Assembly: GCF_015840915.1 (NCBI RefSeq)
Contig: NZ_CP060398.1
Coordinates: 3,038,001 to 3,102,000 of the forward strand
Origin: Synechococcus sp. CBW1002
Lineage (GTDB): Bacteria > Cyanobacteriota > Cyanobacteriia > PCC-6307 > Cyanobiaceae
Reading direction: 5' to 3'
DNA length: 64,000 nt
Positions 1 through 64,000 of the stretch are shown here, one piece after another; the stretch's first letter is position 1, and the number at the start of each line of letters is the position of its first letter. Both the position numbers and the translations under genes were made by a program. Below the pieces are notes generated by a model. That model saw only the letters and a program-made list of their open reading frames with translations, was not told the DNA's origin and searched no databases.

Positions 1-465
1 GTTGCGGGTGCTCTCCGCCTCGCTGCGCGCCAGGTCGATCATCGCCGCGGCGGCGATCGGCTGGGTGCCGGCAGTGAAACCGGTGATGGCGCGGGACGCC
101 ACCAGGAGCGGGTAGCTCCGCAGCGGGATGGCAGCCGCGGCCAGGGCGTACCCCGCGAAGGCTCCCACCAGGCAGATCAGGATGCCCCGTTTGCGGCCGA
201 TGCTGTCGGAAAGTCGGGCCACATAGATCGAGCCGAACAGCCAGGTGAGGAAGAACGTGCCGATGGCGATGCTGTAGAGCAGCTCCGCCTGGGATCGGGA
301 GGTTGCCACCGGCAGAAAACCGGAGCCGCTCTTCAGCAGCAGCGTGTCGAAGATCGGGAAGGCCAGCCCCTGGCCCATCACATCCACGAAGCACACCACC
401 ATCAGGGCGAATACGGCGAGCCTGAGGGAGCCGTCTGACGACCTGGGCCTGGCGGAGCCGGTCAT
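1..465 (-). CDS. MFS transporter, N-terminal part (runs off left edge)
   Basis: The first 155 codons of a major facilitator superfamily permease, cut by the window edge. The start is ATG at 465. Several hydrophobic helices are visible, starting with LAVFALMVVCFVDVMGQGL. The conserved loop between helices 2 and 3 is present as ARLSDSIGRKRG (MFS motif A, normally GxxxDRxGRR), and a further helix ends in GFTAGTQPIAAA, as in the TetA/TCR drug-exporter branch. It probably sits in the inner membrane and exports a small molecule by proton antiport, but the substrate cannot be read from this part. The secreted cupin gene lies upstream on the same strand, 156 bases away. Confidence 0.85.
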   Translation of the reverse strand, partial: MTGSARPRSSDGSLRLAVFALMVVCFVDVMGQGLAFPIFDTLLLKSGSGFLPVATSRSQAELLYSIAIGTFFLTWLFGSIYVARLSDSIGRKRGILICLVGAFAGYALAAAAIPLRSYPLLVASRAITGFTAGTQPIAAAAMIDLARSEAESTRN

Positions 466-621
466 GAGGAGAGAAGAGTCGGGTGGAGAATCAGCCTCAG
501 CTTGGTCATGGCCTGGCGAACTGGCCGCCAGCGGTGAGACGATCCTGCGGGCTCTTGGCCGCGGCCTGGGGAACGGCGGAACCGGCCTGGGCCTGGGCAT
601 CTCCGCAGGGCAGGAACAGGG

Positions 622-1128
622 TCAGGGCAGATCCTTCGGCACGATGTCGATCACGATCGCCTTCGCCGGGGCATCGGTCTCGTTGCGCCACCAATGCACC
701 ACCCCGGCCGCTTCAAAGGCCACCTCCCCTGGAGCGAGCGGCTTCGGCTGGGCAGCAGGGGCGCGTCGCTCGGTCATCTCCCCTTCCAGCATCACGGCGA
801 CACCCGGGCGGCGTTCATGGCGATGCACGCCGATCTGGCCGCCGGGGGCAACGGTGATTTCGCGGGCGCGCAGCACGTAACCCTTCATCGCTGGGAAATC
901 CTGCTCCAGATCCGTGGATCCGAGCAGGCGCACAGATCGAACCCCACGCGTTTCCTTCGGGGCACCGGGCAGGACGTGCTCCAGCCCCCGCCGCTCGTTC
1001 TCGGGAACGACCGCCCTGGCGTCAGCCCTGGCAGGCAGAGACCAGCCGGTTGTGATGCACGCAGCCAGGCAGACAAGGGCGGTCTTTGTCCAGCCTGCGG
1101 TCGTGGGATCTGTGGTGCAGATACGCAT
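622..1128 (-). CDS. secreted cupin-domain protein
   Basis: A 168-residue protein with an N-terminal signal peptide (hydrophobic stretch TALVCLAACITTGWSLPARA, likely cleavage near residue 36) and one cupin-2 barrel. Cupin motif 1 is visible as GQIGVHRHERRPGVAVMLEG (residues about 97-116), with the metal-binding His pair H102 and H104. Motif 2 ends with the histidine of GVVHWW (H145). Small single-domain cupins bind a metal and can be enzymes or sensors; no substrate is evident. ATG at 1128 is preferred over a TTG four codons upstream. It is divergent from the M20 peptidase gene across a 357-base gap. Confidence 0.75.
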   Translation of the reverse strand: MRICTTDPTTAGWTKTALVCLAACITTGWSLPARADARAVVPENERRGLEHVLPGAPKETRGVRSVRLLGSTDLEQDFPAMKGYVLRAREITVAPGGQIGVHRHERRPGVAVMLEGEMTERRAPAAQPKPLAPGEVAFEAAGVVHWWRNETDAPAKAIVIDIVPKDLP

Positions 1129-1485
1129 CGACGCAGCCAAGAATCTGATCCAATCCTGCCAGCCTTGGCGGATTGGTTCTCTCTACCTTGCGTAGCCCTG
1201 AACCAATGGCCATTCGATCAGCACGCCACACGTGCTCCTGCGAACTGTGCTCGAGCATCGCTCTGTGATTCCCAACGAATCGCAAGTTCGATGCCAAAAC
1301 CCACGCTGCGAACGTGCTCCGACACAATCGAGATCAGGACGATTGCAGGTGCCGGCCCAGGCATGGGATTCCGCGACGCAGCCACGCGCCATGCCCACCC
1401 ACCGAGGCACGCAACAGACTGCGGCAGAGCCCGCGCCCTCAGCCGCTGCGCGGGCGAACGATCCTCACCATCCGCCCCGATCACG
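1129..1485. other. divergent intergenic region, no gene seen
   Basis: This 357-base gap separates the divergently transcribed cupin and M20 peptidase genes and should hold both promoters. A short inverted repeat (AGCACG ... CGTGCT, with the palindrome CACGTG overlapping its right arm) lies near 1219-1235. No convincing -35/-10 pair or RNA gene was recognised. Confidence 0.4.
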
Positions 1486-2736
1486 ATGCTGAGACCCCTG
1501 GCAGTTCTGCTGGCCCTGCACGTTGCTCAGCCGGTGGCGGCGCAGTTGCCCCAGGCTCCCGCAGCGGATCGAACCTTGCAGCGGCAGAGCCAGGCGCGGA
1601 TCGAGCCCTTCCTGGCCGAGCTGGGCAGCCTGGTGGCGATCGACAGCGGCAGCGACCGGCCTCAGGGTCTGGACCGGATGGCCACCCACCTGGAGCAGCG
1701 GCTGCAGGGGCTCGGGGCCAGGGTGGAGCGGCACCCGGCCAGGCCCGCCGCCGGCGACACCCTGGTGGCGCGCCTCGAGGGGCGCGGCGATCGGGGCATC
1801 CTGCTGATGGTCCACTACGACACGGTCTTCCCGGACGGCGAGGCGGGACGGCGCCCATTCCGGATCGAGGCGGGCCGCGCCACGGGGCCGGGGGTGGCGG
1901 ATGCCAAGGGCGGGGTGGTGATGATCCTGCAGGCGCTGGAGCTGCTCAGAACGCGCAACGGCAACGACCACACTCCGATCACGGTGCTGTTCAACCCCGA
2001 CGAGGAGATAGGCTCACCGGGATCGGCGCCGCTGATTGCCGAGCTGGCCCGCCGCCACGCGGTGGTGCTTTCGTTCGAGCCGAGCCCGCAGAACGGCGTG
2101 ATCGATGCCACCAAGGGCATCGCCTTCCTCAGCCTCGCGGTACGGGGCCGAGCGGCCCACGCCGGTGCCGATCCGGCCAGCGGCCGTAACGCGGCCGTGG
2201 AGCTGGCCCACCAGATTGTGGCCCTGCAGAACCTGGGCGACCCGGCCCGGGGCACCACGGTGAACTGGACGGTGCTGCGCAGCGGTGAGCGTCCCAACGT
2301 GATCCCCGCCGAAGCCACCGCCACCGCCGACCTGCGCTATAGTGATCCGTTGGAACTGGAGCGGGTGCGCCAGCAGGGGGAGCGAACCATCAGTCGCCGT
2401 CACATCCCCGACACCACCGCCAGCCTGACCCTCACGCCGCGGCGGCCGCCCTTCCCGCCCAATCCGGCAACCCAGGCGCTGGTACTGCGGGCCCAGGCGA
2501 TCTTCCGCGAGCTGCAGCTGCCCCTCCCGGCGATCGCGATGGGGTTCGGCACCGATGCCGGCCATGCGTTCCAGAGCGGCAGCAGCTGCCCCGCCGTGCT
2601 CGAGGGCCTGGGCGTGGTGGGGGGCGACCTGCACAGCCCGGCCGAGTGGATGGATCTCGGCAGCCTGCCTGCGCGCCTCTATCTGGTGGTGCGGCTGCTG
2701 GAGACGCTGCCCAGCAGCGGCTGCGGGCCTTCGTGA
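1486..2736 (+). CDS. secreted M20 family metallopeptidase (glutamate carboxypeptidase-like)
   Basis: A 416-residue M20 zinc peptidase with an N-terminal signal peptide (LAVLLALHVAQPVAA, cleavage near residue 19), so it probably acts in the periplasm. The di-zinc site of the CPG2-type branch is complete: H110 and D112 in MVHYDTVFP, D139 in GVADAKGG, catalytic E173 and E174 in NPDEEIGS, and the final His (about H383) in GDLHSPAEW. Relatives remove C-terminal glutamate or hydrolyse small peptides and acyl-amino acids. The frame is open far upstream, but ATG 1486 is chosen because it begins the signal peptide; the codons before it do not look like protein. It is not obviously in an operon. Confidence 0.88.
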   Translation: MLRPLAVLLALHVAQPVAAQLPQAPAADRTLQRQSQARIEPFLAELGSLVAIDSGSDRPQGLDRMATHLEQRLQGLGARVERHPARPAAGDTLVARLEGRGDRGILLMVHYDTVFPDGEAGRRPFRIEAGRATGPGVADAKGGVVMILQALELLRTRNGNDHTPITVLFNPDEEIGSPGSAPLIAELARRHAVVLSFEPSPQNGVIDATKGIAFLSLAVRGRAAHAGADPASGRNAAVELAHQIVALQNLGDPARGTTVNWTVLRSGERPNVIPAEATATADLRYSDPLELERVRQQGERTISRRHIPDTTASLTLTPRRPPFPPNPATQALVLRAQAIFRELQLPLPAIAMGFGTDAGHAFQSGSSCPAVLEGLGVVGGDLHSPAEWMDLGSLPARLYLVVRLLETLPSSGCGPS

Positions 2737-2793
2737 ACGCCATGCGCGGCAGAAGGGCGGTGGGTTGCGCTGTGTGTCACCGCCGGCGGAGCT

Positions 2794-3126
2794 GTGGCCG
2801 GGGGCGGGAGGATTCCGCCTCGCCAACGCCATCTCCCGGGCAGGAACTCCCTGGCCGATGGCACCCGCCAGAGACCCGCAGAGCATCCCTGTGCCACGCC
2901 ATCGCGGGGCATCTACCTGCTCGCAGACCTGATCCTGATCCTGGTGAGTCTCTGGGGGTTCCGCCACTTCTATTTCCATGGGATGGCCTACCCGGGTCGG
3001 CCCATCACCCCGGGCATCTGCACCCTGGCGGCGATCCCCGCGACGGTCAGCCGAATCGACTGGATCAGCTTCCTCTACGGCCGCACCTGGCTGGCTCCCC
3101 TGTTCGGCCCGTTCCTCCTGGGATGA
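2794..3126 (+). CDS. doubtful small ORF with one membrane segment, possible gene remnant
   Basis: An open frame of up to 110 codons. Its second half looks protein-like: GIYLLADLILILVSLWGF is a clear transmembrane segment, followed by an aromatic-rich tail that ends in FLYGRTWLAPLFGPFLLG. The first 38 codons look non-coding, so the true start is unknown and may be lost. I recognise no family. It could be the tail of a membrane protein gene whose 5' part has decayed, since it lies in a gene-poor stretch next to an insertion sequence. Confidence 0.3.
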   Translation: MAGGGRIPPRQRHLPGRNSLADGTRQRPAEHPCATPSRGIYLLADLILILVSLWGFRHFYFHGMAYPGRPITPGICTLAAIPATVSRIDWISFLYGRTWLAPLFGPFLLG

Positions 3127-3566
3127 ATGCCGAAGCATGCTCCCGCTGGCTGTATGTTGAGTCTGACTTGATGGCAAGCCCACCCGCAGTTGATGGAGTC
3201 GCCACGATAGGGCGCAAGGGACAAACAAGCCGACGGGAGAGTCGGGCTGCACAGTTGCAAAGAGTTCGCCGCAATTGAGTTTGGCATGTGGGCAAGGGAC
3301 TGATGCGATACAGGGACCTACAGCCAGAGTTCCATGTCGAGGGCCTCTGGCCTTAGCTGGAGGGAGAGATAGGCGGAGCCCTGTGGGTGGGGCTGGGCGA
3401 TTCTCGCGGGGCATGCTCTCGGGTGTGGTGATGGTGGCGACGACATGCAACACGGCCTGATCACACTTTTTGGCAGCCTTGCTGTCTGCACGCCCTGACG
3501 GAGTTGACCCGAATGAACTTCAGAGATGCCTGTCAGGGCGGCTTTCGCATTGAGACCTGCATCATC
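3127..3566. other. gene-free stretch upstream of the insertion sequence
   Basis: No credible coding frame was found on either strand. The only structure noted is a 9-base inverted repeat, CGCCCTGAC at 3491-3499 and GTCAGGGCG at 3532-3540, ending 34 bases before the insertion sequence. Together with the doubtful ORF before it, this looks like decayed accessory DNA. Confidence 0.5.
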
Positions 3567-3574
3567 AATAACTT
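3567..3574. repeat. target site duplication, left copy
   Basis: The octamer AATAACTT directly abuts the left end of the IS66-type element and is repeated exactly at 5289-5296 on its right. Eight-base duplications are the known signature of IS66-family insertion. Confidence 0.88.
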
Positions 3575-3596
3575 GTACCCGTTCAGGAGTCGGGAC
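3575..3596 (+). repeat. left terminal inverted repeat of the IS
   Basis: Twenty-two bases starting GTACCCGTTCAGG. It pairs with the right end at 5267-5288 with four mismatches, at repeat positions 4, 14, 16 and 19. Confidence 0.85.
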
Positions 3597-3677
3597 AGCT
3601 CGCAACGAACATCGGGCTTGCTGAACCCTTGACGGTGGCTTGATTCCTGGTTGCATCTCAGTAAGAGACTCCTTGCG

Positions 3678-5192
3678 ATGACCACCCCACCGGCCGGGAT
3701 TTCAGAAGCCGATTGGGCCGCCACCCCGGTGGGAGTGAAGGCTGGATTTCTTGAGCTGGTCAGTCAGTGCCAGAGGCAGCAACAGGAGATCGAGCAGCTC
3801 CGCATCCAGCTCACCGCCCTGGCGACCGAACTGGCCCATCTGCGCGAGCGGATCGGCCGCAGCTCCCGCAATTCTTCCAAGCCTCCCTCCAGTGATGGCC
3901 AGGGGTTTAGGCCGCCCGAACGACGCAAGGGCAGTGGCCGCAAGCGCGGCGGCCAGCCGGGCCATCCCGGATCTGGGCCGGAGCTGCTGCCGATCGAGCG
4001 GGTGGATGAGGTGGTCGAGCACCACCCCCAGGCCTGCCGCCGCTGCGGCACGTTGCTACAGGGTCAGGATCCCGAGCCCTTGAGGCACCAGGTGATCGAG
4101 ATTCCACCGATCACGCCTCTGGTGATCGAGCACCGGCTGCACCGCCTGGTCTGCCCCTGCTGTACCACCAGCACCTGTGCCTCGTTACCGGCGGAGGTGG
4201 AAGTAAGCCATTACGGTCCCCGGCTCAGTGCTCTGGTGGGTCTGCTGGGTAGTGCCTTCCCGTTGAGTTTCAGCAAGACCCAGGCGCTGCTGGATCAGCT
4301 GCTGGGGGTACAGATCAGCCGGGGAGCGATGGCCACTATCCGCCAGCGCTTGAGTGCAGCACTGGAGCAGCCCATGCAGGAGGCCCTTGCGTTTGCCCGT
4401 CAGCAGTCGGTGGTCTATGTCGATGAAACCGGTGCCCCCACCGGTAATGCCGATGGGGGCAACCCCGATGGCCGGCGCGGCTGGGAGTGGGTCATGGTGA
4501 CCGCCATGGGGGTGACAGTGTTCTTGCAGAGCCTGAGCCGCTCGGCTGCCGCCGCGATCGACCTGCTCGGGAATGCCTTTGGCGGAATTGTGGTGAGCGA
4601 TCGCTTCTCCGCCTACAACCATCTCCCGCTGGAGCAGCGCCAGCTGTGCTGGGCGCACGTGATCCGCGATCTCACCGCCATCGCTGACCGTCAGGGCGCC
4701 AGCGGTGAGATTGGAGCGGAGCTGCTGGGCCTGCAGCAGCAGCTGTTTGCCCAGTGGCACCGCTACAAAGACGGAACGATCGACTGGTCCACGTTGCAGC
4801 AGGGCTGTCGGCCGATCCGCCAGGCGTTTGTGGGCACGCTGCAGCGGGTTGTGGAGCTGGGCTGCCAGCGCGGCGAGCGAACGCCGTGGGCCAAGACGGT
4901 GCGTACCTGCCATCAGTTGCTGCAAGTGAGCGATGGCCTCTGGACCTTCCTGGAGATTGAAGGGATCGAGCCCACCAACAACGCAGCCGAGCGTGCCCTG
5001 CGCCATTCGGTGATTCAGCGCAAGATCAGCCATGGCGTCCAATCCCGCCAGGGTGCAATCTGCCGCAGCAGGTTGCTCACGGTCACCACCAGCCTGCGGC
5101 AACAGGGCCGTGATATCTGGCAGTTCCTGGAGCAGGCCTTGATCGCCCATCATCGCGGCGGTGAGATGCCATCAATGTTGCCGAATCCCTGA
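3678..5192 (+). CDS. IS66 family transposase (TnpC type)
   Basis: A 504-residue DDE transposase. In order: a coiled-coil, leucine-zipper-like N-terminus (about residues 25-60, EIEQLRIQLTALATELAHL); the basic linker with SSRNSSKPPSSDG, a hallmark of IS66 transposases; a zinc-finger region with CRRCG (C120, C123) and CPCC (C149-C152); then the catalytic core. Candidate catalytic residues are D239 (VVYVDETG), D298 (VVSDRFSAY) and E438 (EPTNNAAERALR). ATG 3678 is preferred; an in-frame start nine codons upstream is possible. No frameshift or stop is seen, so the protein should be functional. One HIP1 octamer lies inside the gene, suggesting long residence in cyanobacterial hosts. Confidence 0.93.
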   Translation: MTTPPAGISEADWAATPVGVKAGFLELVSQCQRQQQEIEQLRIQLTALATELAHLRERIGRSSRNSSKPPSSDGQGFRPPERRKGSGRKRGGQPGHPGSGPELLPIERVDEVVEHHPQACRRCGTLLQGQDPEPLRHQVIEIPPITPLVIEHRLHRLVCPCCTTSTCASLPAEVEVSHYGPRLSALVGLLGSAFPLSFSKTQALLDQLLGVQISRGAMATIRQRLSAALEQPMQEALAFARQQSVVYVDETGAPTGNADGGNPDGRRGWEWVMVTAMGVTVFLQSLSRSAAAAIDLLGNAFGGIVVSDRFSAYNHLPLEQRQLCWAHVIRDLTAIADRQGASGEIGAELLGLQQQLFAQWHRYKDGTIDWSTLQQGCRPIRQAFVGTLQRVVELGCQRGERTPWAKTVRTCHQLLQVSDGLWTFLEIEGIEPTNNAAERALRHSVIQRKISHGVQSRQGAICRSRLLTVTTSLRQQGRDIWQFLEQALIAHHRGGEMPSMLPNP

Positions 5193-5266
5193 GCCGGCCG
5201 TCATCGATCGTGGTGTCTGTGGTTGCTCGTTGATCAACGATCAGGGGTGGAATGCTGCGCTGCTGC

Positions 5267-5288
5267 GTCACGGCCCCTGAACGGATAC
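5267..5288 (-). repeat. right terminal inverted repeat of the IS
   Basis: Read on the minus strand it starts GTATCCGTTCAGGGG. It matches the left end (3575-3596) at 18 of 22 positions. Confidence 0.85.
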
Positions 5289-5296
5289 AATAACTT
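5289..5296. repeat. target site duplication, right copy
   Basis: The exact second copy of AATAACTT. Joining the flanks at one copy of the octamer restores the presumed pre-insertion sequence, which has no obvious interrupted gene. Confidence 0.88.
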
Positions 5297-5370
5297 TATG
5301 GTCCTGTTCAATCGAGACTTCTCGTTAGCCCATAGATTGGATGTCAGGAGTGGTTAGAACCAAACCCACC

Positions 5371-6288
5371 ATGAACAAAGAACAAAGGAAACTGATTCAA
5401 CGAGCCAAGGACTTCGCCAAGCCTTTCCGCGTCGATGACGGAGAGTCGTTCAGGCTGAAGGATATCGATCCCAACAATACGCTCCATCTTGAACAGGAGC
5501 ACAAACCCCAGGCCAAGGAAGCTCTGGCCTTGGGCGTTGAGCTGCTGGCGGCGTTTCAGGACATGCTCTATGCCCAGGACCGCTGGGCTCTGTTGCTGGC
5601 CTTTCAGGCCATGGATGCTGCCGGCAAGGACGGCACCATCAAGCATGTGATGAGCGGGGTCAACCCCCAGGGTTGTCAGGTCAGCAGCTTCAAGGCGCCT
5701 TCATCTGTGGACCTGGATCACGACTTTCTCTGGCGCTGTAATCTCGCCCTGCCAGAGCGTGGGCGAATCGGCATCTTCAATCGTAGCTACTATGAGGAGA
5801 CGCTGGTGGTGCGTGTCCATCCTGAGCTTCTGCATCAACAAACACTGCCGGAGCCGTTGATGGGCAAGGACATCTGGCAAGAGAGATTCCGCGATATCCG
5901 ACACTACGAACAATACCTCTCCAATAATGGTGTGGTTGTGCGCAAGTTTTTCTTGCATCTCTCAAAAAAGGAACAGAAGAAACGCTTTCTTGAGCGGCTT
6001 GAGACTCCCGAAAAGAACTGGAAGTTCTCGGCCAATGATATCAAGGAGCGCGCCTACTGGGACGACTACATGAATGCCTACGAGGACATGATCCGAAACA
6101 CCGCAACCAAGGTCGCCCCATGGTATGTCGTGCCAGCTGACAACAAGTGGTTTACGCGGATCGTGGTGGCGGCAGCCATCATTGAGACTCTGGATTCATT
6201 GGATCTGAAGTATCCTGTGGTCACTGAAGAGGCTCGTCAGCATCTCGAAGCCGCCAAGCAGCAACTACTCAATGAAGATAAAACCTGA
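5371..6288 (+). CDS. ppk2: polyphosphate kinase 2 family protein (polyphosphate:nucleotide phosphotransferase)
   Basis: A 305-residue single-domain PPK2. The P-loop is MDAAGKDGT (residues 81-89) and the second conserved block is GRIGIFNRSYYEE (131-143), holding the Walker B and lid region. Single-domain PPK2 enzymes move phosphate between polyphosphate and AMP, ADP or GDP in the cytoplasm; direction and nucleotide preference cannot be told here. ATG 5371 fits family N-termini. An in-frame ATG at 5341 adds ten residues. An AGGAG lies 22 bases before 5371, too far to decide. The gene's DNA is visibly richer in A and T than its neighbours. The IS sits immediately upstream and may have altered or supplied its promoter. 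Confidence 0.88.
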   Translation: MNKEQRKLIQRAKDFAKPFRVDDGESFRLKDIDPNNTLHLEQEHKPQAKEALALGVELLAAFQDMLYAQDRWALLLAFQAMDAAGKDGTIKHVMSGVNPQGCQVSSFKAPSSVDLDHDFLWRCNLALPERGRIGIFNRSYYEETLVVRVHPELLHQQTLPEPLMGKDIWQERFRDIRHYEQYLSNNGVVVRKFFLHLSKKEQKKRFLERLETPEKNWKFSANDIKERAYWDDYMNAYEDMIRNTATKVAPWYVVPADNKWFTRIVVAAAIIETLDSLDLKYPVVTEEARQHLEAAKQQLLNEDKT

Positions 6289-6402
6289 CTCTGACTCTGA
6301 ATCTGCTGGCCAGCCTCTTGAGATACTGTCTTCAACCATGGAGTTGAGTCTCGAGCCCTGGTTCGATCCGATTGCTGGGTTGCCCAGTTGTCCAGACTCT
6401 GC

Positions 6403-6951
6403 TTAGCCTTTGGAGTCCATATCGATCTTTGACTTCAGCCGTTCCAGTTCTTCCCTCATCTCCTCGATCACCTGTCTGGAGTTGTCGATATTGCGGTCCA
6501 CGCGACCGCGCTCTTCATCCTGGTAGTTGCGTAACGACTTGAGCATCAGCCCAGCTCCCCCTCCAATCATGAAGACCATGGCGATCAGGCTCCAGAGGCT
6601 GGCTGGTCTGAAGCTGAACAGGAGGCTCTGCAGTACGGCAGCTCCAATCGCGGCAGAGGATGTCCAGATCAGGAACCAGCCCAGTTTTCGGTAGACATCC
6701 GCCAGCAGGAAGGCAACTCCTGTTCCAAAGGGGATCATCAGCAGGCCGAATCCCTGGCCACTCCCAAATGCAAAGAGCCCACCAAAGAAGGATCCACCTC
6801 CCCGGTTCCATCCGCGCCCCGAGTGAATGCCAAAGCCGATCCCGGTGCTGGAACCCACGATCACCTGATTGGTGAACAGAAAGATCCCGGCTGCAAACAG
6901 AGCACTGCCAATCAGGAACAGGAAAAAGTCCTGGACGGGCTTTCGGGTCAT
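6403..6951 (-). CDS. hypothetical membrane protein with C-terminal coiled coil
   Basis: A 182-residue protein of no family I recognise. The first 25 residues form a membrane helix (FFLFLIGSALFAAGIFLFTNQV). A glycine-rich soluble loop follows (about 35-65, [21 protein letters not shown]), then two or three more helices (LLMIPFGTGVAFLLADVY, GWFLIWTSSAAIGAAVLQSLLF, SLWSLIAMVFMIGGGAGLML). The charged C-terminus (about 140-182, RQVIEEMREELERLKSKI) is a probable coiled coil in the cytoplasm. It is convergent with ppk2 and shares that gene's lower GC look, which may mean the two arrived together. Confidence 0.7.
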   Translation of the reverse strand: MTRKPVQDFFLFLIGSALFAAGIFLFTNQVIVGSSTGIGFGIHSGRGWNRGGGSFFGGLFAFGSGQGFGLLMIPFGTGVAFLLADVYRKLGWFLIWTSSAAIGAAVLQSLLFSFRPASLWSLIAMVFMIGGGAGLMLKSLRNYQDEERGRVDRNIDNSRQVIEEMREELERLKSKIDMDSKG

Positions 6952-6998
6952 GGATCGTCTCGTTTTCCTGGATGGAGCGCCTGGTTGGTGACCATGCT

Positions 6999-8966
<1,968 letters not shown>

Positions 8967-9112
8967 CGCAACCAACCTGCCGGCCAGATGGCATTCAAGC
9001 GAGGCGCCCCGGACGGCGGCTGTGGGGTGACACGCTTGTTCAAGTGTGCAGGTCCAGGCTGCGGCTGCGGGAGGCTGCGGGGCTGCGGCTGTGGTGATGC
9101 GGCTGCAGTGAA

Positions 9113-9134
9113 GCATCCTCAGGCGCGAGGATGC
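9113..9134 (+). promoter_or_regulatory. hairpin over the ribosome-binding site of the HAD gene
   Basis: A perfect 8-base inverted repeat: GCATCCTC (9113-9120), loop AGGCGC, GAGGATGC (9127-9134). The right arm contains GAGG (9127-9130), the likely Shine-Dalgarno sequence 8 bases before the ATG at 9139. Folding would hide that site, which suggests, but does not prove, translational control. The DNA just upstream (about 9056-9107) is made of repeated GGCTGCGG-like units. Confidence 0.45.
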
Positions 9135-9138
9135 GCTG

Positions 9139-9780
9139 ATGCCTCCCCCTGCCGCCTGCCTGTTCGACCTGGATGGTCTCCTGCTCGATACCGAGCCCCT
9201 GCACGGCCGGGCCTGGCGCGAGGCGGCCTGCCATTTCGGTGGGGATCTCACCGAGGCCCAGCTGCTCGATCTGCGGGGTCGGCGGCGCCCCGATTGCGCG
9301 GAGCAGGTGCGGAGCTTGCTGCCGGGGTCTGTGAGTGTGGAGGCTTTGCTGGCGGTGCGCCAGCCGATTGCGGAAGCCCTGCTGGGCCAGGCCCTGCCGA
9401 TGCCCGGTGCCCCCGAACTGGTGCAACGCTGCCACCAGCTCGGCATCCCCATGGCCCTGGCCACCAGCAGTGCAGAGGCCTCTGTGGCGATCAAGGCCGC
9501 TCCCCATCCCTGGCTCTCACTGATTGTGGAGCGGGTGTATGGGGACGATCCGGAGCTGCGCCAGGGCAAACCGGCACCGGACATCTTCCAGCTGGCTGCC
9601 CAACGCCTGGGGGTGAACCCAGGCGACTGCTGGGCCTTTGAAGACTCCCAGGCCGGTTGTCGCTCGGCCCTGGCGGCTGGCTGCCACGTGCACGTTCTGG
9701 TGCCACCGGGATCCGCCTGCACGGCTTACCCTGCCGGCGTGGTGTGCCTGACGTCCCTGGAGCAGGTCCATCTGTCCTGA
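9139..9780 (+). CDS. HAD family phosphatase (beta-phosphoglucomutase-like subfamily)
   Basis: A 213-residue cytoplasmic HAD-superfamily hydrolase with the helical cap of subclass I. Motif I is [12 protein letters not shown] (nucleophile D9, general acid D11), motif II is LATSSAEA, motif III is the lysine of GKPAPDIF, and motif IV is the acidic pair in WAFEDSQAG. Relatives dephosphorylate sugar phosphates, phosphoglycolate or FMN; the substrate cannot be read from sequence. The start is supported by GAGG eight bases upstream, within a hairpin. The next gene follows on the same strand after about 40 bases. Confidence 0.85.
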
Positions 9781-9820
9781 GCGTTCTCTGTCGCGGCTCC
9801 TGCCACAGCTGGCCGCTCTG

Positions 9821-10324
9821 ATGATGGTCGGGTCCTGCGGGCTGGGCCCGACGTCGTTTTTCCCTCTTCGCGCTGTGAAGCTGCCCTCGGCTCCTCCTGA
9901 TCTGCAGGTGCGCGGCACACTCTTCACCACCCATCATGATCGGGTGTCGCCCGCCTGTTCCTGGCGTTTCTGGTATCTGCAGCACAGCAAGAAGGTGTGG
10001 TTCCGGGTGCCGGATCCGGAGCGGGTTCGGCAGAAGCGCCCGGTGTTCACTTACCAGGGCAGTCCGATCCTGCATGTGAGCGAAGTTGGAGCCGCTCGGG
10101 GGCGCCACGTCTACGCCGGTCGACCTCCGGTGGTCTGGGGTGATTCCGTGGGCTATGGCTGGGCCAGGGGTCCGCAGGACACCAACCTCTTTCTGGAACT
10201 CTGGACACGCTGGACCTGGCTGCATCCAGAGGCCTGTGGCCGGCCAGACTGGTTCCGCGTTGATCTGTTCGCTCCACCGGCTGGTCCCGATGCCAATTCA
10301 GGGCATTCAGCTCACCGGGGCTGA
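9821..10324 (+). CDS. putative lipoprotein of unknown function, start uncertain
   Basis: A 167-codon frame from the first ATG. The protein is rich in Trp and Arg (CSWRFWYLQHSKKVWFRV, WTRWTWLHPEACGRPDWFRV) and matches no family I know. In-frame codons upstream of the ATG, starting at CTG 9788, read SRLLPQLAALMMVGSCGLG, a good lipoprotein signal with lipobox MVGSC; the ATG at 9821 falls inside its hydrophobic core. No ATG, GTG or TTG occurs in frame between the TGA at 9749 and 9821. Either a non-standard start is used or the gene has lost its start. It follows the HAD gene closely and probably shares its transcript. Confidence 0.6.
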   Translation: MMVGSCGLGPTSFFPLRAVKLPSAPPDLQVRGTLFTTHHDRVSPACSWRFWYLQHSKKVWFRVPDPERVRQKRPVFTYQGSPILHVSEVGAARGRHVYAGRPPVVWGDSVGYGWARGPQDTNLFLELWTRWTWLHPEACGRPDWFRVDLFAPPAGPDANSGHSAHRG

Positions 10325-10343
10325 GCTCAGGCGTTCTCAGCCC
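10318..10343 (+). terminator. hairpin between convergent genes, candidate terminator
   Basis: An 8-base perfect inverted repeat, GGGCTGAG (10318-10325) and CTCAGCCC (10336-10343), with a 10-base loop. It spans the stop codon of the lipoprotein gene and lies before the end of the convergent ATPase gene. No T tract follows, so intrinsic termination is uncertain. Confidence 0.4.
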
Positions 10344-10367
10344 AGGCGTTCGTCATCGCAGGCAGTC

Positions 10368-10868
10368 TCAGTCCAGGGGGTGCTCCAGCACCAGCACATT
10401 GCCGCCGTCGGGAAGTCCGTCGTAGCGGATGGACCAGCCGAAATCCTGCTGCAGTTTGCGCAGCATGATCAGGCCCCAGTGAGCATCCCGCATCGGCAGG
10501 ATCGGCAGGCCGTCGTCATCGAGGCTGGGAAGATCCTCTGAGCCATCATCAGAGTCGGCCCCCTCCTCCGGTTCGCTCCAGGCCGCTTCCATGTCAAACG
10601 GATCGCCCTGATCGTGGATGCAGAGCCGTAGGGTGCCGCTAGTGCAATCCAGGCGCACCACCACCTCCGGTGGCGGCAGGAGGGTGGCATGGGCGTGACG
10701 CACCGCATTGGTGAAGGCCTCCACCAGGGCTGTCTGTGCCTGGATCCACACCATGGGATCCACCCCGGCGGGCTGTTGTTGCTCGAACCAGTCGAGCAGC
10801 TCAGCAATGACATCGAGGTGGCTGGCGAAGCGACGCTCGCGATCGCCGCCGGGGCCTGGTAGAGCCAT
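10368..10868 (-). CDS. RsbW-like anti-sigma regulatory factor (HATPase_c_2 kinase)
   Basis: A 166-residue GHKL-type ATPase domain of the anti-sigma / serine kinase class. The N-box is clear as ALVEAFTNAVRHAH (about residues 47-60), and the G1 box is CIHDQGDPFDM. An acidic insertion (about 101-118, EEGADSDDGSEDLPSLDDD) lies where the ATP lid is expected. RsbW-like proteins bind a sigma factor and phosphorylate an anti-anti-sigma partner; no partner gene is next to it. The ATG lies only 3 bases after the stop of a truncated sugar-transferase fragment, so it was probably the last gene of an operon that has since suffered a deletion. Confidence 0.8.
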   Translation of the reverse strand: MALPGPGGDRERRFASHLDVIAELLDWFEQQQPAGVDPMVWIQAQTALVEAFTNAVRHAHATLLPPPEVVVRLDCTSGTLRLCIHDQGDPFDMEAAWSEPEEGADSDDGSEDLPSLDDDGLPILPMRDAHWGLIMLRKLQQDFGWSIRYDGLPDGGNVLVLEHPLD

Positions 10869-10871
10869 GGA

Positions 10872-11020
10872 TCAGGCGGCTCCGGAACGCTTGCTGAAGA
10901 TCACCAGGAAGGTGCGCACGATCAGCTTGAGGTCATAGGCCAGGCTCCAGTTCTCCTGATAGCGCAGATCCATCTTGATCACGTCTTCGAAGTCGAGAAC
11001 CTTGGAGCGGCCACCTGGCG
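10872..11020 (-). pseudogene. C-terminal remnant of an exopolysaccharide sugar transferase
   Basis: Only the last 40 or so residues remain: KVLDFEDVIKMDLRYQENWS continuing to IFSKRSGAA. This is the characteristic tail of bacterial polyprenyl-phosphate glycosyl-1-phosphate transferases (WcaJ/PssY type; DLxYxxNWSLxxDLKI). The membrane and catalytic parts are missing. Going upstream, recognisable sequence stops near 11020, where it meets, in another frame, the broken GAF gene. It therefore marks one side of a deletion. Any peptide made from this frame would be non-functional. Confidence 0.7.
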
Positions 11021-11284
11021 GTCCGTCTGCCGCGCCTCCAGCCCGGTGCGCGACAGAAACCACTGGCGATCCTCATCCACCAGCGAGATCACGGCGATCG
11101 GAACGCCGAACAGCTGGCTGGTGAGCTGGGTGATCTGGTCGAAAGCCTGACTGGGTGGCTGGTCGAGGATCTGGTAGCGCCGCAGGGCCCGCAGTCGGCC
11201 GGCTTCATCAGACGGGATCGGAATGCCCCCGTCGGCTCCCGCGTCTGGTGAAGGGTCGGCGGTTGTGGAGCTGCCTTGGTTCAC
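10979..11284 (-). pseudogene. truncated GAF-domain gene
   Basis: A 101-codon frame whose GTG start (11284) overlaps the TGA of the CPBP protease gene as GTGA, so it would be translated by coupling. After a Ser/Asp-rich lead, residues about 30-90 are the start of a GAF domain of the family often fused to GGDEF or histidine kinase domains: RLRALRRYQILDQPPSQAFD, then LFGVPIAVISLVDEDRQWF. The domain breaks off after GLEARQTDRQ, where relatives continue with an AFCAHAI-like motif. The last ten codons read into sugar-transferase DNA in the wrong frame. This is the other side of the deletion scar. Confidence 0.7.
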
Positions 11285-13809
11285 CGTGATCGCACTGGGG
11301 CAGGGGCTGCTTCCGCGGCCTCGACTGGCCTGGTGTCGAATCTTAGGCGGCCTTCCAGGGGGCCCAGCCACAGGCTCACGGCCAGCCAATGGATCAGCAC
11401 CGGTGGCCACAGGGATCCGGTGGCGGCGTAGGCCACCAGGCAGACCACGGCCAGCCCCAGGCATTGGCTCAGGAAACGGCCGTCGCTGAAGACCCTGCGC
11501 GCCGCTGGGTACCAAAGAGCCGCCGCCAGGGGGTGATACAGCACGAACAGGCCGGTGGAGAGGGCTCCCCAGGCCAGGCCTGTGGCGAGAGACGCGCCGG
11601 AATCGGGCTGGGGCAGCAGGGCCACCCGGAACAGCAGTTCCTCGCCGATCGCCGGCATCGGCAGCAGGGCCAGGCTGGAGACCAGCCCCGGCAGTGGCTT
11701 CGGCCAGCGCCAGTGGCGGGGCAGGAAGCCGTTACGCCGTCCGCAGGCCAGCGCCACTGCGCAGTAGCCCACCAGCAGGACCGCCGTGAGCGTCACTCCG
11801 GTGGGCGTCAGGGGGGTGAGCAGGGCCGAGGCGATGCGGCTCAGCAGGGTCGCCAGGGGGGGGATCCGGCCCAGCAGCAGGGTCGGGGCCAGGGGTTCGA
11901 GGCTGGGATCGCCGCCGGCCACCTGGTTGGTGCGCAGCAGCAGCAGCGGTGAGCCATGGCGCAGAAACACGCTGGCCATGGCGTCGTGGGCACCGCGCGG
12001 CAGCAGCGACCGCCAGCTCAGCAGGATGTCCGTCACCGATTGGCCGCGCCGGAACGATGTGGCCTCGGCACCCGTGAGGCCGGCACGACTGATCGCGACC
12101 TCGACCCGTTCAGCATTGCCCTGCCAGTCGGAGCGGGCCATCCCCAGGGGGGTGAGCAACCGATCCAGGTCATCGGCCAGCTCCTGCTGCTGGCGGAACA
12201 CCCGGCTGCTGGGGTCGTCGGGATGGGCCTTCAGCCAGGCGAGCAGGGCCGGATCCGCCTGCACCTGGGTGCGCAGTCGGCGCAGGGCGGCATAGAGCGC
12301 CTGGCTGGAGTCCTGCACGCAGGAGGTGGCCGGAGTGACGCTCGAGAGACCGGTGCCGTCGCCGCTGCGGTAGCGGGCCATCAGCACTTCCGCCTGAAGC
12401 CCCAGTTCATCCAGCAGGGACAGCCGGGTGCCGCCGATGCGCAGCTCACTGAAGGTGTCCTCGGGAATCAGCACATCCGAGACAGGGCGGCTACCCAGCC
12501 AGCCCCGCTGCAGATTGCCCATGTAGGCCGACCAGTCCTGGGTGCCGGCGACGATGCCGTTGGGGTTGTTGGCGTAGATCTGGTGGTAGCGGATCGCCAG
12601 GCGCGGCTGGCCCGTGAAGGGGTCTTCCACCACGCTGGCCTCACCGAGGGCGAAGTGGCCCGTGATCGTGGTGCTGCCCCGCGCCTCTCCGCCGGGGCCA
12701 CCGATGCCGCCGAACAGGTGGAGCACCAGGGCGCGGCGGCCGAGCGTCCAGGCAGGGCCAATCGTTTCAGCGGTCCCCGTGGCTGTTGCCCCGCCCGTGG
12801 TCGCCGCTACGCCCATGGCATCAGAAGAGCCCTGCAGCAGGATCCGCCCGAGGCTGCCGCGCCGCTCCGGAGTGTGGAGCCAGTTCCCCTCGCGCAGATA
12901 CCGAAGCCCCGCATTCAGGCCCGGCACCTGTTGATCGGCGCCGGGGCGGATCAGCTGGCGGGGCTCCAGGGCCTGCACGGTGAACAGCCCGTTGGCGTCC
13001 TGGGCTCCGTAGAGGTACCAGCCATCCGAACCGGCCGGGCTGCCTGCCAGCCCCCTGGGGGTCGACAGCCAACGGCCGTTGCGATCCCGGGGCTGCTGGG
13101 GCAGGCGCACGGTCTGCTCGGGGCCATCAAATCTGCCGCTACGGCGGTTGAAATGCCGCACGAGCAGGCTCTCGCCGTTGGGTCCGCTCTGCTTCACGAT
13201 CCGCACCAGCGCCACCCAGCGACCGGTGATCTGCAGCGGTGGCCGCCCGATGGTCAGGGTTGGCGGTGTTCCGGCCACAACCTCCACCTGCTCCAGGCGC
13301 ACCTGCAGATCGTCGTTGGGCCGTGACCCCGCCAGGCTCTGCAGCGGACCGACCCGGCGGCGTCCATCCAGGCGGCGCGGCACCACATTGCCGGCGACCT
13401 CGGCCCGATCGGCAGCCGCGCCGAGGTGGATGTCGGTGCGGACGGCCTCCACCAGTGCCCGCAGTCGGGGGGTGTCCCGCCAGGTCAGTCGCAGGGTCTG
13501 GCCCTGCAGCCGGCGGAAGCTGGCGGGGGTCTGTTCCAGCTGGATCCAGACCCAGTCGTCGTCGGCCCCGCCGCTGGCGGTCTCGACGCCGGCGGTGCCA
13601 GGGCGGGCCTCCGGCAGGATCAGCCGACCGATCCAGTCGCCATTGGATCGAAACAGCTCCGGATCCAGCCGTTGATCCACCGGGTAGAAGGCCGGCCGGT
13701 TGAATGCCGCCTGCTGGGCCAGGTCGTAGCTGGACACTCCGTCCGGCGGGGATGACCCGCCCTGGGGAGGCGCGTCGCCGGCCCAGCTCGCCAGGCCGAT
13801 GCTGAGCAT
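11281..13809 (-). CDS. CPBP intramembrane metalloprotease with a large extracytoplasmic N-terminal region
   Basis: An 842-residue protein from the first ATG. The C-terminal 220 residues form a CPBP (Abi/CAAX-like) membrane protease: motif 1 GEELLFR (E723, E724, R728), motif 2 FVLYH (H759), and motif 3 starting at H807 (LIHWLAVSLWL), where the usual Asn three residues on is not seen. About 600 residues before it look soluble and exported, with beta-rich stretches such as DDWVWIQLEQTPASFRRLQG. I do not recognise that part. The signal peptide seems to begin upstream: codons from 13842 read IHRILGLLLAG just before the ATG, with no ATG/GTG/TTG available. The GAF remnant is translationally coupled downstream. 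Confidence 0.8.
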   Translation of the reverse strand: MLSIGLASWAGDAPPQGGSSPPDGVSSYDLAQQAAFNRPAFYPVDQRLDPELFRSNGDWIGRLILPEARPGTAGVETASGGADDDWVWIQLEQTPASFRRLQGQTLRLTWRDTPRLRALVEAVRTDIHLGAAADRAEVAGNVVPRRLDGRRRVGPLQSLAGSRPNDDLQVRLEQVEVVAGTPPTLTIGRPPLQITGRWVALVRIVKQSGPNGESLLVRHFNRRSGRFDGPEQTVRLPQQPRDRNGRWLSTPRGLAGSPAGSDGWYLYGAQDANGLFTVQALEPRQLIRPGADQQVPGLNAGLRYLREGNWLHTPERRGSLGRILLQGSSDAMGVAATTGGATATGTAETIGPAWTLGRRALVLHLFGGIGGPGGEARGSTTITGHFALGEASVVEDPFTGQPRLAIRYHQIYANNPNGIVAGTQDWSAYMGNLQRGWLGSRPVSDVLIPEDTFSELRIGGTRLSLLDELGLQAEVLMARYRSGDGTGLSSVTPATSCVQDSSQALYAALRRLRTQVQADPALLAWLKAHPDDPSSRVFRQQQELADDLDRLLTPLGMARSDWQGNAERVEVAISRAGLTGAEATSFRRGQSVTDILLSWRSLLPRGAHDAMASVFLRHGSPLLLLRTNQVAGGDPSLEPLAPTLLLGRIPPLATLLSRIASALLTPLTPTGVTLTAVLLVGYCAVALACGRRNGFLPRHWRWPKPLPGLVSSLALLPMPAIGEELLFRVALLPQPDSGASLATGLAWGALSTGLFVLYHPLAAALWYPAARRVFSDGRFLSQCLGLAVVCLVAYAATGSLWPPVLIHWLAVSLWLGPLEGRLRFDTRPVEAAEAAPAPVRSR

Positions 13810-13928
13810 TCCGGCCAGAAGCAGGCCAAGGATCCGATGGATCGTGGCCCGGCAGGGGCTGAGCCAGCGACCCTGACGGGCCCGAGCAGACGATCGAGCT
13901 CTCGTGAGCCTTGAGGGTGGATCTGGCG

Positions 13929-14846
13929 TCAGGAGGGGTCTTCGAGGCGTTGGCCTTCGGCTGAGAAGCGATACCAGAGCACATCGTTGATGCGGCCCAA
14001 TGGCTCGGCGGTCTGGCCGGCGCGCTCCACCATCAGCAGATCCGGCCGGCCGGCCAGCACCTCCAGGCCCTCGCCCAGGGAGAACCGGCTCGAGCCCTTG
14101 AACAGCCCGCGGTACAGGCTGTTGCCTTTGTCGTCTTTCACTTCAAGCCAGGTGGGTTCGCGGCTGCTCAGCTGCAGGCTGGTGCTGCTGGCTTTGGCTT
14201 GATCCGCTGGCTGGGAGCCGCTGCCTGCGGCCGGTATCGCATCGCCACCCTTGAAGCCACCGCTGCCCCAGCGCTGCCAGGCCAGGCCAGCCCCCAGCAG
14301 GGCCAGCAGCAGCACCGCCAGGGGAAAAAGCCGCCCGACCCATGGAGAGCCGGCAACTGGCGTGGGACCCACCAGCTTTGTGGAGGTCAACCCCGGGACC
14401 GCGGCTGAGGTGGAGCTTTGCGTGGCAGGCCGGGCCTGGACCGGCGGCGCTGCGCTTGAGGAGGGGGTGAGCGGGCGCTGGGGCTCGACGGTGGCGGACC
14501 TGATGGATCCAGCCGGGTGGTGAGCCCCGGGCCGGATGTCGAGCAGGGGCTCAATCACGCCGTTGGCATCAAGTCCGAGGCGCTTGGCGATGCGCCGCGC
14601 CTGGGCGATCACATACACCATCTCTGGAAGATGGGCGCGGTCGCCTGCCTCCAGGGCCTCCACCTGTTCGGCCCGCATATAAAGCTCTTCGGCCAGCGCC
14701 GATGTGGTCAGTCCCCGTGCTTCCCGCCCCTGCTTTAACTGGTGGCCCATCGACCGCAGGATCAGCTCCGGATCGGGTGGGGCGTCGGGGCCGTCCGGGG
14801 AGACGGCGGAAGCAGTGGCGTCAGAGTCGAGCGGGTTCTGGGTCAC
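13929..14846 (-). CDS. RodZ-like helix-turn-helix membrane protein
   Basis: A 305-residue protein with the RodZ layout. Residues about 33-100 are a cytoplasmic HTH_25 domain (GHQLKQGREARGLTTSALAE, then RAEQVEALEAGD). A Pro/Ser/Ala-rich linker (about 110-165) follows, then one membrane helix (LFPLAVLLLALLGAGLAWQRW, about 172-192), and a periplasmic DUF4115-like beta domain (EPTWLEVKDDKGNSLYRGLF). RodZ tethers MreB and helps set cell shape. Many picocyanobacteria lack canonical MreB, so the partner here is open. It lies two bases after the stop of the upstream small secreted protein gene and is likely cotranscribed with it. Confidence 0.75.
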   Translation of the reverse strand: MTQNPLDSDATASAVSPDGPDAPPDPELILRSMGHQLKQGREARGLTTSALAEELYMRAEQVEALEAGDRAHLPEMVYVIAQARRIAKRLGLDANGVIEPLLDIRPGAHHPAGSIRSATVEPQRPLTPSSSAAPPVQARPATQSSTSAAVPGLTSTKLVGPTPVAGSPWVGRLFPLAVLLLALLGAGLAWQRWGSGGFKGGDAIPAAGSGSQPADQAKASSTSLQLSSREPTWLEVKDDKGNSLYRGLFKGSSRFSLGEGLEVLAGRPDLLMVERAGQTAEPLGRINDVLWYRFSAEGQRLEDPS

Positions 14847-14848
14847 GG

Positions 14849-15229
14849 TTAACGGGGAGTGCCGTTGTAGTCCACCTGGCGAATGTCACGGCCGTCAGGC
14901 GAGATTAGAATCGTCGTCTGAATGGTGGCGGGCTTGTTCATGGTTTGCCAGCCGGGCACGCCCCCCAGAAATTCGAACAGATAACCCTGATCCGTGCGTT
15001 GGATCATGCAGTCGCCGCCGCCGCGCTGGTGCATGCATGCAGCTGTGGTGTAGCGGCTCAGCCCGCCGTTGATGCGTTCCGCCTCCATCCGGGCCAGGTT
15101 GGCGGCTCGCACCTGGCTGGCGTCCATCTGCTGGGCGACCCCAGGGGATGCGCAGACCATCACCAGGGCGGCGGCTGCGGTGGTGGCAGCCAGCGGAAGG
15201 CTCCGGAGCGAGAACGACGGCAGGCCCAT
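14849..15229 (-). CDS. small secreted protein of unknown function
   Basis: A 126-residue protein with a clear signal peptide (LRSLPLAATTAAAALVMVCASPGVAQ, cleaved near residue 33). The mature part has two cysteines (in TTAACMHQ and GGGDCMIQ) that could form a disulphide, and a C-terminal segment GVPGWQTMNKPATIQTTILI. The family is not recognised; it resembles small picocyanobacterial exported proteins. ATG 15229 is chosen because it starts the signal peptide. It lies between sds and the RodZ-like gene, all on the minus strand. Confidence 0.7.
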   Translation of the reverse strand: MGLPSFSLRSLPLAATTAAAALVMVCASPGVAQQMDASQVRAANLARMEAERINGGLSRYTTAACMHQRGGGDCMIQRTDQGYLFEFLGGVPGWQTMNKPATIQTTILISPDGRDIRQVDYNGTPR

Positions 15230-15306
15230 GAGGTGGAGTGCAGCTGCCTGCGTTCTAGGTCCGTGATTCTGCGGCGTCAGCCAACCCAGGATGCACCGGC
15301 CCGGTC

Positions 15307-16278
15307 TCAGTACAGACGGCTCAGCACAAACTCCGGCAGGGCCAGCAGGGCGGTGCTGGCTTCGGAGGCCGGCAGCCACTGCAGGGCTTCATGGGCTTCG
15401 CGGCTGAACTGTTCGGCCAGGGCACGGGAACGGGGAATGGCCTCGCAGCCCCGCACCAGAGCCAGGGCCTGGTCAAGATCGCCCGCTTCACAGAATTCCC
15501 GCTCGATCAGCCCAGCCAGAGCTGGCTTCTCCTCCAGGGCGTAGAGCACCGGAGCCGTGAGGTAGCCGGCGGCCAGGTCGCTGGCGGCGGGCTTGCCGAG
15601 CTGCTGGTCGCTGCCGGTGAAATCGAGGATGTCGTCCACCACCTGGAAGGCCAGGCCCAGCTGACGACCGAAGCGATAGAGATCTTCCAGGCGTGGTTGC
15701 GGCAGTTCCGCCAGCACGCCGGCAGAGCGGGCGCTGTTGGCGATCAGGGAAGCGGTCTTGCAGTAGCTCTTTTCGAGGTAGGTCTCGAAGCTCTGGCCGG
15801 TGTCGTAGCGGAACAGGCCCTGGCGTACTTCCCCGTCCGCCAGGTCCATGATCACCCGGCTGAGCAGTTTCACCACCTCGAGGTCGTCGAGGTTGGCCAG
15901 ATGCCAGCTGGCCTGGGCGAAGAGGAAATCCCCTGCCAGCACCGCCACCCGATAGTTGAAGCGGCTGTGCACGGTGGCCACACCACGGCGGGTGGAGGCT
16001 TCATCCACCACGTCGTCATGCACCAGGGAGGCGGTGTGGATCATCTCGGTGATCTCGGCCAGACGCCGATGGCGGGAACCGAGGGTCCCATCAGGATCGA
16101 TGGCCCGCGAGAGCAGCAACACGATGCCAGGCCTCAGGCGCTTGCCGCCGGCGGCGAACAGGTGCTCAGCAGCTGCCTGAAGGATCGGATGACCGGCTCC
16201 GATCAGGCTGCGCAGATCGGCAAGCAAGGCGTCGAGATCGGCCTCGACCGGCTGAAGAAGTTCTGCAACCGTGGCCAC
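15307..16278 (-). CDS. sds: solanesyl diphosphate synthase (long-chain trans-prenyltransferase)
   Basis: A 323-residue E-isoprenyl diphosphate synthase. Both aspartate-rich motifs are present, LVHDDVVDEAS (FARM) and QVVDDILDFTG (SARM), along with GGKRLRPGIVLLL near the N-terminus. In cyanobacteria this enzyme makes the C45 solanesyl tail of plastoquinone-9 (reaction: repeated addition of IPP to an allylic diphosphate). The start is GTG at 16278, giving VATVAELLQPVEADL, the normal N-terminus, with GGAGGT four bases upstream. It follows murI by 32 bases and probably sits in the nit-amiC-murI-sds operon. A ubiD homologue of the same pathway is 4 kb away. Confidence 0.92.
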   Translation of the reverse strand: MATVAELLQPVEADLDALLADLRSLIGAGHPILQAAAEHLFAAGGKRLRPGIVLLLSRAIDPDGTLGSRHRRLAEITEMIHTASLVHDDVVDEASTRRGVATVHSRFNYRVAVLAGDFLFAQASWHLANLDDLEVVKLLSRVIMDLADGEVRQGLFRYDTGQSFETYLEKSYCKTASLIANSARSAGVLAELPQPRLEDLYRFGRQLGLAFQVVDDILDFTGSDQQLGKPAASDLAAGYLTAPVLYALEEKPALAGLIEREFCEAGDLDQALALVRGCEAIPRSRALAEQFSREAHEALQWLPASEASTALLALPEFVLSRLY

Positions 16279-16310
16279 GACACCTCCCTGGTGAGCCGAT
16301 CCTAGAAGGA

Positions 16311-17126
16311 TCAGGAGGGCGTCCGGAGCTCCACGGTCTCCACCCGTGGCCGCCGCTCCAGCCAACGGGTCGCGGCCTTGGCGAAGCCACTGGCCGAGCC
16401 GGTGACGCAGTAGCGGTAGAGCAGCCTCGGCGGGTCGATCGGATCGTCCTCCAGGTCCACTTCCGGCGAATCGCCCAGGTTGCCGAGCAGGGGCCCGAGA
16501 CGCCGGGCGGCAGCCTGGGCCGGATCGACCAGGCGAACCCCTTGAGGCAGCAGCCGGCGCAGCAAGGGGCGCAGCAGGGGGTAGTGGGTGCAGCCCAGCA
16601 CGATCGTGTCCACCTCGCCGGCGATCATCGGCTGGAGGTACCCCCGAGCCGCCTCTTCCAGGGCCGGATCCTCCAGATTGCCCGCTTCGATCAGGGGCAC
16701 GAAGGCCGGGCAGCCCACCTCGATCACCCGGGCCGTCGGACGGCAGGCATGGATCGCTCGGCCATAGGCCGCGCTGGCCGCCGTGGCTGGGGTGGCGAGT
16801 ACCCCGATCCGGTCGCTGCAGAGTTCGCTGGCGACACTGTCGATCAGGCCCACCACTGGCACACCTGCTTCGGCCACGGCCACATCCAGGGCCAGGGCAT
16901 TGGAGGTGTTGCAGGCCATCACCAGCACACCCACCCCCTGCAGCCGCAGCCAGTGCACCACCTCAGCGGCGATGGCGCGGATGTCGTCAGGGGTGCGCTC
17001 GCCATAGGGAACCCGGGCGGTATCCCCGAGGTAGAGGCAGGGGGAATGGGGGTAGAGCGCCTGGATCTGGCGCAGCACGGTCAGACCACCGAGACCACTG
17101 TCGAACAGGCCGATGAGAAGGCTCAA
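16311..17126 (-). CDS. murI: glutamate racemase
   Basis: A 271-residue cytoplasmic racemase making D-glutamate for peptidoglycan. The N-terminal LIGLFDSGLGGLTVLRQI is diagnostic. The two catalytic cysteines are visible in VMACNTSNAL and VLGCTHYPLL. Its ATG (17126) overlaps the stop of the upstream amidase gene in a 4-base ATGA, so the two are translationally coupled. This ties cell-wall precursor supply to a wall hydrolase. Confidence 0.95.
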   Translation of the reverse strand: MSLLIGLFDSGLGGLTVLRQIQALYPHSPCLYLGDTARVPYGERTPDDIRAIAAEVVHWLRLQGVGVLVMACNTSNALALDVAVAEAGVPVVGLIDSVASELCSDRIGVLATPATAASAAYGRAIHACRPTARVIEVGCPAFVPLIEAGNLEDPALEEAARGYLQPMIAGEVDTIVLGCTHYPLLRPLLRRLLPQGVRLVDPAQAAARRLGPLLGNLGDSPEVDLEDDPIDPPRLLYRYCVTGSASGFAKAATRWLERRPRVETVELRTPS

Positions 17127-18235
17127 GAGCGTTGCAGGTACTCGAGGATTCCGGTCGCCAGGGCCAGGGCCATGCGGCGGCGGAAGTTCGGATCGGCCAG
17201 GCGGGGGGCGTCGATCCTGCCGGTCACGAATCCCATCTCCACCAGGGAGGCCGGCATCACGGTGCGGCGGATCACGTAGAAGCGCCCGGTGCGGACACCC
17301 CGATCCGGAGTGCCGGGAGAGATCGCCAGCATCTGCCGCTGCAGAGACGCGGCCAGCTGTCTGGAATTGCTGCCCTGGAAATAGAACGTCTCGATTCCGT
17401 TCACGTCCGGCCGCGCCATGCTCAGAGCGTTCGCATGGATGCTCACGAACACATCGGCGCGGTTGCTGTTGGCCAGGGACACCCGCGGGGGCAGGTCGAC
17501 GTCCACCTCGGAAGTGCGGGTCATCAGAACCTGCACGCCTCTGGCCTGGAGCAGCTGGGCCACCTGCAGCCCCACATCAAGCACCACGTTGGTTTCACGC
17601 AATCCACCGATCCCGACCGCACCTGGATCGGGGCCGCCATGGCCTGGATCGATCACGACCTTGAAGCGGCCTCTCGGCACCACTGGCAGGCCATCGGCTG
17701 ACAGTGGTGTGGTGGCCGAACTGAAATTGCCGCCACCTCTGGTCCATCCGGCGCTGGCCACCGTGGCAGCGTTGATATCGCCCTCGCCCATGGCGACTGC
17801 CGAGCGCCTCGGAAGCCCCGGCAGATCCATGCGCCAGCGGTCGCGGGAGGTGCCGACCAGTCTCAGCTGGCGGGGGTCGAGACGGGTGCCTGGCTGAAAC
17901 TCGACCACGAGTCGCGTGGTTCCGGGATCGGGCTTTCCGATCCGTACTTCTCGAATCGCTCCGCCACCGCTGATCGAGCGGCTGCGCTGGGGGGCGCCGG
18001 GCAGATCCACCCAGATCCGGGGGCCGCGCCCCCCGGATCCCTCCTCGAAGAAGGCCTGGATCTGAACGCCCGGGGTCGTGCGCAGCTCAAGAATGCCCTC
18101 GCGGGTGATGCGCCAGGCGCCAAGGGTGCTGGCAGCCCACGCGGGAAGCGCGGCGAACGCCAGCAGCAGTGGGGCAAGGAACAGCGGCAGGCGCTTGAGC
18201 GTCATCCGAAACAGGGGCATGCGAAAGAACGGCAT
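17123..18235 (-). CDS. amiC: N-acetylmuramoyl-L-alanine amidase (AmiC type)
   Basis: A 370-residue periplasmic zinc amidase that cuts the bond between MurNAc and the stem peptide. It has a signal peptide (LPLFLAPLLLAFAALPAWA), an AMIN-like domain (about residues 35-150) for wall targeting, a linker, and an Amidase_3 domain (about 190-370). Zinc ligands and catalytic residues are visible: His in IDPGHGGPDPGA, Glu in LRETNVVLDV, His in VSIHANA and Glu in LVEMGF. AmiC-type enzymes in cyanobacteria act in cell separation. The start codon may be any of three closely spaced ATGs. It begins 5 bases after the nitrilase gene. Confidence 0.92.
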   Translation of the reverse strand: MPFFRMPLFRMTLKRLPLFLAPLLLAFAALPAWAASTLGAWRITREGILELRTTPGVQIQAFFEEGSGGRGPRIWVDLPGAPQRSRSISGGGAIREVRIGKPDPGTTRLVVEFQPGTRLDPRQLRLVGTSRDRWRMDLPGLPRRSAVAMGEGDINAATVASAGWTRGGGNFSSATTPLSADGLPVVPRGRFKVVIDPGHGGPDPGAVGIGGLRETNVVLDVGLQVAQLLQARGVQVLMTRTSEVDVDLPPRVSLANSNRADVFVSIHANALSMARPDVNGIETFYFQGSNSRQLAASLQRQMLAISPGTPDRGVRTGRFYVIRRTVMPASLVEMGFVTGRIDAPRLADPNFRRRMALALATGILEYLQRS

Positions 18236-18240
18236 ACCGG

Positions 18241-19059
18241 TCAGAACAACGCCGGTTGGCGGTGCTGAAGGCTCGGCATCTGAGCCCTGACCCGGCCTTC
18301 GTGATCCCGATCCACCGGTGCCACGGCCAGGCCGGGGGCCACGCCCGCGTCGGCCAGCACCGTGCCCCAGGGATCGATCACCAGCGCATGGCCATGGGTC
18401 TGACGCCGGTCGTAGTGAAGGCCGGTCTGGGCCGGGGCCACCACATAGGCGGTGTTTTCGATCGCCCGGGCCTGGAGCAGCACCTGCCAGTGATCCTTGC
18501 CGGTGAAGGCGGTGAAGGCCGCCGGGATCATCAGCAGTTCGGCTCCCGCCTGGGCCAGGTGGCGATAGAGCTCCGGAAAGCGCACGTCGTAGCAGATCGA
18601 CAGACCGATCCTGCAGAGGCCGGGCACATCCACCACGGGGGGCAGCTGCTGGCCGGGCTGCACCGTGGCCGACTCGCGGTAGGTGATGCCGTCCGGCAGG
18701 TCGACATCGAACAGATGGATCTTGTCGTAACGTGCCAGAAGCTGTCCTTCCTTGCCCACCAGCTCGGCCCGGTTGAAGGTGTGACCAGGACCGGCCGGCA
18801 CGGGAAAACCGCCACCGAGCAGGGTCACCTGGTAGCGGCGCGCCATGGTGACCAGGAAGCGGCTGCAGCGCTCGGCCAGGTCGGCGGCCAGGTCGATCCG
18901 GGTGCTGTCTTCTCCCATGAAGGCGAAGTTCTCGGGCAGCCCCACCAGCTCAGCGCCACGGCGGGCCGCCAGTTCGATCTGCTCCTCGGCAGCCGCGAGA
19001 TTGGCGTCAGGATCCGGAGTGCTGGTGAGTTGCAGTGCTGCCGCCAGAAAACTGCTCAC
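18241..19059 (-). CDS. carbon-nitrogen hydrolase (Nit1 / deaminated-glutathione amidase-like)
   Basis: A 272-residue nitrilase-superfamily amidase. The catalytic Glu-Lys-Cys triad is complete: Glu in LVGLPENFAFMG, Lys in RYDKIHLFDVDL, Cys in LSICYDVRFPELYR. The KIHLFDVD and GITYRES signatures place it near the Nit1/NitA clade, which removes the amide of deaminated glutathione as metabolite repair; this is an inference from similarity. It heads, or follows comB in, the minus-strand group leading to amiC, murI and sds. Confidence 0.87.
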   Translation of the reverse strand: MSSFLAAALQLTSTPDPDANLAAAEEQIELAARRGAELVGLPENFAFMGEDSTRIDLAADLAERCSRFLVTMARRYQVTLLGGGFPVPAGPGHTFNRAELVGKEGQLLARYDKIHLFDVDLPDGITYRESATVQPGQQLPPVVDVPGLCRIGLSICYDVRFPELYRHLAQAGAELLMIPAAFTAFTGKDHWQVLLQARAIENTAYVVAPAQTGLHYDRRQTHGHALVIDPWGTVLADAGVAPGLAVAPVDRDHEGRVRAQMPSLQHRQPALF

Positions 19060-19144
19060 CCGTCATCCCGTCACGACCGGCGAACTGTAAGGGACATGCC
19101 CAGCCCCTTCCAGCCCGCCGCTCTCTCCACCGAAAAGGGCCGGT

Positions 19145-19915
19145 TCAGCTGGCTTCCAGCACCCCTGGAGCGCTCTGCCGCGGCACGATCGTCAGGGTGT
19201 CCACGGCGGCGCAGCAGGCGAAGTCTTCGTCGTGGTTGCCAAGCCCGATCAGCCGCTGGCCGTGGCTGGCGGCACGCAGGCAGGTTTCGGTGTCGTGGCG
19301 CCACTGCTGCCAGAGGGCCAGAGCGGCGAGCATTTCGTCATTGCCGCAGCGCACGCCAACGTGGGGGGCCACCGCCATCTCCATGGCGGCCGAGGCCACC
19401 GCGCCGGCCGCGAGGCTGTCTTCCAGGGAGTAATCCCCCTCCCAACCGCTGCCCACGATCCAGACCCGCTCAGCGCCGGTCTCCACCAGTCGCCGGGCCA
19501 CGGCGCTGCGGTTGGGCAGGCAGGCCGTGAGCAGCTGGGGCACCGCCTGCACCGCCGCCAGGGAGCGGGTGCCGTTGGTGGTGCTCATGAAGATGCGTTT
19601 GCCGGCCACCAGCTTCGGCACCACGGCCAGGGGCGAATTGCCCAGGTCGTAGCCCTCCACCCGCTTGCCGCCGCGCTCGCCGGCCTTGAGGCGATGTTCG
19701 GCGGGCCAGGCGGCGGCGGCGGTGTTCAGTTCCGTCAGGTCGGCGAAGGCCTGGATCGCTTCGGCGCCGTTCTTCAGGGACCAGGCGATCGTGGTGGTGG
19801 CTCGCAGCACATCGATCACCACCGCGGCATCCGGGCCGCCTTCCGCCACGGACGTCACCGGGGGGACGCATTCGGAGGTATGGAAATAGGACAGGAGCAC
19901 GGCCGCGGTCGCCAC
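19145..19915 (-). CDS. comB: 2-phosphosulfolactate phosphatase family protein (ComB-like)
   Basis: A 256-residue ComB-family protein. Diagnostic segments are [20 protein letters not shown] near the N-terminus, [11 protein letters not shown] in the middle and [17 protein letters not shown]. In archaea ComB is a magnesium phosphatase of coenzyme M synthesis; cyanobacteria do not make coenzyme M, so the role here may be sulfolactate or another sulfonate. The start is GTG 19915. It is divergent from ubiD, whose ATG is only 37 bases away. Confidence 0.88.
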
Positions 19916-19952
19916 AGGGGTGCGTCACAGTAGGCACCGCAAGGGATTGGTG

Positions 19953-21566
19953 ATGGTGCGGAGCATCGGCGTTCAGGCTGGCGGGCCTACGGTGGACGCG
20001 GGTTCATTCCGGGGTTTCAACGGCGCCTCCCGCCGTGATCTGCGCGGGTATCTCACCCTGCTGGAGCAGCGCGGTCAGCTGCGCCGCATCACCGCCCCGG
20101 TGGATCCCGATCTGGAGCTGGCGGCCATCGCCGATCGGGTGCTGAGCGCTGGCGGGCCGGCGCTGCTGTTCGAGAACGTGATCGGCAGCACGATGCCGGT
20201 GGCCGTGAACCTGCTCGGCACCCAGGAGCGGGTGTTGTGGAGCATGGGCATGGAGCGACCCGAGGAGCTCGAGGCTCTCGGCGAGCGGCTGGCCCTGCTG
20301 CAACAGCCTCGCCCCCCCAAGGGGCTGCAGGAAGCAGCCAGGTTCGGCGGCCTGCTCTGGGATCTGGTCAAGGCCCGCCCCGATCTCGACCTCACCCCCC
20401 CCTGCCACCAGCAGGTGTTCAAGGGGGACCAGGTGAATCTCGATGCCCTGCCCCTGTTGCGGCCCTGGCCGGGCGATGCCGGCGGCATCATCACCCTGGG
20501 TCTGGTGATCACCAAGGACCCGGAAACGGGGACCCCCAACGTGGGCGTCTACCGCCTGCAGCGTCAGTCGATCAACACGATGACGGTGCATTGGCTGAGT
20601 GTGCGGGGCGGCGCTCGCCACCTGCGCAAGGCGGCGGCGCTGGGCAAGCCGCTGGAGATCGCGATCGCCATCGGGGTGCACCCCTTGCTGGTGATGGCGG
20701 CGGCGACGCCGATCCCGGTGCAGTTGAGCGAGTGGTTGTTTGCCGGCCTCTACGCCGGTGAGGGCGTGCGATTGGCCAAGTGCAAGACGGTGAATCTGGA
20801 AGTTCCCAGCCACAGTGAGCTGGTGCTGGAGGGCACGATCACTCCCGGCGAGGAGCTGGCCGATGGCCCGTTCGGCGACCACATGGGCTTCTACGGCGGT
20901 GTCGAGGCCTCACCGCTGGTGCGGTTTCAGTGCGTCACCCAGCGGCGCGACCCGATCTACTTCACCACCTTCAGCGGCCGGCCCCCCAAGGAGGACGCGA
21001 TGCTGGCCATCGCCCTCAACCGCATCTACACCCCGATCCTGCGGCAGCAGATCCCGGAGATCGTCGATTTCTTCCTGCCGATGGAGGGCCTCAGCTACAA
21101 GCTGGCCGTGATCGCCATCGACAAGGCCTATCCCGGCCAGGCCAGGCGTGCCGCCATGGCCTTCTGGAGTGCTCTGCCGCAGTTCACTTACACGAAGTTC
21201 GTGGTGGTGGTGGATCAGAGCATCAACATCCGCGATCCCCGCCAGGTGATCTGGGCGATCAGTGCCCAGGTGGATCCCCAGCGGGATCTGTTCGTGCTGG
21301 AGAACACCCCGTTCGACAGCCTTGATTTCGCCAGCGAGCGGCTGGGTCTGGGTGGCCGCCTGGCGATTGATGCCACCACCAAGATCGGCCCCGAGAAGCG
21401 CCATCCCTGGGGTGAACCACTCCGCCGGCCTGCCGAGCTGGAGGCCCGCCTCGATGCCCGCTGGCAGGAGCTGGGGCTGGCGGACGTGGGCCAGAACCAG
21501 CCCGATCCGGCCCTGTTCGGGTACACCCTCGAGCACGTGCTGGAGCGGCTGGCCAACCTGCGATGA
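19953..21566 (+). CDS. ubiD: UbiD family decarboxylase (plastoquinone biosynthesis)
   Basis: A 537-residue UbiD, matching the cyanobacterial form. Family signatures include DLRGYLTLLEQRGQLRRIT, the prenylated-FMN region TLGLVITKDPETGTPNVGVYR, and LADGPFGDHMGFYGG. These enzymes use prenylated FMN, made by a UbiX partner not present here. The cyanobacterial homologue decarboxylates the solanesylated hydroxybenzoate intermediate of plastoquinone (known for Synechocystis). ATG 19953 is preferred, with AAGGGA upstream; an in-frame start 11 codons earlier overlaps the comB promoter region. An Rrf2-type regulator follows after 19 bases. Confidence 0.92.
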   Translation: MVRSIGVQAGGPTVDAGSFRGFNGASRRDLRGYLTLLEQRGQLRRITAPVDPDLELAAIADRVLSAGGPALLFENVIGSTMPVAVNLLGTQERVLWSMGMERPEELEALGERLALLQQPRPPKGLQEAARFGGLLWDLVKARPDLDLTPPCHQQVFKGDQVNLDALPLLRPWPGDAGGIITLGLVITKDPETGTPNVGVYRLQRQSINTMTVHWLSVRGGARHLRKAAALGKPLEIAIAIGVHPLLVMAAATPIPVQLSEWLFAGLYAGEGVRLAKCKTVNLEVPSHSELVLEGTITPGEELADGPFGDHMGFYGGVEASPLVRFQCVTQRRDPIYFTTFSGRPPKEDAMLAIALNRIYTPILRQQIPEIVDFFLPMEGLSYKLAVIAIDKAYPGQARRAAMAFWSALPQFTYTKFVVVVDQSINIRDPRQVIWAISAQVDPQRDLFVLENTPFDSLDFASERLGLGGRLAIDATTKIGPEKRHPWGEPLRRPAELEARLDARWQELGLADVGQNQPDPALFGYTLEHVLERLANLR

Positions 21567-21585
21567 CGCCCCAGCGGCCAGAGCC

Positions 21586-22023
21586 ATGCTGAAGAAAGGT
21601 GGGCTCTACGCCCTCAAGGCCCTGTTGCAGCTGGCCCTGGCGCCGCAGGTCTGGCGATCCAGCACCGACCTGGCGACTGCTCTGGAGCTGCCCGCGCCGA
21701 TGCTGGAGCAGCAGCTCCTGGGGCTGCGCCGCGCCGGGCTGCTCGAATCCCGCCGGGGTCGCCGCGGCGGTTTCCGTCTGGCTCTGCCAACAGAGGAAAT
21801 CCCCCTGGCGGCCATTCTGGCGGCGGTCTCCGCCGACCCCAGCGAAGACCCCGCCTCCCTGGAGCTGCCCAAGGCCAGCGATCGGGTCGCGGCGGCCCTG
21901 GAGCAGCGCCTGCGCCGCGCCATGGAGCGGGAGCTGGGCCGCCTCACTCTGGCTGAACTGCTGTTCGATCTGCGCAGTGCCGAGGCTTCGATCGGGGAGG
22001 AGCAGGGCCTGCTGCTGGGTTGA
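21586..22023 (+). CDS. Rrf2-type transcriptional regulator without cysteines
   Basis: A 145-residue protein. The N-terminal winged helix fits Rrf2: YALKALLQLALAPQVWRSST, then QQLLGLRRAGLLESRRGRRGGFRLALP with the basic wing. Fe-S Rrf2 proteins (IscR, NsrR) bind the cluster with three cysteines in the second half; this protein has no cysteine at all, so it cannot bind a cluster that way and may sense something else or act constitutively. A long charged C-terminal helix (about 95-145) probably dimerises. It is just downstream of ubiD and probably cotranscribed. Confidence 0.78.
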   Translation: MLKKGGLYALKALLQLALAPQVWRSSTDLATALELPAPMLEQQLLGLRRAGLLESRRGRRGGFRLALPTEEIPLAAILAAVSADPSEDPASLELPKASDRVAAALEQRLRRAMERELGRLTLAELLFDLRSAEASIGEEQGLLLG

Positions 22024-22054
22024 TCGGCTGATCTGACCCGTTGGGCTGATCGGC

Positions 22055-22198
22055 GTGGTGGGGGCGTTCGGCGTCGCCTTTGCCCTGGAGCAGGGGCAGA
22101 TCGTGGCGGCGATGCTGCTGTCGGCCCTGCTGGTGGCCCTGATCCTGGCTGCAGCGGCCCTGCTCGCCCGGTGCCCTGGCAAGCCCAACCCCGGCTGA
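22055..22198 (+). CDS. possible 47-residue hydrophobic small protein
   Basis: A short frame starting with tandem GTG codons (22055 or 22058) and ending at TGA 22196-22198. The product is almost entirely two hydrophobic stretches ([16 protein letters not shown] and [20 protein letters not shown]) with a basic tail [10 protein letters not shown], compatible with a small membrane protein of one or two helices. It starts 31 bases after the Rrf2 gene and precedes aroA. The codon pattern looks coding, but no family is recognised. Confidence 0.4.
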
Positions 22199-22263
22199 GC
22201 CCTCCCAGCGGAAGCCCGCAGCGGGCTCTCCATAGGATCAAGATCCCGCTCCGACCGGTTCCC

Positions 22264-23589
22264 TTGACCTCCGCCGCCGCGATTCCAGCCCCGCTGCACC
22301 TGCCGGCCGGAGGCTCCCTGCGGGGCACGGTGCGGGTGCCGGGCGACAAGTCGATCTCCCACCGGGCTCTGCTGTTCGGCGCCATCGCCGAGGGGGAGAC
22401 CCGCATTGAGGGGTTGCTGCCCGCCGAGGATCCGCTCAGCACCGCCGATTGCCTGCGGGCCATGGGGGTGGAGGTCTCGCCGATCGAGGCCGGCCAGCCG
22501 GTGCTGGTGCAGGGGGTGGGGCTGGATGGGCTTCAGGAACCGGGCGATGTGCTCGAGTGCGGCAATTCCGGCACCACGATGCGGCTGATGCTGGGGCTGC
22601 TGGCGGGTCGCTGCGGCCGCCACTTCGTACTCAGCGGCGATCGTTCCCTGCGGGGTCGGCCGATGCGGCGTGTCGGGGAACCCCTGGCCGGCATGGGTGC
22701 CCAGATCCATGGCCGCAAGGGTGGCAACTTTGCGCCGTTGGCGGTGCTGGGTCAGCCCTTACGCGGCACCACCATCTACACCCCGGTGGCCTCGGCCCAG
22801 GTGAAGAGCGCCATCCTGCTGGCGGCCCTCACCGCCGAGGGTCCCACCACCGTGATCGAACCGGCCCAGTCGCGCGACCACAGCGAACGGATGCTGCGGG
22901 CCTTCGGCGCCCACCTGGTGGTGGGTGGCTCCGCCGCCAACGACGTGACCGTGACCCCAGGCCCGGCTCTGCGGGGGCAGAGCGTGGTGGTGCCTGGCGA
23001 CATCAGCTCCGCGGCCTTCTGGCTGGTGGCTGCCGCCATCACCCCTGGAGCCGAGCTCACGGTCGAAAATGTGGGACTCAATCCCAGCCGCACCGGCATT
23101 CTTGAGGTGTTGCAGCAGATGGGTGCCGCCATCGAGGTGCGCCATGCCCGTGATGTGGCGGGCGAGCCGGTGGGGGATCTGCACGTCTGCCATGGGCCCC
23201 TGCAGGCGTTCGACATCGGCGGCGATCTGATTCCCCGTCTGGTGGATGAGATTCCGGTGCTGGCCGTCGCGGCCTGCTTTGCCGAGGGGGTCAGCCGCAT
23301 CCGCGATGCCGAAGAGCTGCGGGTCAAGGAGACTGACCGGCTGGCGGTGATGGCTCGCCAGCTCGGCGCCATGGGCGCTCGCCTGGAGGAGTTCGCCGAT
23401 GGCCTGGCGATCACGGGTCCCACCGTGCTGCGCGGCACCGGCGTGGACAGCGAGACCGACCACCGGGTGGCCATGAGCCTGGCGGTGGCGTCGTTGGTGG
23501 CAGAGGGTGCCACCAGCCTGGCGCGGCCCGAGGCGGCAGCCGTGTCCTATCCCGGCTTCTGGGACGATCTGGCTCGCCTGCGGGCCTGA
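22264..23589 (+). CDS. aroA: 3-phosphoshikimate 1-carboxyvinyltransferase (EPSP synthase)
   Basis: A 441-residue EPSP synthase joining shikimate-3-phosphate and PEP in aromatic amino acid synthesis. Motifs: [71 protein letters not shown] and [13 protein letters not shown]. The GNSGTTMRL and [10 protein letters not shown] forms resemble the Bacillus-like class II enzymes rather than the E. coli class. The start is inferred to be TTG at 22264, since no ATG or GTG precedes the conserved core at a sensible distance; an upstream ATG (22171) would add an unlikely Pro/Arg-rich lead. Confidence 0.93.
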
Positions 23590-23594
23590 GGTCC

Positions 23595-24638
23595 GTGGCC
23601 GCCTCAGCCACGAACCGCTCGGCCGGCTCCCTGCACGGCCTTTCCAGCAGCGCTCTCCAGTCCCGTTGCACGGCCGACGGCAGCTTCAGCCTCTACAGCA
23701 CCGCCTTCCGTGAGGCGTTCCACAGCGCCGAGGGAGCCCTGGCCGAAGCCCTGGCCAAGTTCGTGGGGCCGGCCGATCTGAAGCGTTTCCCGGCCGGCCG
23801 GGAACTGCTGGTGGTCGAGTGCTGTGTGGGCACCGGCACCAACACTGCCGCCCTGATCGAGGCCGCCGCAGCTCAAGGCCTGCGGCTGCGCTGGTGGGGC
23901 CTGGAGCTGGATCCCGAACCGCTCGCCCTTGCCCTGGCCGACCCAGGCTTCCGCTCCCAGTGGCTGCCCTCCACCCTGGCAGTGCTGCAGACCCTTCACC
24001 GCCAAGTGGGTCAGGTTTTGGCCCCGCAGGATTCAGGTTGTCAGGGTTCGGGTCTTCTGGATCGGGCGGTTCTGGATCCTCCACCGCTGGATCCGGTGTT
24101 TCGCGGTTCGATGCTCTGGGGCGATGCGCGCCGCAGCCTGCCTCGCCTGGCCGTTGAGCTGGCCGGCCGCTGTGACCTGGTGCTGATGGATGCCTTCTCG
24201 CCAGCCCATTGCCCGCAGCTCTGGACGGAGGAGGTCTTAGTTGCGATGGCGAGCCTGTTGGCCCCCCAGGGGCGCTGGCTGAGTTACTGCTCGGCGGCGG
24301 CCGTGCGCCAGACCCTGCGTCGGGCTGGTCTTCAGTTGAGCACGATCCCCTCGCCCCCGAATCCGGCGATGCCTGGCGCGGGTTCTGGCCGCCGCCGCTG
24401 GAGTGGGGGCACGGCCGCCAGTCCAGAGCCGCTGCCCCCATCCGACAGGCTGCGGCCGCTCACGCCGATGGAGTGGGAGCACCTCACGACCAGCGCCGGT
24501 CACCCCTACCGCGATCCAAGTGGGTGCTCCACGGCGGCCGCGATCCATCAGCGTCGCCAGCTGGAGCAGGCCATGGCGGGCGCTGAACCCAGCAGTGCCT
24601 GGCGCCGTCGCTGGGGCCTGGAGGGTCACCGCCGGTAG
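23595..24638 (+). CDS. MnmC-like methyltransferase domain protein (DUF752)
   Basis: A 347-residue stand-alone protein resembling the methyltransferase half of MnmC, which makes mnm5s2U in tRNA anticodons. The signature TADGSFSLYSTAFREAFHS starts at about residue 26, the SAM-binding loop is VVECCVGTGTNTAAL, and the acceptor region is DLVLMDAFSPAHCPQLWTEE. The FAD oxidase half of bacterial MnmC is absent, as in other cyanobacteria. A Gly/Pro-rich insertion (about residues 145-175) comes from short CTGGATC-like DNA repeats near 24055-24100. It begins 5 bases after aroA and is likely cotranscribed with it. Confidence 0.82.
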   Translation: MAASATNRSAGSLHGLSSSALQSRCTADGSFSLYSTAFREAFHSAEGALAEALAKFVGPADLKRFPAGRELLVVECCVGTGTNTAALIEAAAAQGLRLRWWGLELDPEPLALALADPGFRSQWLPSTLAVLQTLHRQVGQVLAPQDSGCQGSGLLDRAVLDPPPLDPVFRGSMLWGDARRSLPRLAVELAGRCDLVLMDAFSPAHCPQLWTEEVLVAMASLLAPQGRWLSYCSAAAVRQTLRRAGLQLSTIPSPPNPAMPGAGSGRRRWSGGTAASPEPLPPSDRLRPLTPMEWEHLTTSAGHPYRDPSGCSTAAAIHQRRQLEQAMAGAEPSSAWRRRWGLEGHRR

Positions 24639-24665
24639 ATTCCGCCGCAGATGCCGCCTTCACTG

Positions 24666-26015
24666 ATGCTCGCCGTTGCCGTTCTGGCCGCCGGAAAGGG
24701 CACCCGCATGAAGAGCGACCGCCCCAAGGTGTTGCAGCCGCTGGCCGGCGCCACCCTGGTGGAGCGGGTGCTGCGCAGTTGCCGAACCCTGGAGCCTGAG
24801 CGGCAGCTGCTGATTGTTGGCCACCAGGCCGAGCGGGTTGAGCAGGAGCTGGGCCATCTGACCGGTCTGGAGTACGTGCTGCAGCAGCCGCAGAACGGCA
24901 CCGGCCACGCCGTTCAGCAGTTGCTCGAGCCTCTGGCCGGTTTCAGCGGCGAGCTGCTGGTGTTGAACGGCGATGTGCCGCTGCTACAGCCGGAGACCCT
25001 GGAGCAGCTGCTGGACCGCCATTGCCAGAGCGGCGCTGCCGTGACCCTGCTCACCGCCCGGCTCGACGATCCCACCGGATACGGCCGCGTCTTCGCCGAT
25101 GCCGAGGGGCAGGTGAGCGCCATCGTGGAGCATCGCGATTGCAACCCGGCCCAGCGAGACACCGACCTGATCAATGGCGGCATCTACTGCTTCGACTGGC
25201 CAAAACTGGCGGCGGTGCTGCCCCTGCTCACTTCAGACAACGACCAGGGGGAGCTCTATCTCACCGACACGGTGGCTCTGTTGCAGCCGGCCTTCCATCT
25301 GGAGGTGAGCGATCCCGATGAGATCAACGGCGTCAACGACCGCCTGCAGCTCAGCCAGTGTGAAGCCGTGCTCCAGGACAGGCTGCGGCGCCACTGGATG
25401 GCCGAGGGGGTCACCTTCGTGGATCCACCCAGTTGCACCCTCAGCGATGGCAGCCGTTTCGGCCGCGACGTGGTGGTGGAACCGCAATGCCATTTCCGGG
25501 GCAGCAGCGTGATCGGCGATGGCTGCCGCATCGGTCCAGGCTGCCTGATCGAAGACTCCGAACTCGGTTGTGGCGTGGAGGTGCTCCACTCGGTGGTGCG
25601 CGGCGCCGTTGTCGCCGATGGCTGCGCGATCGGGCCCTTCGCCCAGCTCCGGGCCGGCAGCAACCTGGCGGCTGGCTGCCGCGTCGGCAACTTCGTGGAG
25701 ATCAAGAACAGCGTGCTGGAGGCGGAGGTGAAGGTGAATCACCTCAGCTACATCGGCGATGCCGATCTCGGCTCCGGCGTGAATGTGGGTGCCGGCACGA
25801 TCACCGCCAACTACGACGGCCTCCGCAAGCACCGCACCGTGATCGGGGCCGGCAGCAAGACCGGGGCGAACTCGGTGCTGGTGGCCCCGATCAATCTCGG
25901 GGAACGGGTCACGGTGGGGGCCGGCTCCACCCTGACCAAGGACGTACCCAGCGGTGCCCTGGCAATCGGCCGGGCCCGCCAGCTGATCAAGGAGAACTGG
26001 CCCGGTCCGGCCTGA
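24666..26015 (+). CDS. glmU: bifunctional N-acetylglucosamine-1-phosphate uridyltransferase / glucosamine-1-phosphate acetyltransferase
   Basis: A 449-residue GlmU that makes UDP-GlcNAc for peptidoglycan and lipopolysaccharide. The N-terminal pyrophosphorylase domain shows [20 protein letters not shown] and [10 protein letters not shown]. The C-terminal left-handed beta-helix (from about residue 245) has hexapeptide repeats and the acetyltransferase segment [23 protein letters not shown] 24666 gives the usual N-terminus [15 protein letters not shown] 24651 would add five residues. A ClC-type channel gene follows 16 bases later. Confidence 0.95.
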
Positions 26016-26031
26016 TCGCCAGGGGTTCACC

Positions 26032-27354
26032 ATGTTGCTCTCCCTGCCCCTGCTGCTCTCGTTGCTGCTCTCCGCCGTGGTGATCACCGCGGCGGAGCAG
26101 CCCTATCAATGGCTGTCGGCGCAGGGATTCCGTCTGCAGCGGCTGTGGCCCCTGGGCGGGTCCGAGGCCCTGCCGTTCTGGCTGCCGCTGATCACCCTGG
26201 CGGGAACGCTGCTGTTCGTGCGGCTGGCCTGGGGTCCGCTGGCAAGGGGCCGAGGTGGGGGCCTCACGGGGTTGCTGCTGCTGCAGCGCTCGGCCCCTGA
26301 GGCGTCCGACGGCAGCTACTCCCGCGACGAAGGTGCGTATCTGGCCAGCCTGGATTGGCGGGTTCAGCTCGCACGGCTGCCGCTCCTGGCCCTCACCCAT
26401 CTGGCTGGGTTGTCGGTGGGGACGGAATCCCCGTCTGCCGCCCTGGGCGCCTCCTGCCTCTTGGGCCTGCGCCGCTGGCTCACCCCACTTCGCCTGCTGC
26501 CCACCTCATTGCTGGTGGCGATCGGAGGAGCGGCCGGTCTTGGCACCGCGTTCCGCTCCCCCTTGCTGGGGGTGGCCTATGGCCTCGAGGAGCTGAGCGC
26601 CGTCAAGGGTTTTCCGCTGGTTTTCCCGACCCTGTTGCTGGCGGGTCTCGGCACGGTGCTGTCCGAGGCCTTCGGCTCCGCCTCAGAGGCTCAGCCGGCC
26701 CGGCTGGCGGCGCTGGCCCAGCTGCCCCTGGGGCGGCTTCTGCCTCCTGCCCTCTGGCCCACCCTGCTGCTCACCACGCTGGTGATGGGTCTGCTCGGGG
26801 TGCTGTTCGTGCGCTTGCTGATTCCCTGCAGCGCCTGGGTGGCCGGCCTGCTGCGCAGCCACCCCTGGCGGGCGGCCCTGGCGCTGGCCACGGCCTTTGC
26901 CCTGCTGGCCCTCGCCAGCAGTGGTCTCAGCCTCAACGATGGCTCCCTGTCCCTCGGCCCGGGCCTGGCTGGTGACTCGTCCTCGCCGGTCTGGGCTGGC
27001 TTGCCCCGTCTGCTGGGTCCGTTGCTCAGCATTTCCGTGGGGGCACCGGGTGGCCTGATGCACGACACCATGAGCCTCGGTGCGGTGCTGATCGCCCCCT
27101 GGATCCAGGCCCTGCCAGCCGATCAGCAGGCGGCGGTGGCGGCGGTGGCGGCGGCGGCGCTGTTCAGCGGGGCCTGCCGCACCCCGTTGTTCTGTGGGGT
27201 GTTTGTGTTCACCCTGCAGGGTGATGCCCAGCTGTTGCCCTGGCTGCTGGTGGCCTCAGCCCTGGCAGCGGCGATCGGCGAGCGCTGGGGCGGCTCCACC
27301 TGGAACACCTGCCAGATGGATCGGCTGCTCGCCTCTCGTCGTCAGCCGGGTTGA
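26032..27354 (+). CDS. diverged ClC-family chloride channel / transporter
   Basis: A 440-residue protein with about ten hydrophobic helices arranged as in ClC channels. Filter regions are recognisable but diverged: GTESPSAALGA stands for the usual GREGP block and keeps the gating glutamate; GTAFRSPLLGVAYGLEEL stands for GxFxxPxxGxxFxxE; SVGAPGGLMHDTMSLGA is the third conserved loop. It probably moves chloride or another small anion across the inner membrane, perhaps with proton exchange. There is no CBS domain. It is convergent with murF. Confidence 0.78.
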   Translation: MLLSLPLLLSLLLSAVVITAAEQPYQWLSAQGFRLQRLWPLGGSEALPFWLPLITLAGTLLFVRLAWGPLARGRGGGLTGLLLLQRSAPEASDGSYSRDEGAYLASLDWRVQLARLPLLALTHLAGLSVGTESPSAALGASCLLGLRRWLTPLRLLPTSLLVAIGGAAGLGTAFRSPLLGVAYGLEELSAVKGFPLVFPTLLLAGLGTVLSEAFGSASEAQPARLAALAQLPLGRLLPPALWPTLLLTTLVMGLLGVLFVRLLIPCSAWVAGLLRSHPWRAALALATAFALLALASSGLSLNDGSLSLGPGLAGDSSSPVWAGLPRLLGPLLSISVGAPGGLMHDTMSLGAVLIAPWIQALPADQQAAVAAVAAAALFSGACRTPLFCGVFVFTLQGDAQLLPWLLVASALAAAIGERWGGSTWNTCQMDRLLASRRQPG

Positions 27355-27381
27355 GCGCTCACAACGGGCTGAAGGCTTCGA

Positions 27382-28839
27382 TCAGTTCCAGCTCTCCCGC
27401 TCCAGACACGGCAACAGCCGTTCCAGGGCCACGCCCCGACTCGCCTTGAGCAGCACCACATCGCCGGCGTTGATCCAGCCCCGTAGCGGATCCATCGCTT
27501 CAATCGCCTCAGAGACGCGCGCCAGCCTGGGCAGAGACCGTGCCGCTTCGAGCATGGCCTCGCCTTCCGCGCCACCATCCACGATCACCAGTCCATCCAA
27601 TCCCAGGGCCGCGGCGCGTTCGGCCACCTGACGGTGGAGGTCCAGGCTGCGATCACCCAGCTCCAGCATCGTGCCGAGCACGGCGAACCGGCGTCCCGGT
27701 TGGGATGCCAGCAGCTCCAGGGCCGCCAGTACCGCCTCCGGCGAGGCGTTGTAGGTCTCATCCAGCACGGTGAGGCCACCCATCTGCCGCCGCCGGTTGC
27801 GGCCGCCGGGCACGTCCACCTCCAGAGCCGTGAGGGCCTGGGGTGCCACGCCCAGCCGATCGGCGACGGCCAGAGCCAGCAACAGGTTTCGGGCGTTGTG
27901 TTGTCCCTCCAGGGGCAGGCTCACCGACTCGATCCGGCCGTTGTGGTGCACCTCCAGGCGTCTGCCATCGTCGCTGAGATGACCGATCCAATCAGCGGGT
28001 GGAAGCGTGTCTGAGGCTGGATCGTTGCTGAGGGCCACCCGCCAGACCTCTCCCGACCAGACCCTGGCCAGGGCCGTCTCCAGCAGCGGATCCCCCGCCG
28101 GAATCACCAGCAGGCCGTCGGGTTTGAGGCCGAGGCAGATTTCACACTTGGCCTGGGCGATCGCCTCCCGGCTGCCGAGGCGGCCGATGTGGGCCGTGCC
28201 GATGTTGGTGATCACGCTCACATCCGGAGCCGCGCACTGGCTGAGCCGCTCGATCTCGCCCAGGCCGCGCATGCCCATTTCCACCACCAGGGCGGCGGTG
28301 GACGTGCGGGCCTTGAGCAGGGTGAGGGGCACGCCGATGTCGTTGTTCTCGTTGCCGCTGCTCGCCACCACCGGCCCCAAGGAGTCCAGGCAAGCGCGGA
28401 TCAGCTCCCGGGTGGTGGTCTTGCCGGCTGAGCCGGTCACGGCCACCACGGGAGCCCGCAGTTGGTCGCGCCAGAGCCTTCCCAGCTGCTGATAAGCCAG
28501 CAGCGTGTCCGGCACGAGCCAGAGCGGGCGGCCGAGGTCGGCCATTTGCTGCTGCTGGGCTTCCGTGAGCCGATCGGCCTGGGCGATCGCTGCCGCAGCA
28601 CCGCCGCCGGCCAGGGCCTGCTCCAGGAAGGCATGGCCATCGAAGGTCTCTCCCACCAGGGGCACGAACAGATCTCCCGGTTGGAGGCGGCGGCTGTCGG
28701 TGCAGATGGCATCGGGTTCGATACGCAGCTCCGTGCGCAGCTCCGTCAGCCCTGCCCCGGGCTGGACGTCCTGATGCTCCGCTGCTGCCCGCAGGGGCGC
28801 GCCCCAGAGCTCCTCCAGTTCATTCAGGCGGATCGCCAT
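27382..28839 (-). CDS. murF: UDP-N-acetylmuramoyl-tripeptide--D-alanyl-D-alanine ligase
   Basis: A 485-residue Mur ligase adding D-Ala-D-Ala to the UDP-MurNAc-tripeptide, the last cytoplasmic step of the peptidoglycan precursor. The ATP-binding loop VAVTGSAGKTTTRELI, the central block VVEMGMRGLGEIERLS, and VLDETYNASPEAVLAAL are typical of MurF. ATG 28839 begins family-like sequence ([13 protein letters not shown]). It overlaps the end of the upstream hypothetical gene by 16 bases, which points to coupled translation. Confidence 0.94.
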   Translation of the reverse strand: MAIRLNELEELWGAPLRAAAEHQDVQPGAGLTELRTELRIEPDAICTDSRRLQPGDLFVPLVGETFDGHAFLEQALAGGGAAAAIAQADRLTEAQQQQMADLGRPLWLVPDTLLAYQQLGRLWRDQLRAPVVAVTGSAGKTTTRELIRACLDSLGPVVASSGNENNDIGVPLTLLKARTSTAALVVEMGMRGLGEIERLSQCAAPDVSVITNIGTAHIGRLGSREAIAQAKCEICLGLKPDGLLVIPAGDPLLETALARVWSGEVWRVALSNDPASDTLPPADWIGHLSDDGRRLEVHHNGRIESVSLPLEGQHNARNLLLALAVADRLGVAPQALTALEVDVPGGRNRRRQMGGLTVLDETYNASPEAVLAALELLASQPGRRFAVLGTMLELGDRSLDLHRQVAERAAALGLDGLVIVDGGAEGEAMLEAARSLPRLARVSEAIEAMDPLRGWINAGDVVLLKASRGVALERLLPCLERESWN

Positions 28840-29708
28840 GGGGGCAGCAGGCCAGGATCGAGCAGGATCATGCCGGATCCGAGCCTTGCGGAGTGCCCCA
28901 GCAGGCGCCCATGGATGTCGCGCAGCTCCAGGCGTTCGAACCCCTGGCTCTGGGCGCGCTCCCACCAGCGCTCGGCCAGCTGTTGCCGTTGTTCCGGCCG
29001 AAGCAGGCTGTAGGGCGCATCCAGCCGCAGGATCACGCTGCCGAGTTTCGGCTGCTCGATCAGCTCCAGCCAGGTGGCCGGTCCTTCGATCAGACCGTCG
29101 CCATCGGCGATGTAGCCGCTGTCCGCCTGACTGGCCGTGGTCGGGGTGTCCCTGGTCGAGGTGTCCGTGGGCTGCGGGTCAGCGGATCCGGTGATGTCCT
29201 CCGATTGGGGCAGCGCTTGATCCATGCCGCTGGCTGTTGCTGTCCCCTTGGCGGTCTTGATCGTCCCGCTGTCCTGCTCAAGCGTCGCGCTGCCCTGCTG
29301 GCTGTTTGTGTTGCGCTCGCTCGGGGGCAGCTGGGCTTGGGTGCCTGGGCTTTCAGCACCACTGGCCAGCGGGGTGCTGTCGATCACCCCCTGGGCAGCA
29401 GGAGTCGGAGACGCTGCTGGGCGGCGCTGCAGAGTCCAGACCAGCAGACCGCTGAGCGTCAGCGTCACCGCCAGAACCAGCGGCCAGAACAGGGGCGCAA
29501 GGTCGCGGGGCCAGGGCCCCGGTCGCGGCAGATCGCCGCTGTTGTTGCGCCTCAAGAGCTCCCGGGCCAACAGCCGCAGGCTGGCCGCAAGGGCGGTCAG
29601 GTCGCGGCCCAGCAGCCGCCACGGACTTTCGTAGACAACCGGCAGGGGGGAGGTGTTGGCGGGGCGAGACTCCAGGGTGACCGGTTCGCCCCGTTCCCAT
29701 TCACCCAT
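28824..29708 (-). CDS. single-pass membrane protein of unknown function between glgA and murF
   Basis: A 294-residue protein. A soluble N-terminal part (about 1-75) is followed by one transmembrane helix ([23 protein letters not shown]), a long Ser/Thr/Gln/Asp-rich low-complexity stretch (about 105-210), and a folded C-terminal part (about 215-294, with [20 protein letters not shown] and [15 protein letters not shown]). I do not recognise the family. Its start overlaps the end of glgA by 8 bases and its end overlaps the start of murF by 16 bases, so all three are probably translated from one message. Confidence 0.72.
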
Positions 29709-31242
29709 TGAGGCGGCGGCGCAGCAGGTTGAGCGGATTGCGGCTGCCACGCCCTTCCTGACTCAGGGAGGCATCCGGAGCGGGTGCCTGGCCACCCCGC
29801 AGACTGGGATCGGCATCCTGGCCCTGGGAGAAGCGCTCCACGTCCTCCGCCAGGGGGGTGGGTTCCTTGACGCCGCAGACATCGCGGTACATGACGTCGT
29901 ATTCGAGGGCGGAGCGGCTCCAGCTCATGTCCTGGGTCATGCCGCGGCGCTGCAACTCCTCCCAGCTGCTCTGGTGGCGGTAGGCCTCCCAGGAGCGCAC
30001 GATCGAGGTGAAGAAGTCGACCGGCTCGTAGCGATCGAAGCAGAAGCCCGTCCCCGTGCCGGCAATCGGATCGTGGGGCGGCACGGTATCCACCAGTCCG
30101 CCGACCCGGCGCACCACCGGCACCGAGCCGTAGCGCATCGCCAGCATCTGGCTGATGCCGCAGGGTTCGAAGCGGCTGGGCATCAGGAAGGCATCGCTGC
30201 CGCCGTAGATCAGCCGTGACAGGGCATCGTCGTAGGTGAGAAACACAGCGAAGCGGCCTGGATGACGGGCCGCCATCTGCCAGAGGCCCGATTCATAGCC
30301 GCGATCGCCGGTGCCGAGCACCACGATCTGGCTGTCGGTGTAGGCGAGCACCCGGTCTGCCACCTGCAGCAGCAGATCCACCCCCTTCTGATCCACCAGC
30401 CGGCTGACCATGCCCATCAGGTAGGTGCGCGGGTTCAGGCTGAGACCCATGCGTTCCTGGAGCGCCCGCTTGTTGCGCGCCCGAGGGCTCAGATCGGCCG
30501 GCGTGAAGGTGGCCGGCAGGGTGGGATCGGTCGCCGGATTCCAGTCTTCCGTGTCGATGCCATTGAGGATGCCGCGCAGCTTGCCGCTGATGTAATTGAG
30601 CAGCCCGTCGAGGTGTTCGCCGTACTGGGGGGTGCGGATCTCAATCGCATAGGTGGGTGAGACGGCATTCACCCGATCGGCATAGAGCAGGGCCGCCGCC
30701 ATGGTGTGATCGCCCTGCATGTACCAGGGGCACCAGGTCATCCGCTCCAGCTTCCAGCGCCAGGGACCCTGGTACTTGAGGTTGTGGATGGTGAAGACCG
30801 TGCTGATCTCGGGGTCCTGATGCATCCACACCGGGATCATGCCGGTGTGCCAATCGTGGCAGTGCAGCACCTGCGGCTTCCAACCGCCGTTCCAGGCGAA
30901 TTCTGCGGTGGCGCTGGCGAAGAAGGTGAAGCGCCAATCCTCATCCTCACCGCCATAGATCCGCTCCGGATCGAACACCGGATGACCCACCAGATAGATC
31001 GGCAGCCCGTTGGTGGGGTGGCGGGTTTCAAACACCGAGAAATCGGTGCCCATCGTGTGTCCACGCCAGATCGGTTCGTCTGGAATTGACAGAAGACTCC
31101 AGAGCTTGCCGTAACCCGGCATGATGATACGCACGTCATGGCCAAGCGCAGCCAGGGCAGGGGACAGGGAGCCCACTACGTCCCCCATGCCGCCCACTTT
31201 GATCATGGGCGCGCATTCTGCGGCGGCGAACAACACCCGCAT
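29701..31242 (-). CDS. glgA: glycogen (starch) synthase, GT5 family
   Basis: A 513-residue ADP-glucose-dependent alpha-1,4-glucan synthase for storage glycogen. The N-terminal ADP-glucose site is [16 protein letters not shown], a cyanobacterial form of KTGGL. Also visible are [29 protein letters not shown] and the C-terminal [23 protein letters not shown] with the catalytic glutamate of GT-B enzymes. The last 35 residues (from about 478) are a variable charged tail. The gene is followed, with overlap, by an unknown membrane protein and murF. Confidence 0.94.
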
Positions 31243-31344
31243 CGAAATCCTGCCAGAGGTGGCGGCATATTACGGGCGCTTTCCACAGAGCCATGCCAAC
31301 GGACTGCCCCGTTCAGCCTGGTCAGTCCTGTCGGCTCGGCACCG

Positions 31345-31995
31345 TCACGGCAGGACCGTGACGGGGGTTCCCAGCTGGACCAGGTTGTACAGCGCCTGCA
31401 CGTGCTCGTCGTACAGGCGAACGCAGCCGTGCGATACCGCCTGCCCGACGCTGGCGCGGTTGGGCGTGCCATGGAAGCCGGCGGTGACGCACCCCTGCAC
31501 CACCAGGTGCTCCTGGCCGTTGAAGCCGCGGCGGCCCTTGCAGTCGCGGTAGAAGCCGATCCAGCGGCTGCCGAGGGGGTTGGCCGGTCCGGGGGGAATC
31601 AGGCGGCCGTTGGCCGGGTGCTGCCAGACCGGATTGGTCCGCAGCTCCATCACCTCGAACCGGCCCACGGGGGTTTCCCAGCCCGGCATGCCGACCGCCA
31701 CCGGAAAGCGCCGGATTTCCTGGCCGTTCTCGAGCACCAGCAGGCGTCGCTGGCGGCGATCCAGCACCAGCTCCCGTCCACCGGGGGCCTCGTCTGAGGC
31801 TGGGGTGGCCACCGCCACGCCCTGCTTGGTGTCAACCAGCTGGCTGCCGGCACTGGTCTGAGTGCTGGCATGGGCGTCAGGAGCGCTCATTCCCGCTGCC
31901 AGCCCCAGGGTGATCAGTCCAGCCAGGGCGGTCTGGCGCAGCCCGCGGCAGATGGGATCCGCCTTTTGGAACGGCTGGAACCGCTTGTCCGGCAT
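31345..31995 (-). CDS. L,D-transpeptidase (YkuD domain), exported
   Basis: A 216-residue protein with a signal sequence (ALAGLITLGLAAGMSAPDAHA, cleaved near residue 43) and a YkuD domain (about 75-216). The catalytic motif is SHGCVRLYDEHV with C191, preceded by the partner histidine of TAGFHGTPNRASVG. Such enzymes form 3-3 crosslinks in peptidoglycan or attach proteins to it, in the periplasm. ATG 31995 is chosen because it starts the signal peptide. It stands alone between menB and glgA, all on the minus strand. Confidence 0.88.
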   Translation of the reverse strand: MPDKRFQPFQKADPICRGLRQTALAGLITLGLAAGMSAPDAHASTQTSAGSQLVDTKQGVAVATPASDEAPGGRELVLDRRQRRLLVLENGQEIRRFPVAVGMPGWETPVGRFEVMELRTNPVWQHPANGRLIPPGPANPLGSRWIGFYRDCKGRRGFNGQEHLVVQGCVTAGFHGTPNRASVGQAVSHGCVRLYDEHVQALYNLVQLGTPVTVLP

Positions 31996-32086
31996 CGGCC
32001 ATGACCACAACAGCGGTTCAGGTAGCGGTTCGGATCGGTGGGCGGGGCGCACGAGCTGGAGCAGATCCGATGGCAGTGATCCACCT

Positions 32087-32917
32087 TCAAGGTAGCCAGG
32101 CTGAGGAGGAGAAGTCGGGCTCGCGTTTTTCAAGGAAGGCATTGCGACCCTCCTGGCCCTCATCGGTTCGGTAGAAGAGATGGGTGGCCTGACCCGCCAG
32201 TTCCTGCAGGCCCGCCAGCCCGTCGGTTTCGGCATTGAAGGCGGCCTTGAGGCAGCGGATCGCCGTGGGGCTGTGGCGCAGCACCTGGCGGGCCCAGCTC
32301 ACTCCCTCGGCCTCCAACTGCTCCAGGGGCACCACCTGATTCACCAACCCCATCGCCAGGGCCTCCTGGGCGTTGTATTGCCTGCAGAGAAACCAGATCT
32401 CGCGGGCCTTGCGTTGCCCCACCACCCGGGCCAGGTAGCCGGCGCCGAAACCGCCGTCGAAGCTGCCGACCCGGGGCCCGGTCTGGCCGAACACCGCGTT
32501 CTCCGCCGCCAGACTCAGATCACAGAGCAGATGCAGCACCTGGCCGCCGCCGATGGCGTAGCCGGCGACCAGGGCAATCACCACCTTGGGCAGGCTGCGG
32601 ATCAGTCGCTGCAGGTCGAGCACATTGAGGCGGGGCAGGCCCGTCTCATCCAGGTAACCGCCGTCACCCCGCACGCTCTGGTCGCCGCCGGCGCAGAAGG
32701 CCCAACCGCCATCGGCCGCCGGACCGGCACCGGTGAACAGCACCACGCCGATGCGGGGGTTGTCGCGCACCCGCGAAAAGGCGTCGCAGAGCTCCTGCAC
32801 CGTGCGGGGCCGGAAGGCGTTGCGTTTATGGGGACGATCAATCGTGATGCGGGCGATTCCCTCCTCACTGATCTCGAAGCGGATGTCCTCGTACGACCCG
32901 GTGCTCTGCCAGATCAC
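32087..32917 (-). CDS. menB: 1,4-dihydroxy-2-naphthoyl-CoA synthase
   Basis: A 276-residue crotonase-fold enzyme closing the naphthoate ring in phylloquinone (vitamin K1) synthesis, the PSI quinone. Signature segments: [45 protein letters not shown] and [17 protein letters not shown]. The start is inferred as GTG 32917 ([15 protein letters not shown]), 17 bases after the menD stop; codons upstream belong to menD in another frame. The menD-menB order suggests one operon. Confidence 0.93.
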
Positions 32918-32934
32918 CGGCTGGGGGGGCGTGC

Positions 32935-34848
32935 TCAAGAGGGATCGGGTCGTGCTGCCGCCATTGTGCGCAAGTGCTGGCGCCGGCTGGCATCGGCGCG
33001 GCGGTCGGTCCGCAGCCGCACCAGGGCCATCGGGAGTTGAAGGGCCCAGGCCAGGGTTTCCTCCAGGGTGCTCCAACTGTTGATCGAACGGGCCGGGACT
33101 CCGTGGGCGGCGGCCAGGGCACAAGGATCGACCGCCTGCGGCATGGCGAACAGACGCTCGAAATCGACCAGTGCCTCGTCGCTGGGTCGAATCGAGAGCT
33201 GCTCGAAGATGCCGCCGCCGCCGTTGTCGATCAGCAGCACCGTGAGCCGGCCGCGCAGCTGCTGCTGCCAGAGCCAGCCGTTGCAGTCGTGCAGCAGGGC
33301 CAGATCACCGCAGACCAGCACCGCCGCCCCCAGGGCTTCGGCGATGCCGCAGGCGAGCGAGAGGGTGCCGTCGATGCCGGAGGCGCCGCGGAAGGAGAAC
33401 ACGGGGCGGTGCGGGGCGCATGATGACCCGAAGCTCTCCCAGTCCCGCACGGGGCTGCTGTTGGCCAGAAGCAGCGGCAGATCGGCCGGCAGCCGCTGAC
33501 TCAACCATCGGGCCAGGCCCGGTTCGTTGAGCCCGGCGGAAGGGTCTGGCTGCAGCTTCTGATCCAGCCACGTCTGCATCGCCTGTTCTGCCTGGTGCCA
33601 TTGCCTCCCCAGGGCCAGGCAGTCGGGCGCCGGGGAGCCCGATCGCCAGGCCGGTGGGGCGGAGGCCAGCCAGGAGACCAACCCCCCATCCCACTGCAGG
33701 GCTCCGGTGCCGAGCGGATCCAGGGGCCGTGGTTCCGCTTCGCTGATCAGTACCTGCCGCTGGTGGCCAGTGCCCAGCCACTGCTGCAACCGTCGGCTGG
33801 CCGGCAGTGGACCCAGCCGCAGCACCTGCAAGGGCTGCCCTTGAGGGCTGGCCAGATCGGTCGGGCCCAGCAGCAGGTCGGGGTGGCACAACAGCAGGTC
33901 GTAGCTGCAGATCAGTTCCAGACCAGGACAGCCACGCAGGCTGGAGAGCGCATCGGCCAGCACCGGCCAGCCGCTGCGCCGTTGCCACTGGCGCAGGGCC
34001 TCCAGGAAGGCAGGAAAGGCTGCCATCGGCCCGCGCCAGGGTCCCGCCACCACCACTCCGGGGAGGTCGGGATCCAGGTGGGGTGCATCGCCAGGTGAAC
34101 CGGCCAAAGGGCTGGAGTGGGTGGCCGCTGGCTGGGCAGGTTGTCCTAAGGGCTCGGCACGTTGCCTGACGGGCTGATCAGGAGGCTCAGGATTGAACGG
34201 GTGTGCAACGGATGGATCGAGGAGCTCTGAAGACGCTCGATTGGGTGTTTCTGGAAGGCTTGCCGCCGCCAGAGCCAGCAGGTCGGTGGCGTTGCCGTGC
34301 AGGGGTTCGCTGAAGGGCAGATTCAGATGCACCGGTCCTGATGGAGCAGGGGATCCGGCGGTGGCGGCCATGGCCTGCCACGCCAGGTTGCGCAGCGATG
34401 TCTCGCTGGCATCGGCCAGTCCCTCGGGCGGGCCTTCTCCATACCAGCGGCAGTTGGCCCGCAGGAAGTCCTGCTGGTTCACGGTCTGATTGGCACCGCA
34501 TCCCTTCAGGGCGAGGGGCCGGTCGGCCGTGAGCAGCAGCAGGGGGATGGCGCCGTAGTCGGCCTCCACCACGGCCGGCAGCAGATTCGCCACCGCCGTG
34601 CCGGAGGTGGTGACCACCGCGGCGGCCCGACCCTCGGCACGACCTAATCCGAGGGCGAAGAAGGCTGCCGAGCGCTCGTCGATCGCGGTGTGCAGCCACA
34701 GGCCCCGTTGCTGTTGCAGCCCTGCGGCCACTGCCAGAGGACCGGAGCGGCTGCCGGGACACAACACCAGATGCTGCAGGCCAGCGCTCTGCAGCTCCGC
34801 CAGCAGGGTGAGGGCCGCCTGCAGGTTGCGCTGGGCCGCGGCCGCCAC
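32935..34848 (-). CDS. menD: SEPHCHC synthase (menaquinone/phylloquinone biosynthesis)
   Basis: A 637-residue thiamine-diphosphate enzyme joining isochorismate and 2-oxoglutarate. Key parts are [30 protein letters not shown] with the ThDP glutamate, and the C-terminal ThDP-Mg region [16 protein letters not shown] and [14 protein letters not shown]. It is longer than many MenD proteins because of a Pro/Gln/Ser-rich insertion at about residues 200-263, between the N-terminal and middle domains. The start is GTG 34848. It is divergent from lepB with 69 bases between them. Confidence 0.93.
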
Positions 34849-34917
34849 TGGCGTTGCCTCCGTTGGTCAAGATGGGCCGATCATCCTCACCGGCCGGCCC
34901 GCCCCCGAATTCTCGCG

Positions 34918-35541
34918 ATGCCGAGCAACGAGTCCACCTCCCCGATGGCAGCCGAGGGCGCGAGCTGGTGGCAGGCCGTGCGGCGCCAGTTGCAGTCGCT
35001 GCTGCTGTGGCTGGTGCTGGCCCTGCTGCTGCGTTGGTGGGTGCTGGAACCGCGCTGGATTCCCTCCGGCTCGATGCTGCCCACCCTGCAGCTGGAGGAT
35101 CGGGTGCTGGTGGAGAAGCTGCGCGCCCGGCTGGATCTGCCCCTGCCCCTGGGCACGATCGTGGTATTCCATCCCCCCAGCCCTCTGATCGCGGCGGGTT
35201 ATGACCCCAGGGCTGCCCTGATCAAGCGGATCGTGGCCGAACCTGGCGATCGGGTGGAGGTGCGGCAGGGCCGCCTCTGGCGCAACGGCGAACCCGTTTC
35301 CCTCGATTGGGCTCCTGAGCTGATCGATTACGACCTGGAACCCCTCACCGTGCCTGCGGGACATCATTTCGTGCTGGGCGATAACCGCAACAGCAGCCTC
35401 GATTCCCACCTCTGGGGAAGCTTGCCGGATGACTGCCTGATCGGCTCGGCCCTGTGGCGTTACTGGCCGTTGCAACGCTTCGGATCGTTGCCGCGATTGC
35501 CGTCCGCTGATCTCGATGGTGCTACCGAACACTTGGGTTAG
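34918..35541 (+). CDS. lepB: signal peptidase I
   Basis: A 207-residue membrane-bound serine protease that removes signal peptides from exported proteins. One N-terminal transmembrane helix (LLLWLVLALLLRWWVLE, about 28-44) is followed by box B PSGSMLPTL with catalytic S52, box D ALIKRIVAEPGDRVEV with catalytic K103, and box E FVLGDNRNSSLDSH. The length fits the short cyanobacterial and Gram-positive types. ATG 34918 is the first start in frame after a Pro/Arg-rich lead that does not look coding. Confidence 0.93.
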   Translation: MPSNESTSPMAAEGASWWQAVRRQLQSLLLWLVLALLLRWWVLEPRWIPSGSMLPTLQLEDRVLVEKLRARLDLPLPLGTIVVFHPPSPLIAAGYDPRAALIKRIVAEPGDRVEVRQGRLWRNGEPVSLDWAPELIDYDLEPLTVPAGHHFVLGDNRNSSLDSHLWGSLPDDCLIGSALWRYWPLQRFGSLPRLPSADLDGATEHLG

Positions 35542-35575
35542 GGTGCAGGCGTGTTCCAGAGCACCCCGGAGGGAG

Positions 35576-35935
35576 ATGTTCAACCCGGAGTTCCTGAAGA
35601 CCGATACCGAAGCGATCAGCAGCAATTCGCTGATTCAGTACCTGCAGGAACAATCCCCGGATGTGCTCCAGCGCGTGGCGCGCTCGGCCAGCCCGGATAT
35701 GCAGGAAATCATTCGCCACAATGTGCAGGGTCTGCTCGGAATGTTGCCGGGTGAACAGTTTGAGGTGAAGATCCAGGCCAGCCGTGACAATCTCGCCGGT
35801 CTTCTGGCCTCCGCGATGATGACGGGCTATTTCCTTCGCCAGATGGAGCAGCGCATGGAACTGGATTCCTCCCTGATCGGCATCGGCGGCCTTGACGACG
35901 ACGACGAAGCCTGCCCAGGCGAACTGAAGCTCTGA
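35576..35935 (+). CDS. DUF760 family protein
   Basis: A 119-residue cyanobacterial/plastid family protein. The conserved core is SLIQYLQEQSPDVLQRVARS, then EIIRHNVQGLLGMLP and LAGLLASAMMTGYFLRQMEQ. The C-terminus is acidic (GGLDDDDEACPGELKL). The function is not established; plant DUF760 proteins are chloroplast-targeted, and one is reported to act in light-dependent enzyme turnover. A strong Shine-Dalgarno sequence (GGAGGGAG) precedes ATG 35576. It follows lepB by 34 bases. Confidence 0.85.
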   Translation: MFNPEFLKTDTEAISSNSLIQYLQEQSPDVLQRVARSASPDMQEIIRHNVQGLLGMLPGEQFEVKIQASRDNLAGLLASAMMTGYFLRQMEQRMELDSSLIGIGGLDDDDEACPGELKL

Positions 35936-35945
35936 ACTGACAGTT

Positions 35946-35967
35946 CTGATCCCAGATCAGGGATTTT
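35946..35967 (+). terminator. candidate terminator between convergent genes
   Basis: A short hairpin, CTGATC (35946-35951), 3-base loop, GATCAG (35955-35960), followed by GGATTTTC on the plus strand. It lies between the DUF760 stop and the DUF4336 stop, whose last codons it overlaps. The stem is only 6 bases. Confidence 0.4.
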
Positions 35968-37117
35968 CTGGAACCAGCCCCAGGCGCAGCAATTGCCGGT
36001 CGATGCTGGCGAGCACTTCCCATCCGCCGCTATCCGGTGCCCAGCTGCGCTGCTCAATCTGGCTGGCCAATCCTTCCAGATCGGAGCCGTGGCAGGGCAC
36101 CGGGGCGTCGTAGTGGGCAGGGATCAACCACCGCATCTCGCCCCAGCGGCCCAGCTGGACCAGCCAGTCCACCAGCGCCTGACGGCAGCGCGGAAATACC
36201 AGCCGCTCCAGCACCGGGGCAACCTGCAGGCTCTGGCCGCCCCGCAGGGTCTCGAAGTCCTGCTCCCAGCCCGGCTGCCAGCGGAAGGGATAGAAGCCGA
36301 AGTGGGCCCGCTTCTGGCGAAGACCTGCCGCGAGGCTGTGGCCGAGCACCTGCGCCAGGGGCGGTACGGCCACACTGGCGGGCCTGAGGTAGGACGCGAA
36401 CAGCACCAGCCGCTTCCAGCCGCGCTGCCGCTGGGCCGGGCTGTCGACCAGGGGCTCTTCAGCCCGTTCACGGGCGTGGAAGAGCAGTGGCGTCGGGTCG
36501 GCGTCGAACAGCTGCGGTGGCTGGTCCCCGATGCTCACCAGGGCGTCGGTGATCAGCACGCTGCCGCTGGCGCGGTGCAGGCAGGCCACCTCCTGGAAGG
36601 TTCCCAGACCGAGATTGAGTGGACCGAGGCTGCACCACTCCAGCTCACCGGGATGGGGATAGCCCTCGCTGCCGAGGATGTGGGTGCGCCTGGCAGGAAA
36701 TCCCAGCCAGCTCAGGGGCAGATTCAGCGGAAAGCTCCACTGACCTGAACTGACCCACACCTGCGCCTTGGGAAAGGCGCGGGCCATGGCCGGAACCGGC
36801 AGTTTGTGCTCGAGGCCGGAGCTGGTGGGCAGCACGATCGTGCAGACCGGTCCGTGGATCTGCTCCAGGGCAGCCAGGTGGCGCCGTACTTCTGGCGTTG
36901 GTGCCACCGGCGCGTAGAGCAGGAGTCCCTGCTGCAGCCGCAGCACCGTCATCCGGATCGGCACGGCCACGTAGTAGATCCCCTGCAGTTGCTCGAAGCT
37001 CCACACCTGATCGGCGATCAGTTCTCGCACCAGGGTGCGACGTTGGCCGTAGGGGTAGAGGGGCAGCAGGGGCCACCAGGGCCAGCGCTGATCTGCCAGA
37101 GACTCAGGAGCCATCAT
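35957..37117 (-). CDS. DUF4336 protein coupled to a metal ABC transporter
   Basis: A 386-residue cyanobacterial/algal protein. Recognisable DUF4336 features are the N-terminal PWWPLLPLYPYGQRRTLVRE, the beta-rich core VLPTSSGLEHKLPVPAMARA, and VLITDALVSIG; the fold is thought to resemble metallo-beta-lactamases. The C-terminus has WLIPAHYDAPVPCHGSDLE, with His and Cys that could hold a metal. Its ATG overlaps the stop of the upstream permease gene as ATGA, so it is translated with a Mn/Zn importer. That context suggests a role in metal use or sensing, which is inference. Confidence 0.8.
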   Translation of the reverse strand: MMAPESLADQRWPWWPLLPLYPYGQRRTLVRELIADQVWSFEQLQGIYYVAVPIRMTVLRLQQGLLLYAPVAPTPEVRRHLAALEQIHGPVCTIVLPTSSGLEHKLPVPAMARAFPKAQVWVSSGQWSFPLNLPLSWLGFPARRTHILGSEGYPHPGELEWCSLGPLNLGLGTFQEVACLHRASGSVLITDALVSIGDQPPQLFDADPTPLLFHARERAEEPLVDSPAQRQRGWKRLVLFASYLRPASVAVPPLAQVLGHSLAAGLRQKRAHFGFYPFRWQPGWEQDFETLRGGQSLQVAPVLERLVFPRCRQALVDWLVQLGRWGEMRWLIPAHYDAPVPCHGSDLEGLASQIEQRSWAPDSGGWEVLASIDRQLLRLGLVPENP

Positions 37118-37968
37118 CGTGGCTGGGATTGGTGGCGGCGGTGGGCCAGCAGTCCATGGCGAGGCGCGAACAGCAGGGCCATCAGGAAGAGGCCTGTCTG
37201 CCACAGCACGATGCAGCCGGCCGTGGAGGCATCGAACCAATAGCTGGCATAGATCCCCAGCAGGCTGGCCAGGGAGGCACTGGCCATGGCCAGCCAGCAC
37301 ATCCGGTCGAATCGATCGGTGAGCAGATAGGCGGTGGCCCCAGGGGTGACGAGCATGGCCACCACCAGGATGATGCCCACGGTCTGCAGCCCGGCCACCG
37401 CCGCCAGCGACAGCATCGACAGCAGCAGGTAGTGGAGCACTCCGGTGCGGATGCCGATCGAGCGGGCGTGGGTCGGATCGAAGCAGAACAGCACCAGATC
37501 GCGGCGGAACACCAGCAACACCGCCAGCACGATCAGGGAGATCACCAGGGTCTGGGTCACGTCCTCCGGCGAGATTCCCAGGACGTTGCCGAAGAGAATG
37601 TGGGTGAGATCGATCGTGCTGCGCACCTTCGAGACCAGCGTGATTCCCAGGGCAAAGAATCCGGTGAATACCAGGCCGATCACCGTGTCCTCCTTCACCC
37701 GTGTCTTCTGCTTGATGAAACCGATCGAGGCCACCGAGCCCACACCGAACACAAAGGCACCGAGGGCGTAGGGCAGCCCCAGGGCGTAGGCGATCACCAC
37801 GCCCGGCATCACGGCGTGGGATACGGCATCCCCCATCAGGGCCCAGCCCTTGAGGGTCATGAAGCAGGAGAGCATGCCGCAGACGCTTGCCACCAACAGG
37901 CTCACCAGCAGCGCCTTGACCATGAAGTCGTGGCGCAGGGGCTCCAGCAACAGGGTGGCGAGATCCAT
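37114..37968 (-). CDS. mntB: manganese/zinc ABC transporter permease
   Basis: A 284-residue permease of the ABC-3 family (ZnuB/MntB) with about eight membrane helices (for example ALLVSLLVASVCGMLSCFM, TGVLHYLLLSMLSLAAVAGL). The conserved cytoplasmic coupling region with DAVSHAVMPGVVIAYALGLP is present. It works with the ATPase just upstream and the lipoprotein before that. The start ATG 37968 is 2 bases from the ATPase stop. Confidence 0.92.
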   Translation of the reverse strand: MDLATLLLEPLRHDFMVKALLVSLLVASVCGMLSCFMTLKGWALMGDAVSHAVMPGVVIAYALGLPYALGAFVFGVGSVASIGFIKQKTRVKEDTVIGLVFTGFFALGITLVSKVRSTIDLTHILFGNVLGISPEDVTQTLVISLIVLAVLLVFRRDLVLFCFDPTHARSIGIRTGVLHYLLLSMLSLAAVAGLQTVGIILVVAMLVTPGATAYLLTDRFDRMCWLAMASASLASLLGIYASYWFDASTAGCIVLWQTGLFLMALLFAPRHGLLAHRRHQSQPR

Positions 37969-37969
37969 C

Positions 37970-38779
37970 TCAGCAGCCCTCGCCACCAGTGGCGGCCGGT
38001 CCCATCACGGGCACCTCGCCACCGAAGGTGCGGGCCAGATTCTCGGGTGTGAACACCTCGGATGTTTCGCCGTAGGCCAGCACGGTCTTGTTGATCAGCA
38101 CCACCTGATCGCAGAAGCTGCGCACGTGGGCCATGTCGTGCGTCGAAATCAGGATCGAGCGACCTTCCTGGCGGAACTGCAGCAGCAGATCAACGATCAG
38201 TTTTTCGGTGCGGATGTCGACCCCATTGAAGGGTTCATCCAACAGCAGCACCGAGGCGCCCTGAGCGAGGGCACGGGCCAGAAAGGCCCGCTTGCGTTGT
38301 CCGCCGGAGAGCGAACCGATCTGGCGGTGGCGCAGGGCCCACAGCTCCACACGCTCGAGGGCATGACGCACGGCGGCATGGTCGGAGGAACGGGGGATGC
38401 GCAGCAGGTTCATGGCGCCATAGCGCCCCATCATCACGACGTTCTCCACACTCACCGGGAAGTCCCAGTCGACCATCTCGCTCTGGGGCACGTAGGCCAC
38501 GGCGTGCTGGCGCTGCGCATCCTGAACCCCCAGTCCATTGACGCGGATGCGTCCGCAGGAGGGTTGGATGAAGCCCATCAAGGCCTTGAACAGGGTGGAT
38601 TTGCCAGCCCCATTCATGCCAACCAGACCACAGATACTGCCGGCAGGTAGCACCAGGCTGGCTCCGTGCAGAGCAACGCTTCCGTGATAATCCACACTGA
38701 CGTTCTCCACCTCCAGCCGCAGGCCTGAGCGGAGCTGGCCTGCCGTGCTGTGATCGGCACCCCAGGCGGCGTCAGTCAT
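37970..38779 (-). CDS. mntA: manganese/zinc ABC transporter ATP-binding protein
   Basis: A 269-residue ATPase. Walker A is GMNGAGKSTLFKALMG, the Q-loop is VAYVPQSEMVDWDFP, the signature is LSGGQRKRAFLARALAQGA, Walker B is VLLLDEPFNGVD, and the switch histidine is in LISTHDMAHV. The VPQ..vDWDFPvsV segment is typical of the manganese/zinc (MntA/ZnuC) group. Its start overlaps the end of the binding-protein gene by 8 bases. Confidence 0.93.
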   Translation of the reverse strand: MTDAAWGADHSTAGQLRSGLRLEVENVSVDYHGSVALHGASLVLPAGSICGLVGMNGAGKSTLFKALMGFIQPSCGRIRVNGLGVQDAQRQHAVAYVPQSEMVDWDFPVSVENVVMMGRYGAMNLLRIPRSSDHAAVRHALERVELWALRHRQIGSLSGGQRKRAFLARALAQGASVLLLDEPFNGVDIRTEKLIVDLLLQFRQEGRSILISTHDMAHVRSFCDQVVLINKTVLAYGETSEVFTPENLARTFGGEVPVMGPAATGGEGC

Positions 38780-39821
38780 TCGTGAGCCCCTTCACGATCA
38801 GATCGACGTTGTGTCGCTGCAACTTCAACAGGCTAGGCGCGGGACCTGTGGGATCCGAGAGCGAATCGACGTAGAACGTACCGCCGAAGCGGGCTCCACT
38901 GGCCGCCGCTAACTGGCGCATGCTTTTGTCGCTGACGGTGCTTTCGCAGAACACCGCCGGGACCTTCCGGCGACGCACTTCGTCGGTGAGACGGGCCTGT
39001 CGCCGAGGGGTGGCTTCCCCTTCACCGTTCACTGGCCAGAGGTAGCCCTCCTGCAATCCGTAGTCGCGGGCGAGATAGCTGAACGCTCCCTCGCAGGTCA
39101 CCAGCATCCGCTGGTTGGGCGGCACCCTCGCCAGGGAGCGACGCAGATCCTGATCGAGCTGGGCGAGCTTCTGCTTGTAGGCCTCGGCATTACGGCGGTA
39201 GGTGGCGGCTCCGGCCGGATCCAGGTCGATGAAGGCGTCCCGGATCGTGTCCACATAGTGCTGGGCACGGCTGGGCGACATCCAGGCATGGGGATTGGGC
39301 ACGTCTGGGCCTGTGCTGCCGGTGGACTCCAGTCCATCGCTGCGAATCGGCAGAGGATCCATACCCTCGGTCACCACGACCCGTCGTGCTCCCTGGATGG
39401 TGTCGGTGAAACGCTGGGCCCAGCGCTCCAGATTGAAGCCGTTTTCCAGGACCATCACCGCACCCTGGGCGCGGCGCAGATCGCTGGGCGTGGGCTCGTA
39501 GTGATGGATTTCGCTCCCCACCTTGGTGATCGAGGCCACTTCCAGTCGATCTCCGGCCACGTTGCGGGCCATGTCCGCCAGCACCGTGAAGGTGGTGAGC
39601 ACCAAGGGACGCCCCTCGGATGCTGAGGGTGAGCCTGCTGAAACCTGATCCCGTGGCGTCACCGTGGGAGGAGCGGAGCACCCCGCCGTGACCAGCAGAA
39701 GGGGGAGCGCGATCAGGGCCAGGCCGGCTCGCCTGGGCCATCTGGTCTGGTCAGCGTGGTGTCGATGGACGAAGCACGGGGATGGCACGGTGAAACAGAA
39801 AGCCGGAAAGCTGGCCGGCAT
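38772..39821 (-). CDS. mntC: manganese/zinc ABC transporter substrate-binding lipoprotein
   Basis: A 349-residue cluster A-I binding protein. The lipobox is LLLVTAGC, followed by a Ser/Pro-rich linker. Four metal ligands can be assigned by family pattern: His in EIHHYEPTPSDLR, His in VPNPHAWMSPSRA, Glu in TCEGAFSYLARDYGL and Asp in FYVDSLSDP. A His/His/Glu/Asp set fits MntC-type manganese binding better than zinc. There is no His-rich loop of the ZnuA kind. The start is uncertain: ATG 39821 gives a long 40-residue lead before the lipobox; GTG 39788 would shorten it. Manganese is needed for the PSII oxygen-evolving cluster, and psbA is the next gene upstream. Confidence 0.9.
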   Translation of the reverse strand: MPASFPAFCFTVPSPCFVHRHHADQTRWPRRAGLALIALPLLLVTAGCSAPPTVTPRDQVSAGSPSASEGRPLVLTTFTVLADMARNVAGDRLEVASITKVGSEIHHYEPTPSDLRRAQGAVMVLENGFNLERWAQRFTDTIQGARRVVVTEGMDPLPIRSDGLESTGSTGPDVPNPHAWMSPSRAQHYVDTIRDAFIDLDPAGAATYRRNAEAYKQKLAQLDQDLRRSLARVPPNQRMLVTCEGAFSYLARDYGLQEGYLWPVNGEGEATPRRQARLTDEVRRRKVPAVFCESTVSDKSMRQLAAASGARFGGTFYVDSLSDPTGPAPSLLKLQRHNVDLIVKGLTND

Positions 39822-39891
39822 AACCAGAATGAGCCTAGGCACCCTGGCGGGCAGACCCCGCCGCTGAACCAGCTACGGGCAGGCATCAGAA

Positions 39892-39919
39892 AGCCCCGCA
39901 GGAGTTACCCTGCGGGGCT
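39892..39919 (-). terminator. intrinsic terminator of psbA
   Basis: A perfect 11-base stem, AGCCCCGCAGG (39892-39902) and CCTGCGGGGCT (39909-39919), with a 6-base loop. On the minus strand it is followed by TTCTGATG, a weak T tract. It lies 65 bases beyond the psbA stop and shields the manganese operon downstream. Confidence 0.75.
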
Positions 39920-39983
39920 GTGGATCGAATCGAGACGCTTCGCTGGGATCGTGGGATCAGCGTGGCGAAGCGGCCCCCTGGGA

Positions 39984-41060
39984 TCAACCGATGGTGGGTG
40001 CCGTCAGGGCCACAGGTGCGGCACTGCTGGCTGCAAGGTCGAGCGGGAAGTTGTGCGCATTGCGCTCATGCATCACTTCCATGCCCAGACCAGCGCGGTT
40101 GAGGATGTCGGCCCAGGTGTTCACGACCCGGCCCTGGCCATCCAGGATCGACTGGTTGAAGTTGAAACCGTTCAGGTTGAAGGCCATCGTGCTCACGCCC
40201 AGGGAGGTGAACCAGATGCCGACCACCGGCCAGGCGGCCAGGAAGAAGTGGAGGCTGCGGCTGTTGTTGAAGGAGGCGTATTGGAAGATCAGGCGACCGA
40301 AGTAACCGTGGGCAGCCACGATGTTGTAGGTCTCTTCCTCCTGGCCGAACTTGTAGCCGTAGTTCTGGCTCTCGCTCTCAGTGGTTTCACGCACCAGCGA
40401 CGAGGTCACCAGGGAGCCGTGCATGGCGGAGAACAGGCTGCCACCAAACACACCGGCCACCCCCAGCATGTGGAAGGGGTGCATCAGGATGTTGTGCTCA
40501 GCCTGGAACACCAGCATGAAGTTGAAGGTGCCCGAGATGCCGAGCGGCATGCCATCGGAGAAGGAGCCCTGACCGAAGGGATAGATCAGGAACACGGCGA
40601 AGGCGGCCGACAGCGGAGCGCTGTAGGCGACGCAGATCCAGGGACGCATGCCGAGGCGGTAGGAGAGTTCCCACTGCCGGCCCATGTAGGCGGAGATGCC
40701 GATCAGGAAGTGGAACACCACCAGCTGATAGGGACCGCCGTTGTACAGCCACTCATCGAGGCTGGCGGCTTCCCAGATCGGGTAGAAGTGCAGGCCGATG
40801 GCGTTGCTGGAGGGAACAACAGCACCGGAGATGATGTTGTTGCCGTAGATCAGCGAGCCGGCGACCGGCTCACGGATGCCGTCGATGTCGACGGCAGGGG
40901 CGGCGATGAACGCCACCACATAGCAGATGGTGGCGGCCAGCAGGCAGGGGATCATCAGCACACCGAACCAACCCACGTAGATGCGGTTGTTGGTGGAGGT
41001 GACCCACTCACAGAAGCTTTCCCAGCTTCCGCTGCGGCCGCTGCGGACGGCAGTGGTCAT
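39984..41060 (-). CDS. psbA: photosystem II D1 protein
   Basis: A 358-residue D1 reaction-centre protein with five transmembrane helices. It binds P680 chlorophylls, pheophytin, QB and the manganese cluster. The N-terminus [20 protein letters not shown] is of the picocyanobacterial type. The residue equivalent to position 130 of standard numbering is Gln (Q129 here, in [15 protein letters not shown]), as in the low-light D1:1 form rather than the high-light Glu form. The last 15 residues ([15 protein letters not shown]) after the DLA site are the extension removed by CtpA. A second psbA copy is expected elsewhere. A repeat-rich leader lies upstream. Confidence 0.98.
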
Positions 41061-41101
41061 GGATGAAGAGGACGGATGGGATGGAGGTATGGGGTCCGCT
41101 T

Positions 41102-41153
41102 GTGCGCTGCGTTAGTGCACTGCGTTTGTGCACTGCGCTGGTGCACTGAGAGT
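41102..41153 (-). repeat. four 13-base tandem repeats in the psbA leader
   Basis: Four contiguous units on a 13-base period: GTGCGCTGCGTTA, GTGCACTGCGTTT, GTGCACTGCGCTG and GTGCACTGAGAGT. The last three contain the palindrome GTGCAC. The block ends 41 bases upstream of the psbA start codon. Confidence 0.85.
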
Positions 41154-41374
41154 TGCCGATGCCATGGGGAGACCATGGGCCGGGCAACGTCTGGCGACAC
41201 AGGGGCAACCCGCAACCGCTCCAGGGAACATCAGCCGGGGAAACCCGGAATGCAACCGAAGCGATCAGCCGACGGGATGATCCCGAACGGTTAGAAAAAC
41301 GTTACGTGAACTGATTAGAGAGCGCCGGCGATTCGCTGCCTGGGAAATACATTGTTTCGTTGCTTCAGGTTGCT

Positions 41375-41389
41375 TTACTTCAGAAGTAA
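41375..41389. promoter_or_regulatory. perfect palindrome upstream of psbA
   Basis: TTACTTCAGAAGTAA: six-base arms TTACTT/AAGTAA around a 3-base centre. It lies 18 bases after the DUF697 stop and about 315 bases before psbA. It could be an operator or part of a weak transcript end; no T tract follows. Confidence 0.4.
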
Positions 41390-41407
41390 CGATCCTGTTA
41401 CATCTGT

Positions 41408-42874
41408 TCAGGTCGAGGCCTGCGGCAGAGCTGGTACGGCGCCGTTGATGCGGTTGGACTGTTCCTGCACCCAGTTGCGACCTTGCTGCAGGAAGGCTGC
41501 CCAATCGAGTTTCTCGGCCTCGGCGGCCCGGGCGACCAGCAGCGGTGCCTGGCGCTTGATCCGTTCCAGATCAGGGGCGGCCACTCCGGCGGTCAGGGCC
41601 AGCATGTCGGCCATGGCATGGCCCACGACCCGCGTCAGGTAAGCCGCGCTGACTGCCTGCACCGTGCCACCGATCAACCAGGTGGCTCCATGCAGCTTGA
41701 TCGCGGCGGCCAGGGCCTGGGTGCTCCACTCCACCACGCCCTGGGCCAGGGCTGCCTTGCCCAGCTCCAGGGCCGCGTCGCGCAACTGTGCCATCGACCA
41801 GGAGCAGCCCCAGAGGCGCGCCATCTCCTGCAGCATCAGGCCGTTGGCCACTGCCAGCACCAGCAGATCCAGGCTGGGCACCGGAGCGGCGAAGACCCCC
41901 GCCGCCACGATCCACTGGGTGCGCTGCTGCAGCTGGATCCAGCGCTGGCGGCGCAGCTGTTCCAGGTCGGCCTGCCAGCGGCGATGCAGCAGGCGCAGGC
42001 TGCGCAGCCGGGCGTCACGACGGAGCTGCAACGGTCGCTGCCGCAGATCCAGCGCCAGCGGTTCCAGGGCAGCCGCGAGAGACTCGCTCGACCCATCCCA
42101 GAACAGAACCCGCGCCGCCTGCCCCGCAGGCAGCTGGGCGGCCAGCTCCTGGCGCATGCGCTGCGCCGACCCGTCTTGCACGGACCCGTGGAACGTGGCC
42201 AGCAGCCACAGACAGGGACAGTCGTCCAGGCCTTCCAGCCAACGGAGATCCGCGGCGCTGAGGGGCAGCCGCAGGTGGTACAGGAGCACATCACAGCGCT
42301 CGAACAGGGTTGGCCAGCGCCAGTCCGGGCTGCTCGCCGGCAGAGGCCGGGCCCAGTGCAACGCCAGGGCGGCCCGACCCCGCAGGGCGTCACGCATCGG
42401 GGTCATCGCGGTGGCTTCCGGAAGTTGAACCCCCACCAGCGCCAGGCTCAGGCCGGGCTCCTCCTGGCTGGAGCGCCACTCCTGCAGTTCGCGCCGTCGT
42501 TCCTGCTGCCGAGACCCCTCCGCCCCTTCCAGCTGGACGAACTGCTCCATCAGGCCTTCGCAGCGCTGCAGCAGTCCGCTTGCGGTGGCCGGCAGTCTGG
42601 CGGTGACCGTCCCCCTGCCGGAGAGCCAGACCAGGCCAGCGGCGGCGGCGGCGGCCGGCAGCGCCGCTGCCATCAGCCCATGGCCGACATGGCCGAGCAG
42701 ATCGCTGACCAGCCAGCCGCTCCCTGCCACGACCACCACGGGCAACCAGGGCCCTCGACGCAGCAGATGCCGCACCGCTGGACCCAGAGCTGAAGGATCG
42801 GTCGCCGGTTCGGTTGCCGCTGAATCCGTGGCGGCACCAGGAGCCGCTGGGCTGGGGTGGTCTGGGCTGGTCAC
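41408..42874 (-). CDS. DUF697 membrane protein with a degenerate GTPase-like domain
   Basis: A 488-residue protein. An N-terminal membrane hairpin (LPVVVVAGSGWLVSDLLGHV and ALPAAAAAAGLVWLSG, about 44-84) is followed by a region resembling an Era-like GTPase core (about 142-270; LSLALVGVQLP, CDVLLYHLRLPLSAADL). The P-loop GxxxxGKS is absent: the sequence continues PEATAMTPM. The C-terminal part (about 310-450) is a DUF697/YcjF-type hydrophobic region (AAGVFAAPVPSLDLLVLAVA, LIGGTVQAVSAAYLTRVVGH). Related cyanobacterial proteins keep an active GTPase; this one probably cannot bind GTP normally. Its function is unknown. Confidence 0.72.
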   Translation of the reverse strand: MTSPDHPSPAAPGAATDSAATEPATDPSALGPAVRHLLRRGPWLPVVVVAGSGWLVSDLLGHVGHGLMAAALPAAAAAAGLVWLSGRGTVTARLPATASGLLQRCEGLMEQFVQLEGAEGSRQQERRRELQEWRSSQEEPGLSLALVGVQLPEATAMTPMRDALRGRAALALHWARPLPASSPDWRWPTLFERCDVLLYHLRLPLSAADLRWLEGLDDCPCLWLLATFHGSVQDGSAQRMRQELAAQLPAGQAARVLFWDGSSESLAAALEPLALDLRQRPLQLRRDARLRSLRLLHRRWQADLEQLRRQRWIQLQQRTQWIVAAGVFAAPVPSLDLLVLAVANGLMLQEMARLWGCSWSMAQLRDAALELGKAALAQGVVEWSTQALAAAIKLHGATWLIGGTVQAVSAAYLTRVVGHAMADMLALTAGVAAPDLERIKRQAPLLVARAAEAEKLDWAAFLQQGRNWVQEQSNRINGAVPALPQAST

Positions 42875-43029
42875 GAAGGAACGGCTGGGACCCGAACATG
42901 CCGAATCTCTAGCTCAGCCGCCTCCGGATCAGCCGCCCGTAGCGCCGGCCACCATCGCTGGCTTCTGTGAGCACCGTGTTCTGTGGATTTGCCAATAGGT
43001 TTGGGAGCCACGCGCATCGAGATCCGGAC

Positions 43030-43947
43030 ATGGCCGTCGGGGCGGGGTCCGACAATCGCGGGCAGGTGCAGCGGGTCCTGTTGATCGCCCTGGCGGTCAA
43101 CGTGGTCATGAGCCTGCTGAAGCTGGCGGTCGGACTGTTCACGGGGTCTCTGGCGGTGCTGGCGGATGCCATGCACAGCGCCACCGATGGCCTCTCCAGC
43201 CTGCTGGGCCTTTTCACCAACGGTCTCTCCGATCCTCGCCCCGATCGGGATCATCCCTATGGCCACCACAAATACGAGGCTGTCGGTGCCCTGGCGATCG
43301 CCGCCTTCATCCTGTTCGCGGCCTTCGAGATCCTGCAGACGGCCGTGCAGCGGATCAGTGTCGGTCTGACCCCGCTGCAGGTGGATGCTCCGGAGCTGCT
43401 GCTGCTGCTGCTGGCCCTGGGTTTCAACATCCTCCTCTCTGGTTACGAACACGGCGAAGGACGCAGACTCGGCAGCCGGCTGCTGATCGCCGACGCCCTG
43501 CACACCCGCAGCGACATCTGGACAACCCTCGTGGTGCTGGTCGGCCTTTGCGGTGCGGTGTTCCTGCGTCAGAGTTGGCTGGATGTGGCGCTGGCGATCC
43601 CGCTCTGCGTGCTGCTGGTCAAGGTGTGCTGGTCGGTGATCACCACGAATCTCCCCTGGCTGGTGGACCAGATCGCGATCGCTCCGGAAGCCATCCATGC
43701 CGTGGCGATGGCCGTACCCGGAGTGCTGAATTGCCACGACATCGCCAGTCGTGGTGTGCTCGGTCAGCAGGTGTTCATCGACATGCACCTCGTCGTGTCG
43801 GCCAACGATCTGCCCACCGCCCATCGCATCACTGAGTTGGTGGAGGAACACCTGGAGGAGCGTTTCGGCCCGGTGCGTTGCACCATCCACCTTGAGCCCC
43901 CGGAATACGCCAGTGCGGAGATCACCTTCCGAGGAACCCATGGCTGA
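43030..43947 (+). CDS. cation diffusion facilitator (CDF) exporter
   Basis: A 305-residue CDF transporter with six membrane helices and a cytoplasmic C-terminal domain. The metal site in helix 2 is ADAMHSATDGLSSLLG (HxxxD) and the helix 5 site is IADALHTRSDIWTTL (DxxxxxxxD form). DHPYGHHKYEAVGAL is the conserved loop. The HxxxD/D pattern fits manganese or iron/zinc exporters of the MamM/FieF-like groups; the metal is uncertain. The next gene starts inside its last codons. With the mnt importer 3 kb away, this window holds both import and export of divalent metals. Confidence 0.88.
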   Translation: MAVGAGSDNRGQVQRVLLIALAVNVVMSLLKLAVGLFTGSLAVLADAMHSATDGLSSLLGLFTNGLSDPRPDRDHPYGHHKYEAVGALAIAAFILFAAFEILQTAVQRISVGLTPLQVDAPELLLLLLALGFNILLSGYEHGEGRRLGSRLLIADALHTRSDIWTTLVVLVGLCGAVFLRQSWLDVALAIPLCVLLVKVCWSVITTNLPWLVDQIAIAPEAIHAVAMAVPGVLNCHDIASRGVLGQQVFIDMHLVVSANDLPTAHRITELVEEHLEERFGPVRCTIHLEPPEYASAEITFRGTHG

Positions 43948-44473
43948 TCTGCTGCCTGGGAATCCACCGCTGCTGCGGCCGAGCCAGATGGCGCTGGTGA
44001 ATCGCCTGATTGCCGACCTGCGCGCCGCTCCCGCCTGGCATGGTCAGCTGCCGGTACTGCTGCTGGACCGCTGCTGGTTGCGGCTCGAGGTGGTTCCGGT
44101 CGAATCCCTGGCGACGGCCCTGCCTCCCGATGGCAGCGGCGAGGCTCCTGAGCTCGCGCGATTCCGCCAGCTGCGGGCAGAAGGCCTGGAGGACTGGGCC
44201 GCACAGCTGCAGTGCTGGGAGGAGTTTGACCTCCTGCCGTTCCAGCAGGCCTTGCGGCGCTACTGGAGCCGGCAGACGCACGGTGATGACGGCTGGACCC
44301 TGCCGGCCTACCTGGAGTTGTTGCGCTGCTACCGGCACAGCCTCGAGTGTGGTGTTCCTCACCTGCCCCTGCTGGTCCTGCCCCGCCAAGACAGCGGTGA
44401 GACCCACCGTCTGCACTGGCTGCAACGACCGTTCGCCTCCACCTGTCCGTCGATGCGGCACACTTGCGCCTGA
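43940..44473 (+). CDS. hypothetical protein coupled to the CDF exporter
   Basis: A 177-residue protein with no family I recognise. It is rich in Leu, Trp and Arg, with helical stretches such as QMALVNRLIADLRAAPAWHG and WEEFDLLPFQQALRRYWSRQ, and ends with a small Cys/His cluster (CPSMRHTCA) that might hold a metal. There is no signal peptide or membrane helix. Its ATG lies 8 bases inside the end of the exporter gene, so the two are translationally coupled; a role in metal handling is possible but only inferred. Confidence 0.65.
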   Translation: MADLLPGNPPLLRPSQMALVNRLIADLRAAPAWHGQLPVLLLDRCWLRLEVVPVESLATALPPDGSGEAPELARFRQLRAEGLEDWAAQLQCWEEFDLLPFQQALRRYWSRQTHGDDGWTLPAYLELLRCYRHSLECGVPHLPLLVLPRQDSGETHRLHWLQRPFASTCPSMRHTCA

Positions 44474-44488
44474 CTCAGGGCTGCGGCA

Positions 44489-45016
44489 ATGGCCGACGAC
44501 ACCACCCCCTCCATCTCCAAGGACCGGCACGACGCACCCAGCCGTGGTGGCCGCCCCGGTCCCAACCGTGAGCCCGGTGGTTTTCGCATCCGCCTGAGTG
44601 ACAACGAGATGCGCTCGGCCCGGGCTCTGCAGGAGGCCTTCGGTCTGCGCTCCACCGTGGCCGTGCTGGGCTTTGCGGTGCGCAGCCTGGGCCAGATGCT
44701 GGACCAGGGTCAGCTCGATGCCCTGCTGGCCGAGCACCGCGCCCAGGGAGATGCCCGGCCATCGGGTGATTCCCGCCCAACGCGCCGCAACGAGATTCGT
44801 CGTGGCGAAGGCCGTCCGGCACCAGCGGCCCGGGCCAACCCCTTTGCCCGTCCGGCCCGCCCCGCCGCGACGCCGATCGAAGAGGAGGTGGCTCCTGCCG
44901 AAGCCCCGGCTGACGATCAGCTGATCAGCTCTGAGACCGACAGCAGCGAATCCACCGATTCGGAACCAGCCACACCTGAAGCGACAGCTTCTGAAGTGGC
45001 CGCCGCCGCCGGCTGA
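44489..45016 (+). CDS. hypothetical protein with disordered acidic tail
   Basis: A 175-residue protein. The middle (about 30-85, FRIRLSDNEMRSARALQEAF to GQLDALLAEH) is ordered and helical, and looks like a ribbon-helix-helix or small helical domain. The rest is low complexity: a basic Arg/Pro-rich part (about 86-125) and an acidic Glu/Ser/Ala tail (about 130-175). No enzyme motif is seen. It lies between the exporter pair and trpS, 5 bases before the latter, and is probably cotranscribed. Confidence 0.68.
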   Translation: MADDTTPSISKDRHDAPSRGGRPGPNREPGGFRIRLSDNEMRSARALQEAFGLRSTVAVLGFAVRSLGQMLDQGQLDALLAEHRAQGDARPSGDSRPTRRNEIRRGEGRPAPAARANPFARPARPAATPIEEEVAPAEAPADDQLISSETDSSESTDSEPATPEATASEVAAAAG

Positions 45017-45021
45017 CTGCG

Positions 45022-46035
45022 ATGGCTCGGCCACGGGTTCTCTCCGGTGTCCAACCCACCGGTGCCTTGCATCTGGGCAACTGGCTCGGCGCGATCCGCA
45101 ACTGGGTCGGCCTGCAGGACAGCCACGACACCTTCTTCTGTGTTGTGGACCTGCACGCGATCACCGTGCCCCACGACCCGGCCAGGCTTGCTGAGGACAC
45201 CCTCACCACAGCGGCGCTCTACCTGGCCTGCGGCATCGATCCGCAGCGTTCGACGGTGTTCGTCCAGAGCCACGTAGCGGCCCACAGCGAGCTCTGCTGG
45301 CTGCTGAACTGCGTCACCCCGCTGAACTGGCTGGAGCGGATGATCCAGTTCAAGGAGAAGGCGGTCAAGCAGGGCGACAACGTCTCCGCCGGTCTGCTGG
45401 ATTACCCGGTGCTGATGGCGGCGGACATCCTTCTCTATGACGCTGACCTGGTGCCGGTTGGCGAGGATCAGAAGCAGCACCTCGAGCTGGCCCGTGACAT
45501 TGCCCAACAGCGGATCAACAGCCGCTTCGGCAGTGAGGAGGCGCCGCTGCTGCGGGTGCCTGAACCGCTGATCCTCCAGGACGGGGCCCGGGTGATGAGC
45601 CTCACCGATGGCCGCAGCAAGATGAGCAAGAGCGATCCCAACGAGGGCTCTCGCATCACCCTGCTCGACCCCCCCGAGCTGGTGACCAGAAAGATCAAGC
45701 GTGCCAAGACCGATCCCACCATGGGCCTCGAGTTCGGCAACCCCGAGCGTCCCGAAGCCGACAACCTCTTGGGCCTGTATGCGGTTCTGAGTGGCCTGGG
45801 GCGCGAGGCGGCCACAGCCCAGTGCGCCTCCATGGGATGGGGCACCTTCAAGCCACTGCTGGCCGAAACGGTGGTGGAGGCCCTGCGTCCGGTTCAGGAG
45901 CGCTACCGCGATCTGCGCAGCGACCCGAGCCAGTTGCAGCAGGTTCTGGAGCTGGGCAGAGAGCGGGCCGAGGCCGTGGCCAGCACCACCCTCCAGCGCC
46001 TGCGCGACGCGTTGGGCTTCTTTCCACGCCCGTAG
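45022..46035 (+). CDS. trpS: tryptophanyl-tRNA synthetase
   Basis: A 337-residue class I synthetase charging tRNA-Trp. The HIGH motif is HLGN (residues 17-20, within QPTGALHLGNWLGAI) and the KMSKS motif is exact (200-204). Also diagnostic are DLHAIT and LDYPVLMAADILLYDADLVP. The length is normal for the bacterial enzyme. ATG 45022 follows the preceding stop by 5 bases. Confidence 0.96.
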   Translation: MARPRVLSGVQPTGALHLGNWLGAIRNWVGLQDSHDTFFCVVDLHAITVPHDPARLAEDTLTTAALYLACGIDPQRSTVFVQSHVAAHSELCWLLNCVTPLNWLERMIQFKEKAVKQGDNVSAGLLDYPVLMAADILLYDADLVPVGEDQKQHLELARDIAQQRINSRFGSEEAPLLRVPEPLILQDGARVMSLTDGRSKMSKSDPNEGSRITLLDPPELVTRKIKRAKTDPTMGLEFGNPERPEADNLLGLYAVLSGLGREAATAQCASMGWGTFKPLLAETVVEALRPVQERYRDLRSDPSQLQQVLELGRERAEAVASTTLQRLRDALGFFPRP

Positions 46036-46344
46036 GTCGATCAGTCGTTGCGGGTGTGGATCGTCATCAATTGTGATCTTCTGCTGATCGAAGGGCTGCT
46101 CGTTGATCAGTGCAGCTGATCAGACTGTCAGTTCCCTCGGTGGTGATGCCCAGGTAGCGACGGCGAAGCCCCACGTGTCAACTCCCTTGGCTCGGCTTGT
46201 GTTGCGGTTTGCTCATGGAGCCTGGACTCATGATCCCCAGTCCGAAAGCACGCCGTGGGAGCTTTGTCCACCCCCCAGTGCATGGGGGTGGCGGCCCCTC
46301 CCGGCTAACCGTCAGTCTCTCTGGACTCGCGATCAGCCCTTCTG
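46036..46344 (+). other. intergenic leader with hairpins before the muramidase gene
   Basis: About 300 bases with no gene. After trpS there is a 7-base stem TGATCAG/CTGATCA (46104-46110 and 46116-46122, loop TGCAG). Closer to the muramidase is a strong GC stem, CCACCCCC (46268-46275) with GGGGGTGG (46284-46291), followed by CCGGCTAACCGTCAG. The structured leader could be a cis-acting RNA, but I cannot assign it to a known riboswitch class. Confidence 0.4.
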
Positions 46345-46974
46345 ATTTCTTCGACCCGATCCCGTTTCTCCCTGCTGCTCGCCTTGCCGCTCCTGCCCTT
46401 GGTGGCACCGGCACCCGGCAGACAGCCCGAGGCGGTTCCGGCCGTGCAGCAGCACCAGGCCGCCGCCGCCGCTCTGGCCGGAGGCCAGGCCACGGCCTAT
46501 GCCATCAGTCCAGAGCGCCGCGCCCTGCTCAACACCATCCGCTTCGCGGAAGTCACCTGGGTGGGCGGCAGCCATGACGGTTACCGGGTTCTCTACGGGG
46601 GCGGCCGCTTTGCCAGCCTGGCGCGCCATCCCGAGGTGACGGTCAGGCGGCGCTACACCAGCGCCGCCGCCGGTGCCTACCAGTTCCTGCCGGGAACCTG
46701 GCGGGAAGCACAGCAGCGACTTGGTCTGCCCGACTTCGGCCCCGCCAGCCAGGACCAGGCCGCCCTGTTCCTGGTGGATCGCCGCGGTGTTCTCGATCTG
46801 TTCGACCGCAGGGGCCTGGATGCCACGGTGCTGGCCCGCCTGGCGAACGAGTGGGCCTCCCTGCCGGCCAGCCATGGCGGCAGTGCCTACGGCCAGCCTG
46901 TGAAGCGGGCAGACCAGCTGGTGCGCTTCTATCGGGCCGATCTGCAGCGGCAACGGCAGGCAGGCCAGGCCTGA
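46345..46974 (+). CDS. GH104-like muramidase, exported; start codon uncertain
   Basis: A lysozyme-like glycosidase of the lambda-lysozyme/GH104 type cutting peptidoglycan glycan strands. The core reads LLNTIRFAEVTWVGGSHDGY with the catalytic glutamate of FAE, then SAAAGAYQFLPGTWREAQQ, a hallmark of this family, and FGPASQDQAALFLVDRRG. The first canonical start is TTG 46384, but it would cut the signal peptide: upstream codons read SSTRSRFSLLLALPLLPLVA. No ATG, GTG or TTG lies between the stop at 46306 and 46384, so ATT 46345 or CTG 46342 is suggested. From 46345 the product is 209 residues. Confidence 0.72.
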   Translation: MSSTRSRFSLLLALPLLPLVAPAPGRQPEAVPAVQQHQAAAAALAGGQATAYAISPERRALLNTIRFAEVTWVGGSHDGYRVLYGGGRFASLARHPEVTVRRRYTSAAAGAYQFLPGTWREAQQRLGLPDFGPASQDQAALFLVDRRGVLDLFDRRGLDATVLARLANEWASLPASHGGSAYGQPVKRADQLVRFYRADLQRQRQAGQA

Positions 46975-46976
46975 GT

Positions 46977-47447
46977 TCAGAATTCGCGGTAGACCACCCG
47001 GCCGCGCTCATCGTTCCCGACGTCGAGCAGGTGCTCCCCCATCAGCTGATCGATTTCCTGACGCACCTTGGTGACGTCATCATCACGGCCCAGCTCAAGC
47101 GCCAGCATGGCGTCGTTGATGGTGAACCCCTTGGTTCCTGCCTGGCGCGCCAGAACGAGCAGCTGGCGCTGCAGGCTGGGGGTCTTCTCCGCATCGGCGG
47201 CCGCCAGGGCCTCATGCAGGGCCAGGGGTTGATTGGCCGTGCGTACCAATTCGGGCATGAGGAACAGATCCACCAGCTGGCCAATGCCGCAACACCCCAG
47301 GGTGAGCAGCCACAGGGTGCCGCTCACCGGCCGTCGGGTGTAGAAGCGCTGAAGGCCGCAGACCCCCATCAGGCCCAGGGCCCAGAGCACATAGCCCACG
47401 GCAACGTGACGGCGTTCCGGAGGCAGCACCGGCGAAAGGGAAGGCAT
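46977..47447 (-). CDS. TM2-domain protein
   Basis: A 156-residue protein. Residues about 17-75 form a TM2 domain: two membrane helices (VAVGYVLWALGLMGVCGLQRFY and SGTLWLLTLGCCGIGQLVDLFLMP) with the typical GLxRFY..R..tG pattern. The C-terminal half (about 80-156) is helical and soluble (EALAAADAEKTPSLQRQLLV, DVTKVRQEIDQLMGEHLL), resembling a small winged-helix-like domain. The function is not known. It is convergent with the muramidase gene, 2 bases apart, and follows the DUF2605 gene. Confidence 0.78.
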   Translation of the reverse strand: MPSLSPVLPPERRHVAVGYVLWALGLMGVCGLQRFYTRRPVSGTLWLLTLGCCGIGQLVDLFLMPELVRTANQPLALHEALAAADAEKTPSLQRQLLVLARQAGTKGFTINDAMLALELGRDDDVTKVRQEIDQLMGEHLLDVGNDERGRVVYREF

Positions 47448-47464
47448 AGACCGTGTTGACGTGG

Positions 47465-47890
47465 TCAGGGAGCTGCAGGAACCACAATGCCCGCCTGCCG
47501 AAGCCGGCTTGCCAGGGCCCAGACCCGGAGCACCAGCTGATGCCAGGGAGCCAGGGATTCCATGTCCAGGGCCATCGGGGTGGAGATGGCGGCCCGCAGG
47601 GCACGGGCGGCGGCCACGTCCTTGAGGGCCTGTTCCAGGGACTCCGCCAGAGCCTGGCGTTCGGCGGCTGGCATCACCGCCTCTGGGCAGTGCTGCAACA
47701 ACACCTGACCGCGTTGCAGCCAGTCGCTGAAGTCATCCATCAGGGGACTGAGCAGCCCGTCAAGCAGGTCGCCTTCCGGAGAGCCAGTCGACAGCGGCCC
47801 CGTGGCTGGCCCTGTCGCTGGCTCTGGAAGTGGCCTTGGCAATGGATCCGAAAGTGGATCCGAGGGATCAGGAAACGCGGACTGGCCCAT
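47465..47890 (-). CDS. DUF2605 family protein
   Basis: A 141-residue cyanobacterial protein. The conserved DUF2605 part (about 38-140) reads GDLLDGLLSPLMDDFSDWLQ, VMPAAERQALAESLEQALKD and MESLAPWHQLVLRVWALASR. The first 35 residues are a short-repeat lead (PSDPLSDPLPRPLPEPATGP), probably unstructured and absent from typical family members. The function is unknown. It is upstream of the TM2 gene on the same strand with 17 bases between, and divergent from thrS. Confidence 0.8.
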   Translation of the reverse strand: MGQSAFPDPSDPLSDPLPRPLPEPATGPATGPLSTGSPEGDLLDGLLSPLMDDFSDWLQRGQVLLQHCPEAVMPAAERQALAESLEQALKDVAAARALRAAISTPMALDMESLAPWHQLVLRVWALASRLRQAGIVVPAAP

Positions 47891-47988
47891 CTCAGCAGGC
47901 TAGGCACGATCACCCCAGCCAGAGCGATCGGTGCTGTTCAGAGCTCGATGGGGCTGCGTAGGATCGCCCTTCGACCGACTCCTGTGCC

Positions 47989-49863
47989 GTGCCCGTGACC
48001 CGCTCCGCCGATCCTGCACCGAGCGGCAGCGGCAGCACCACTGGCACGGAGCCAGCCGTTGAGGCAGCGGCGGCTCCGCTGGTCCTGCCGAAAACGAGCG
48101 AGAGCGAGCAGCTGCTGAAGATTCGCCACTCGATGAGCCATGTGCTGGCGATGGCGGTGCAGAAGCTCTTCCCCAAGGCGCAGGTGACCATCGGCCCCTG
48201 GACCGAGAGCGGCTTCTATTACGACTTCGACAATCCGGATCCGTTCACGGAAGCCGATCTCAAGGCGATCAAGAAGGAGATGATCCGGATCATCAATCGC
48301 AGGCTGCCGCTTGAGCGCATCGCCGTGAGCCGCGAGCAGGCTGAAGCGAAGATCAAGGCCCAGAACGAGCCCTACAAGCTGGAGATTCTGGCGGGCCTCA
48401 GCGAGCCCATCACCCTCTACACGCTGGGCGAGGAGTGGTGGGATCTCTGCGCCGGCCCCCATGTGACCAACACCAGCGAACTCAACCCCAAGGCCTTCGA
48501 GCTCGAAAGCGTTGCCGGCTCCTACTGGCGCGGGGATGAGACCAAGGCCCAGCTGCAGCGCATCTATGGCACCGCCTGGGAGACCCCCGAGCAGCTGGCG
48601 GAGTACAAGCACCGCAAGCAGGAGGCCCTGCGCCGCGATCACCGCCGCCTCGGCACCGACCTTGACCTGTTCGCGATCGAGGATGAAGCCGGCGCCGGCC
48701 TGGTGTTCTGGCATCCGCGTGGTGCCCGCATGCGCCTGCTGATCGAAGACTTCTGGCGCGAGGCCCACTTCGCCGACGGCTATGAGCTGCTGTACACCCC
48801 CCACGTGGCGGACATCAGCCTCTGGAAGACCTCCGGCCACCTCGACTTCTACAGCGAGAGCATGTTCGGGCCGATGCAGGTGGACGAGCGCCAGTACCAG
48901 CTCAAGCCGATGAACTGTCCGTTCCACGTGCTCACCTACGCCAGCACATTGCGGAGTTACCGCGAGTTGCCGATCCGTTGGGCCGAGCTCGGCACCGTGT
49001 ATCGCTACGAGCGGCCCGGCGTGATGCATGGCCTGATGCGGGTGCGGGGCTTCACCCAGGACGATGCCCATGTGTTCTGTCTGCCGGAGCAGATCGGCGA
49101 TGAGATCCTGCGGGTGCTGAATCTGACCGAAACGATCCTGTCCGCCTTTGATTTCCGGAGCTACGAGATCAATCTCTCCACGCGGCCGGAGAAATCGATC
49201 GGCGATGATGCCGTCTGGAACCTGGCCACGCAGGGTCTGATCGAGGCGCTGGATCGCAAGGGCTGGGCCTACAAAGTGGATGAGGGCGGTGGTGCCTTTT
49301 ACGGGCCCAAGATCGACCTCAAAATTGAGGACGCCATCGGCCGGATGTGGCAGTGCTCCACCATCCAGCTCGACTTCAATCTCCCCGAGCGTTTCAACCT
49401 TGAGTATGTGGCTGCCGATGGAAGCCGCCAGCGTCCGATCATGATCCACCGCGCCATCTTCGGCTCGCTGGAACGCTTCTTTGGCATCATGACCGAGAAC
49501 TACGCCGGCGATTTCCCCTTCTGGTTGGCCCCAGAGCAGATCCGTCTGCTGCCGGTCACCGATGACGTGCGTCCCTATGCCGAGGCGCTGATGGCCCAGC
49601 TCAAGGCCGCCGGCGTTCGCGCCACGATCGACCACTCCGGCGATCGTCTGGGCAAGTTGATTCGCAATGGCGAGCAGATGAAGATCCCGGTGCTTGGGGT
49701 GATCGGTGCCAAGGAAGCCGAGGCCGGTGCGGTCAGCCTGCGCAGCCGCCGCGATGGAGATCTGGGCAGCGTGGCGCGGGCTGACCTGATCGCGACCGCC
49801 ACCCTGGCCAATCAGCAGCGAGGTGCCGCTCTGGTCCTGGCTGACCAACCGATCCAGGCCTGA
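47989..49863 (+). CDS. thrS: threonyl-tRNA synthetase without TGS domain
   Basis: A 624-residue class II synthetase. After a 30-residue Ser/Ala-rich lead the protein goes straight into the editing domain (HSMSHVLAMAVQKLFP, with the HxxxH site) and DLCAGPHVTNTSEL, which holds the editing cysteine and histidine. The catalytic core follows (MNCPFHVLTYA with the zinc cysteine, then RYERPGVMHGLMRVRGFTQD), and last the anticodon domain (from about 515). The N-terminal TGS domain of E. coli ThrRS is missing, as in other picocyanobacteria. The start is GTG 47989, with a second GTG two codons on. Confidence 0.94.
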   Translation: MPVTRSADPAPSGSGSTTGTEPAVEAAAAPLVLPKTSESEQLLKIRHSMSHVLAMAVQKLFPKAQVTIGPWTESGFYYDFDNPDPFTEADLKAIKKEMIRIINRRLPLERIAVSREQAEAKIKAQNEPYKLEILAGLSEPITLYTLGEEWWDLCAGPHVTNTSELNPKAFELESVAGSYWRGDETKAQLQRIYGTAWETPEQLAEYKHRKQEALRRDHRRLGTDLDLFAIEDEAGAGLVFWHPRGARMRLLIEDFWREAHFADGYELLYTPHVADISLWKTSGHLDFYSESMFGPMQVDERQYQLKPMNCPFHVLTYASTLRSYRELPIRWAELGTVYRYERPGVMHGLMRVRGFTQDDAHVFCLPEQIGDEILRVLNLTETILSAFDFRSYEINLSTRPEKSIGDDAVWNLATQGLIEALDRKGWAYKVDEGGGAFYGPKIDLKIEDAIGRMWQCSTIQLDFNLPERFNLEYVAADGSRQRPIMIHRAIFGSLERFFGIMTENYAGDFPFWLAPEQIRLLPVTDDVRPYAEALMAQLKAAGVRATIDHSGDRLGKLIRNGEQMKIPVLGVIGAKEAEAGAVSLRSRRDGDLGSVARADLIATATLANQQRGAALVLADQPIQA

Positions 49864-49873
49864 GGCCGGCCTG

Positions 49874-50899
49874 ATGACCACCCTGCTGGCAGGTGACATT
49901 GGCGGCACCAAGACACTTCTGGCTCTGTACCGCAGCGCAGCGGATGGACTGGAGTGTTTGCGGCAGCAGCGTTTCACCTCCGCCGCCTGGCCCGATCTGG
50001 CGCCGATGGTGCAGGCGTTCCTGGAGGGTGAGGAGCGGCCTGATGCCGCCTGTCTGGCCGTGGCTGGACCGGTGCAGGCTGGGCGGGCCCAGCTCACCAA
50101 CCTCCCCTGGCAGTTGAGCAGTGAGGCGCTTGCTCGCGAGTGCACGATCCCCAGGCTCGAACTCGAGAACGATTTCGCGGTGCTGGTCTACGGCCTGCCC
50201 CATCTCGGCGCCGATCAGCAGGTGCAGCTTCATCCCGGAGTGCCTGAGCCTTCAGCCCCCCTGCTGATCGTGGGGGCTGGCACTGGACTGGGTGTGGCCT
50301 ACGGGGTTCCTACCAGTGAGGGCCTGCAGGCCATGGCCAGCGAAGGGGGCCACGGCACCTTCGCACCGCGCTCCGAGTCCGAATGGCAGCTGAAGTGCTG
50401 GTTGCAGGCAGACCTCCAGCTGGAGCGGGTCTCGATCGAGCGGGTGGTGAGTGGCACCGGGCTTGGCCATGTGGCCCGCTGGCTGCTGGCGGAGCGGCCC
50501 GCCGCCCAGGGCCACCCCCTGGCCCCGGTGGCCGAGCGTTGGCAGGCGGCCTTGCAGGGAGACAGCACAGAAGCTCCTGAGGATCTGCCAGCCGCCACCG
50601 CCCGCGCCGCCGCCGGTGGCGATGCGCTTGCCCTGGAGGCCCTCGATCTGTGGCTGGGGGCCTATGGCAGCGTCTGTGGGGACCTGGCCCTCACCGGCCT
50701 CAGCCGCGGAGGCCTCTGGCTGGCCGGCGGCACTGCTGCCAAATTGCTCGATGAGCTGGGCTCCACAACGTTTCGGGAGGCTTTCCTCGGCAAGGGGCGC
50801 CTGCGTCCCCAGCTCGCCTCCCTGCCGATCACGGCTGTGGTCGATGAAGGCATCGGTCTGTTCAGCGCCGCCTGTCGCGCGCGCATGCTGCTGCACTGA
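49874..50899 (+). CDS. glk: glucokinase (Glk family)
   Basis: A 341-residue ASKHA-fold glucokinase making glucose-6-phosphate from glucose and ATP. The N-terminal phosphate loop is AGDIGGTKTLLALY, the catalytic region is LELENDFAVLVYGLPHL, and the second phosphate motif is LIVGAGTGLGVAYG. SEGGHGTFAPRSESEWQL is a Glk-type glucose-binding segment. The start ATG 49874 is 10 bases after thrS. A second, unrelated ROK-type kinase is encoded at 58155-59123. Confidence 0.9.
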   Translation: MTTLLAGDIGGTKTLLALYRSAADGLECLRQQRFTSAAWPDLAPMVQAFLEGEERPDAACLAVAGPVQAGRAQLTNLPWQLSSEALARECTIPRLELENDFAVLVYGLPHLGADQQVQLHPGVPEPSAPLLIVGAGTGLGVAYGVPTSEGLQAMASEGGHGTFAPRSESEWQLKCWLQADLQLERVSIERVVSGTGLGHVARWLLAERPAAQGHPLAPVAERWQAALQGDSTEAPEDLPAATARAAAGGDALALEALDLWLGAYGSVCGDLALTGLSRGGLWLAGGTAAKLLDELGSTTFREAFLGKGRLRPQLASLPITAVVDEGIGLFSAACRARMLLH

Positions 50900-50902
50900 A
50901 TG

Positions 50903-50926
50903 CACCCGCTCCCGCCCCAGCGGGTG
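50903..50926 (+). terminator. hairpin after glk
   Basis: A perfect 8-base stem, CACCCGCT (50903-50910) and AGCGGGTG (50919-50926), with an 8-base loop, directly after the glk stop. No T tract follows, so it may be a pause or processing site rather than a strong terminator. Confidence 0.4.
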
Positions 50927-50969
50927 GGACACTGGCCGCTTAGGACCCGTGTGCGGAAGGCAGATACCG

Positions 50970-51917
50970 ATGGTGCGTCCCCAGATCGGCCAGGGCGTGT
51001 TGGTGGATGTGCCCGCCACCACAGCCAACATCGGGCCCGGCTTTGACTGCCTGGGAGCGGCGCTCCCGCTGGATAACCGCTTCGAGCTGCGTTGCATCGA
51101 AGGCGGCAGTGATCGCTTCGATCTCATTATCGAGGGCAGCGAAGGCGCCCACCTGCGCGGTGGGCCCGACAACCTCGTTTACCGAGCCGCCCAGCGGGTC
51201 TGGCGGGAGGCCGGCGAGGAGCCCGTGGCCCTGGAGGCTCGCGTCCGCCTGGCGGTGCCGCCGGCCCGTGGCCTCGGCAGCAGTGCCACGGCAATCGTGG
51301 CGGGCCTGGTGGGCGCCAATGCCCTGGTGGGTGAACCTCTCAGTCAGGAGAAGCTGCTGGAGCTGGCCATCGACATCGAGGGCCATCCCGACAACGTAGT
51401 GCCGTCCCTTGTGGGTGGCCTCTGCCTCACCGCCAAGGCGGCGTCGCATCGCTGGCGGGTGGTTCGCTGTGAGTGGTCGGATCAGGTCAGGGTCGTGGTG
51501 GCGATCCCGTCGATCCGGCTGACCACCAGCGAGGCGCGCCGGGCCATGCCCAAGAGCATCCCGATCCCCGATGCGGTGATGAATCTCGGTGCTCTGACGC
51601 TGCTGTTGCAGGGGCTGCGCACCGGCAACGGGGATCTGATCACCGATGGCATGCACGACCGTCTGCACGAGCCCTACCGCTGGGGGCTGATCCAGGGGGG
51701 ACGGGCCGTGCGGGAGGCGGCGATCGCGGCTGGCGCCTGGGGCTGTGTGATCAGTGGAGCGGGTCCCACGTTGCTGGCCCTGTGCACAGACTCTGTGACC
51801 GAGGCGGTGGGCCAGGCCATGGTGACCGCCTGGGAGCGGGAGGGGGTGTCGGCCCGCTCCGAAGTTCTGGGCATCCGCCACCGCGGCAGTCAGTGGGAAC
51901 CCCTGCCCCTGCGCTGA
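50970..51917 (+). CDS. thrB: homoserine kinase
   Basis: A 315-residue GHMP kinase phosphorylating homoserine for threonine synthesis. Motif 1 is [21 protein letters not shown], motif 2 (ATP loop) is [20 protein letters not shown], and motif 3 is [14 protein letters not shown]. The length is normal. ATG 50970 starts close to the conserved N-terminus. It lies upstream of ndhD with a 142-base gap. Confidence 0.94.
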
Positions 51918-52059
51918 GCCGGCAGATCAACCCTGTGGGCTGAGTATTTCTGCTCAGGATGAGACCGTCGAGCTGATAGATTCGCCGCAACTTCCTTCAC
52001 GTGCCACCGAACGTTGTGGTTCGGGGTTCAGGAGGCCAACAACAAGTCGCTTTCTGGTG

Positions 52060-53646
52060 ATGGACGCCAACCTCTTCCTTCTGGTCGCGTCCTCCCCCTC
52101 TGTGTTCGATTCCGCCTCCTTTCCCTGGCTAAGCCTGATCGTGCTGCTGCCAGCGGCGGCAGCCCTGGTCATGCCCCTCCTGCCGGGAGATGGCAGCGAT
52201 CCCCGTCTGCCGAGGGGCATCGCCCTCGGGGTGCTGTCGCTGGATTTCGCCCTGATGCTCTGGGTATTCAGCCGCCACTTCGAAGGTGGCCTCAGCGGTC
52301 TTCAGCTGGTCGAGCGGGTGCCCTGGGTTCCTGCCCTCGGCCTGGAGTGGTCGCTGGCCGCCGATGGCCTCTCCGCTCCTCTGGTGGTGCTGAGCGGGCT
52401 GGTCACCTTGCTGGCGGTGGCGGCCAGCTGGTCGGTGAATCGCAAGACACGCCTCTATTTCGCGCTGATGCTGATCCAGGCTTCAGCCCAGGGATTGGTC
52501 TTCCTCTCCCAGGATTTCCTGCTGTTCTTCCTGGCCTGGGAGCTCGAGCTGGTTCCCGTCTATCTGTTGATCGCCATCTGGGGTGGCAACCAGCGCCAGT
52601 ACGCCGCCACCAAGTTCATCCTGTACACCGCCACGGCGTCCCTGCTGATTCTGATCAGTGGTCTGGCCCTGGCGTTGTCCGGTGATGGATTCACCCTCAA
52701 TCTGTCCGAGCTGGCCGCCCGCTCCCCCGGTGGAACCTTCGGATTGCTCTGTTATCTCGGTTTCCTGGTGGGCTTCGGCGTGAAGCTGCCGATCTTCCCG
52801 CTGCACACCTGGCTGCCGGACGCTCACGGCGAGGCCAATGCGCCGGTCTCGATGCTCCTGGCTGGTGTCCTGCTCAAGATGGGGGGCTATGCCCTGCTGC
52901 GCTTCAACGTCCAGATGCTGCCCGAAGCCCATCTGCAATTGGCTCCTGCGCTGATCGTGCTCGGGATCGTCAACATCATTTACGGCGCCCTCAATGCCTT
53001 CGCTCAGGACAACGTCAAGCGCCGCATCGCCTGCAGCTCGGTGAGCCACATGGGCTTCGTGCTGCTGGGCATCGGCGCCATTGATGCGCTCGGCATCAGC
53101 GGTGCCCAGCTGCAGATGATCAGCCATGGCCTGATCGCCGCGGCCATGTTCTTCGTCACCGGCGTATTCTACGAGCGCACCAAGACCCTTTCGATCCCGA
53201 ACATGGGTGGCCTGGCCAAGGCCCTGCCGATCACCTTCGCCTTCTTCCTGGCCAGCTGTCTCGCCTCCCTGGCCCTGCCGGGCATGAGCGGCTTCGTCAG
53301 TGAGATCACCGTTTTCCTCGGGGTGACCGCCAATGACGGATTCAACGTGGGATTCCGGGTGATCACGATCGTGCTCGCGGCCATCGGCCTGGTGCTCACG
53401 CCGGTGTATCTGCTCTCACTCTGCCGGCGCGTGTTCTTCGGACCCAGAATCCCGGCCCTGGCCGTGGTGGGCGATATGAAGCCGCGCGAGCTCCTGATCG
53501 GCCTCAGCCTGCTGGTTCCGACCCTCGTGATCGGCTTCTGGCCTCGCGTGGCGATCGACTTCTACGAAGCCAGCACCAATGCCCTGGCCACCGAGCTGGC
53601 CGATCAGGCCCAGATCGCCCTGGGTCGGTTGACCGCCCTCGGCTGA
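52060..53646 (+). CDS. ndhD: NAD(P)H-quinone oxidoreductase chain 4 (NdhD)
   Basis: A 528-residue proton-pumping subunit of the NDH-1 complex, with about 14 membrane helices. It belongs to the respiratory and cyclic electron flow complex that reduces plastoquinone. The conserved region [20 protein letters not shown] carries the key glutamate, and [20 protein letters not shown] carries the proton-path lysine and histidine. ATG 52060 is preceded by an in-frame GTG at 52057. The type (NdhD1 versus CO2-uptake NdhD3/4) is not settled by eye, though the position after thrB and lack of ndhF favour NdhD1. Confidence 0.94.
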
Positions 53647-53675
53647 ACCACAGCCACTACCCCGACGCTGTGGAA

Positions 53676-53695
53676 TGGGAGCCAGCCCGCTCCCA
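53676..53695 (+). promoter_or_regulatory. hairpin directly before the M3 peptidase start
   Basis: A 7-base perfect inverted repeat, TGGGAGC (53676-53682) and GCTCCCA (53689-53695), loop of 6, ending 3 bases before ATG 53699. It occupies the ribosome-binding region, and the only purine-rich run (GGGAG) is in its left arm. It may modulate translation. Confidence 0.35.
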
Positions 53696-53698
53696 GCC

Positions 53699-55861
53699 AT
53701 GACGCCCAGCGCTGTTGCCATTGCCGACCCCAGCCTCCCGTTGCTGGTTGGTCAGGGACTGCCCCCGTTCGATGCAATCACTCCGGAGCAGGTGGATCAG
53801 GCCATTCCGGCGTTACTGGAAGAGCTCAACGCTGGCCTCTCGGCCCTGGAAGATCAACTCAGCTCCCGGCTGCATGACGACGTTCCCCTGACCTGGAACG
53901 AGGTGATGGATCCGCTCCAGCGGCTGGGGGAGCGGCTGCGCTGGAGCTGGGGTGTGGTGAGTCATCTCAACGGGGTCTGCAACACGCCGGAGCTGCGGCA
54001 GGCCCACCAGCAGCAGCAGGGTGGAGTGGTCGCCTTCGGCAACCGGGCTGGCCAGAGTTCAGTCGTCTATGCCGCCCTGCAGGCGTTGGACACGCAGCAC
54101 CAAAGCGCCGCCGAGGGATCCGCTCAGCGCCTCGATGCCACCCAGCAGCGCATCCTCACCGCTGAACTGCGGGACATGCAGCTGCGCGGCGTGGGTCTGG
54201 AGGGCCCGGCCCAGGAGGCCTTCAACGCCGCCAGCCAGGAGCTGGCGGAACTGGCCACGAGCTTCAGCAACCATGTGCTCGACGCCACCAACCAGTGGAG
54301 CCTGGTGTTGAGCGATGAGGCCGATCTTGAGGGCTTGCCCGCCAGCCTGCGGGAGCTGCTGGCCCAGGCGGCCCGCGAGGCCGGCGACAACCGCGCCGAT
54401 GGCAGCCCCGCCACGGCGGCCGAGGGCCCCTGGCGCCTGGGGCTCGATGCGCCGCGCGCCTTTCCCTTCCTCAAGTACAGCCGGCGCCGTGATCTGCGGG
54501 AGCGGGTCTACCGCGCCCAGGTGAGCCGCGCCTCCGGTGGCGAGCTCAACAATGCCCCGCTGATCGAGCGCATCCTCACCCTCAAGCGCGAGCAGGCGGA
54601 GCGGCTCGGGTTTGCCAACTGGGCCGAGGTGAGCCTGGCCGCCAAGATGGCCGACTCCGTCGAGGCGGTCGAGCGTCTGCTGGAGGAGCTGCGCGTTGCG
54701 GCCTACCCGGTGGCCGAGGCCGAGCTGAAGGAGCTGGCGGCCTGCGCCGGCCGCCACGGCGCCCCGGAGGCCAGCGATCTGCAGCCCTGGGATGTGAGCT
54801 TCTGGGCGGAGGTGCTGCGCCGCGAGGCCTTTGATCTCGACAGTGAGGCCCTGAGGCCCTGGTTTCCCCTTGAGCAGGTGCTTCAGGGGCTGTTCGACCT
54901 CTGCCAGCGCCTGTTTGCCATCCGGATCGAGGCGGCCGATGGTGAGGCGCCGCTCTGGCACCCGGACGTGCGCTTTTTCCGGGTGCGGGATGTCGCCAGT
55001 GGGGAGCCGCTGGCCTTCTTCTATCTCGATCCCTTCAGCCGCCCCGGCAGCAAGCGCGGTGGCGCCTGGATGGATGACTGCCTCGGCCGCAGCCGCAGTG
55101 AGGCGGGCCAGCCCGTGCTGCCCGTGGCCTATCTGATCTGCAACCAGAGCCCACCGGTCGGGGAGGTGCCCAGCCTGATGACCTTTGAGGAGGTGGAAAC
55201 CCTCTTCCACGAATTCGGCCACGGCCTGCAGCACATGCTCACCACCGTGGAGCGGCCCCAGGCGGCCGGCATCAACAACGTCGAGTGGGACGCGGTGGAG
55301 CTCCCCAGCCAGTTCATGGAGAACTGGTGCTATGACCGCGCCACCTTGATGGGTATGGCCCGCCACTGGCAGAGCGGCGAGCCCCTGCCCGAGGCCGACT
55401 ACCGCAAGCTCCTGGCGGCGCGCACGTTCATGGGCGGCAGCGCCACGCTGCGGCAGGTGCACTTCGCCCTCACCGACCTGCGCCTGCACAGCAGCTGGAC
55501 GCCCAGCTGTGGCCTCACCCCAGACCAGATGCGACGGGCCATCGCCAGGACCACCACAGTCCTGGCTCCGATCGACGACGACGCCTTTCTCTGCGCCTTC
55601 TCCCACATCTTCGCGGGGGGGTATGCGGCCGGCTACTACTCCTACAAGTGGGCCGAGGTGCTCAGCGCCGATGCCTTCAGTGCCTTTGAGGAGGTGGGCC
55701 TGGATCGGGACGAGGCGGTGGTGGCCACCGGTCGCCGCTTCCGCGACACCGTGCTCAGCCTGGGGGGCAGCCGCGCGCCGGCGGAGATCTTTGCGGCCTT
55801 CCGTGGCCGTGCCCCCAGCACCGATGCCCTGATTCGTCATTCGGGCCTGGTGACGGCCTGA
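53699..55861 (+). CDS. prlC: M3 family oligopeptidase (oligopeptidase A-like)
   Basis: A 720-residue zinc metallopeptidase cutting short peptides in the cytoplasm, for example signal peptide fragments. The zinc site is LFHEFGHGLQHML (H504, E505, H508), with the third ligand in the downstream segment AAGINNVEWDAVELPSQFME. The length is typical. The frame is open 8 codons upstream (GTG/ATG-like), but ATG 53699 gives the better N-terminus. It ends 6 bases from the convergent lipase-like gene. Confidence 0.92.
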   Translation: MTPSAVAIADPSLPLLVGQGLPPFDAITPEQVDQAIPALLEELNAGLSALEDQLSSRLHDDVPLTWNEVMDPLQRLGERLRWSWGVVSHLNGVCNTPELRQAHQQQQGGVVAFGNRAGQSSVVYAALQALDTQHQSAAEGSAQRLDATQQRILTAELRDMQLRGVGLEGPAQEAFNAASQELAELATSFSNHVLDATNQWSLVLSDEADLEGLPASLRELLAQAAREAGDNRADGSPATAAEGPWRLGLDAPRAFPFLKYSRRRDLRERVYRAQVSRASGGELNNAPLIERILTLKREQAERLGFANWAEVSLAAKMADSVEAVERLLEELRVAAYPVAEAELKELAACAGRHGAPEASDLQPWDVSFWAEVLRREAFDLDSEALRPWFPLEQVLQGLFDLCQRLFAIRIEAADGEAPLWHPDVRFFRVRDVASGEPLAFFYLDPFSRPGSKRGGAWMDDCLGRSRSEAGQPVLPVAYLICNQSPPVGEVPSLMTFEEVETLFHEFGHGLQHMLTTVERPQAAGINNVEWDAVELPSQFMENWCYDRATLMGMARHWQSGEPLPEADYRKLLAARTFMGGSATLRQVHFALTDLRLHSSWTPSCGLTPDQMRRAIARTTTVLAPIDDDAFLCAFSHIFAGGYAAGYYSYKWAEVLSADAFSAFEEVGLDRDEAVVATGRRFRDTVLSLGGSRAPAEIFAAFRGRAPSTDALIRHSGLVTA

Positions 55862-55867
55862 GCTGCC

Positions 55868-56458
55868 TTACTCCTGCAGCAGCAAGGCTGTCAGAGGAGT
55901 CAGGGCGGCGGGATCGGTGAGCAGCTGCCGGTGCGTCCAGACCGGAAGCTCCTGGCGCGTTCCCACCGGCAGCACGGCTGTCCAGCCGGGTACCACCATC
56001 AGGTCCCAGCGGCAGAAAAGGCTGTGGCATTCCACAGCCTTGAGCGTCGAGACATCGTCGTTGAGTTGACGCAACAGCGGGCTGCCGGGCTTCATTTGCG
56101 CCAGGCCCGGCATCAGCGCCTGGGGCCAGGGCAGGGCCAGCAGGCTGCCCTGCTGGGGGCTGCCGAGGCTGAAGAAGCGGCGTGTGCGCCGATACCCACC
56201 CAGCCCTTGCAGCCAGAGGCGGGCAATCACACCGCCCATCGAAAAGCCGAGCAGATCGATGGGGAGATCGGCGCCATAGGTGGTCTCGATCCGTTCGCCA
56301 AGCCGTTCAGCGAGCACCGTCAGGGAGGTGTGCCCGCAGCGATGGGGGAGATGAGGCACGAGCCGCTCGCTTCGGCCACCGGCCAGGGCGGCCTCGAGGT
56401 GGCGAAACAGGCGCGGTGTGTCCCACAGCCCATGCACCAGCACCAGAGGCGGGCTCAC
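55868..56458 (-). CDS. alpha/beta hydrolase (lipase / PGAP1-like)
   Basis: A 196-residue hydrolase. The oxyanion region is LVLVHGLWDTPRLFRHL, the nucleophile elbow is LLGFSMGGVIARLW (GxSxG), and a Ser/Gly-rich loop FFSLGSPQQGSL follows, typical of triacylglycerol-lipase-like proteins. The catalytic His is probably in VWTHRQLL. There is no signal peptide. The GTG start (56458) overlaps the folB stop in a 4-base GTGA, so it is translated with folB. The substrate is unknown. Confidence 0.8.
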   Translation of the reverse strand: MSPPLVLVHGLWDTPRLFRHLEAALAGGRSERLVPHLPHRCGHTSLTVLAERLGERIETTYGADLPIDLLGFSMGGVIARLWLQGLGGYRRTRRFFSLGSPQQGSLLALPWPQALMPGLAQMKPGSPLLRQLNDDVSTLKAVECHSLFCRWDLMVVPGWTAVLPVGTRQELPVWTHRQLLTDPAALTPLTALLLQE

Positions 56459-56826
56459 CGCAGGTCCGTGGCCGGCCAGTTGCGCGTCAGCTCCACGGCC
56501 ACGTGTCCTGTGAATCCCGGAACCGGTGCCTGGCACTTGCAGAGTTCCAGCCGCATCGGCACGGGCCCATAGATCTGTTCAAGCCGATCCAGCATGCGGC
56601 TGGCGTAGTGCTCGATCGTGAGGCAGCAGAGCTGGTTCGCCTGCTGCTGCAGGGCACGGATCGCCAGGCTGTAGTCGAGGGTGTCCTCAAGTTGATCACT
56701 CTGGCTGGCCGCGTTCAGACCGGCGTCGAGGCTGAACGACACCGTGAACCACTGGCCCAGTTGCCGCTCCTCATCCAGCACACCCACGTGGGCCCAGAGC
56801 CGTAGATCGCGCACATGGATGAGCAT
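56455..56826 (-). CDS. folB: dihydroneopterin aldolase
   Basis: A 123-residue folate-pathway enzyme that splits 7,8-dihydroneopterin to the hydroxymethyl pterin. The N-terminal block IHVRDLRLWAHVGVLDEER contains the conserved glycine and glutamate, and DTLDYSLAIRALQQQA is the central motif (DxxDY). The length is normal. ATG 56826 is 10 bases after proA. The downstream lipase-like gene is coupled to it. Confidence 0.9.
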   Translation of the reverse strand: MLIHVRDLRLWAHVGVLDEERQLGQWFTVSFSLDAGLNAASQSDQLEDTLDYSLAIRALQQQANQLCCLTIEHYASRMLDRLEQIYGPVPMRLELCKCQAPVPGFTGHVAVELTRNWPATDLR

Positions 56827-56836
56827 GCGGGGCTGT

Positions 56837-58147
56837 TCAGAGGGGCAGGGGATGGTGCAGGAAGTGACGCATGCCACTGCTGTAGTCGGAGGCGATATGA
56901 CCATCGCCCCGCAGGCGGTAGCGGTAGGTCACCAGCCCCTCCAGCCCCACCGGGCCCCGGGGTGGCAGGGTCTGGGTGCTGATGCCCACTTCCGCTCCGA
57001 AGCCATAGCGGAAGCCATCGGCGAAGCGGGTGGAGCAATTGAGATACACCCCGGCGCTGTCCACCGCCGCCAGAAACCGATCAGCCGCGACGGGATCGGT
57101 GGTGCAGATCGCATCGGTGTGGCGCGATCCGTACTGGCGGATGTGCTCCAGGGCAGCCTCCAGATCCGGCACCAGCTTCACACTCAGCACAAGATCGGAG
57201 TACTCGGTGCGCCAGTCGTCCTCCGTTGCCTCCAGTGTGATGCCGAATCGGCATGCGGCCGGATCACCCCGCAGCTCGACACCGGCGGCGGCGAAGGTAT
57301 CGATCGCCTGTGGCAGGAAGGTGGGGGCGATCGCTTCATGAACCAGCAGCGTTTCCATTGCGTTGCAGGCCGCCGGGTACTGGGTTTTGCTGTCCATGGC
57401 CACCCTCAGCGCCTGGGCCGGATCGGCTGCGGCATCCACGTAGAGGTGACAGATGCCATCGGCATGCCCGAGCACGGGGATGCGGGTGTTGTCCTGGATG
57501 AAACGCACCAGGGCATTGGATCCGCGCGGGATGATCAGATCCACCAGCCCATCGAGCTTGAGCAGGGCCAGGCTTTCCTGACGGGTGGTGAGCAGGTCCA
57601 GCACGTCCGGAGACACGGCACTGTTGGCCAGGCCCCGCTGCAGGGCGTTGAGGATGGCCTGGCAGCTGCGGCTGGCTTCACGACCGCCCTTGAGGATGGC
57701 GCCGTTGCCAGAGCGGATCGCCAGCGCGGCAATCTGCATCACCGCATCGGGCCTGGCCTCGAAGATCACCCCCACGACGCCCAGGGGCACGCTCACACGC
57801 TCCAGCACCAGCCCCTGATCCAGCTCGGTGTGAAGTTGGCGTCGGCCGATGGGATCGCTCAGGTCCGCCACCTGCCGAACTCCGGCGATCGCGCCGGCGA
57901 GTTTGGCGGCATCCAGCTTGAGCCGTGCCACCAGGGCCGGGGCCAGTCCGTCGGTCGCGGCGGCCTCGAGATCCTCCTGGTTGGCCGCCACGATCCGGTC
58001 GGCCTCGGCTTCGAGGGCGTCGGCCATGGCGTGCAACGCCTGGCGGCGGGCGTCGTCGTTGAGCTGGCTCAGGGCGGTGGCGGCCCGGCGAACGGCGGCG
58101 GCGCGTCGCAGCAGTTCCGGGCTCGGATCGGGGATGGACGGGCTCAT
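56837..58147 (-). CDS. proA: gamma-glutamyl phosphate reductase
   Basis: A 436-residue NADPH-dependent reductase of proline synthesis, converting glutamyl-5-phosphate to glutamate semialdehyde. It is an aldehyde-dehydrogenase fold; the catalytic cysteine is in [15 protein letters not shown]. Other conserved blocks are [20 protein letters not shown] and [15 protein letters not shown]. It follows the ROK kinase gene by 7 bases and is followed by folB and the lipase-like gene, a probable operon. Confidence 0.95.
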
Positions 58148-58154
58148 CCATTCA

Positions 58155-59123
58155 TCATCCCAAGCCGTCAGCCGCTGCTCCGTCGACCTCCATCGTGTCG
58201 ACTTCCGCTGCGCCGATCAGAGTTGTGCCGCTCTCCCCAGCGCTGAGGCGCTCAAGGGCCAGCAGGGCGGCCCCCAGCCGGCCGGCGCCATTGCCGAGCT
58301 CGCAGGGGCGGATGTCCAGGCCCTCGCGGCTCACCGGCAGCACCCGCCGCGTCACTTCCTCCCACACGGCTGGGAGGAAATGATGGCAGGCGCCGCTGAG
58401 GCCGCCGCCGATCAGCACCCGCTCCGGCGTGAACAGGTACAGAAGTGAGGTGATCCCCACCCCCAGCAGCCGTCCATAGGCACTCCAGACCTCGATCGCG
58501 GCAGCATCTCCACCATCGGCCCTTTGGCAGAGCTCCTGGGGTGAGAGGGGGCTGAGCCGCTGCAGACCGCTGATGCTGCAGTGCTGTTCCAGGGAGCCGC
58601 GGTTGCCGCTGTTGCACTCCGGTCCATCCGGATCGAGACAGATCAGACCCGGTTCGGCAGCGGCGCCACGATGGCCGAGAAACAGGTTGCCCTGCAGGAT
58701 CACCGCCCCTCCAACCCCCGTTCCCAGAGTGAGCAGCAACACGTCACGGCAGCCGCGTGCCGCGCCGAAGCGCAATTCACCCAGGGCTGCACAGTTGGCA
58801 TCGTTGGCCAGAGTGATCCGACGCTCCAGCATCGGTTCCAGCCAGGTGGCCAGAGGGACGTCCTGCCAGCCGGGCAGGTTGATCGCGATGCGCGCCACAC
58901 GACCAGCCTGGTCGCTGGGGCCCGGGTGGCCGATGCCCACCCATGGCGCCAGCCGCTGCGGGTCGATGGTCTCCACAGCTTCGGCGATCGCCATGGTCAC
59001 GGCACCGGGCATGGCCGGCTGGGGCGTGGCCACCTCCGCTTCCGCCAGGCAGTGGCCGTCCTGGTCGAAGCGGCCGAGCTTGATCGCGGTTCCGCCGACG
59101 TCGATCCCGATCAGTTGGGCCAT
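58155..59123 (-). CDS. ROK family sugar kinase lacking the zinc motif
   Basis: A 322-residue ROK-family kinase, probably phosphorylating glucose or a related hexose. The phosphate loop is [15 protein letters not shown], the catalytic region is [19 protein letters not shown], and [18 protein letters not shown] follows. The family's zinc-binding CxCGxxGC is replaced by [12 protein letters not shown], so the two glycine-flanked cysteines are lost. Cyanobacterial relatives show similar changes, so it may still be active. ATG 59123 starts the conserved sequence. It lies between the TamB-like gene and proA on the minus strand. Confidence 0.85.
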
Positions 59124-59175
59124 CGCCGCCATGGCAGGGCCGGCTGATCCTGCCGCGCCACCTTCAACAACTGAG

Positions 59176-62100
59176 TCAGAAACGGAAGAACAGCTGCATC
59201 TGAGTCTGCCAGGCCCCCTGGGTGTCGAACGACCCCTGCAGGTTGATGTTCTCGGAGGCCTTGTAGTTCAGGGTCACCTGTGGAGGGATGTCGGAGCGGT
59301 TCGGTGCCACCAGCACCGCGGCATTGAAGCGCTCGGTGATGTCGAGGCCGATTTCCGAGCCCAGCACCAGTTGCGGCGGCAGTTGGCGAGAGCGCAGTTC
59401 CTCGGCCTGGGACACCACCGGGCTCACGTAGGTGGGGTAGAGGGCGAAGCTGACCCGCTGCCCGAAGGCATCGCTGAGTGAACCGAGCAGAGGCGAGAGC
59501 AACGATTGCCCCAGGGCCGTGGCCAGGGCGGCACCGGCATTGCCGCCGCTCAGCCCCGCCAGGGAGTTGCCGCCGATCAGGGCCACCAACCGCTCCTCCG
59601 GCAGGGGTGGATCACTGGTGAGCCGAAGGTTCTCGGCAATGCGATCGGCCGGTCCGCTGACACTCACGGTGATCCGCACCAGCTTGAGCTGGTTGAAGGA
59701 GCTGAAGCCTCCCTGGGCCTCCAGTTCCGCCAGGCTCAGCCCTGAACCGGTGTTGGCGCCCAGGTTGCTGGAGAGATTTTCGGAGACCCGGGTGCGCAAC
59801 GCGATGTCCAGGTAGGGCAGCAGTCCCAACGACGGCGTGAACACCGCCACGTTGGGGGCATCGGGGTCGAGGTTGAAGCTGGTGGTGAACAGGTTGAGCC
59901 GACCGCCCAGCAGCCGCACCACGCCGGCGGCCTGAAGGCTCGGATCCAGCGGTCCGTTCAGCCGCAGGGAGCCACCGGTGCTGAAGCTGGCCACGTTCGG
60001 CACGGTCACCTTGAGATCAGGACCGAGCCGCAGGGTCAGATCCCTGAATCGCAGGTAGGGAAAATTCGGGATCGCCTTGCGCAGGGCGTCGCTGGTGCTG
60101 CTGTCCACCTCCGGGCCCAGCAGCACCAGCGGCTGGTCAAAGGCCCAGTTGCGCTGCAGCAGTTCATTGACATCCGGGTTGGCTCCTGCGGCTGGCTTGC
60201 TGGCGTCGGATTCGCCTCCATCGCTTGATTGGTTTGCCCCCGCTCCATCACCGCCGGCAGCTACCTGGCCCGGCTGGACATTGACGCTTCCCTGTCGGAT
60301 CGCCAGATTTCCGCCCAGCAGTGGAGCCCGCAGGCTGCCGCCAAAGGCCAGTTGACCGTCGCTGAAGGCGTCGATCCGCTGCAGCTTGAAAGGCACCTGC
60401 TTCAGGGTGAGGGTGAGGCTGGGTTCAGGTGACACCGGCCGTACCAGACCGAGTTTTCCCTTTCCCTCGACCTGACCCTTCTCGCCCACCCGGGCCGTGA
60501 GTTCCTGCAGCAAGAGCTCCTGGAAGTCGAACAGCATCGTGGCCTCGAGGGCCGTCACCGTCTGGCCGATGAAGCGCAGTTCGCCCTCGCGCAGCCTCAG
60601 GAAGCCGTTGGCGATCGGATCGGCCAGGCTGCCCCGCACCAGCAGCTGCATGTCGGCACTACCTTTTTCCCAGTCGAGCGACGACCCGGCCAGGGTCGTG
60701 AGGAAGCGCAGGCCATCGCCGCGACTGGCCAGGCGCACCTCCAGACCCTGTGCCTGAGGATCCAGTGGGATGCGGCCGGTGAAATCGACGGCGCTCGTGG
60801 CTCCGGCAGCACGCAGGGCCAGGTCGGTGTCGAGGAAACCATCCTTGAGCAGAACGCTGCCCCGCTCCAGCTGAAGATCGGCTTCGCCCAGGTGCCCCTG
60901 ATGCAGGGCCAGCTCGGCCTCAAGCTCCGGCTGGCCGTTGCCCAGCCGATACCGTCCCTTGGCCGAGAGCGATCCCTGCAGGCTTCCGGGGACGGGGGTG
61001 AGCAAGGCCAGCAGGCTGAGCGGCAGGCTGGCCAGATCAAAGCTGCCCTCGCCATGGCGGATGGGCCCCTGCAGACTCACCACAAACGGGTCCAGGGCCA
61101 GGGCCTGGTCCTCAGCGGTGCCCCGCAGCCAGAGATGGCCTTTGGCGCTCAGATCCACGTGGGTCTGGGCCAGGTTCGGTCCGCTGAGGGTGAGGTCCGT
61201 GTCGACCAGCGCCTGGGTGGCGGCAAGGCGCTCGCGCAGGTCTTCGGGGGCAGAGTTTGCAGCTTCAAGGTTCAGTCGCTCACGGGCGCGCTGCAGGGCG
61301 ATGAGCTGGTCCTGCAGGCTGCCCCCCAGCTGATCGATCACCAGATCGCCGAGGTCGGCGGCATTGCCCTGGGGAGGACCTTCCTCACCACGCCAGAGAG
61401 GGAGGGCCTGGGCCAGCTGACGGAACAGATCGGTGGTGAGGCCCCGTCCCTCCAGCTGGGCCCGGTAGGCACCCTGCCATCGGCCGGTGAGGGTGGCGGC
61501 GATGGAGCCGCCTGCCAGGGGTTCCAGATCAGCCGTGAGCCGGTAGCGCCGGTCGGCATAGCGCAATCCGGCCTGCAGCTCCTGGGCCCGCACACCAAGG
61601 AAGACCGGTTGGGCGAGGGTCACCCAGCCGCCGAAGGCCAGTGGTTGCAACGCCAGGTTGCCGTCACCGCTGAGCTCGCCCTGCAATGGCTGGGGGTGCT
61701 TGCGGGGGCCCAAGGCCAGGGTCAGGCCCTGAAGAGGAAAGGCGCTGGCCTGCCAGCGGTAGGCGCTTGGACGGCCCGTCAGAGTGAGCGTTCCACCACC
61801 TCGCGTCAGTTCGAGGGCCACCGGCATCCAGGAACGGTCCAGGCTGGCCTTGAGGCTGCCGCCGCTGGCTGTGCTGGCCTGCATCTGCAGGGCACTGGCG
61901 CCTGCACCGGTGCCCTTGAGCTGGCCCTGCCAGGTCTCGCTCAGGCTGAGGGGACCGGCACCGGGGCCAGCCAGCTCGAGGTCGAGGTCGGGGCTGAGAT
62001 CCTGCAGCGGGCCGTGGATCCGGCCGGAGGCGCTGAGCTCACCCCGCAGGCTTGTGCCGACGAGGGTATCCAGCCTCTGCAGGGGAAAGGCTGTGAGCTG

Positions 62101-63600
62101 CAGCTGAGCTTCCAGCGGCCCGGTGCGCAGACCGCCTTCATGGGAGGGCTGTAACGGCAGCTGACCGCTGGCCTGCAGGTAGGGACCCCTGAGGTCATCC
62201 AGCCGCAGCAACCCCTTACGCCACACCAGAGAAGCCCGTAGGTCTCCCGTGAGGGGATTGGTGAGCCGGGGCACCTGCACCGCCAACGCCGGTGCCGCCG
62301 CAGTCCCGCTCAGCTGGAGACTGCCCGCCAGCGTCTGCTCGGTCAGCCAGGAGGGGGCGCTGGGTGGCAGTGGCAGGTCGCTGGGATCCAGCCGCCAGGT
62401 TCCGTTCAACGCCAGCAGCGGCCCCACCCTGCCGGAGGCCGACAGCTGGGAGCGACCGCCCTTCACCTGCAGAGAGGAGACCGCCAGGCCCTGACGGCTC
62501 CAGCGGCCGGCCGCCGTTCCCTGCAAGGCCGGCAAGGCCGCTGCGGTGCGGCTGCCCCGAGCCCGACGTGGTGGTTGGGCCTTGAAGCTGAGGCTGACCT
62601 GCTGGCGGGGCAGGTGGGCCCGACCGGCCAGGCTGCCGCTCCAGCCTCCCAATCCCCAGATGCTCCGCTCCAGCACCAGGCTGTCGCCTTCGCAGCGCAG
62701 GTCTGCGGTGGGGCTGCTGATATCGGTTGCGGCTCGTTTTCCCGTTCCGGTGGTGCTGCCGGGGCTCGCCCCAGGGGGTCGCCAGCGCAGCTGCTTGAGA
62801 CTGACGGCTCCGCGGCAGCTGGGCCGTCCCTGGCTCAGGGCCAGGACCAGGCGGCCGTCCAGCTGCCCGGTGGTGTGGCCCTGCAGGGGCGTGAACCGCT
62901 GCAGGAGGTTCACCGGCAGGCGCTGGAGGTTGAGCTGTGCCTGCCAGCGCTGGCGATCCCAGCGCCCCCCCGCCTCGATCGCCACCAGCCCAGGACCTTC
63001 GGCCGGCTGCAGACGGCCGCTCAGATCGATCCGACGCTCCTGGAGCATCAGGCCGACCCTGCCGCCGAGGCGCAGGTCGACACCGGCAGGGGCGATCCGC
63101 AGCTGTGCCGGATCAGCAAGGTTGATCCGCAGCTCCAGTGATGGTGGCTTCTGGTTGCGAGTCGGGCTACCCAGGACCCAGTACTGACCGCGTGCATTGC
63201 GGCGCAGATCGGCTTCGGCACCGCGCACCTGCAGATCCAGCACCGGAGTCCAGCGTTGCAGGCTCGCAAACGGGTCGAGAGCCACACCCAGGCCCGCCAC
63301 CCTGGCCTCGGAGCGGTCCTGGGCACCTGGCCCCAGGCTCGAAGGTCCCACCTGCAGCCCCGAGAGGCCGATTCCCTGGTAAGGCCCGAGCTGCATCGGA
63401 TGGCCCAGCACCTGGCTCAGCTGTCGCTCCAGCCGTGGTTTCCAGTGGTCGAAGAGGGTGCGGGCCAGGTGGTCAGCCCCTAACCAGGCCAGACCCGCGG
63501 CAGCGCCAAGGCCGAGCAGCCAGGGCAGCCGGCAGGAGAGGGGTGTCGTCGTCCGGTACCAGCTGGCCGCCGATGGTGATGAATCCGGCAAGCCCGCCAT
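59176..63600 (-). CDS. tamB: very large TamB-like protein (translocation and assembly module / DUF490)
   Basis: A 1474-residue envelope protein. One N-terminal membrane anchor (LPWLLGLGAAAGLAWLGADHL, about 24-44) is followed by about 1100 residues of repetitive beta-strand segments, expected to form a long hydrophobic-groove beta structure spanning the periplasm. The C-terminal 350 residues are the conserved TamB domain (FNQLKLVRITVSVSGPADRI, then LTSDPPLPEERLVALIGGNS). TamB-like proteins move lipids between membranes and aid outer-membrane protein insertion. Residues about 1130-1160 are a Gly/Ser/Asp/Asn-rich spacer. ATG 63600 is chosen because codons upstream oppose ycf51. It is divergent from ycf51. 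Confidence 0.88.
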   Translation of the reverse strand: MAGLPDSSPSAASWYRTTTPLSCRLPWLLGLGAAAGLAWLGADHLARTLFDHWKPRLERQLSQVLGHPMQLGPYQGIGLSGLQVGPSSLGPGAQDRSEARVAGLGVALDPFASLQRWTPVLDLQVRGAEADLRRNARGQYWVLGSPTRNQKPPSLELRINLADPAQLRIAPAGVDLRLGGRVGLMLQERRIDLSGRLQPAEGPGLVAIEAGGRWDRQRWQAQLNLQRLPVNLLQRFTPLQGHTTGQLDGRLVLALSQGRPSCRGAVSLKQLRWRPPGASPGSTTGTGKRAATDISSPTADLRCEGDSLVLERSIWGLGGWSGSLAGRAHLPRQQVSLSFKAQPPRRARGSRTAAALPALQGTAAGRWSRQGLAVSSLQVKGGRSQLSASGRVGPLLALNGTWRLDPSDLPLPPSAPSWLTEQTLAGSLQLSGTAAAPALAVQVPRLTNPLTGDLRASLVWRKGLLRLDDLRGPYLQASGQLPLQPSHEGGLRTGPLEAQLQLTAFPLQRLDTLVGTSLRGELSASGRIHGPLQDLSPDLDLELAGPGAGPLSLSETWQGQLKGTGAGASALQMQASTASGGSLKASLDRSWMPVALELTRGGGTLTLTGRPSAYRWQASAFPLQGLTLALGPRKHPQPLQGELSGDGNLALQPLAFGGWVTLAQPVFLGVRAQELQAGLRYADRRYRLTADLEPLAGGSIAATLTGRWQGAYRAQLEGRGLTTDLFRQLAQALPLWRGEEGPPQGNAADLGDLVIDQLGGSLQDQLIALQRARERLNLEAANSAPEDLRERLAATQALVDTDLTLSGPNLAQTHVDLSAKGHLWLRGTAEDQALALDPFVVSLQGPIRHGEGSFDLASLPLSLLALLTPVPGSLQGSLSAKGRYRLGNGQPELEAELALHQGHLGEADLQLERGSVLLKDGFLDTDLALRAAGATSAVDFTGRIPLDPQAQGLEVRLASRGDGLRFLTTLAGSSLDWEKGSADMQLLVRGSLADPIANGFLRLREGELRFIGQTVTALEATMLFDFQELLLQELTARVGEKGQVEGKGKLGLVRPVSPEPSLTLTLKQVPFKLQRIDAFSDGQLAFGGSLRAPLLGGNLAIRQGSVNVQPGQVAAGGDGAGANQSSDGGESDASKPAAGANPDVNELLQRNWAFDQPLVLLGPEVDSSTSDALRKAIPNFPYLRFRDLTLRLGPDLKVTVPNVASFSTGGSLRLNGPLDPSLQAAGVVRLLGGRLNLFTTSFNLDPDAPNVAVFTPSLGLLPYLDIALRTRVSENLSSNLGANTGSGLSLAELEAQGGFSSFNQLKLVRITVSVSGPADRIAENLRLTSDPPLPEERLVALIGGNSLAGLSGGNAGAALATALGQSLLSPLLGSLSDAFGQRVSFALYPTYVSPVVSQAEELRSRQLPPQLVLGSEIGLDITERFNAAVLVAPNRSDIPPQVTLNYKASENINLQGSFDTQGAWQTQMQLFFRF

Positions 63601-63667
63601 GCCCCTGGGTCTGCCCGTGTCTTCGACGGGCGCAATATAAAAGTCATCTGCCGCTTGACCAGCCCCC

Positions 63668-64000
63668 ATGCCTGCCGATCCAATCCTGTTCACGGCGGGC
63701 CAGTGGCTCGGCGCCGCCAGCGGCGGCCTGGCCCTTCTCACCGGGATCGGCTTCCTGGCCACCTGGGGGATTCGCTTCCGTCTGGTGGGGATCACCAGCT
63801 TCACCGCCCTGCTGTCGCTCTCCTGCCTGGCCTTTGCCGTGAGCTACAGCCCGCGGGTGTCGATCGAGGGGGCGGTGCCCGTGCCCGTGGTGTTCGACAA
63901 CGGCGGTGATCTGGTGATCGCTGCGGCGCCTGCCAATCTCGACCCGGCCGCTGTGGCCCCGACCCTGGAGCAGGTTGCCAGCAACCTGCGGGGCAGCGGC
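63668..64000 (+). CDS. ycf51: Ycf51 (DUF2518) family protein, N-terminal part
   Basis: The first 111 codons of a Ycf51 protein, cut by the window edge. Two membrane helices (about 10-34 and 40-60) are followed by the conserved soluble part SYSPRVSIEGAVPVPVVFDN, then NLDPAAVAPTLEQVASNLRG. The family is found in cyanobacteria and some algal plastids and has no firmly assigned function. ATG 63668 is 67 bases from the divergent tamB start. Confidence 0.85.
   Translation, partial: MPADPILFTAGQWLGAASGGLALLTGIGFLATWGIRFRLVGITSFTALLSLSCLAFAVSYSPRVSIEGAVPVPVVFDNGGDLVIAAAPANLDPAAVAPTLEQVASNLRGSG

Follow-up and report, generated by a model that had tools for sequence, protein, structure and literature searches.

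A 13-base tandem array in the psbA leader of Synechococcus sp. CBW1002, probably a lineage-specific expansion of a single ancestral unit

Does a short tandem array directly upstream of a core photosystem gene control its expression, or is it a trace of sequence turnover in a loosely constrained leader? The question is raised by a psbA locus of Synechococcus sp. CBW1002 lying within a stretch of 64,000 nucleotides, hereafter the window, in which the original prediction placed a fourfold 13-base repeat before the start codon and proposed that its units bind a protein, form alternative RNA stems or change in copy number to tune D1 synthesis. The downstream gene was correctly recognized as psbA (39984..41060, minus strand), a 358-amino-acid open reading frame for the D1 protein of photosystem II whose product is 100% identical in the one other genome of the genus that was compared (G001). 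Its E/Q switch residue is Gln, found in GRQWE as residue 129 of the product and taken here as the position called 130. According to the available part of one source, Gln130 marks the D1:1 isoform, whose gene is single in Synechococcus and accompanied by two to five genes for D1:2 (PMC3441193). The CBW1002 genome, a single contig of 3,854,122 bases, resembles the pattern given there, with the array-bearing Gln gene beside three Glu genes (L002, L003 and L004); two further matches at 33–34% identity are probably psbD. L002 and L003 have near-identical leaders, and L004 is more divergent (82% identity). Although they lie at distant places, L002 and L003 share 99.2% of their coding DNA and show no difference in the 188 bases upstream of the ATG, which gene conversion or recent copying could explain. 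In the comparison of paralogues that had been proposed, the array precedes only the Gln gene and is absent from the three other psbA genes of the genome.

The stretch 41102-41153 does hold the reported cores, with GTGCAC at 41115, 41128 and 41141 and GTGCGC at 41102, and 41 bases (41061-41101) separate it from the start codon at 41060. Four units are real, but the register was off by five bases, and because of this shift the fourth unit (41141-41153) was incomplete in that frame, matching in its first part only. Read on the psbA strand (minus), the array consists of four complete 13-base units, CAGTGCACCAGCG / CAGTGCACAAACG / CAGTGCACTAACG / CAGCGCACAAGCG, running from 41148 to 41097 (41097..41148 in forward coordinates) and ending 36 bases before the ATG. 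The units differ from one another by 1 to 3 bases, and GTGCAC is kept in three of the four. The tandem score of the array was 18, against a maximum of 14 among 2000 first-order Markov sequences generated from its own leader (0/2000 reached it), and none of the 300 sequences of a second simulation reached it either. TRF reported the array as 41102-41148 with 3.6 copies, 88% matches and a score of 66, the top of the 64 rows of the window. In a genome-wide sample of 464 kb (the window plus 20 stretches of 20 kb), 21 rows, some of them overlapping, scored at least 60; the array ranked 14th, and was one of two at which the stop-to-stop frames stay below 100 codons (97 at the array). By this rank and position, the array is unusual for non-coding DNA of this genome, but not extreme. 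A coding repeat was rejected, as the frames across the array are short and without support. The Rfam scan returned a single match at 15 bits against a threshold of 45, and a search of viral contigs with the two-unit pattern gave no exact match.

G001, the sole relative available at genus level, is not a near-clone, since the coding DNA of its psbA is 96.8% identical and 23 of 189 fourfold sites differ. Its orthologous leader contains one unit, CAGCGCACAAGCG, identical at 13/13 positions to unit 4 of the window (41109-41097) and placed at the same distance of 36 bases from the ATG, with the core GCGCAC rather than the palindrome GTGCAC. The predicted difference in copy number between relatives was thus borne out, with four units against one in this single relative; the full array is absent from the close strain, an outcome that had been named in advance as a refutation, as far as one genome shows. 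Units 1-3 (41148-41110) correspond to one continuous gap of exactly 39 bases. Overall, the leaders are 86% identical over 149 bases of the upstream block and 95% over 80 bases covering the start-proximal and coding part, and the window carries insertions of 51, 12 and 39 bases relative to G001, along with a few gaps of 1-2 bases. Because the array is absent from other leaders, a gain in the window rather than a loss in G001 is inferred, with one genus relative to set the direction.

A wider survey was built from 118 loci with a psbA start in various cyanobacteria, reduced to 106 distinct upstream regions of up to 300 bases by leaving out L058 (too little upstream sequence) and 11 regions sharing their last 150 bases with a kept one, among them copies of the window's own leader and of L003. 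The unit occurred with fewer than two mismatches in two of the 106, the window and G001, in both without mismatch; three more regions held it at two mismatches, a level that two sequences of a single shuffling round also reached. The four-unit array was found in the window alone, and its conservation is not supported among these regions. Above-chance tandem repeats as such, defined by a score reached in at most 1% of a region's own simulations, were present in 15 of 106 regions where about one was expected, most of them near two copies. Tandem duplications are accordingly common upstream of psbA. The view that arrays are rare in such leaders was fair without being absolute, given that L145 (14 bases), L151 (11) and L070 (7) hold, like the window (13), three or more copies, all of unrelated units. 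Some of the 15 repeats are located well upstream, where they may be beyond the promoter, and those of L141-L143 may fall in the end of a neighboring gene. Own, unrelated short tandem repeats were seen in L145 (-207 to -163), L140 (-207 to -182) and L151 (-128 to -96), where L145 and L140, from one genus, carry 14-base units that differ from each other and sit at nearly the same position. L073 has a further 7-base array starting 317 bases upstream, outside the 15/106 count.

With up to three mismatches, the two-unit pattern matched the whole CBW1002 genome (3.85 Mb) only at the array. Across 400 family genomes, CBW1002 included, 57 genomes gave 73 listed matches, and all three listed with 0 or 1 mismatch were the window's array. 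A control pattern read backward gave 13 matches, so that the forward pattern is in excess, possibly owing to the composition of coding DNA. Apart from the window's array and an array in G354, 68 of the 73 listed matches remain, with G001:C9, G168 and G155 among the places matched; L013, L014 and L017 were inspected. The G354 array (CAGYGCACGRRCC, three units; L017 near 1015-1060) is similar and also of 13 bases, lies beside a tRNA-Pro gene (1128-1201) instead of psbA, and its likeness is probably coincidence. When the leader and first codons served as a DNA query, 77 of the 400 genomes matched, namely CBW1002 itself, G001, 69 at the start-proximal and coding end, and 6 in which nothing but short segments in other parts aligned. 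One of these six, G280, shares 20 exact bases that cover unit 4; the match lies among long open frames, in 3.5 kb that contain no psbA, and was taken as chance because a match of its E-value is expected about once in 400 genomes.

Whether the array can act on the mRNA depends on where transcription begins. A consensus sigma-70 scan of the leader gave no site. Motif sampling on the leaders of 29 Gln-type family genes (two of them with the residue not read) settled on TTCATGAA sites when a longer stretch was used, and gave TGAAG-like best solutions when restricted to -128 to -34 (27 of 29 leaders). The CTTAGCGT motif ranked fifth best of the 16 restricted runs, and the -10-like matrix (CtTAGCGTt) was for this reason seeded by hand with it, before refinement on the 29 leaders, with the window and G001 excluded and the search bounded at 30 to 128 bases before the ATG. 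Of these leaders, 21 scored at least 5, with the site 46 to 114 bases upstream of the ATG, and 8 scored below 5. In the window, its best site is CGTAACGTT (41298..41306, minus strand), a putative promoter element starting 246 bases before the ATG, whose score of 7.57 exceeds the 95th percentile of shuffles (6.60) and falls short of the 99th (7.77). The same sequence is the best site of G001, 147 bases before the ATG; being orthologous, the two sites are not independent evidence. With the -10-like motif at 41306-41298, the array is probably transcribed, as part of a long 5' UTR. If CGTAACGTT is the promoter, the leader would measure about 230 nt in the window and 130 nt in G001, and the other leaders would range from roughly 30 to 100 nt. 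As a separate observation, the exact palindrome TTCATGAA occurs upstream of 17 of the 29 family genes (L042, L043, L046-L048, L050, L052, L053, L128, L129, L131, L134, L138, L141, L147, L149 and L150), in most cases 120-170 bases upstream of the ATG. In 8 of the 17 it is present twice or more, often at a spacing of 10-12 bases such as an OmpR-type response regulator might need. The window and G001 lack it and carry TGTAACAGGAT(C/T)GTTACTTCT(G/T)AAGTAA instead.

Other parts of the leader help to define the setting of the array. Next to the gene, CCGTCCTC (41068..41075, minus strand) is found exactly in 6 of 29 family leaders, and 16 of 29 have the looser CCGTnCT in the 60 bases that precede the ATG; a simple Shine-Dalgarno-like string was present in the last 20 bases of 1 of 29. 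Directly upstream of the array, folding predicts an imperfect hairpin, GTTGCC...CCATGG...CCATGG...GGCAAC (41152..41188, minus strand), in which the 12 bases inserted relative to G001 give rise to a direct duplication of 11 bases (9/11 alike). Further upstream, the region with the 51-base gap in G001 (41203..41271, minus strand) has two similar halves and may go back to an older duplication, of about 34 bases; the likeness gave a shuffle p of 0.0065 by gapped alignment, in one comparison chosen after inspection. The two ends of the leader, that is, the bases beside the ATG and the putative promoter block, are kept with respect to G001.

Altogether, these observations make it likely that the array is a lineage-specific tandem expansion, from one ancestral 13-base unit to four, in the long, indel-rich leader spacer of the D1:1 psbA gene. 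The ancestral state would have been a single unit 36 bases before the ATG, which tandem duplication, by replication slippage or unequal recombination, would have turned into four. The setting appears to be a poorly constrained spacer within an unusually long and fast-changing 5' leader that would have grown repeatedly by duplication, through the array, the 11-base duplication in the neighboring hairpin and perhaps the older one of about 34 bases. Duplication in a loosely constrained spacer is suggested because the leader grew in this way while the bases on the ATG side and the putative promoter block stayed. Furthermore, the above-chance arrays of unrelated units in L145, L151 and L070 suggest that such arrays come and go. 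Under this expansion, any regulatory effect of the array would be slight or absent; none of the observations calls for a function, and a binding or tuning role is unsupported. Several points nevertheless count against a neutral reading, namely the GTGCAC core kept in three of four units, the placement of variation in a predicted loop, the stable fold of the array, the effect of removing the last unit and the 73 forward matches against 13.

An RNA element, in which hairpins of paired units affect the stability of the leader, the access of RNases or the spacing of ribosomes according to copy number, is the alternative for which most can be said, and is still unlikely. The probable position of the array inside the transcript is in its favor, and adjacent units can indeed pair, as had been suggested, in predicted hairpins of 7 base pairs and -9.9 kcal/mol for units 2-3 or, alternatively, of -8.5 kcal/mol for units 1-2. 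Folded alone, the array reached -19.7 kcal/mol, while shuffles averaged -10.2 and 2/500 mononucleotide shuffles were as low, an energy that repeated palindromes would be expected to give anyway. Of the three variable columns of the units, two are located in the loop of the predicted hairpin, as selection on the stem could, on few sites, bring about. The 211-base stretch 41240-41030 is only moderately more stable than its shuffles (z -1.37; 19/200 as good, within the shuffle range). Tuning through structure was not supported when the copy number was varied, as the mean probability of being unpaired that was predicted around the AUG was 0.59 for each of 1 to 6 units (0.43 with none) and that of CCGTCCTC stayed at 0.65-0.69 (0.37 with none). 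The ancestral unit thus changes the predicted fold and the added units hardly do, which at this length is weak evidence either way; the ancestral unit may matter, because predicted start accessibility falls to 0.43 on removing the last one. The one-unit sister gene would form no such hairpin, and the unit is without conservation among the 106 regions. A broader scenario, in which the D1:1 promoter moved away from the start codon in this genus and duplications, the hairpin-forming array included, produced a nascent post-transcriptional control region in one lineage, is quite improbable.

A DNA or RNA operator, with each GTGCAC unit a putative regulator binding site multiplied to raise affinity, would fit the palindromic core retained in most units, and regulatory elements in psbA leaders have precedent. 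It is nonetheless very unlikely, in that no other place in the genome matches the unit pair with up to 3 mismatches, a period of 13 bases does not correspond to full helical turns and the one unit of G001 has GCGCAC in place of the palindrome. The contrast of four and one units between two genomes of the genus could also suggest a variable-number repeat by which strains reversibly tune D1:1 synthesis. Such a switch is highly improbable: the comparison comprises two genomes only, the 1 to 3 base divergence of the units argues against rapid recent turnover, and an array outside the coding frame allows no on/off switching of a reading frame. An assembly artefact, finally, is hardly credible for non-identical units spanning only 52 bases in a genome assembled as a single 3.85-Mb contig.

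Lineage-specific expansion thus being the preferred explanation, the locus illustrates that a photosynthesis gene, though very conserved, can have a leader that lengthens by duplication of whole units with no change in the protein. It also calls for caution, as repeats in psbA leaders can be lineage noise. Should the array act on the mRNA after all, the two genomes would offer a natural comparison of D1:1 expression with one and with four units.

Regulatory sequence in psbA leaders has precedent. In Synechococcus elongatus PCC 7942, light-responsive elements reportedly reside in the untranslated leaders of psbAII and psbAIII, as demonstrated by experiment; to our knowledge, no tandem array is part of them. 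A literature search on tandem repeats in Synechococcus psbA leaders gave no paper on the subject, judged by title and start of abstract, and the available part of PMC2758279 held nothing on leader repeats. In the accessible text of another study, the AU-box of Synechocystis psbA2/psbA3 is described as a target of RNase E, rich in A and U and situated in a 49-nt leader (PMC10989914). The array shares with it a position upstream of the start codon in what is probably the psbA 5' UTR, but differs in being GC-rich and repeated and in lying in a putative leader of more than 200 nt (compared with the same part of PMC10989914). No AU-rich motif was found beside the ribosome binding site, the 36 bases between array and ATG holding 15 A or T and no AU-rich run. 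A closer parallel is provided by the TAACTGA heptamers of cyanobacteria, which the available portion of the source presents as short, strain-specific, intergenic tandem repeats often near start codons, with intergenic differences between two very similar Cyanothece strains consisting mostly of indels in 7-base steps (PMC4679880). Like the heptamer sets of that portion, the array is made of short head-to-tail intergenic units, strain-specific and near a start codon; its unit, in contrast, has 13 bases instead of 7 and another sequence (CAGYGCACNARCG), and it occupies one place in the genome by pattern search, whereas the heptamers form several or many sets (PMC4679880). Its head-to-tail units above chance, and a copy number that differs between near relatives with the flanks kept (4 vs 1, in one relative), are those of an ordinary lineage-specific, minisatellite-like short tandem repeat. 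The array is thus of the general kind of cyanobacterial short tandem repeats, and not of the heptamer family.
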